Assembly (NCBI GenBank): GCA_012729265.1
Contig: JAAYDL010000339.1
Location: 1 to 34,321, forward strand
DNA: 34,321 bases
Direction of reading: 5' to 3'
Source of the DNA: Lentisphaerota bacterium
GTDB taxonomy: Bacteria > Verrucomicrobiota > Kiritimatiellia > Kiritimatiellales > Pontiellaceae
Below are positions 1 through 34,321 of the stretch, one piece after another. Under the pieces are notes generated by a model. That model made no database searches, was not told the DNA's origin, and saw only the letters and a program-made list of their open reading frames with translations. Each line of letters begins with the position of its first letter. Position 1 is the stretch's first letter. A program made the position numbers and the translations under genes.

Positions 1-1
1 G

Positions 2-112
2 GTTGAAGATAACCATCGTCCTAAAAAAGTCGCATTGACCGCCGTAATGCGGAAATTAATTATCGCCGCGAACTCAGCCGTTAAAAATCCTGATTTTTTG
101 GTTGTCGTTTAA
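2..112 (+). CDS. C-terminal end of an IS110-family (transposase_20 type) transposase, truncated by the window start
   Basis: Frame 2 reads VEDNHRPKKVALTAVMRKLIIAANSAVKNPDFLVVV*, matching the conserved IS110/IS1111 C-terminal RPKKVALTAVMRKLI motif. Absent from the ORF track because no start codon is in the window. Confidence 0.75.
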   Translation, partial: VEDNHRPKKVALTAVMRKLIIAANSAVKNPDFLVVV

Positions 113-676
113 CACCGTTGCTTCGTGCCTTCAGCGTAGCGGGTGGTGAAAATAAAACTGAGGGTGAATGGATTTTAGGCAGAATGATGAACCGCTCCTG
201 CGTCGCTATTGAACCGAGCCTTCAGCTCTATTTGCATTCGCAAATTATTTATCACTACGTTTTCAGCCTTTGGAAATTATTTTCGCTTCAGGCCAAAGGG
301 GGTGAAAAAATGATTGTGGACAAGATGATTATACCCGATGTGCACCCGAATTATTTTGTCCTAATCATTCTGTCAAAATAGCTCTACCCCAATCATTCTA
401 TGGAACGATGTTGAGAGGCCAAGACCTCGTGGCAATCTTACTCCCCGCCCTTTCGCGTAATTTCGGGTGTTTCACAGTCAATCTCCCCGGTTCTCGTTTT
501 TACGCGATGAGAACGACGCGTCTCCGGCGATGCAACTTTTCCCCCAGTCACCCTGTGCCGAAAACAGCAACAAGATGCGCCCAGACGATTCATCCTCCGT
601 GCGAAAATTGCGTTCGTTTAACCCACTGAAACTGCGGGCTTGTAAAACAAAGGGAAGAAACTAACCTTGGGTACTT

Positions 677-2443
677 TTGGAAGGCCATCTCCGCATTAAC
701 ACGAAAAAATCCAGTCTGATGCATTATTTTGTTCCGCATCGCTTTGCGATTGCGGCCACGGCGCTTTGCGGTCTGCTGACGGTATGGAGCAGTCTGACGC
801 TGCCCTACATCATGCGGCTCGTGATTGAAGATCTAGAAAACGAGACGCTTACCCCCGAACGGCTCTGGCGGCGTATCGGCCTCTTCATCGCAGTGGGCAC
901 TGTGGCGATTATCTTTTCACGGCTGATCCGAAAAATCCCGTTGAAGCTTTCGCACATGATTGAATATGAGCTGCGCAACGATCTTTTTGAACATCTGACG
1001 CGGCTCGACCAATCGTTTTACCGCCGCGAACGCACCGGCGATCTGATGACCAAACTCTCGTCGGACATTAATATTATCCGCGATGCCATCGGCCAAGGTC
1101 TGCTTCAGGGCTCGCGGACACTGATTGCGCTGATCTCCGCTGCAGTGGTTATGCTGATGACGGATCGGCAGCTCACCGAAATTATATTTTCTATTTTTGC
1201 ACCGATGTCGCTCATCTTTTTTCTGGTGCTTCGGTTTCTGCGTCGTCATCAGTTGGCCCTTCAGGAGCATGTTTCCGAGGTTTCGAACTATTGTCATGAG
1301 ACCTTTTCGGGCATCCGCTGCCTGAAAGGGTTTGCCCTCGAACGCCGGCGTAACAGCGACTTTGAAGCGCTCAACAGCGAGCTCATTCGTAAGACCATGC
1401 GGATGCAGCGCTCGCGTCAGCTCCTCTGGCCGTTTGTGGACTTTTGCTTCAGTGTCGGCACCATCCTCACCTTCATTGTCGGAGGAAAGCGGATTATTGA
1501 AGGAACGTTGACTATCGGAACACTGATGCAGTTTATCCAATATCTTGCCTTTCTCCGCTGGCCGCTACTGGCGCTGAGCTTTGTCACAAGCATGGTCCAA
1601 CGCGGAAAAGTCAGCTGGATCCGTGTGAAAGATATTCTCGACACTCAACCGGAAATTGCCGAACCGAACGCCGAGGCCCTCCCCTCCGAAAAACCGAAAG
1701 CCTCCATCCGCTTCCGCAATGTTGATGTGGAAATCGGCGGACAACGGTTGCTTAAGGAGATTAATCTGGATATCCCGATGGGCACCACGCTGGGGATTAC
1801 CGGACCTACCGGCAGCGGAAAGACGCTGATGACCTCGCTGGTCGCCCGCCTGCTGGATCCCACTCGGGGCGAAGTTTTGCTCGACGGAAAGGATCTTCGC
1901 ACGCTTCCGCTCCGTGCGCTGCGCGGCATGATCGGCTATGCTGCGCAGGAACCTGTTCTCTTTTCCAGAACGCTGGAGCACAATATTGGATTCGGCATCG
2001 ACGATCCCGATATGGGCACTATCGGATGGGCCGCCGACATTGCTCACCTGCACGGCGACATTGAAACCTTCCCCGACCGCTACCAAACCATTCTCGGCGA
2101 GCGCGGTGTAACGCTCTCCGGCGGCCAGCGCCAGCGCACCTCGATCAGCCGAGCCATTGCCCGACGTCCGGACATTCTGATTCTCGACGACGTGCTCTCC
2201 GCCGTCGATACGCAGACCGAGGCCGCCATTATGAAAAAACTCCAGCCCGTTATGGCCGAGCGCACCACCCTTTTTGTCAGCCATCGCGTTTCCACGCTCC
2301 GCTATTCCGACGAAATCGTTGTGATTGAAAACGGACGAATTACGCAGCACGGCACCCATGAGGAGCTCATTCAGGTGCCCGGCTACTATGCCGAACTCAA
2401 CACCATGCAGCAATTGCAGGAAAAACTGGAGGCGGACGAATGA
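677..2443 (+). CDS. ABC transporter, TM domain fused to ATPase, subunit 1 of a heterodimeric-type exporter; real start may be ATG at 719
   Basis: Walker A GPTGSGKT, signature LSGGQRQR, Walker B ILILDDVLSAVD (non-canonical D after the Walker B Asp), H-loop FVSHR; N-terminal TM region. The annotated start is TTG. Confidence 0.9.
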   Translation: MEGHLRINTKKSSLMHYFVPHRFAIAATALCGLLTVWSSLTLPYIMRLVIEDLENETLTPERLWRRIGLFIAVGTVAIIFSRLIRKIPLKLSHMIEYELRNDLFEHLTRLDQSFYRRERTGDLMTKLSSDINIIRDAIGQGLLQGSRTLIALISAAVVMLMTDRQLTEIIFSIFAPMSLIFFLVLRFLRRHQLALQEHVSEVSNYCHETFSGIRCLKGFALERRRNSDFEALNSELIRKTMRMQRSRQLLWPFVDFCFSVGTILTFIVGGKRIIEGTLTIGTLMQFIQYLAFLRWPLLALSFVTSMVQRGKVSWIRVKDILDTQPEIAEPNAEALPSEKPKASIRFRNVDVEIGGQRLLKEINLDIPMGTTLGITGPTGSGKTLMTSLVARLLDPTRGEVLLDGKDLRTLPLRALRGMIGYAAQEPVLFSRTLEHNIGFGIDDPDMGTIGWAADIAHLHGDIETFPDRYQTILGERGVTLSGGQRQRTSISRAIARRPDILILDDVLSAVDTQTEAAIMKKLQPVMAERTTLFVSHRVSTLRYSDEIVVIENGRITQHGTHEELIQVPGYYAELNTMQQLQEKLEADE

Positions 2444-4200
2444 AGATAGCCAAACGTCTCCTCGCATACGCCCTGCCCCACTGGCGCGGCCTCCTGTTTT
2501 CGCTCGCGCTGATTCTCAGCATGACCCTGCTCGTCAACGGTCTTCCGCTGATTCTTCAGCGCATGACCGATGACTGTCTGGTCGAAGGGACCGTATCGGC
2601 GGCAGAGCGAATCCGTAAGCTCTCCTTCCTCGGCCTCATTTATCTGAGCTTCGCTGCTCTGGGTCACCTTATCCGCTACATTCAATCGCTCCTCACCGCA
2701 TGGATTGGACAGAAAATCATTTATGATCTGCGGCTCGACATCTTCCGAAAAGTCCTGCGTCTGCATCAGGGCTTCTTCGACAAAACCGCCGTGGGCACTC
2801 TGATGTCGCGCGCGACCTCCGACATTGAGCGGCTCCAGCATTTTGTTACCGAAGCGGTTGTCGGTTCCATCGCCGACCTCGCGATGCTCTTTGGTATTAT
2901 GGGCTACATGATTTACATGAGCCCACTCCTCTCCATCTCCATCTTTGCTACATTGCCGATTCTCTTTACCGCCATGGTCTACATCAACGCGCGCCTGCGC
3001 AACGCCAACCGCGACATCCGCGACCGCCAATCGCGCATTAACGCCCTTGTACAGGAAGACTTGACCGGCATGACCACCATCCAGCTCTTTAACCGCGAGG
3101 CGCAGGCACAGGAAGAATTTGTTCAGCGCAACCAAGACCTACGCTCGGCCTATTTTGACGAAGTCCGCTGGTTCAGCCTCTATTTCCCCACCGTCGAAAT
3201 CGGTCAAACCCTCTCCATCCTCATCACCCTCGCCGTCGGCGGCTTTGCCATTCTGAATGGTTCCACCTCCATCACGCTCGGCACATTCATCGCCTTCCTT
3301 GCTTACGTGCAGAGCTTTTTCCATCCGCTCGGCTCCCTTTCCGATAAGGCGGGCTCCTTCCAAGTCGCTCTCGCCTCCACTGAGCGCGTCTTTGCGCTGC
3401 TCGACACCGAAGAAAAAATTCCCGAACCGGAATCCCCGGTATCGCCCGAACGGATCGCCGGCACCATCGCTTTTAACAATGTCTGGTTTGCCTACAACGA
3501 CGAAAACTGGGTGATCAAAGATCTCTCCTTCTCCGTCGAACCCGGCCAAGTTCTCGCCGTCGTCGGTGCCACCGGTGCAGGAAAAAGCACCATTATTAAT
3601 CTCATCGGCCGCTTCTACGACATCCAGCGCGGCTCCATCACCATCGACGGCGTCGACATCCGCCAATTCGCTAAAAACGAACTCCGCTCCCGCCTCGGCT
3701 ATGTCTTTCAGGATCCCTTCATCTTTACCGCGTCCATTGCCGACAATATTGGACTCAACACGCCCGGCGTTTCACGCGATGATATTATTTGCGCCGCCCG
3801 CACGGTTAACGCCCACGGCTTTATTGAAGCCACCCCAAACGGTTACGACACGATCCTCAACGAACGCGGTGCCGGCCTTTCGCTCGGACAAAAACAGCTC
3901 CTCGTCATGGCGCGGGCACTGGCACAGAACCCTGAACTGCTTTTTGTTCTCGACGAAGCCACCGCCAGTGTCGACACCGCCACCGAAATGCTCATCCAGG
4001 ATGCGCTCGGCAAACTCATGACCAACCGGACCAGTATTGTGATTGCGCACCGGCTCTCCACCATCCGCAACGCCGACCGCATCCTCGTCATGCGCCACGG
4101 CCAACTCGTTGAACAAGGTACACACAACGAACTCATGGCGAACGACGGCTACTACCACCAGCTCTACGAACTCCTGCTCCACAGCCCGGAGTGCGATTGA
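2440..4200 (+). CDS. ABC transporter, TM domain fused to ATPase, subunit 2 of a heterodimeric-type exporter
   Basis: Walker A GATGAGKS, signature LSLGQKQ, Walker B LLFVLDEATASVD, H-loop IAHRLST; overlaps the upstream gene by ATGA. Confidence 0.92.
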   Translation: MKIAKRLLAYALPHWRGLLFSLALILSMTLLVNGLPLILQRMTDDCLVEGTVSAAERIRKLSFLGLIYLSFAALGHLIRYIQSLLTAWIGQKIIYDLRLDIFRKVLRLHQGFFDKTAVGTLMSRATSDIERLQHFVTEAVVGSIADLAMLFGIMGYMIYMSPLLSISIFATLPILFTAMVYINARLRNANRDIRDRQSRINALVQEDLTGMTTIQLFNREAQAQEEFVQRNQDLRSAYFDEVRWFSLYFPTVEIGQTLSILITLAVGGFAILNGSTSITLGTFIAFLAYVQSFFHPLGSLSDKAGSFQVALASTERVFALLDTEEKIPEPESPVSPERIAGTIAFNNVWFAYNDENWVIKDLSFSVEPGQVLAVVGATGAGKSTIINLIGRFYDIQRGSITIDGVDIRQFAKNELRSRLGYVFQDPFIFTASIADNIGLNTPGVSRDDIICAARTVNAHGFIEATPNGYDTILNERGAGLSLGQKQLLVMARALAQNPELLFVLDEATASVDTATEMLIQDALGKLMTNRTSIVIAHRLSTIRNADRILVMRHGQLVEQGTHNELMANDGYYHQLYELLLHSPECD

Positions 4201-4233
4201 ACGGATTCCACGCCTCCTGAGGAGCGAAGGGAC

Positions 4234-4257
4234 ATGTGATGTATTTGAACATCACAT
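4234..4257. terminator. Hairpin after the ABC operon (possible terminator, weak U tract)
   Basis: Perfect 9-bp stem ATGTGATGT-atttga-ACATCACAT followed by an AT-rich stretch. Confidence 0.4.
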
Positions 4258-4301
4258 TAATAAAATATATAGCCTCTGTGTCGCATTGATTTTATGCATT
4301 A

Positions 4302-5294
4302 TTACTGATGAAAACGAACGAGATGCCCCCCTCCGGATGCCCGGCGGATAGCCGAGAGTATACTTTTTTTTGTGACAACATAATCGCCATACCGATATTT
4401 AAGCTCCTTAAGTGCTTTCCCTTCAGCATTATCAATCAATGTCGAGATCTCATCCTCTGTTTTAGCAATGTTAGCTGCATCAGATGACAAATTATCGAGA
4501 ACAACCAAAGCAACGTACGCATAATACGTAATTGCCGCATCCGTAATTGTAAATAATGGATTCTGTTTATCAAATACCGTCTCAACATCATCCGAAAGAG
4601 GTATATACCCAAAGATATCAATTGGAGAAGGATCTGATCCAAAGTAGCTGGCGATTTCTTCAACTCTTATTATATTGTCTTTTGAAGAAAACTCAAACGA
4701 CTCTACAAAGGAACCACTGTACTCAGACAATATGACAGAAAGCCAATAATTAGGTTTCATCACATCTTTTTCAGTAAACTTTAATAGTGATTTAGCCTGC
4801 ATCGCCGATATTTTTCCATTTATTCTGCGAGATAACACCTCATCAACAATCACTCCGTATATTGAATGCTGGAGAACCAGATTTCCAATAGCGTTACCAC
4901 GACCTAGATACTGTTCTATGATGTAAAGATTCTGGATCGAAGACTCCAATTGCTCATATGAAGACTCCGGAAAACATTCACTCTGAACCTTTATTTCATT
5001 TAGCAATTTTTTCCCAAAAAATCTATTATATGTGTTTTCTTCTATTTGATTCTCAGCTAATACACATGCATTTGATGAATAAATGTACAGCACGTCTTCC
5101 GCAGGTAGTTTTTTAATTTCACGACATAGTTCCTCTATGCCTCCTGCATCTAGCGCCTCAACAAGATTCGTTACACTAGGCGAGGCCTGTGCATAAGTAT
5201 TTAATAGAAGTATGATAGTCATTAACGGAATACATCTAACAAATTTCGTTGCACCAACGCGGTTTTTTGTCTTACTTTTAATGTGTGTTTTCAT
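4302..5294 (-). CDS. Hypothetical exported protein
   Basis: Long ORF (extends to 5357). ATG at 5292-5294 is preceded by AGAGGAAATAATT (SD-like) and followed by a signal-like hydrophobic segment (FVRCIPLMTIILLLNTYAQA). Confidence 0.65.
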   Translation of the reverse strand: MKTHIKSKTKNRVGATKFVRCIPLMTIILLLNTYAQASPSVTNLVEALDAGGIEELCREIKKLPAEDVLYIYSSNACVLAENQIEENTYNRFFGKKLLNEIKVQSECFPESSYEQLESSIQNLYIIEQYLGRGNAIGNLVLQHSIYGVIVDEVLSRRINGKISAMQAKSLLKFTEKDVMKPNYWLSVILSEYSGSFVESFEFSSKDNIIRVEEIASYFGSDPSPIDIFGYIPLSDDVETVFDKQNPLFTITDAAITYYAYVALVVLDNLSSDAANIAKTEDEISTLIDNAEGKALKELKYRYGDYVVTKKSILSAIRRASGGGHLVRFHQ

Positions 5295-5532
5295 AATTAT
5301 TTCCTCTTGGCTAAGGCTGTATGTCTGGCAGAAACGACGGATTCGTATAATGTTCAAAAAAAATCACCTCAACAAGGAATATTCCACCTGCATTGCGCCC
5401 TATCTTTCTATCGTAGCCAATTTGACATATTGCAGCTGATCTCGCAGGTTCCGACGCTTCGGTCCCATCCGGTTCATAGAAACCCGGAAGATCCGGGGCT
5501 CATGTGGCTAAAGAAACAGATCCTCAAACCGC

Positions 5533-7338
5533 TCAACGCACGGGCGAAATACGATAGAGCCCGGCGGCGTGCAGCGACAGTTTCTGACCAAACGACTCTT
5601 CAAATTCGCCCAGATCTTTCTGCGCCCACAGATCGCGCACTTCCGCTTTTCCCGTAAACCCGAGGTCCTCAAAATCAACCGACACCAAGCTCTGTTCCGG
5701 CTTCAGATGCTTTTCCGGATTGATCAGCACCTTGAACTCCACACGCCCGGAACCGCCGCTGCCTTCGCTCATCATGCCGCGGGCAGTGAAGGTATCGTAG
5801 CCCTCGGGCAGCTCAAACTCGACGGCGGACACCGCGTGCGCGCCGATGCCTTCGAGCTGCTCTCCATTCAGGGTGATCGGACGATCATCCACCGTACGGT
5901 TTTTTCGCACCTCGCCCCAGCCTGAGCTGGCCACGCCCCAGTTCAGATCCGTCAGTTTAAGCGTTCCCGCCGGACCGGAGACCGTCGGTTCAATCCAAAC
6001 CGCGTGGTCATAGTAAGCGCCGTTCCCGCCGTCGCCTACAACGAGTACCAGCCGACGAGCGCCATGGATCGGAACCTTGATATCGATCACATCCGACTTC
6101 GGCTCTCCGCCGATTCTGCGGCTCGTATACGCCGGCTCCACGGAGAGATCGAACGGATCCTCGTTGCTCTGCGCATTAAAGAACGCCACATATTTATCGT
6201 CGCTGCCGGGCACATCGGCAACCCAAACAACCAAATCATCTTCACGCGAAAGCTGACGATTATTAGCGCTCTTCTGATTCACCGAAAGCACCTCGGGGTT
6301 TGTGAGGAGCTTGAGCGTAAAATCATCCATCTGTGTCATGTCGGCCCCGAGAATCAGCGGCGAGCGGGCGATACACCACAGGCTCATGCAGGTAATCTGT
6401 TCGTCTTGGGTGAACCGCGTTTCGCGGTCAAATTCAACAATCCCGAACGGCAGCATATCCGCATCCGGCCAAGAGCCTTCGGTGCGATACGGCGTCCACT
6501 TTTCGAGCCGCCCGAACATGCCGTAAAGCGGCAGCCAGCGATCCCAAAAGTCGTCGGAGATGCGCCACATATTGGCGTGGTTCATCACGTGTTCGCCCTT
6601 TTCAATCGGCGTATCGCCGGGCGAAAGACTCAGGATCATCGGACGTCCGCAGTTATCGATGGCCTTGCGGATGGCTTCGATTTCCGCCTGCTGAACCGCG
6701 TCATACGGACGGGCAATATCGTCGACCTTGACTAAATCGACACCCCACGAAGCGTACATTTTAAAGAGCGAATCGTAGTATTCCTGCGCGCCCGCCTTGC
6801 TCATATCCACTCCAAACATATCGGGATTCCACGAACAGGTGCTGCGCTGATTGGCAATATCCGCTGCGCGGACATCCGTTCCGAGAATCGGCGTATTTTC
6901 ACGCACGGCCTGTTTGGAAATCCCTCGCATCATGTGAATGCCGAACTTGAGTCCTTTGGAATGGACATAGTCCGCCAGCGGCTTGAAGCCTTTCCCGTCG
7001 GACGTAGAGGGAAACTTGGTCAGCGCCGGCGTAAGGCGGCTGTATTCATCCATCTGAAGCGTTGCACCGGGCGTGTAAGAATGCCCCTTCGAATTCGGCT
7101 CGTACCACTGAATATCCACCGTCAGATAGGTCCAGCCGTACGGCTTCAGGTATTCCGCCATCGCATCGGCCTGCGCCTTGGTTTGCGCCTCCGTCACCGT
7201 CGTGCCGAAACAGTCCCAGCTGTTCCAGCCCAGCGGAGGGGTCTCCGCCCACGACCGAAACTCCGACTCCGCAGAAACAGATCCAACCGCCAGTGCGACC
7301 GCCAACAAAACACCCGATTTTTTAATCATAAACCCCAT
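5533..7338 (-). CDS. GH27 alpha-galactosidase-like enzyme with C-terminal NPCBM-like domain, secreted
   Basis: TPPLGWNSWDCFG start of the GH27 barrel, VDLVKVDDIARPYD nucleophile region, WRISDDFWDRW acid/base region, signal peptide, C-terminal GVASSGWGEVRKNRTVDDRPITLNGEQLEGIGAHA. Confidence 0.88.
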   Translation of the reverse strand: MGFMIKKSGVLLAVALAVGSVSAESEFRSWAETPPLGWNSWDCFGTTVTEAQTKAQADAMAEYLKPYGWTYLTVDIQWYEPNSKGHSYTPGATLQMDEYSRLTPALTKFPSTSDGKGFKPLADYVHSKGLKFGIHMMRGISKQAVRENTPILGTDVRAADIANQRSTCSWNPDMFGVDMSKAGAQEYYDSLFKMYASWGVDLVKVDDIARPYDAVQQAEIEAIRKAIDNCGRPMILSLSPGDTPIEKGEHVMNHANMWRISDDFWDRWLPLYGMFGRLEKWTPYRTEGSWPDADMLPFGIVEFDRETRFTQDEQITCMSLWCIARSPLILGADMTQMDDFTLKLLTNPEVLSVNQKSANNRQLSREDDLVVWVADVPGSDDKYVAFFNAQSNEDPFDLSVEPAYTSRRIGGEPKSDVIDIKVPIHGARRLVLVVGDGGNGAYYDHAVWIEPTVSGPAGTLKLTDLNWGVASSGWGEVRKNRTVDDRPITLNGEQLEGIGAHAVSAVEFELPEGYDTFTARGMMSEGSGGSGRVEFKVLINPEKHLKPEQSLVSVDFEDLGFTGKAEVRDLWAQKDLGEFEESFGQKLSLHAAGLYRISPVR

Positions 7339-7374
7339 TCCTCCCCGCTTTTTAGTGGACGTTCCAGCCCACCA

Positions 7375-9726
7375 TTATTTTACAAACTTCCAGTCATATA
7401 GATTGAGAAGGTAACCCGAACCGCCCGTAAATTTAAAGTAAACATCGTGCTGACCTTTTACGCCGTTCAGCGTACAGGTTGTTACAACCCACGACTGCCA
7501 ACCGCCGGTATTCCCCACCGTACAGGTTCCAACCGGTTTTCCATCGACACGGTCGAGATAGATTTCAATCGTACCGCCGTCGGTTGCGGAAGCCACGCGC
7601 AGCTCCACCGTCTTTACGCCGGCACCAAAATCCAGTGCGTTAAACGAAACCCAGTCGCCGTTTTCAATATTGCAGACATTGTCTCCGCCTTCGGAACAGC
7701 CTTCGATGCTGATCCCGCGCTGCGCATTATATTCATCCGCCTTGTTCGTCACGAATGGATCACGGTATGAGGCCGAACAGATGATTGTCGCATTATTTAC
7801 GGTGCCCAGCTTTCCTTTATACTGCACACGAATCAACGTCTGCCCTTTATCCAGCGCAGTAACCACCCCATCCTTTACAGAGGCAATTTCCGAATTTTCT
7901 GAACGGCAAATCACTTGATCGCTTACATCTTCCGTATGACCGTCCATAAAGACCGCCTGCACCGAAAATTTCTCAGAGGATCCAACCACCAAATTCATTT
8001 TCGGAGCACTGACAACCAGTTCCTTTGCTGTAAACTCGCTCTTCAGATCCTTGGTCATAACGAGAACATCATCCGACTTGTCGGCAAATTCAGCAGTGAT
8101 CATTGTTTCGCCGGACACCTTGCTGGAGATCACAGCCTTGTCCACAGAAACAACGTCCGTATCTCTGACGGTAATTTTTGCGCGCTCCGTCACATCCCGG
8201 CTCGTACCGTCAGAATAAACCGCAGCCACGTTGAGCTTCGAGGTTCCCGCTTCTCCGGCCTGGATATCAATCTTATAGCGACTCACCGAAGCATCAATCG
8301 CGATCAGTTTGGCATCAGCGTTCTTCTTTGAAAACTCCCACCAGTCCAGCTTGCACAACTCAGCGGCGGCCTCGCCCTTAAAGACCAGATAGAGGTCGTG
8401 CTCTCCCTCTGCGCCGCTCACCGCAACGGTTTCCTTTTTCCACTCGCCGGCGGTGTAGCCGACCGAAAGCGTTCCGATTTGCGGACCGTCTACCGAATCG
8501 AGGTGCAGTTCAATGGTTCCTCCGCTGGAAGCTCCCGGTTTGGTTCCACAGGCCACCGAAGCGGAAAAAGCTGCGGCACCCGCGCCGAAATCTACACCCT
8601 GCACCTTGATGAATGCGCCGTCGCGAGAAGGATAAACATTCATTCCACCTTCGGAGCAGGGTTCCGATTCCATCCCTTCGCTCCATGCGATCGTCTCTCC
8701 TTCAACGCGGGCATAGGGATTGAGCGCTTCAACCTGATCAACCTGATCGGCCTCCTCCCACCAGGGCAGTTCCTGAATGGTGCCGTCCGGATTAAACTTC
8801 AGCTCTGCAACACAGACCGAACGACGTTCGTGATGGGTTTCGGTGATGGAAAAGTTTAGTTTAAAGTTAAACCCGAAAACGTAGGTTTTCCCCTTATAGT
8901 CAATGATTCCCGGATGATTTCCAGAGGAACGACTATCCGGACGCATAATGTAGCCTCCAAAATCCCAAGGCCCTTCTGGACTGTCACTCATGGCATAGCC
9001 TATACCTTCCGGGCAGCAAGTTGCCGCATAAGCCATGTAGTATCGATTATCACGCTTGTAGAGCCAAGGCCCTTCCTGAAAATGGTACGGATCCGGTTCA
9101 CCTTGCACCTTGGCGATCGAAGGATCCTTAATGACCTCTCCAGAATAGGAAATCATGTCTTCGTTGAGCTTCACATACCACATATTGGGATTGCCCCAAT
9201 AGAGATAGGCCTGCCCATCGTCATCAATGAAGGGAGAGGGATCGATAAATCCGTTTTCCGGCCCGACAAGCGGCTTGCCGATGGCATCTTTATACGGTCC
9301 CAGCGGACTGTCCGCCACCGCGACTCCAATCACGTTTTTGGGCCAACCCTGCACACTGACCGGCGCATAAAAATAAAACTTACCGTTGCGCTCGATCGCC
9401 TGCGGCGCCCAGGCATCATTCGATTGGACGGCCCAGGGAAATGTTTTAAGCGAGGCGATGGTACCGTGATCCGTCCAATTCACCATATCCGTTGAGGTAT
9501 AGCACTGCCAGTCCTTCATCAGGAAACGGCCCATACCGGGTCCGGCGTCATCTTCGTCGTGACTGGTATAAAGATACACCACGCCGTCGTGAACAAACGG
9601 AGCCGGGTCCGCCGTAAATTTGGTCTGCACAATCGGGTTGGACGCCATGCAAACCGAACCCTGAATAACCACTGCGCCCAATAAAGCGCTCAAACCACGC
9701 TTATACACTTTTTGATCCATCATCAT
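7375..9726 (-). CDS. GH43 family enzyme with two CBM6-like domains and Ig-like (Big_2-like) region
   Basis: N-terminal FTADPAPFVHDGVVYLYTSHDEDD and FIDPSPFIDDDGQAYLYWG are GH43 motifs. Two similar beta-sandwich segments (SEGGMNVYPSRDGAFIKVQGVDFGAGAAAFSASVA and SEGGDNVCNIENGDWVSFNALDFGAGVKTVELRVA) flank Ig-like repeats. Confidence 0.87.
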   Translation of the reverse strand: MMMDQKVYKRGLSALLGAVVIQGSVCMASNPIVQTKFTADPAPFVHDGVVYLYTSHDEDDAGPGMGRFLMKDWQCYTSTDMVNWTDHGTIASLKTFPWAVQSNDAWAPQAIERNGKFYFYAPVSVQGWPKNVIGVAVADSPLGPYKDAIGKPLVGPENGFIDPSPFIDDDGQAYLYWGNPNMWYVKLNEDMISYSGEVIKDPSIAKVQGEPDPYHFQEGPWLYKRDNRYYMAYAATCCPEGIGYAMSDSPEGPWDFGGYIMRPDSRSSGNHPGIIDYKGKTYVFGFNFKLNFSITETHHERRSVCVAELKFNPDGTIQELPWWEEADQVDQVEALNPYARVEGETIAWSEGMESEPCSEGGMNVYPSRDGAFIKVQGVDFGAGAAAFSASVACGTKPGASSGGTIELHLDSVDGPQIGTLSVGYTAGEWKKETVAVSGAEGEHDLYLVFKGEAAAELCKLDWWEFSKKNADAKLIAIDASVSRYKIDIQAGEAGTSKLNVAAVYSDGTSRDVTERAKITVRDTDVVSVDKAVISSKVSGETMITAEFADKSDDVLVMTKDLKSEFTAKELVVSAPKMNLVVGSSEKFSVQAVFMDGHTEDVSDQVICRSENSEIASVKDGVVTALDKGQTLIRVQYKGKLGTVNNATIICSASYRDPFVTNKADEYNAQRGISIEGCSEGGDNVCNIENGDWVSFNALDFGAGVKTVELRVASATDGGTIEIYLDRVDGKPVGTCTVGNTGGWQSWVVTTCTLNGVKGQHDVYFKFTGGSGYLLNLYDWKFVK

Positions 9727-9741
9727 TCTCCCTCTTTTATG

Positions 9742-12693
9742 TTAAAATTGAACCTGAACCGGCTTGCCGGTATATTTGATCGGCTTCACGCCGCTCGTTG
9801 CCGTTTCAATCCCTGCATTCTGTTCCGGCAACGCCAGCACCACATTCAGCTCGCGCTCCTTCACCATGCCAGCGAACGAGCCGCTCCGCGGGCCGATCGA
9901 CAGCGTTTTTGCCGCATCGTCCCAAACCAAGTCGTATGTGGCATATTCGCCTTTCTCATAGTCATAGGTTTCGTTGTCGTCCTCATAGATCGTAAAGCTC
10001 GCGTCGGCTCCCGGATAGATGCGGATTTCATACGGCGCATCCGGTTTCTCCGTGGCATACTGCATCACCGGCCCCATCGGAACAATCGATCCGGCACGGA
10101 TGTAAAGCGGCATAATATTAAGCGGACAATCGCGCGTGACCGTCTGGCCGCCCCCGAGGGGCTGATTGTTCCAAAAATCAAACCAGTTTGCCCCTTGCGG
10201 AAGATAGGTTTCATACGCAAGGTTAAGCTTATTCTTAGCCTCCTCAAGGTCGCGCATATCCGCCGGCGTGCGCCAAGCCAAACGAAGCGCGCGTTCGCCG
10301 GCCCCCTGATAGAACTCCAGCTTCAGCGAAACCTTCTCGCCCTTTTTTAGGGTAACCATCGTATTCTTATAGCGCACCGCACCCGAGTTCCAATCTTCAA
10401 TCACCTTCTTACCATCAAGGAATAGGCGGAACCCATCGTCGCCATCGATGCCAATTTCATATTCGCCCGACTCCGGAGCGATCAGAAAACCTTCCCAGCG
10501 TGCAGAGAAGTTATTGAATCCATCCAGCCCACCGGGCGGTCCGGCCAACGGCGGCCCCGGCCAGTCATGATCCACATTCTTATCAAGCAGCGTGTCCTTG
10601 GGCGTATCAAAGTTCACTCCCGAAAAATACTGCACATCCAGCCCCCGTTCACCATCAGTCGATCGCAAGTTTTCAGTCGGTATGGTGGCCGGTGGCATGT
10701 TTTCAGAGACGGCCATAGATCGCGTCACCGGATGCACCAAAAACGCCGGACCGAACATAAACTCATCATTCATATTCCGGGCAACAGCATCATCTGGAAA
10801 ATCCATGGGGAACGCGCGCATCAGGGTGTACCCTTCGCTCGTCACCTTCCACGCCTGACTATAGATATACGGCATTAGGCGATAGCGCAAATGCGTGATA
10901 TCGAGCAGGGCCTGATACATTTCCGGGTCCAACTCCTTAAAAATATAGGGCTCGCGCTCAATGTTGGTGCCATGCACGCGAAAGATCGGATTAAACGCAC
11001 CAAATTGGTACCAACGCGCAAACAGCTCCCGATACGTGGCATTCTGCTCACCGCCGGGATAGTTATTCACAAAGAATCCGCCGATGTCTTGAGTCCACCA
11101 AGGATTCCCAGACATGGTCACCTGAAGCCCGCCCGCCATCTGCGACTTCAGCGTATCCCAACTCGCAAATGAATCACCAGACCACGAAGCCGCCGCATAT
11201 CGCTGCGCGCCAGCCCAAGCCGAACGCGTTAACGTAAAGACGCGCTTATTATTGATGGCACGCTGGCCCTCATACGTTCCCTTGGTTGTCACCAGCGTGT
11301 ATGGATTCAGATAGCGTGAAAAATCACCCATGGCATTCATACCCAGATTCTTAATATCCCGCGCCACTTCATTCTGATCCCAGCAGGCCGTTCCCACTTC
11401 CACTTCCGTGCCATCCATCCAGAGCGCATCCACGCCTTTAGCAAAGAGCCCATCATTGATATGTTTAAAATAAATCTCCCGGCCCTTTTCGCTGAACGCA
11501 TCATAAATGCGTGCCTTCTGGGAAATCCAGTGCAGCGGTTCAAAGCGCAGACCATATTGATCCAGCTCCTTTGCCAGCGGGGTATCGTTTCCGACCGACG
11601 GCCAAATGGAGATCATCAACTTCATGTCCAAATCATGAATTGCCTTTGCCATGCCCTCCGGATCTGGATAACGCTCCTGGTTCCAGATCATGCCGCTCCA
11701 CGTGCCATCCTTATCCGATCCCCAGTACTGCCAATCCTGTACGATGTAATCGAGCGGAAACTGCTCCTTACGGAACGTCTGCGCCACCTCAACAATACGC
11801 GCCTGCGTCTGATAACGCTCCTTGCTCATAAAGAGCCCCATCGCCTGCTTCGGATACATTGGAGCATCCCCCGTCAACGCACGATAACTCGCAATGACTT
11901 CGTCCTGATCCTTGCCCGCAAAGAAATAATAGTCCACTCCACCCGGAGCACTCTCGGCCCACAATCGCGCACCGTCTTGATCATCCTTAAAACGCATCAC
12001 AGAATACGTGTCCCACATAATCCCGTAGCGTTCAGAAGAGAGAATCATCGGAATAACAATGCCCAGATTCGTTTGAATCATCCGCACTTCCTGACCGCGA
12101 CGATTAATGCGCGACGACGCGGAATCAATATATCCCAGACCATACCACCCCTCGTCGGGTTTCAGCGTAAAGGTATTCGCCGCCTCATAAGTCGGAGCGC
12201 CGGAAATCTCCACCTGCTTAATTTCGCTTGGCTGGTCGGCGCGCTCCTTTGTCAGCAGCTTTCCATCTGCATCCAAAAACGTAAGCGCACCGCTCGTAGT
12301 ATCCACCACGATCTGCAAATGGTCTGAAGTAATCGAGAGATCGTCACCGGACTCACTTACCTTATAAGGAACCGATGCAGGTTGGCCAATCACCACAATA
12401 CTCGGGTGCTCCCAATAATTCTGACCCAGATTTTCATTCACCCGAACCGTCGTCGGACCATAGAAAATAACATTCTTCACCTTATCGCCAACCCGAAGCT
12501 GAACTCCGCTCTCCAGTTCAACATACGAAAACCCTGCCTGATCGCCCCTCGTCACAGCAACCAAATGCCCATTTTCATCCAGCCCCGACGGTGCGGCCGC
12601 TGCGTTTCCGGCGACTCCCCCAATCATAGATAAAGAAATCAGCATGTAGCGCAGTAGCTTGCTGCGTAAATTACTACAGTGGAATCGGTTCAT
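9742..12693 (-). CDS. GH31 alpha-xylosidase/alpha-glucosidase-like enzyme with PA14 insertion, secreted
   Basis: GWYGLGY, LDYIVQDWQYWG, VDALWMDGTEVEVG, WTQDIGGFF and FGPAFLVHPV motifs of GH31; PA14-like segment FSARWEGFLIAPESGEYEIGIDGDDGFRLFLDGKKVIEDW. Confidence 0.9.
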   Translation of the reverse strand: MNRFHCSNLRSKLLRYMLISLSMIGGVAGNAAAAPSGLDENGHLVAVTRGDQAGFSYVELESGVQLRVGDKVKNVIFYGPTTVRVNENLGQNYWEHPSIVVIGQPASVPYKVSESGDDLSITSDHLQIVVDTTSGALTFLDADGKLLTKERADQPSEIKQVEISGAPTYEAANTFTLKPDEGWYGLGYIDSASSRINRRGQEVRMIQTNLGIVIPMILSSERYGIMWDTYSVMRFKDDQDGARLWAESAPGGVDYYFFAGKDQDEVIASYRALTGDAPMYPKQAMGLFMSKERYQTQARIVEVAQTFRKEQFPLDYIVQDWQYWGSDKDGTWSGMIWNQERYPDPEGMAKAIHDLDMKLMISIWPSVGNDTPLAKELDQYGLRFEPLHWISQKARIYDAFSEKGREIYFKHINDGLFAKGVDALWMDGTEVEVGTACWDQNEVARDIKNLGMNAMGDFSRYLNPYTLVTTKGTYEGQRAINNKRVFTLTRSAWAGAQRYAAASWSGDSFASWDTLKSQMAGGLQVTMSGNPWWTQDIGGFFVNNYPGGEQNATYRELFARWYQFGAFNPIFRVHGTNIEREPYIFKELDPEMYQALLDITHLRYRLMPYIYSQAWKVTSEGYTLMRAFPMDFPDDAVARNMNDEFMFGPAFLVHPVTRSMAVSENMPPATIPTENLRSTDGERGLDVQYFSGVNFDTPKDTLLDKNVDHDWPGPPLAGPPGGLDGFNNFSARWEGFLIAPESGEYEIGIDGDDGFRLFLDGKKVIEDWNSGAVRYKNTMVTLKKGEKVSLKLEFYQGAGERALRLAWRTPADMRDLEEAKNKLNLAYETYLPQGANWFDFWNNQPLGGGQTVTRDCPLNIMPLYIRAGSIVPMGPVMQYATEKPDAPYEIRIYPGADASFTIYEDDNETYDYEKGEYATYDLVWDDAAKTLSIGPRSGSFAGMVKERELNVVLALPEQNAGIETATSGVKPIKYTGKPVQVQF

Positions 12694-12816
12694 TTTTTAA
12701 TCCTCCTATGTAAACATTCCCCCAAAAGCCCATACTACCCAAAGTTAGACGTATATAAAGAGGTGTTATTCGTCAGCATATCCGGCCAACTTTTTCCCCG
12801 ATGCGCAGGAAATAAA

Positions 12817-13730
12817 TCAGGGATTACCCATCAGCGATTCGGCTTCCAGAAGGAGAATGCGGGCGGCAACCCAGTCCCACCAGAATCCTTCTGTATTACT
12901 ACCCACCTCAACGACACGTGACAAACCGTAGGGCAAGCCTGTTGCGATCATATTTTTACCCGATTGAAGCTGATCGAGCGATTCCTCGACCGATCCTGCT
13001 TGATACAGCGACATGGCCAGAATGATATGATCCATAGCGGCTCTCGAAGGCGTTGAATCTCTGGACATGAGGTTTTCCCGTGACCATGATGCGGCATCTT
13101 CATAATTTCCCAACCGGTACTCCAGCAAGGCGAGCGCCCAGACTCGCCAAGCGTGGAGATAGGCATCCCACGTCGACCAGATTCGAACATTGTCTACAGA
13201 TTGGCGGAGAATATCTCCGAGCGGTTCCAAGGCATCCAAAAGTGATTCATCGCACGGCAGAAGTGCGCATATCTTAACGACCTGTTCTGCGGCGATAGGG
13301 TTCTGGGTCTGGCCAAAATGGTCGATGGTTTCCCAAACAAAGCGATGATAGCCATCGATGTCGCCCGCCGCCACCAGAGTAGGCGCCACGCAAAGCAGAC
13401 CACGCGTGGCCTCGTCAGTCAGATCAGACTTATCAACCTGAACGGCACGTGCAAACTTAAGCATATGCCCGGCTCCTTCCGGCCACAGTCCTTTTTCCAG
13501 ATTCCAGTCCGCGAGATCCAGAAATACATTTCCGGCCTCCAACGACGGCTTGATGACGGGAAGATCGACACCTTCCACCATCTGTTCCGCGTCCTCATAC
13601 TGTTCGCGGTTCAGCAGAACGGCCGCCATGGCAATCTTTTCACGAGCCTCCGCCTCCATGCGCAGTCTTGCCTCGCTCTGCCGCGCCTCCTCCGCCAACC
13701 GTTCGGCGGCGACGGCGCGGCTGCTACGGC
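12817..13730 (-). pseudogene. C-terminal part of a TPR/coiled-coil protein, probably a truncated Ser/Thr kinase-TPR protein
   Basis: The reading frame stays open upstream of the annotated start (…RAVAAERLAEEARQSEARLRMEAEAREKIAM), resembling the linker and TPR tail of PVC-type kinase-TPR proteins. It runs directly into transposase sequence at about 13730; no kinase domain is present. Confidence 0.6.
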
Positions 13731-13731
13731 A

Positions 13732-14144
13732 AGCCCGATGCGCCTAAATGCGATGCGGCAGAACTCGTCACCGACGGACTGCCCTCCTACGACAGCGCCG
13801 TCGTTGCCTACAACACTGCAGCCATCGAAAAAGGAGGAGCAGGCATCCTCGAAAAACGCACCGTCATCGGCCTGCAGAACCTCGACCCCGAAAGCGAAGC
13901 CTATCGCGAATACAAGCAGCTCGTCGAACGGCTCAACCGCACCTACAAGTTCCACACCCGCCCAAGGGCCGGGTTCAAGGATTTCGACGGAGCCTGCGCG
14001 CTCACCACCCTCTTCGTGGTCTACTACAACTTCATGCGGCCCCACGGAAGCCTCGGGCATAAACCACCCGTCGAGCTCGAATGCCTCAAAGACAAGAAGC
14101 TCTATCCCGACCAATGGGTCGAGCTGATCCGGCAGGCCGCCTGA
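13732..14144 (+). pseudogene. IS6/IS240-like DDE transposase, C-terminal remnant
   Basis: Frame reads YGKPDAPKCDAAELVTDGLPSYDSAV…NRTYKFHTRPRAGFKDFDGACALTTLFVVYYNFMRPHGSLGHKPPVELE…, the C-terminal half of a DDE transposase. The N-terminal half is missing. Confidence 0.8.
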
Positions 14145-14523
14145 TCAATCAATAATCCAGATGTCAAAGAACACTCGCAAGACCCAGATCTTGCGCACCA
14201 TCCGCCCCGCTGTGCATTGAACGCATCAACCGGCGTGAAAAACCATTCTCTTTACCTCGCTCAACCCAACCGACCCCAATAAAAAGCCAAACTTCAACGC
14301 GCGTTACTACATTCTCATCGACCTGCTCGGGAACTCATCCATCCTTTTCATAGAATTTTTGACAGAACCCAACTAAACAAACTGATCTCAAATACAGCGG
14401 CCAGCCATCCTGATGACCGTATAACGAAGTTTGTAACCCACAACAAAGCAATCGCTCGACGGGGTGAGGAAAAATCATCTTATTACTATCCTCATGTTTA
14501 TGTCCAAACGAGCGGCTAATCTT

Positions 14524-16107
14524 CTAATCGGCGCTGTATTCAAAATAATCAAACACCGCTTCCTCTTCACATTCAGCGCCGTTGACTGTGGCATAAAAAC
14601 CAACATAGATTCCCGTAAAGCCGCCAATGGTTTCTGTGCTCAGGTAACGCGCCTCCACGCTTTCAAGCTGCTTAAACGCATCATTCCCCTGTGCATAGGC
14701 AAAATTGAGGCGCTGGCGCGCGCCCTGAATCCGAAGTTTTACAGGCCCCGGTCGCAGAACAACCTCTTCGGTTTTATAAACCACCGATCCGAATTTCAGC
14801 TGCACATAAAGCACCCGGGAATCACCGGATTTTTTGACGCGAAGATCAAAATGCTGACTCTCATGGAGCAGAATAAAGCCCGCCTCTTCATTTTCCTTCG
14901 CGGGGTTAAAATTCATCGTCGTTTCGGCCGTAAAATCATTACTCTGAATCCGGCGGCCAATGAATGCGGGCGAGCCGCGTTCGCCGATACGCTGCGGCTG
15001 TCCTTTGATGCGCAGCGCGCCGTCGCTGATCGTATAATAGTCGGTCGGGATACGGATAAAGTTCCACTCGAGACCCAGCTTTGTACCCTCAAATTCATCG
15101 CGCGGAGATTTGGTTGGAAAGGGTTCCAGCGGCAGCGTCGGCGTTCTCATGTCGATAGTAACGGTTCCGTTTCCATTGATGGTCGGCCAAGCATATTTTG
15201 CCCAGTTGACCGGCACCAGACAGGTTTCACGTCCGAGAATATGGTGGACGGGATAATCGACGACCTTGCGGTAGCCGTGGCAGACCATCCACCAGGAGCC
15301 GTCGTGGGCCTGAACCATATCGGCATGGCCGACGCCCTGAATCGGATTCCCCTGCGCTGCGGCGTTTGCGTGCGCCAGAATCGGATTCGCCGGATTCTCC
15401 GTGTAGGGGCCCCATATCGTGTTGCTGCGCGCAATATTTTCGCAGTGCGCCTCTTCGGTTCCGCCTTCGGCGGCCATCAGATAGTAATATCCATCTTTTT
15501 TATAGATGTGCGGCCCTTCGGCATAACGGCCGCCGGTCCCCCACCAAACCTTCTTGCCTTCGGTCAGACGTTTGCCGGTTTTTACGTCGATTTCGTACAG
15601 ATAAAACTCCGACGACATGGCGTAAACCTTTCCATCGTCATCAAAAAACAGATCCGGATCAATGCCGGGAAGATCGATGGCCATCGGGTCAGACCAAGGT
15701 CCGGCAGGATCTGAGGCGGTCATATAAAAGTTACCCATCCCGTTGATGTCGGTGGTGATCATGTAGAAGGTTCCTTCGTGATACCGAATCGTGCAGGCAT
15801 AAATATTCATGCCCTGCGGAAACTGCTCCTTACGATGAATGCAGTGACCGATCAGCTCCCAGTTGACCAAATCCTTACTGTGATACACCGGAATGCCCGG
15901 AAAATATTCAAAGGTGGACGTCACCAGATAATAGTCTTCCCCAGCGCGGCAAATGCTCGGATCAGAATGAAAGCCAGGAATCACCGGATTATGATAGGTG
16001 ATCGGCTCGGCCGGATCAGGCTTCACCGCGAACGGATTATCATGTACTTGTGCACCGGAAACAGCGCCCCACAATGCTAGTAACGAAATAATGGCGATCT
16101 TCTTCAT
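14524..16107 (-). CDS. GH43 beta-xylosidase/arabinofuranosidase-like enzyme, secreted
   Basis: TYHNPVIPGFHSDPSICRAGEDYYLVTSTFEYFPGIPVYHSKDLVNWELIGH is a typical GH43 xylosidase N-terminus; C-terminal beta-sandwich; signal peptide. Confidence 0.92.
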   Translation of the reverse strand: MKKIAIISLLALWGAVSGAQVHDNPFAVKPDPAEPITYHNPVIPGFHSDPSICRAGEDYYLVTSTFEYFPGIPVYHSKDLVNWELIGHCIHRKEQFPQGMNIYACTIRYHEGTFYMITTDINGMGNFYMTASDPAGPWSDPMAIDLPGIDPDLFFDDDGKVYAMSSEFYLYEIDVKTGKRLTEGKKVWWGTGGRYAEGPHIYKKDGYYYLMAAEGGTEEAHCENIARSNTIWGPYTENPANPILAHANAAAQGNPIQGVGHADMVQAHDGSWWMVCHGYRKVVDYPVHHILGRETCLVPVNWAKYAWPTINGNGTVTIDMRTPTLPLEPFPTKSPRDEFEGTKLGLEWNFIRIPTDYYTISDGALRIKGQPQRIGERGSPAFIGRRIQSNDFTAETTMNFNPAKENEEAGFILLHESQHFDLRVKKSGDSRVLYVQLKFGSVVYKTEEVVLRPGPVKLRIQGARQRLNFAYAQGNDAFKQLESVEARYLSTETIGGFTGIYVGFYATVNGAECEEEAVFDYFEYSAD

Positions 16108-16143
16108 GTTGTTTTCTCCCTACAACCGGCTCTGCAAGAGCCT

Positions 16144-18162
16144 CTACTTTTTACTAAACCGAACCGCAGCGCCGCCGCCGGGAGCGAGCTTCAGGCTCAA
16201 CGTGTCCATTGCCGTGACCGTCTTCTTGGAAATGGTCACCTGATCTGCCTTGTTCTGCCAGGTAATCCCGTCTGCGTCCGCATAGATTTCGGCCGTATAT
16301 TCCGCGCCCTCATCGAGAAACGAGAGGGAAACCTCAAAGCTGCGCGGATCTTCGTTGGTCAGGCTGCCCAGATACCAATCGTCGCTGTAGCGGTCTTTCC
16401 GCACGGTCGTGATATATTCGCCGATCTCCGCATTCAGCACTTGGGTATCGTACCAATCAACCGGCACATCCTGTAGGAACTTAAATGCAGGGTGGTCCAC
16501 ATAGTTTTCCGGAAGATCGGCCAGCATCTGGATCGGGGAATAGAGTACGACATACAACGACAGCTGTTTGGCCAGCGTGGTGTGCACATCGCGTCCCGGA
16601 TAGCCCTGCGAGATTCCGACATCAAAAATGCCCGGCGTAAAGTCCATCGGACCGCTCAGCATGCGGGTGAACGGAATGGTGGCCGTGTGCGACGGCGGGT
16701 TGCCCTCGCTCCATGCATTATATTCTTGGCCGCGCGCGCCCTCGCGCGACATCATATTCGGATAGGTCCGTCGCTCGCCGGTGTCCTTGATCGGCTCATG
16801 GAAGTTGACCGCCAACTGATACTCCGCCGCCTTATTGAGCACTTCGCGGTAATAATTCACGCCGAACTGACCGTGGTGCCACTCTTCCATATTGAGCCGC
16901 GAGCCGACTTGGCCGATCTTGATATCGTGCATACCCATGGATTTATACAGCGCCATGCCGGCATCGATCTGCTTGCGGTAGTTGATAATATTGGAGCCGG
17001 TCTCGTGATAGCCGATAATACTGACCCCCTTTTCGCGGGCATAGTCGGTGACTTTCTTGAGATCAAAACCGTCGGCCTCGTCGGTAAAGCTGAACATATG
17101 CATGGCATTTTCATACCATGCCTCCGTCCATCCCTTATTCCAGCCCTCAATCAAAAGATGGTCGATGCCCAGCTTCTCACAGTAATCGATGTATTCCATC
17201 GCGTTCTTGGTGGTCGCGCCCTGCTTTTCACTTTCCCAAAAGGTGTATTTTCCAATGTGCATGCCCCACCAGATGCCCAGATATTTATGCGGCTTGATCC
17301 ACGAAGTATCCTCCAGAACCGGTTCATCGTTCAGATTCAGAATTAGGTAGGAAGTAATCAGTCCGCCGGCGTCTTCCGAAATCTGAAGCGTACGCCACGG
17401 CGAAATAAACTCGCCCGTCGTCTTCACTCGGTCTCCATCGGCCCACGGAATCAGATCCGCCTTCAAATGCGCTCCGTCCGTATGCGCCAGCGCCATGCCG
17501 GCAAAATCAACCAAACGCGCTTCGTGAAAGCTGAGGTACAGTCCGTTGTCGCTCTTGATGGTCAACGGCGTGTGCACTTTATCCAGTTCACTGACCTTCG
17601 ACTTCGTCGTCAGATATTCATAGCGGTTGTCCTGATACGCACCGATCCACCAAGCCTCGCCATCGGCGGAGAGGTTGAATTCGGTCAGCTCGCCCATAAT
17701 CACCAGATCGCATTCGCCCTGCTGAGGATAGAGATAGCGAAAGGCAATGCCGTCGGCGAACGCGCGGAATTCAATATTGAGCGTACGCCTCTTTCCACCC
17801 GTCTCGCGTAGCGAAACCGCCAACTGGTTATACTGGTTGCGAATCTCCTGCTTCTCGCCCCAAACCTGCGTCCAGGTTTCATCCAGACTCGTCACCTTCG
17901 CCGATGCCAGCTCCATGGCACCCAGCGAAGCATACCCCGCTTTAAACACAAATCCCATCGCCGACGGATCAATTATATCCTTATCCACTCGGGTCACCTC
18001 GTACATGGGTTTGCCTTCCGCCATCCAGAAATGAACGACATTCTTCCCGTCCGGAGAAACCAACTGCAGCACTTCATCGGCAGCTCTTGTCAGTCCGCCG
18101 CTGCACAAAAATGCCGTTGCAATCGCGATGCCAAACCCTTTCACACCCAATCCTGTTTTCAT
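16144..18162 (-). CDS. GH97 alpha-glucosidase/alpha-galactosidase-like enzyme, secreted
   Basis: LQLVSPDGKNVVHF N-terminus, YLGIWWGMHIGKYTFWE, IIGYHETGSNI, NFHEPIKDTGERRTYPNMMSREGARGQEYNAWS and HTATIPFTRMLSGPMDFTPG motifs of GH97. ORF extends to 18249; the start at 18162 gives a signal peptide. Confidence 0.9.
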   Translation of the reverse strand: MKTGLGVKGFGIAIATAFLCSGGLTRAADEVLQLVSPDGKNVVHFWMAEGKPMYEVTRVDKDIIDPSAMGFVFKAGYASLGAMELASAKVTSLDETWTQVWGEKQEIRNQYNQLAVSLRETGGKRRTLNIEFRAFADGIAFRYLYPQQGECDLVIMGELTEFNLSADGEAWWIGAYQDNRYEYLTTKSKVSELDKVHTPLTIKSDNGLYLSFHEARLVDFAGMALAHTDGAHLKADLIPWADGDRVKTTGEFISPWRTLQISEDAGGLITSYLILNLNDEPVLEDTSWIKPHKYLGIWWGMHIGKYTFWESEKQGATTKNAMEYIDYCEKLGIDHLLIEGWNKGWTEAWYENAMHMFSFTDEADGFDLKKVTDYAREKGVSIIGYHETGSNIINYRKQIDAGMALYKSMGMHDIKIGQVGSRLNMEEWHHGQFGVNYYREVLNKAAEYQLAVNFHEPIKDTGERRTYPNMMSREGARGQEYNAWSEGNPPSHTATIPFTRMLSGPMDFTPGIFDVGISQGYPGRDVHTTLAKQLSLYVVLYSPIQMLADLPENYVDHPAFKFLQDVPVDWYDTQVLNAEIGEYITTVRKDRYSDDWYLGSLTNEDPRSFEVSLSFLDEGAEYTAEIYADADGITWQNKADQVTISKKTVTAMDTLSLKLAPGGGAAVRFSKK

Positions 18163-18531
18163 TATGCCACCCCAAAACTTACCGTTCATGGATCTAATCA
18201 ACCGCCAACTTAGTTGAGCGAAACGCTCGCCCCAAACCGTGAAAATCATTCAACTCCATCCACCGCCTAACGTACCGTATACCAAATTTATCTACATCGC
18301 TTCCAACCCTTAAAGCGACAACCCGCCTCATCTTCAAGCCAGAAAATTTAAACAAAAGGAAAAATGCAAACCGGTCAGGAGGAAGGTTCCACATCGCAAT
18401 GTGGCTCTAATCCAACTGTTTGACCCTATTCCATCTGAAAGCATTGGGTCTGGGGAGATTAAGGACTGCTGCGGGTTATGCTTGTTTCCGGGCGGCGGCT
18501 GAATTATCTTGGATAGCATTTGGAGGAAGAT

Positions 18532-18984
18532 ATGAAGATTCTTGTACTGAACGGCCCTAATCTGAATTTGCTTGGATCGCGCGAGCCGGAAATTTACGGA
18601 AAAGAAACGTTGGCGGATATTGAAACCCAACTGCGTACATGCGCCAAACAGCTTTCTGCTGATATCAAAATTGAATTCCGTCAATCAAACTCTGAAGCAG
18701 AGCTGATCACATGGATTGGCGAAACGCGGAGAGTATATGATGGTATAATCATTAACCCAGCGGCACTGACGCATACAAGCCTCGGCTTGTACGATGCGCT
18801 CAAAGCGGTGTCCGATCTTGTTCCCGCCGTGGAAATTCATTTGAGCAACACGCACACCCGAGAAAAAATCCGTCAAAAAAACCTGACGGCCTCAGCCTGT
18901 GTCGGACAGATTATGGGATTCAAAGGCTTCGGCTACACGCTTGCACTCCAAGCATTGATTGAAACCCTCAGCAACCGCCGCTGA
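18532..18984 (+). CDS. aroQ: 3-dehydroquinate dehydratase, type II
   Basis: MKILVLNGPNLNLLGSREPEIYG, IIINPAALTHTS and VEIHLSNTHTREKIR motifs; SD GGAGGAAGAT before ATG at 18532. Confidence 0.93.
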   Translation: MKILVLNGPNLNLLGSREPEIYGKETLADIETQLRTCAKQLSADIKIEFRQSNSEAELITWIGETRRVYDGIIINPAALTHTSLGLYDALKAVSDLVPAVEIHLSNTHTREKIRQKNLTASACVGQIMGFKGFGYTLALQALIETLSNRR

Positions 18985-19021
18985 TTAACGGAAGCATCAA
19001 AGCAGATGGATGCAACGCAAG

Positions 19022-19050
19022 AAGGCGAGGTCCATGAACCTCGCCTTTTC
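19022..19050 (+). terminator. Rho-independent terminator downstream of aroQ
   Basis: Perfect 10-bp stem AAGGCGAGGT-ccatga-ACCTCGCCTT followed by TTC. Confidence 0.75.
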
Positions 19051-19078
19051 TAAATCTAAAATCACACTGTCAATTTAT

Positions 19079-19804
19079 TTATCGGCCGCGACGACCCCCT
19101 TGACCACCAGTCGCACCGCCGCCCCCCATTCCAGGGAAACCACCTTCCATCCCGGGGAAACCACCTTCCATTCCGCCGCCGGGTATCGGCGGCTGTCCAG
19201 CGGTGGTTGTAGTCGTCGGCATCGGCGGCTGCGCAGTGTTGCCTGTCATCGTCGGCTGAAAACCACTTTCAAAGCGTCGCGCAGTGGTTGTTGCAGCAGC
19301 AGCGGTTGCCGGTCTTGTATTTCCGGCCGCAGGGGTTGTCGTCGTTCGTCCTCGGACGTTGCGTCCTGCATCAGCTGGTGCCGCCCCCAGCTCAAGCGGC
19401 ACAGTAAGCCCATTATATTCAACATTGGCAATCGAGTTTTCCAAATCAACGCTGATTAATTTAATCCGTATTTGTTGATAATTTTCACCCTCTTCCAAAA
19501 CAAAACTTTTCGGCTGCCCGGAAACTGGACGCAGAACCTGAAATCCGGCTTTAATGGTTCCTTCGTCTTCAGATTCGAGCAAAAAATTGAGCCGTACCTG
19601 TTGTTGCAGATCTTGAACAACCTCAGGGTTCGCGACACCGCCGGGAACGACTATCGGCTCAGCGGCTGTGCCAAAAGGAGCCCGGTCAATAATTGGCTGG
19701 TACCGATCTCTTGAATAATCTTCTTGAGCATAAGATGTCGCGGCAATTCCAATAAATAAGGCAAACCCAAAAAATAAAATGATGTGTTTTTGTTCAATCT
19801 TCAT
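19079..19804 (-). CDS. Hypothetical secreted protein with Thr/Pro/Gly-rich C-terminal tail (paralogue of next gene)
   Basis: Signal peptide, then YSRDRYQPIIDRAPFGTA; low-complexity tail with GGFPGMEGGFPGM repeats; SD GGAGG before ATG at 19804. Confidence 0.65.
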   Translation of the reverse strand: MKIEQKHIILFFGFALFIGIAATSYAQEDYSRDRYQPIIDRAPFGTAAEPIVVPGGVANPEVVQDLQQQVRLNFLLESEDEGTIKAGFQVLRPVSGQPKSFVLEEGENYQQIRIKLISVDLENSIANVEYNGLTVPLELGAAPADAGRNVRGRTTTTPAAGNTRPATAAAATTTARRFESGFQPTMTGNTAQPPMPTTTTTAGQPPIPGGGMEGGFPGMEGGFPGMGGGGATGGQGGRRGR

Positions 19805-19953
19805 GATTCCGTCCTCCAAATGATAACTGCATTAACCGGATTTAACGCTACAGGGTGAATACAACGAAAATTTTAGTGAAAATATTGTCTGAGCAGGCGC
19901 GCATATTCGCCTGACTATGCCGCCGAATCAACTTGTCTTCTCTGCCGAACACC

Positions 19954-20607
19954 TTACTCCAACGGCGGCAACACACCTTCAAAAACGAGTTGATCGTCCA
20001 TCTCCTGCGTCAATGCAACGGGAAGAGGTGGCTGTCCTTTGCGCAAAACATCCATCTGGATCTCCCTGCTCCGGATAAGATTTTCCTCCCTCCGCAAAGC
20101 CAGCTCCTCTGGGGACAACTGTACAACCTCCACGGAAACCATCGGCTCCCGATTTGAATTGTTTCCTGTGTTTCGGCCTCGCGCGGGCTGTTTAACCGCT
20201 TCCATCGTAAGCGTCATTACGGTTCCACCATATTCCACCGAGGCGGTTGACTCTTTCAGATCAACATCAATCAGCGTTATTCCATTATAGGTTTCGTTGA
20301 TGGAAATAATTTCGCTCTTCGATTCACCCGGCTGAGGTTTTAAATTCTGGAAACCGGCACGGATTTCTCCATCCGTTTCCGATTTCATGAGAAAACTGAG
20401 TCGATACTGACTCTCCAGATTTTGTAAATCGGCATTATTGAAACCGGCGGGCATTTCAGATTCAATTACGACCTCCGCCTTTCCAAACGGCGCACGTTCA
20501 ATAATGATCTGATAACGCCCTCGACTGTACTCCTGCTCTGCGCAGCAAACTCCGGTAAGTAAAACCAGCGCACCAGCACTAAACCAAAATGACTTAATGG
20601 CCCTCAT
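19954..20607 (-). CDS. Hypothetical secreted protein, paralogue of the 19079-19804 product
   Basis: Shared block YSRGRYQIIIERAPFGKA…RLSFLMKSETDGEIRAGFQNLKP aligns by eye with YSRDRYQPIIDRAPFGTA…RLNFLLESEDEGTIKAGFQVLRP. Confidence 0.65.
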   Translation of the reverse strand: MRAIKSFWFSAGALVLLTGVCCAEQEYSRGRYQIIIERAPFGKAEVVIESEMPAGFNNADLQNLESQYRLSFLMKSETDGEIRAGFQNLKPQPGESKSEIISINETYNGITLIDVDLKESTASVEYGGTVMTLTMEAVKQPARGRNTGNNSNREPMVSVEVVQLSPEELALRREENLIRSREIQMDVLRKGQPPLPVALTQEMDDQLVFEGVLPPLE

Positions 20608-20705
20608 AAATCCACCCTTTAGAAAAGAAATAATCGCCACTGTATTACCAGAAGTCCATGAGCAAAAACGTATAGCAATACCTCAATATTGCGACCGCAG
20701 AAAGT

Positions 20706-22022
20706 TTATGCCTTCACTCGTCGCCCCAACGGAATAGAGAGCGTTCCATTGAAAAACTCGATGATATGCCCTCGTTCAATCAGCCAGCTTAACGGCTGAA
20801 GCGCCTCCATCGCTTCTTTTGACTTCGGATCAAACTTCGGATACAGAACTTCCAAGAGATGCTGCCGAGTTGATCCTGGATTCTGTCCCAGAAAATTAAG
20901 TACCTCGGCAATGTTCGGAACCGTATCTTCCGGACGAACAGGGTGCGGTTTAATGTGCGTGACAAAGCTTACCTTGCCCGCCTTGAACAGGTGCAGATGC
21001 ATATGCCTGAATGCCGCCCGCATAGCAAACGACATTGTCAGCGGAAACCGATTTTCCTTCGACCACGCCCGGTGAATCGTGTGCATCAGACTCCGATCCT
21101 TCAACTGCTGTGCCGTCCGAGCAGGCATCACCGCACGGTGAACCGTTTCGATAAGCCCGTCTATCGTTTCAGAAAAGGCAAGCTCCGCTCTTCGCCGATC
21201 CATAGGCTCCGCCTCGGGATCAGACTTCAGACGATAAACCACCAACTTCCGACTCTCTTCCTTCCATTGTTCAATCAACTCCTCATCCTTAAGCACTTCA
21301 ATGTTGCGCTTATATTCTTCAAAGGGAATGTGAGCAAAACGGGATTGATGCAGTTCGTTCAGCTTTTCAATATAACTGTGGTGGTTCGGCGGTCCCAACA
21401 AAATGCCCGTTATTCGACAACGAGCAACGCCGGGAAAACTTCCGCTGGGCGGATCGCTCAGGGACTCCTCTTCCTCGTAAAAATCGCTTAAATGTTCACC
21501 TAAAATATGCAGACGAAGCTCTTCTTCGGAACGACTCACCGTCTTGCACTGCTTACATTGAAAAAGCTTAAACTCGTTGTCTGCCTCAATTTTCACCAAA
21601 TATCCTTCCGGATCACTAATCAGCAGATTCGCAAGATCCATCAGCGGATACGCCCGGCGCGAATGATGAATCTGTCGAACCAGCGAAGCCAACCGTTTCT
21701 GCTCCGGAAGAAAGGATACATCAATCGGAAGCTCCTCAATCGGTTCCCTCTCTCGCAACGGACGGCTTCGCTCATTTCGCTCATGTTGATCCTTTGGATC
21801 CCTGCGGGGTGGGCGGGCACGATCATCACGACGCCGTTCCGGTCGAGAGGTCCGGCTCCGCTCGCGGCGTTCTTCGCCGGCGGCGGTCTCTGCCGTATAC
21901 TCCTTCTGCGCGTAATGACTCTCTCCCGGCGGTTTACGCGCCCATTGAGGTACAAAATTGAGATCCAGAACCAGATCCCGCGAACTCGAGTTTTCACTCT
22001 GCATTTTGCTTTTATCTTCCAT
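20706..22022 (-). CDS. Hypothetical protein with Arg-rich low-complexity N-terminal region and C2H2-like zinc-binding motif
   Basis: ERRERSRTSRPERRRDDRARPPRRDPKDQHERNERSR stretch; FQCKQCKTVSRSEEELRLHILGEHL matches C-x2-C-x12-H-x4-H. Confidence 0.65.
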   Translation of the reverse strand: MEDKSKMQSENSSSRDLVLDLNFVPQWARKPPGESHYAQKEYTAETAAGEERRERSRTSRPERRRDDRARPPRRDPKDQHERNERSRPLREREPIEELPIDVSFLPEQKRLASLVRQIHHSRRAYPLMDLANLLISDPEGYLVKIEADNEFKLFQCKQCKTVSRSEEELRLHILGEHLSDFYEEEESLSDPPSGSFPGVARCRITGILLGPPNHHSYIEKLNELHQSRFAHIPFEEYKRNIEVLKDEELIEQWKEESRKLVVYRLKSDPEAEPMDRRRAELAFSETIDGLIETVHRAVMPARTAQQLKDRSLMHTIHRAWSKENRFPLTMSFAMRAAFRHMHLHLFKAGKVSFVTHIKPHPVRPEDTVPNIAEVLNFLGQNPGSTRQHLLEVLYPKFDPKSKEAMEALQPLSWLIERGHIIEFFNGTLSIPLGRRVKA

Positions 22023-22110
22023 AATGCCAACCGTGTGTTTATACAATTTGAGGACCGATTCTAGACGATTACTGTCCAAAGAAAAGCCTTAACCCTTACA
22101 TAGATTACCC

Positions 22111-23340
22111 ATGCCCCCAAAAATACCCATCTTTCTGCACGTTGATATGGATGCATTTTTTTCCTCTATAGAACAGCACGATCATCCGGAATTTAAAGGG
22201 AGACCCGTTGTCGTAGGATCGCCGCCCGATCAACGCGGCGTAGTTTCTGCCGCATCGTACGAAGCCCGAAGGTTCGGAATTCACTCCGCGATGCCTTCAC
22301 GCACCGCCTACCAAAAATGCCGCCACGCCGTTTTTCTTCCCGTCAATATGGCCCGCTACAAAGCGGTTTCCCGCCATATCATGCGCATCTTTGAATCCTA
22401 CACCCCCCTCGTTCAACCCCTCTCCATCGACGAAGCCTTCCTCGATGTCACTGGTGCACAGCGCCTCTTCGGAAGCGGCTACGAAATTGCAGAAAAAATA
22501 CGGCGCGACATCCGTGAACAAACCGGACTGACCGCCTCTGTCGGCGTAGCCCCGAACATGTTTCTCGCCAAAATCGCCTCCGATATGAATAAACCCGACG
22601 GCCTGACCATAGTTCCATCCGAACAAAGCGCCATTGAACAATTTCTCGCGCCGTTGCCGATCAAACGGATGTGGGGCGTTGGAGCAGTTACACAAAAAAA
22701 GCTCCTCTCGTTAGGATTAACCACAATCGGAGACCTTCAGCAATGCGACCCCGCCCGGCTTGAACGAGCCGTCGGACCGCACGCTGCCGCCGTCTTTGCC
22801 CAACTGGCACGCGGCATTGATCCGCGCACCATCGAAACGGAGTCCATCGAGAAAAGTATTTCCAACGAAATCACCTTCAGTGAGGACCTCTCGGAGCGCA
22901 CAGAAATTGAAGCAGCCTATAAGAAGCTTATTGAAAAAGTGGCCTCCAGACTCCGAAAAGCCGGCTTTTACGCGGGAACACTCCATCTCAAAATTCGCTG
23001 GAGCGACTTTTCCACCATTACTCGTCAGACCCGCCTCGCTCAGCCCTGCAACGACGACATCACGCTACGCGAAATCGGCATGGAACTGCTCCGCAACCAC
23101 CTTCAGAACCAACCTGTTCGTCTCATTGGATTCGGTGCAGGAAAACTTCAAACGAGCGACCAGACAAACGTCGCACAGCTCGACCTTTTTGAAATCCCCG
23201 ACACTACGGCGCATGACAAACGCAAACGCCTCAGCCAAACTGCCGACTCGATAAAACAAAAGTACGGTCCCAACAGCCTCCGCCGCGGCTCAAACCTGAA
23301 CCCCTCAAACCAACACCCCCAAGAGAGACCCAATGGATAA
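22111..23340 (+). CDS. dinB: DNA polymerase IV (Y family)
   Basis: FLHVDMDAFFSSIEQ, VVSAASYEARRFGIHSAMPSRTAYQKCR, PLSIDEAFLDVTG and ASVGVAPNMFLAKIASDMNKPDG motifs. Confidence 0.95.
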   Translation: MPPKIPIFLHVDMDAFFSSIEQHDHPEFKGRPVVVGSPPDQRGVVSAASYEARRFGIHSAMPSRTAYQKCRHAVFLPVNMARYKAVSRHIMRIFESYTPLVQPLSIDEAFLDVTGAQRLFGSGYEIAEKIRRDIREQTGLTASVGVAPNMFLAKIASDMNKPDGLTIVPSEQSAIEQFLAPLPIKRMWGVGAVTQKKLLSLGLTTIGDLQQCDPARLERAVGPHAAAVFAQLARGIDPRTIETESIEKSISNEITFSEDLSERTEIEAAYKKLIEKVASRLRKAGFYAGTLHLKIRWSDFSTITRQTRLAQPCNDDITLREIGMELLRNHLQNQPVRLIGFGAGKLQTSDQTNVAQLDLFEIPDTTAHDKRKRLSQTADSIKQKYGPNSLRRGSNLNPSNQHPQERPNG

Positions 23341-23375
23341 TAGAATCAAACAGAAACCTAAACTCAGGACCCATC

Positions 23376-23900
23376 ATGAATATTAATCTCAAAGGCCAAG
23401 CAACCTATCGCGAATATCTTGAGAGTATTAATCTGAAAATTCGACCCGCTCAGTCAATCCGTTGGCCTCTCCGTAGTGCTTTGTATATTCTGGCACTCAT
23501 CGGACTGTGTTATGGATTTTCAGACGAGGCCGGCATCATCGGTCGAATTACAGCCTCGGTCATCGTCTTTATCGTACTCCTGAAACCCGTCTTTCGCTAT
23601 ATGTTCATCCCGGCAGCTACATGGAAAATATACTCTAAATCCCGAGCGATGGGAGCATCCATTGACGTACAGATCGACGATGAAGGAATCACCTTTATAT
23701 CGGCAAACGAAAATCAAATCGACAGATGGACGGACTATACCGAAAAAGATGAAGGCAAGCGGGTCATCACCCTTCACCACAAAGATGGACGATGGATCAT
23801 CTTCCCCAAACGACTTTTTTCCGAGGCGAACGAACTGGCATTCTTCAGGGAGTGTACAGACACGAAAATAAGTCCCACGCCCCATGGAACCGAGCCATAA
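23376..23900 (+). CDS. YcxB-like membrane protein
   Basis: Two TM segments followed by IDVQIDDEGITFISANENQIDRWTDYTEKDEGKRVITLHHKDGRWIIFPKRLFSE, a YcxB-like pattern. Confidence 0.6.
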   Translation: MNINLKGQATYREYLESINLKIRPAQSIRWPLRSALYILALIGLCYGFSDEAGIIGRITASVIVFIVLLKPVFRYMFIPAATWKIYSKSRAMGASIDVQIDDEGITFISANENQIDRWTDYTEKDEGKRVITLHHKDGRWIIFPKRLFSEANELAFFRECTDTKISPTPHGTEP

Positions 23901-23918
23901 CGATTCATCGGAAGAATG

Positions 23919-23970
23919 AAAATGGTGCCCCGGAGAGGGTTCGAACCTCCGACCCCAGGATTAGGAATCC
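23919..23970. repeat. attL: displaced 3' half of tRNA-Arg
   Basis: aaaatggtgccccggagagggttcgaacctccgaccccaggattaggaatcc, identical to 30879-30930. Confidence 0.93.
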
Positions 23971-24032
23971 GCATTCCCAATATTTCTATAACGTTGCACA
24001 CGTTGTATTTGTGATTTTTGGAAATTTTCCAA

Positions 24033-24049
24033 TGCAACCAATTTGCAAC
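24033..24049. repeat. TGCAACC-N4-TGCAAC phased repeat pair (left end), candidate integrase arm sites
   Basis: AATGCAACCAATTTGCAAC, units 11 bp apart; the same pair arrangement is present at the right end of the element. Confidence 0.6.
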
Positions 24050-24092
24050 TTTTCATTGACTTTCTACTCCCATTTTTCATCATGTTGCCACT

Positions 24093-25322
24093 ATGAAAAC
24101 AAACTCGAAGGCAACGATCAAGAGCGACGATTACGAGGTGCATTACGGATTCAGAATCCGTTTGCAGAACACCAAAGCAGGAAAAAGATACCAAGTTGAC
24201 CTAGGCCGCAAATCTGGCCGACACGTTCGGAAATCCTTTCCGACATTGCAGGAGGCGCGAAACTGGGCGCATAGAATGAGTATTGAGGCCGACAATAAAG
24301 GTATTGCTGCCCTCAGATTCAGCGAAGAACAGAAAACCGATGCCGTTGAAGCCTTGGACACTCTGAAGGAGTTCGGGGTCAACCTACGCACCGCAGCCGC
24401 CTTTTTTGCCAAACATCACAAGAAGGTAGATCGAACCAACGGTTTCGGGGCACTTATTGAGCAATACCTCAAAGAACAGCAGGCCCGCACCAATAAAGGG
24501 GAATTACGTCCCAGCACCTTTAACGATATGCAGGGGCGGTTAAAACCGTTTCAAGCAAATCTGGGCCATATGGCAATCGATGCGATAGAAGCCCGGGACA
24601 TTGATCAACTCATGAATGAAATGAGCTTCACGGGGACGAATCGACAGAATTATAAGCGTTATTTGAGCGGGTTTTTTAACTGGGCCGTTCGGCAAAAGAA
24701 AACAGGCTCCAATCCTGTAACCGAAACCGAAACCGTCAAAGTCGAATCGCACACGCCGGAAATCTACACCCCGTCGCAGGTGAAAGCTCTTTTCAGTGCT
24801 TGCTACAAAGAGGAAAAACCACGCTCCGAACTGATTCCTTTTTTTGCTATAGCCTTCTTTGCGGGGGTACGGCCTGAGGAGATTATGCGCCTTGAATGGA
24901 AAGACATTGATCTAAGCCTTGGGGAAATCCATATCCGAGCCGGACATTCCAAAACACGACAGGCCCGCATTGTGCATCTGTCCGACAACCTGAAAAAATG
25001 GCTCCTGCAATGTCCACAAAAAGAAGGATCAATCTTTCCCTATTCCGAAACCAGTCTGAAACGGTGGCGCAAAGAGGTACACCAAAAGGCGGGGGTGGAA
25101 GTGATTCATGACGGTGCACGACACACCTTTGCCACCTTCTATTTAGCCCTTCACGGACTGGACGACACCTTGCAGGAATTAGGGCACACCGATCCTAAAA
25201 TGCTGTTCAAGCACTATCGCGGCCTTGCCAAAAACAGGAAAGCCCAAGCCCAGAAGTTCTTTGAAATAGCCCCCGCAACGGGAGAAAAGGTTCTGAAAAT
25301 TGAAAAGCAGGGGGCCGCATGA
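24093..25322 (+). CDS. int: Tyrosine recombinase/integrase
   Basis: N-terminal SAM-like domain; catalytic-region motifs GVRPEEIMRLEW, GHSKTRQA, HDGARHTFATF, LGHTDPKMLFKHYRG. Confidence 0.95.
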   Translation: MKTNSKATIKSDDYEVHYGFRIRLQNTKAGKRYQVDLGRKSGRHVRKSFPTLQEARNWAHRMSIEADNKGIAALRFSEEQKTDAVEALDTLKEFGVNLRTAAAFFAKHHKKVDRTNGFGALIEQYLKEQQARTNKGELRPSTFNDMQGRLKPFQANLGHMAIDAIEARDIDQLMNEMSFTGTNRQNYKRYLSGFFNWAVRQKKTGSNPVTETETVKVESHTPEIYTPSQVKALFSACYKEEKPRSELIPFFAIAFFAGVRPEEIMRLEWKDIDLSLGEIHIRAGHSKTRQARIVHLSDNLKKWLLQCPQKEGSIFPYSETSLKRWRKEVHQKAGVEVIHDGARHTFATFYLALHGLDDTLQELGHTDPKMLFKHYRGLAKNRKAQAQKFFEIAPATGEKVLKIEKQGAA

Positions 25323-26092
25323 GCGAACGAGTCAAACGCTGGGAAAGGAAGTGGGAAGAAGAACAGAAAGCCCGAAAAACCGAAGGTCGTAATGCTCAAG
25401 GCGGTATAAACTGGGAGGATATGCCGGACGTAGAGAACCGCATTAAGGGGTATTTGGGTGACTGTAACCTAACGCTGAGCGACGGGGCTATGTTTAAAGT
25501 TTGTTGTCAAATCGTAAACCTGAAGCCGCATATTGAGTTTTGTGCAGAAAAACGAAACAGTCCCGACCGTGAAAAATACGGGCCGAAGCAGTCCATTAAA
25601 AACCAACTCAAGGCCTTACAGCATGCACTAAATGTTCAGCCTATAACAGTGTGCGAAATTAATCGGGCGTTAAGAGAAGAGGCAGAGGAAAATCAAAGGG
25701 AATATGAGGAGCGATGTGCAACAGGAGAAGAGAACAATTTTTTAAAGCGGCCGTTGTCTAAAGAAGAAAAGCGGGCTTGGTCTGAAGCCACAAAACATTC
25801 GTTGCGCTACCTTGATAATGCAGTGAAACGCGCCATTAAGAATCTTGAATCCAAGCCTCTCGATGTTGCTAAACCAATTGACCGCTACTGGATTATTTCC
25901 GATCTGGTGTGTACTTATCGCGATACCATTCATGCGGAGAATCGACGCGCAAGCTACTCACCTCGCTATGAGGGAATCCTGTCCCAATTTATCAATACCG
26001 CGATGGTTCATATTCTGCCCGATGAAAAAGGAGTTTCGCCGAAGACCCTTAAAAGCGTGGTTGATAACTTGCGCAAAACAGACCGACTTTGA
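25319..26092 (+). CDS. Hypothetical element protein, no recognised family
   Basis: Start overlaps the int stop (ATGA); 257 aa; charged and helical composition. Confidence 0.65.
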   Translation: MSERVKRWERKWEEEQKARKTEGRNAQGGINWEDMPDVENRIKGYLGDCNLTLSDGAMFKVCCQIVNLKPHIEFCAEKRNSPDREKYGPKQSIKNQLKALQHALNVQPITVCEINRALREEAEENQREYEERCATGEENNFLKRPLSKEEKRAWSEATKHSLRYLDNAVKRAIKNLESKPLDVAKPIDRYWIISDLVCTYRDTIHAENRRASYSPRYEGILSQFINTAMVHILPDEKGVSPKTLKSVVDNLRKTDRL

Positions 26093-26215
26093 CCTGTACA
26101 CTTTTCCCCCTGAATTAGTGGAGCAGGTGTAAATCTAATCAAGGGCGTGATGCTCTAGTTTGTTCCCCATCAAGCAAGGAAATGGTTTCCGCGCTATTAA
26201 ATGGAGAATACAGCT

Positions 26216-26425
26216 ATGAATCACAAAAAGAAGAACCTCACCCCCCGCCGCGCTCTTAAAATCGGACTCGCCGCCGAATATGTGGGTCTATCAAGACGCG
26301 GACTTTTAGACCTAGCCTATCAAGGCCGGATTCCGTATTGCAAAGTTGGTACGCGCACCACGTTGTTTGACATTGCCGACCTCGATGCTTTCCTTGATTC
26401 CTGCAAGGTGGGAGGTGATGCGTAA
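26216..26425 (+). CDS. Excisionase/AlpA-like small HTH protein
   Basis: PRRALKIGLAAEYVGLSRRGLLDLAYQGRIPYCKVGTRTTLFDIADLDAFLDS resembles the HTH_17 fold; GGAG upstream of ATG 26216 (ORF extends to 26201). Confidence 0.8.
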   Translation: MNHKKKNLTPRRALKIGLAAEYVGLSRRGLLDLAYQGRIPYCKVGTRTTLFDIADLDAFLDSCKVGGDA

Positions 26426-26688
26426 TGGATACGTTTGCCGCCCTGAAGAAAAAATACGGAGTTGCCCCACGGGATCCGCTTCAACTTCCCTCCCTCATTG
26501 CCCCTTGCGATCAATGCGAACGCGATACGCCGACAAAGATTTTATTCATGAAGGCAGGGCTAGGCAATGCCTGTTCCGTTTGTGGCCGCTTGCGCCGGGG
26601 TAAGCCGTATCTCTCGAAGGCAGATTTTGAAAACCAAATGCGCAACAGCGTAAAGGGTGGAAAGCATGAGCAAGACCGATTGGCTTAG
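26425..26688 (+). CDS. Small putative zinc-binding protein
   Basis: CDQC…CSVC pair of CxxC motifs; start overlaps the upstream stop (taATG). Confidence 0.6.
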   Translation: MDTFAALKKKYGVAPRDPLQLPSLIAPCDQCERDTPTKILFMKAGLGNACSVCGRLRRGKPYLSKADFENQMRNSVKGGKHEQDRLA

Positions 26689-27889
26689 AATTCGCCGCCT
26701 TCTATGGGATGATTCGGAGCATGTTTTGATTGTCGATGATGTTCGGCAGACAAAACCAATGAAGCAGGCCGGAAAGATTACCGTGTCGCCGAAGGTGCAA
26801 TATTGTTGCGGGAACTCATTTCGACCGAACAGCACCCGACGCAAAGACAACGTGGCCGAATATCATACTTGGGTGATTGAGTTTGACGAAATGCCTATCG
26901 ATGAACAGCGGGCATTATGGATAAATTCTGACATGCCCTTTACATTGCTTGTTTTTTCAGGCAACAAATCCCTGCATTGCTATATCCGCACCATTGAAAG
27001 CGTAGATGCCGAAACATGGCAACGCATCGCCGACGCTTTGAAACGTATCTACCCCACCGCTGATAAGAAGGTTCTGACAGACCGCGCCCGCCTGACCCGT
27101 TTGCCGGATGGTTTCAGGGGCAATGTATGCCAAGAAGCGGAGACCACGAAAAAGCGGATACCCTTGCAATCATTAACTGACTGGATAACAACCCACGATG
27201 TCACAAAGGAACTAAGGTACAAAGGCACAAAGGAACTAAGCAATAAAGTAGAAGTATACGCCATTGAGCCCCCACCTTCTCCCATTTTAGCCGACAAAAT
27301 TAGGGAAATGGATACAGCCGAACAACTCTTTAAGGAAAACTACCCCGACCTGTATCGGCTCTATGACCGCCTTATTATGAACCGCTTCAAGGCAGAGCGC
27401 GGAAGGCGCAACGAATGCCTGATTGAGTTGGTGACATTCGCGCACGACGCTTTTAGTAAACAGGTAGCAATGAAGTTTGCAGAATGCTTCTACCGATTCA
27501 ATGCCGTCGCCTTCAACGATCCGCTTGATCAGCACAAGCAGGAGGCCGCTGCACAATGGCGGATTCTTGATGCTGAATATTCATCCCGACTTGGTTCGTA
27601 TGAGTCGGAGGTTTACCGCGCCATTCCCGAACGAGAACAAACCTTTTTCCGGATATGCCGAAGTTTAGCGCACAAAGAAGGTTCTGAAATGACCCTCAAT
27701 ATTCCTATGCACCATTTCGGGCATAGAATGGAGTTGGATGGAAAACAGGTTTCGCGGCTTATCGACCGCTTCAACCTGTATGGATTGATTAAACTTGTAA
27801 AACGCGGCACCTCTCACAGAACTGGTAAAAATGGCCGACCGGAATATGGAAAAGCAAGTTTGTACAAATGGAATCCCGTAACGAAATAA
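26666..27889 (+). CDS. Archaeo-eukaryotic primase (AEP/PriPol)-like replication protein
   Basis: WVIEFDEMP (acidic motif I), LLVFSGNKSLHCYI (SxH motif II), DRARLTRLPDGFRGN; C-terminal winged-helix-like region. No helicase domain is visible. ORF extends to 26657. Confidence 0.7.
   Translation: MSKTDWLRIRRLLWDDSEHVLIVDDVRQTKPMKQAGKITVSPKVQYCCGNSFRPNSTRRKDNVAEYHTWVIEFDEMPIDEQRALWINSDMPFTLLVFSGNKSLHCYIRTIESVDAETWQRIADALKRIYPTADKKVLTDRARLTRLPDGFRGNVCQEAETTKKRIPLQSLTDWITTHDVTKELRYKGTKELSNKVEVYAIEPPPSPILADKIREMDTAEQLFKENYPDLYRLYDRLIMNRFKAERGRRNECLIELVTFAHDAFSKQVAMKFAECFYRFNAVAFNDPLDQHKQEAAAQWRILDAEYSSRLGSYESEVYRAIPEREQTFFRICRSLAHKEGSEMTLNIPMHHFGHRMELDGKQVSRLIDRFNLYGLIKLVKRGTSHRTGKNGRPEYGKASLYKWNPVTK
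27203..27250. repeat. Degenerate 8-bp tandem repeat (ACAAAGGN/ACTAAGGN) inside the primase-like gene
   Basis: ACAAAGGA ACTAAGGT ACAAAGGC ACAAAGGA ACTAAGCA ATAAAGTA; a perfect 15-bp repeat CACAAAGGAACTAAG occurs at 27202-27216 and 27226-27240. Confidence 0.75.
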
Positions 27890-27909
27890 AAAACGAAAAC
27901 TGTCACACT

Positions 27910-28362
27910 ATGAAAATTATTATCGACACACGCGAAAGAACAGAACTTGCATTCACCCACTTTGAGGCCGAACGCGGAACCTTGCAAAGCGGAGATTACA
28001 GCATTACCGGATTAACGCACAGATTCGCCATAGAACGCAAAAGCATCGACGACCTAACCCAGAGCATCACCACAGGCCGCGAACGCTTTGAGCGCGAATT
28101 GCACCGCCTTAGAGGCTTTGACTTTGCCCGCTTGCTGATCATTGGAACCGAAACAGAAATCAGACAGCACCGCTACCGAAGCAGAGTTCCACCCAAAAGC
28201 GTACTTCATAGCCTCTATGCTTTCGAGGTACGCTATCAAATCCCCGTGGTCTGGGCTGGAACAGAAGCCAATGCCGCCGCCCTGATTGAACGCTGGGCGT
28301 TCTGGTATGCAAGAGAAGTTAAAAACGCCGCTGAAGGCATGAACAAGGAGATGACAATATGA
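27910..28362 (+). CDS. ERCC4/XPF-type nuclease domain protein
   Basis: MKIIIDTRERTEL…LQSGDYSI…FAIERKSIDDLTQSI…RFERELHRLRGF…LLIIGTE; GDY and ERKxxxD signature. ORF extends to 27868. Confidence 0.88.
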   Translation: MKIIIDTRERTELAFTHFEAERGTLQSGDYSITGLTHRFAIERKSIDDLTQSITTGRERFERELHRLRGFDFARLLIIGTETEIRQHRYRSRVPPKSVLHSLYAFEVRYQIPVVWAGTEANAAALIERWAFWYAREVKNAAEGMNKEMTI

Positions 28363-28625
28363 AAATGACACCAAAACAAAACCGCTTCTGCATCGAATTC
28401 GGCAAAGATTTTGATCCGTTAGAAGCTGCAATTCGGGCCGGGTATTCTCCCGGAACAGTCTCACGAACGGTGCTTGCACTGTCAACGAATCAGAAAGTGC
28501 TCGATAAAGTCCGAGAACTATACTACACGCGGCATATCGACATTCAGACGACCGAAGGCACACTTGCGCAGGTGAGCGTGTTTACAGAGCGTTTTGAGCG
28601 GAAAGAGGAGGCAGGGATAAAATGA
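28359..28625 (+). CDS. Short small-terminase-like protein (TerS 1)
   Basis: MTPKQNRFCIEFGKDFDPLEAAIRAGYSPGT resembles the Terminase_2 N-terminal HTH; start overlaps the upstream stop (ATGA). Confidence 0.7.
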   Translation: MKMTPKQNRFCIEFGKDFDPLEAAIRAGYSPGTVSRTVLALSTNQKVLDKVRELYYTRHIDIQTTEGTLAQVSVFTERFERKEEAGIK

Positions 28626-29044
28626 CACCGAAACAAAGCAGATTCTGCGAAGAATACATTATCGACCTCAACGCCACACAAGCCGCAATCCGGGCGGGCT
28701 ACAGCCAAAAGGCGGCACGGGCAATTGCTGCCGAAAACCTGTCAAAACCTGACATTCAAAAAAAAGTTGAGGAGTTAAAGGCCGCCGCTACGGAAAAAGC
28801 AGAAGTCAGCGTTCAAGATGTCCTTTGCGGGATTCGTTCCATTGCCGAAGATGAGGGCGCAACCAACCGCGATAAGCTGAAGGCTTGGGAATTGTTGGGC
28901 CGCTATAATGGCATGTTTACCGATCGAATTGAGTCCCGTGTTCAGCAGGTTGTTGAGGAAAAAGGAACGCCGGAAGAGTACGCGCGGAAGGTTGCCGAGG
29001 TCACAAAAGAGATTTTAGAAAAGTATCGCGACAGACAATACTAA
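28622..29044 (+). CDS. Phage terminase small subunit (Terminase_2-like; TerS 2)
   Basis: MTPKQSRFCEEYIIDLNATQAAIRAGYSQKAARAIAAENLSKPDIQKKVEEL is a characteristic TerS N-terminus; start overlaps the upstream stop (ATGA). Confidence 0.88.
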   Translation: MTPKQSRFCEEYIIDLNATQAAIRAGYSQKAARAIAAENLSKPDIQKKVEELKAAATEKAEVSVQDVLCGIRSIAEDEGATNRDKLKAWELLGRYNGMFTDRIESRVQQVVEEKGTPEEYARKVAEVTKEILEKYRDRQY

Positions 29045-29475
29045 CCTTGTGCGCTGCTTTTATTTTTCAGGACGGCACTAAGGATGATTAATCCGCTTCC
29101 AACAATAAGAATAGTCCATCCCCATTGTAGGTGAACTGACTTCATTATATCTGTTGTCAATTCATGAAACATAGCCCAATCATCGGCTTGAGATTCAGCT
29201 TGAGAAATCGATTTTTTTAGAGCTATTTGATAATCTATTAACGTGTAAAGAATTATGGACAGGCTAAGTACTCCTGTTCCCAAGAGGATTTTATTAACTC
29301 CTTTAAGCGATAATATCAGCGAAGCTATGGCTAAAATCAAAATACAGATACCAGTAGCATTGCTTTTCTGCATATAAGTCATGCTTCCAATAATGGGGGC
29401 GCTGATTACAGGTGTAAAAACTCCTATTAGAAGAATAATTGCCCCAGATATTCCCATTGTTTGCTTTGTATTCAT
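29041..29475 (-). CDS. Hypothetical four-TM membrane protein (cargo candidate)
   Basis: Several hydrophobic segments (MGISGAIILLIGVFTPVI, GICILILAIASLIL, ILLGTGVLSLSIILYTLI, WGWTILIVGSGLIILSAV); SD AGGAG before ATG 29475; convergent with TerS 2. Confidence 0.65.
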   Translation of the reverse strand: MNTKQTMGISGAIILLIGVFTPVISAPIIGSMTYMQKSNATGICILILAIASLILSLKGVNKILLGTGVLSLSIILYTLIDYQIALKKSISQAESQADDWAMFHELTTDIMKSVHLQWGWTILIVGSGLIILSAVLKNKSSAQG

Positions 29476-29504
29476 GTTTCTCCTTTTTTGGATTGAGGTA
29501 GATC

Positions 29505-30404
29505 TCACTGCTCAATAATTTCCAGCACATTCCCGTCAAGATCACACTTCGCCGTAATTGTATTTGGTATAATTCCGCCAAAGGCGTTTGATCCTCGATA
29601 TGTTGTAAAGACAAGCAGGTGTTCACCCAGATCTGAAAAGGTGGTTTTTACGTGTTTATATGATTCCGGATTGTACATCGCGTTCTTGATGACCTTTGTG
29701 AGTTCGATATGCGATCCATCCCAAGCACTGAATCCTTTTTCAATTCTTTCCATCCGCTCGGCGGCCAGCTGTTCAGCCTCCACTGCCTTACGCTGTTCTT
29801 CTTCAGCTAGGCGCCTTGCTTCAAGCTTTCGTTGTTCTTCCAGTTCCTTTGCCGCAATAACGGCCTTTTCTTCACTGATTTTCTGAAGCGCCCGATAAGT
29901 TGCATATACCGTTGCAAAGCACTCTGCTCCTGACTCAGGAGAGAGCTCAGATTCTGTAAATCCAAATGTAAAACCTTCTCGTATTAGCTGAATTTCATCC
30001 TCTGTTATTTGGGAGATGGTTCCTTGTTGGGTGGAGCCATTGTTGAGCGTAAGTGTAATTTCTGATCCCACTTCTGGAGCTTTAAAATCAGGGAGATAGA
30101 GAGCGATTAATTCAGCCTCTCTGGCTTCCCAGTCCGGTGTGATTGGTTCTGCTGGTGCTGTTGGAACAGGGGAGATCTTCTGCTTTTTTTGAGAGGAAGG
30201 GGCCGTCTGTTCCGTTGAGGTGGTATCTGTTCCGTCTGATTCAGGTGCTGGTGCAACGATTGCGCCGATTACGATTACGAGAACCAAGAGGATAAAAACA
30301 CCGAGGCAACCCGATTTCTTTTTTACGGGTGCTCCGCAGTGAGGACATTTTTTTGCTCGTTTGCTTACCTTTCCCCCGCAGTCCTTGCATTTCTTCAGTG
30401 CCAT
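29505..30404 (-). CDS. Zinc-ribbon, single-TM, coiled-coil protein (cargo candidate)
   Basis: MALKKCKDCGGKVSKRAKKCPHCGAPVKKK zinc ribbon, then TM CLGVFILLVLVIVIGAIV, then a long Glu/Arg coiled coil. Strong SD ACAGGAGGAAGTC before ATG 30404. Confidence 0.8.
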   Translation of the reverse strand: MALKKCKDCGGKVSKRAKKCPHCGAPVKKKSGCLGVFILLVLVIVIGAIVAPAPESDGTDTTSTEQTAPSSQKKQKISPVPTAPAEPITPDWEAREAELIALYLPDFKAPEVGSEITLTLNNGSTQQGTISQITEDEIQLIREGFTFGFTESELSPESGAECFATVYATYRALQKISEEKAVIAAKELEEQRKLEARRLAEEEQRKAVEAEQLAAERMERIEKGFSAWDGSHIELTKVIKNAMYNPESYKHVKTTFSDLGEHLLVFTTYRGSNAFGGIIPNTITAKCDLDGNVLEIIEQ

Positions 30405-30434
30405 GACTTCCTCCTGTAGGTTTTTTACGGGGTT

Positions 30435-30450
30435 CCTCTTCAAAAAGAGG
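30435..30450. promoter_or_regulatory. Hairpin immediately upstream of the zinc-ribbon gene
   Basis: CCTCTT-caaa-AAGAGG, extended by GGGGT (30429-30433) and ACCCC (30454-30458). Confidence 0.55.
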
Positions 30451-30477
30451 GCGACCCCAACATGTCTCACCCCGGGC

Positions 30478-30568
30478 ACCGCCAAGCGCCCAACAGAAAA
30501 CACGAAGAAGCCGCCCCGAGGTGGGGTGCTTCAACGAAGTAGTTTTCTGTTTCTTTAAACTTGGCGGT
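30478..30568. ncRNA. Nested stem structure (candidate structured RNA or DNA cruciform) in the leader of the zinc-ribbon gene
   Basis: Three coaxial complementary blocks: ACCGCCAAG/CTTGGCGGT (30478-30486/30560-30568), AACAGAAAAC/GTTTTCTGTT (30492-30501/30542-30551), and GAAGC..CCCC/GGGG.GCTTC (30507-30517/30523-30532). Confidence 0.55.
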
Positions 30569-30679
30569 TTTGGAGTGAAACGTACTGCGTCTACACGCAA
30601 AATTATTCAATTGTCTTCGGTCAAGTTACTCCTTTTTGAGAGCAGAGCAAGAGCAGAAAAAGGAGGCGAGAAAGGAAAA

Positions 30680-30798
30680 TGCAACCGATATGCAACGCCT
30701 CATATCTTCATGCGTTCCGATACGGGAAAATATTTTCAGTGCAAAGGGGAGAAAATCGATGCAACCGAAATGCAACCGATTGAGGACTTTTGGTTGCA
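30680..30798. repeat. TGCAACC phased repeat pairs (right end) plus inverted GGTTGCA, candidate integrase arm sites
   Basis: Pairs at 30680/30691 and 30760/30771, each 11 bp apart; inverted copy GGTTGCA at 30792-30798. Confidence 0.6.
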
Positions 30799-30878
30799 TT
30801 TTACGCCTATTTTGCCACTTTCGGCACATATTGGCGAGGGCAAGAAAAAAGCCCTAACTCGCTAAGAATCAAGGCTTT

Positions 30879-30930
30879 AAAATGGTGCCCCGGAGAGGGT
30901 TCGAACCTCCGACCCCAGGATTAGGAATCC
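30879..30930. repeat. attR: 3' half of the intact tRNA-Arg
   Basis: 52 bp identical to 23919-23970; ends just past the anticodon loop. Confidence 0.93.
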
Positions 30931-30959
30931 TGTGCTCTGTCCAGCTGAGCTACCGGGGC
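30883..30959 (-). tRNA. tRNA-Arg(CCT), CCA end encoded
   Basis: Minus strand GCCCCGGTAGCTCAGCTGGACAGAGCACAGGATTCCTAATCCTGGGGTCGGAGGTTCGAACCCTCTCCGGGGCACCA folds as a cloverleaf; anticodon loop TTCCTAA. Confidence 0.95.
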
Positions 30960-31176
30960 TGATTAAGTCGCAAAATAAAGGTGTGTTACACCATTATTGA
31001 AACCGATATTGCAGCCAATTGATATGAACTCAGTTATTTATAACCGAGCATATCAAGATAGGAAATGCAACAACCGGGTCAGGATTGCACTATAATGAAT
31101 CTGAGCTCAATAAAAAACTCTTCACAACGCCAACAGCGCTTAACCCCGTTTTAGGACCACTGGTTTAAGCGTCGTC

Positions 31177-31911
31177 TTACATAATATCGAACGTCAGTCC
31201 GGCAAGCACCGTAACATCGTTGTGTTCCATGCCAGGGCCATCGGGAATATTGTCGTATTCATCGCGCAGCTCAACAAAGAGAGAAAGTTTGTCGCTGACT
31301 TTGCTCTTCACTCCGGTCACGAGCAGTCCGGTTCCGTCTTCCGCATCCTCAACGTCAGCACTGTATTCTGCTTTGAAGTAATAGTCGGCGTTTTCCGACA
31401 CATCCCAAGAATAATTCGCAGCAATACGCCATTCAGCGAAAGTCCGCTCACCAGCCGCCGTTCGCTCATAGACTTCATTGAGACCCACGCTGAAATCCAG
31501 CTTCATTTTATCGTTATCAATCAAATAAACCCCAAGATTTGGACCCACCTTTACCCGGGCGTTCACCTCTTTGATCGCATCATGATAGGCCTCCGTAAAA
31601 ACACCGCCATAGAATTTTTTTTGGGCAAACTTATAGCGAAGGTCGCCTTGTCCACGGAGCTGGCCCTCGGTCTGTTCGCCTTCGGTTTCTCCCTGTTCGC
31701 CATAGAGGGAGCTGATCAGATCGCACCGCTGAGAAAAGCGATCGAGCTTAATATTCATCGTGTAGAGCGTTTTATCCGTATTCCCGCTTTTGAACGAAGC
31801 ACCCAACGAAACGCTGCTCTTCCATGTCACATTGGTATCCGCAGCCTGCGCGAAAGCACTACCCACAAGCATTACCGCACAACAAGCAAACCCAGTCATT
31901 TTATTCATCAT
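31177..31911 (-). CDS. DUF481 family (YdiY-like) outer-membrane protein
   Basis: WKSSVSLGASFKSGNTDKTLYTMNIKLDR…FYGGVFTEAYHDAIKEVNARVKVGPNLGVYLI…LLVTGVKSKVSDKLSLFVEL; signal peptide. Confidence 0.85.
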   Translation of the reverse strand: MMNKMTGFACCAVMLVGSAFAQAADTNVTWKSSVSLGASFKSGNTDKTLYTMNIKLDRFSQRCDLISSLYGEQGETEGEQTEGQLRGQGDLRYKFAQKKFYGGVFTEAYHDAIKEVNARVKVGPNLGVYLIDNDKMKLDFSVGLNEVYERTAAGERTFAEWRIAANYSWDVSENADYYFKAEYSADVEDAEDGTGLLVTGVKSKVSDKLSLFVELRDEYDNIPDGPGMEHNDVTVLAGLTFDIM

Positions 31912-31991
31912 CTCATCTCCTTGTTATAGGCCGAAAATTTTAAAGAATCCTACCCGCACGAGCAACTCCTTTAACGCATTAAATCCGCAGA

Positions 31992-32040
31992 ACGTGAAAC
32001 GTGAAAATTGAAACCTGAAACTTGAAACTTGAAACTTGAG
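31992..32040. repeat. Heptamer tandem repeat, 7 units (consensus ACTTGAA)
   Basis: ACGTGAA ACGTGAA AATTGAA ACCTGAA ACTTGAA ACTTGAA ACTTGAG read directly. Confidence 0.85.
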
Positions 32041-32065
32041 AAACAATCCCCACACTCCTGTATGA

Positions 32066-32090
32066 ATTACGCATTACGCATTATGCGTAA
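32066..32090. repeat. Second heptamer run with embedded palindrome
   Basis: ATTACGC ATTACGC ATTATGC G; TTACGCA-tta-TGCGTAA is a perfect 7-bp hairpin (32074-32090). Confidence 0.7.
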
Positions 32091-32118
32091 CGTATCACGA
32101 CCGACGGAGCATTCAATA

Positions 32119-33750
32119 ATGAGCGATTATATCTACAGCCCCACGATTCAACATGCAGCGGAGGACCGAACGACCTACCGTTTGGTCACAACCGACGGAG
32201 TACGCACCGAATCGTTCAACGGCAAAGAGCTGATTGTAATCGAACCCGATGCGCTGGAGCGATTGGCCTATGAGGCCTTCCGCGATGTCTCGTTCTATCT
32301 CCGCCCCGCGCATTCGGCGCAGGTCGCCGCCATTCTTGACGATCCGGAAGCGAGCGAGAACGACCGCTTTGTCGCCCGTTGTATGCTTGAAAACGCCGTC
32401 ATTTCCGCCATCGGCGAACTCCCGTTCTGTCAAGACACCGGAACCGCCATGGTCGTCGGGAAAAAGGGCGCGCAGGTCTGGACCGAGTTTGACGAAAAGA
32501 AAGCGCTCTCCAATGGCATCTACCGCTGCTTTCAGGATTTTAACCTGCGCTATTCGCAGATCGCCCCGCTTTCTATGTTTGAAGAACAGAACACCGGCAA
32601 CAATCTGCCGGCGCAGATTGACCTCTATGCCGACAGCGGAGCGGAATACCACCTGCTCTTCGTAGCCAAAGGCGGTGGGTCGGCCAATAAATCGATGCTC
32701 TTCCAGAAAACCAAATCGCTCCTGACCGAAGAAGGCCTCGAAGCCTTTCTGAAAGCCGAGCTCTTCAACCTCGGCACCGCCGCCTGCCCGCCCTATCACT
32801 TAGCCGTCGTCATCGGCGGAACCTCCGCAGAGACCACCATGAAAACCGTCAAGCTCGCCTCCTGCGGAGAACTTGACGACCTGCCGACCTCCGGTGAGGC
32901 CTCCGGCCGGGCATTCCGCGATCTTGAGTGGGAACAAAAAATCCTAAAAATGGCGCAGGACTCCCAAATCGGCGCCCAGTTCGGCGGGAAATATTTCTGC
33001 CATGATGTCCGCGTCATCCGCATGCCGCGCCACGCCGCCTCCTGCCCTGTCGGCATCGGCGTCTCCTGCTCCGCCGACCGCAACATAAAAGCAAAGATTA
33101 CCCGCGACGGCGTTTTTCTCGAACAACTCGAAACCGACCCCGCGCGCTATCTCCCCGAAAACATCGGCACCCAAGTCGACAACGCACCGGAAATCAACCT
33201 CGACCGTCCGATGGAGAAAATTCTCGCCGACCTCTCCAGCTATCCCGTCCGCACGCGCCTGCGCCTCAACGGCACGCTGATCGTTGCGCGCGATGCCGCC
33301 CACGCCCGAATTCAGGAAATGCTTGATCGCGGTGAGCCGATGCCCGACTACTTTAAAAACCATCCCGTCTACTACGCCGGCCCAGCCAAAACGCCGAAAG
33401 GAAAACCCTCCGGCTCCTTCGGTCCCACCACCGCTCAACGCATGGATCCGTACGTCGAGGAATTCATGAACCACCGCGGCTCCATGGTGATGCTCGCCAA
33501 AGGGAACCGCTCTCCGGATGTCACGGCCGCCTGTGCAAAACACGGCGGCTTTTACCTCGGCTCCGTCGGCGGCCCCGCCGCCCTGCTCGCCGAAAAATGC
33601 ATCAAATCCGTCGAACTCGTCGACATGGAAGAGCTCGGCATGGAAGCCGTCCGTAAAATTCAGGTCGTCGACTTCCCCGCCATCATCCTCGTCGACGACA
33701 AAGGGCACAACTTTTTCGACGACATTCTGCGGGGCGTACCGTCAAACTAA
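32119..33750 (+). CDS. Fumarate hydratase class I (Fe-S type)
   Basis: [63 protein letters not shown], GRITTxRMDxY-like [26 protein letters not shown] extends to 32029 but the upstream part is repeat sequence, so ATG 32119 is preferred. Confidence 0.92.
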
Positions 33751-33761
33751 GCCACAAATAA

Positions 33762-34132
33762 TGGAACCGCACGCATTTGGCGGAGCTGGCCGAGCGCCCC
33801 CTGGACGACCCGCGCGTAACCGTTCTTGAAGCCGATGTGCGTCAGGTGATCAAGGCGGGCAATAACCGCTACGACGCCATTCTTCTGGACCTCGACAACG
33901 GCCCGGCGGACTTACGCATGAGGGCAATGATCGGCTTTACACGCACGGCGGACTGGCCGCAGCCAAGGCAGCACTGAAGCCCGACGGCATTCTGGAGGTC
34001 TGGTCGGCTGAGCCCGATAAATCATTTTCCAAACGCCTGCGCGGCTCTGGTTTTAAAATCGAAGAAGTCTCTGTCCGCGCACGCGACAAGCGCGGCGGCC
34101 GTCGCCACACCATCTGGCTCGCAAAAAAATAA
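33762..34132 (+). pseudogene. Spermidine-synthase-like methyltransferase remnant, N-terminally truncated and frameshifted
   Basis: HLAELAERPLDDPRVTVLEADVRQVIKAGNNRYDAILLDLDNGPADL, then the next frame continues HEGNDRLYTHGGLAAAKAALKPDGILEVWSAEPDKSFSKRLRGSGFKIEEVSVRARDKRGGRRHTIWLAKK*; the frame break is near 33913-33918. Confidence 0.75.
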
Positions 34133-34321
34133 TAATCGGCATGTACAACTTTTTAGATATAAAACCTTCACATTGCATACACATCGAAATACTATGTTGA
34201 ACTAAGCCGCTTCGCGTCAGGCTGACGCATGAATTAAACCCACAGGGTGTGTATAGTCTTCTCACCACGAAGATCTTCATGAGGAAGATCGGGATGGCAA
34301 GGAGACACATCATGAGTACAC

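Follow-up and report, generated by a model that had tools for sequence, protein, structure and literature searches.

What is the 7,012-bp element (positions 23919-30930) that lies between 52-bp direct repeats in this 34,321-bp stretch of DNA (the window), and how would it move between cells? It carries genes for excision, for copying and for marking DNA and none for making particles; thus it most likely travels in particles made by another virus. We put at roughly three in four the probability that it is a phage satellite, of the general PICI/PICMI type, integrated in a tRNA-Arg gene of a Pontiellaceae relative.

Boundaries and genes of the element

The right repeat is the 3' part of a tRNA-Arg gene, as ARAGORN places an intact tRNA-Arg(CCT) across it. 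The GC content of the element is 0.472, as compared to 0.520 and 0.535 in the flanks. Its 10 ORFs, all intact and tightly overlapping, were scanned against Pfam and PHROGs. From left to right the features are:

23919..23970, attL-side 52-bp direct repeat, a copy of the tRNA-Arg 3' end, 100% identical to 30879-30930
24032..24039, + strand, putative arm-type site of Int (ATGCAACC), 61 bp in from the left repeat
24093..25322, + strand, tyrosine integrase, 409 aa (PF00589 E 2.7e-15; PHROG integrase E 1.6e-47)
25319..26092, + strand, orf2, 257 aa, without assigned function (family scans gave no convincing match)
26201..26425, + strand, AlpA-type HTH protein, PF12728/excisionase-like (PF12728 E 1.3e-8; excisionase family TIGR01764 over cut-off)
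26425..26688, + strand, CxxC zinc-type protein, conserved upstream of the primase (no convincing family match)
26657..27889, + strand, AEP-type primase with a C-terminal winged-helix-like region and no helicase (profile and structure-model comparison)
27868..28362, + strand, ERCC4 (XPF/Hef-type) nuclease (PF02732 E 5.9e-15; phrog_3490 E 4.9e-22)
28359..28625, + strand, TerS-a, 88 aa, TerS DNA-binding HTH only (PF03592 E 1.6e-8, HTH part only)
28622..29044, + strand, TerS-b, SF6/SPP1-type small terminase, 140 aa (PF03592 E 1.1e-28)
29041..29508, - strand, predicted membrane protein, accessory (phrog_38854, a family without assigned function)
29505..30503, - strand, zinc-ribbon protein, accessory, phrog_3403 C-terminus (Pfam and PHROGs)
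30679..30799, four putative arm sites ATGCAACC, at 30679, 30759 and 30770 on the + strand and at 30792 on the - strand (motif search)
30879..30930, attR-side 52-bp direct repeat inside tRNA-Arg (repeat comparison and ARAGORN)
30883..30959, - strand, intact tRNA-Arg(CCT), the integration site (ARAGORN)

The first-pass annotation had read 52-bp direct repeats, an integrase, an AlpA-like HTH protein, a primase-like protein and an ERCC4 nuclease from the letters of the DNA; the repeats proved to be exact copies and each of the four proteins matched its family. No empty site emerged when the right flank was compared among genomes of the genus. The flanking gene is present in 26 of 28 genomes, and the comparison is uninformative because tRNA-Arg does not sit beside this gene in the 14 other loci checked.

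All five copies of the 8-mer ATGCAACC in the 34-kb window are located just inside the two ends of the element, against a chance expectation of 1.43 copies on average per whole window. In two related islands, in genomes G038 and G032, the 8-mer is found at a single left-end position, 61-65 bp from the repeat, and at two right-end positions; their integrases are 64% and 61% identical to that of the element, yet their site is tRNA-Lys. The motif is absent from the ends of bounded islands with more distant integrases. These copies are putative Int arm-binding sites, and their presence at both ends speaks for intact att regions.

The start of orf2 overlaps the end of int by ATGA, and the same overlap of exactly 4 bases (ATGA/GTGA) is found in five relatives. 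Further downstream, each of the alpA-CxxC, CxxC-primase, primase-ERCC4, ERCC4-TerS-a and TerS-a-TerS-b junctions overlaps by 1 to 32 bases, so the stretch from alpA through terSb can be read as a single coupled operon. A counterpart of the CxxC protein also occurs in L221 (33%, E 2e-10). The primase, whose likely start is the ATG at 26666, matches phrog_2597 (E 5.9e-12) and PF01896 (E 0.004), and the AEP signatures ExD, SGxKSxH and RLxRLPxxxR are invariant or nearly so (11 homologues). Its profile matches the AEP domain of the cyanophage S-2L PrimPol (hmm E 1.9e-5), as does its structure model (Foldseek E 1.3e-3, 3.3 Å over 110 columns). Among known structures, the plasmid primase RepB' matches the model best (Foldseek E 1.8e-4); confidence in this model is moderate (pLDDT 70). 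Short tandem repeats, possibly a coding repeat, are present in the primase linker (27195-27242). The ERCC4 protein matches the Hef nuclease domain and retains the GDYS...IERKSIDD motif.

Terminase small subunits and missing virion genes

Two TerS-like genes had been claimed, with the reservation that they might encode unrelated HTH proteins. TerS-b is a real and complete TerS: phmmer matches it to SF6 TerS (3zqp, E 4.4e-18) over both the DNA-binding and the oligomerization regions, its predicted DNA-binding domain overlays that of SF6 (2cmp) at 1.2 Å with 58% identity, and the top structural match of its model (pLDDT 85) is a full-length SPP1-like TerS. TerS-a is not its equal. It is an HTH-only fragment that aligns to the N-terminal part of Terminase_2, lacks the oligomerization domain found in TerS-b, and against the PDB matches, weakly, about the first 35 residues of SF6-type TerS proteins. 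Satellites are known to interfere with the TerS of their helpers, as with SaPI Ppi, and TerS-a, as a bare DNA-binding domain, could compete for pac sites. Perhaps, then, both proteins mainly interfere with a helper terminase and neither packages the element's own DNA; this is highly improbable, given that TerS-b has the regions required for normal ring assembly.

No TerL, portal, capsid, tail or lysis family was matched by any of the 10 element ORFs in PHROGs and Pfam, in line with the first-pass reading that TerL, portal, capsid and tail genes are absent. The Pfam scan found no relaxase or transfer gene, and no capsid-size or interference gene was recognized in the element. Zinc-ribbon motifs aside, both antisense ORFs match only phage families without assigned function. 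PADLOC returned no noteworthy match in the element and no name for the antisense genes. Two sibling islands carry antiphage systems (IetAS and AbiL), which makes it plausible that the antisense genes are cargo.

A satellite is not the only kind of element that would combine int, replication genes and TerS, as a decaying prophage could have kept these after losing its virion genes. TerS normally adjoins TerL: of 73 TerS homologues in viral contigs that leave enough room downstream, 68 are followed within 1.2 kb by an ORF of 380 aa or more on the same strand. Six such TerL-sized neighbors were examined by Pfam (3 Terminase_3, 1 Terminase_6C, 2 without a match). The gene that follows TerS-b lies on the opposite strand. 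True phage contigs, L167 among them, also combine an ERCC4 gene, a primase-sized gene and TerS, so these modules could be phage leftovers. Decay is at odds with the state of the element, in which every ORF is intact and tightly overlapping, the att repeats are exact and putative arm sites lie at both ends. Remnants of virion or lysis genes were not found, and a simple prophage was rejected.

Related islands and the search for a helper

The host is a relative of Pontiellaceae (Kiritimatiellota), which agrees with the PVC-like host suggested earlier, and a genome of the same genus (G016) is recorded as Pontiellaceae bacterium B12227. Full-length relatives of the primase, 47-60% identical, were found at four loci in three genomes (G016, G037 and twice in G005). 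At all four the CxxC gene precedes the primase, and the upstream region holds an integrase and an int-adjacent ORF; blastp recognized AlpA only at the G016 locus. No TerS was recognized in these four islands, which places TerS outside the conserved primase core. An alignment scan of 85,462 species returned only two primase loci, again in G037 and G016, a scan of 388 genomes of the phylum returned two same-genus genomes and one distant partial match, and IMG/VR held no relatives of the primase.

Relatives of the integrase (51-64% identical) occur in further islands, several of which carry AlpA but replication genes different from those of the element. Four related islands are bounded by repeats, at tRNA-Met (G037, 6.9 kb) and at tRNA-Lys (G032, 7.1 kb; G038, 8.4 kb; G021, 13.8 kb). 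Those in G016:C195, G005:C2, G013 and G001 have no end repeats that we could find and were left out of this count. The Terminase_2 TerS family (PF03592) is rare, in 6 of 146 related genomes, and occurs without a detectable TerL in five tRNA-bounded islands of four genomes. Besides the element these are G125 (5.3 kb, tRNA-Lys), G024 (15.4 kb, tRNA-Asn) and two in G100 (7.1 kb, tRNA-Ser; about 10.1 kb, tRNA-Asn). One of the G100 islands also encodes a tape-measure protein, so TerS islands are not all alike. The remaining PF03592 loci lie on a phage contig (G109) and on a contig that carries int but for which no island ends were found (G047). Different TerS-like HTH genes are present in G038, which has the closest integrase (64%; phrog_2538 E 4e-11), and in G082 (phrog_24579, a weak match at E 0.003), where the gene overlaps ERCC4 by 4 bases, as in the element. 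A phmmer search with 75 candidate TerLs from viral contigs found no TerL among the 297 ORFs of 12 islands; as a positive control, 62 of the 75 queries found at least 5 of each other.

Whether homologous blocks always sit inside full prophages was a point raised by the first-pass annotation. The core recurs instead in compact tRNA-bounded islands (G037, G032, G038 and G021), and the same chassis at similar sizes in different tRNA genes, free of virion genes, is not expected from independent decay. A decayed prophage is thus quite unlikely. The islands also bear on a self-replicating integrative element, plasmid-like or a defense island, that spreads without phage transfer and uses TerS-b as a domesticated DNA-binding regulator. 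The closest primase relatives lack a recognized TerS, siblings commonly carry defense cargo, and RepB', the best structural match of the primase, is a plasmid protein. We consider such an element unlikely, since TerS-b retains its oligomerization region besides the HTH, two kinds of TerS gene recur in related islands and no relaxase or transfer gene is present. The satellite reading, which the first-pass annotation had proposed, draws support from the identity of TerS-b and from the recurrence of tRNA-bounded islands without TerL.

We searched the host MAG for a candidate helper. It contains two phage fragments of the HK97 type (C32, 8.5 kb; C89, 7.9 kb) with portal, protease and capsid genes, and C89 has a PF05119 TerS together with TerL_ATPase/TerL_nuclease. 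This HK97-type TerL is of a different class from the TerLs that accompany the family of TerS-b in phages. A search with PF04466 and PF17289 found no Terminase_3 or Terminase_6C TerL in the MAG (94% complete, 385 contigs). Since the usual partner classes are not seen, the helper probably does not reside in this cell, or else the assembly lacks its TerL. This mismatch weighs against the satellite reading, as do the lack of a recognized TerS in the islands closest by primase, the lack of a recognized capsid-size or interference gene and the search for an empty site. As a TerL detector, phrog_2 gave three weak partial matches in the MAG, apparently to ATPases or helicases of other kinds; as it also overlooked the HK97-type TerL that C89 does have, it was not used as proof of absence.

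By analogy with known satellites, we infer a cycle that would begin when a helper phage turns on alpA. AlpA and Int, perhaps with orf2 in the role of the PICMI iolg, would cut the element out between its 52-bp att repeats. The AEP primase would then initiate replication with a helicase and polymerase of the host or the helper, and the ERCC4 nuclease may trim branched replication intermediates. TerS-b would bind a pac-like site on the element and pass the DNA to the helper TerL, filling helper capsids. TerS-a, with its DNA-binding domain only, could be a regulator or a competitor of the helper TerS, and the two antisense genes may be accessory cargo near the element end.

Most described phage satellites come from Proteobacteria, Firmicutes and a few other groups, and we know of almost no phage biology and little satellite work in Kiritimatiellota. 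It is possible, if somewhat short of probable, that the islands form an undescribed Kiritimatiellota satellite lineage. Such a lineage would share one chassis, made up of AlpA, a gene overlapping int and a tRNA-targeting integrase that has an arm-site motif of its own, and would swap replication modules (AEP primase, primase-helicase or replication initiator), packaging modules (SF6-type TerS or other TerS-like HTH proteins) and defense cargo (IetAS, AbiL); the HTH-only TerS might represent a new form of helper interference. If so, TerS-bearing, tRNA-targeting satellites in Kiritimatiellota would mean that the PICI/PICMI plan arose or spread there. The Int arm motif, the primase and TerS would serve as sequence handles for finding helpers, and the defense systems of the siblings suggest that these islands shape phage resistance in Kiritimatiellota.

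Comparison with known satellites

P4 integrates in a tRNA gene, and the element resembles P4-like satellites in its tRNA integration, AlpA-type regulator and primase. It differs in carrying TerS and in having no alpha-type primase-helicase and no psu/delta/sid-like gene (Pfam, PHROGs). With SPP1/SF6-like phages (Terminase_2/Terminase_3 class) it shares the TerS family of TerS-b, but it is without TerL, portal, capsid and tail. PMC11389934 lists the named satellite families. cfPICI was rejected, as its own set of capsid, portal and terminase was not found in the element. A conjugation-dependent mobilizable element was also rejected, as the Pfam scan showed no relaxase.

PICMI of Vibrionaceae, shown to be a satellite, has the order int, int-overlapping gene (iolg), alpA, gene, prim; int, the int-overlapping gene and alpA are required for excision and prim for replication (PMC10803314). 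The element has the same order with the ATGA overlap, a similarly small size (the PICMI prototype is 6.1 kb), accessory cargo, and no virion or capsid-remodeling genes. PICMI inserts beside fis, whereas the element is in tRNA-Arg, and PICMI has a DUF3987/DUF5906 primase and no terS, whereas the element has an unrelated AEP primase (the Pfam scan found neither PF13148 nor PF19263), an ERCC4 nuclease and TerS. Primase type and site place the element outside PICMI.

To our knowledge, the host phylum lies outside the phyla with described PICI/SaPI-type satellites. In PICIs, AlpA acts as an activator and some members carry terS, and in SaPIs the satellite TerS directs packaging (PMC6092414). Like these, the element has int with att repeats, an AlpA-type regulator (as in Gram-negative PICIs), a primase, TerS co-directional with the replication genes, accessory genes at the end and no virion genes. 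PICIs have pri and rep, often fused, with an adjacent ori, whereas the element primase has no recognized Rep/helicase part; the ERCC4 nuclease, the HTH-only second TerS and the lack of a recognized interference or capsid-size gene are further differences. The first-pass annotation held that the gene combination matches no family that it could name. The gene order from int to prim is nevertheless that of PICMI and the TerS follows SaPI/PICI logic, but the primase type, the site and ERCC4 fit neither PICI nor PICMI; in its sequence features, the element is compatible with PICI membership.

Repeats within the primase gene

The linker of the AEP primase gene of the 7,012-bp element in tRNA-Arg carries a short tandem array:

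27195-27242, short tandem repeats with an 8-bp unit (ACAAAGGA/ACTAAGGT type)

These could be coding repeats or iterons.

Cargo and terminase genes of related islands

Two tRNA-Lys islands of related genomes contain antiphage or restriction-like genes:

L213 2409-5842 (G038:C211), IetAS antiphage pair, within the island whose integrase most resembles that of the element
L032 2425-7891 (G021:C2), AbiL pair and restriction-like genes, within the 13.8-kb island, which also has an integrase of the same type and AlpA

TerS-bearing islands were found at two sites of a single genome (G100:C1), in tRNA-Asn and tRNA-Ser (L222, L223). The gene run TerS-184-189-87-82-117 is near-identical between the two, and one of them encodes a tape-measure protein (PF20155, E 1.8e-21). 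The 15.4-kb tRNA-Asn island of G024:C1 (L071 with L248/L249) carries TerS and a DnaC-like loader, and it also encodes very large proteins (565 aa and 1895 aa) that had no PHROG match.

Phage modules and ERCC4 neighbourhoods

The MAG of the window (G000) holds two HK97-type phage head modules, both on short contigs, C32 (L237) and C89 (L238/L242), comprising TerL, portal, protease and capsid; C32 adds connectors and tape measure genes. On the phage contig L167 (IMG/VR 3300022209_000023), ERCC4, a zinc-ribbon protein resembling that of the window, a gene the size of a primase, TerS and an ORF the size of a TerL lie next to one another; the ERCC4-TerS module of the satellite may have come from this contig. 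ERCC4 nuclease genes lying by tRNA genes or adjoining AlpA and primase genes (L065, L066, L067, L068, L069 and L070) are seen repeatedly in other genomes of the class.
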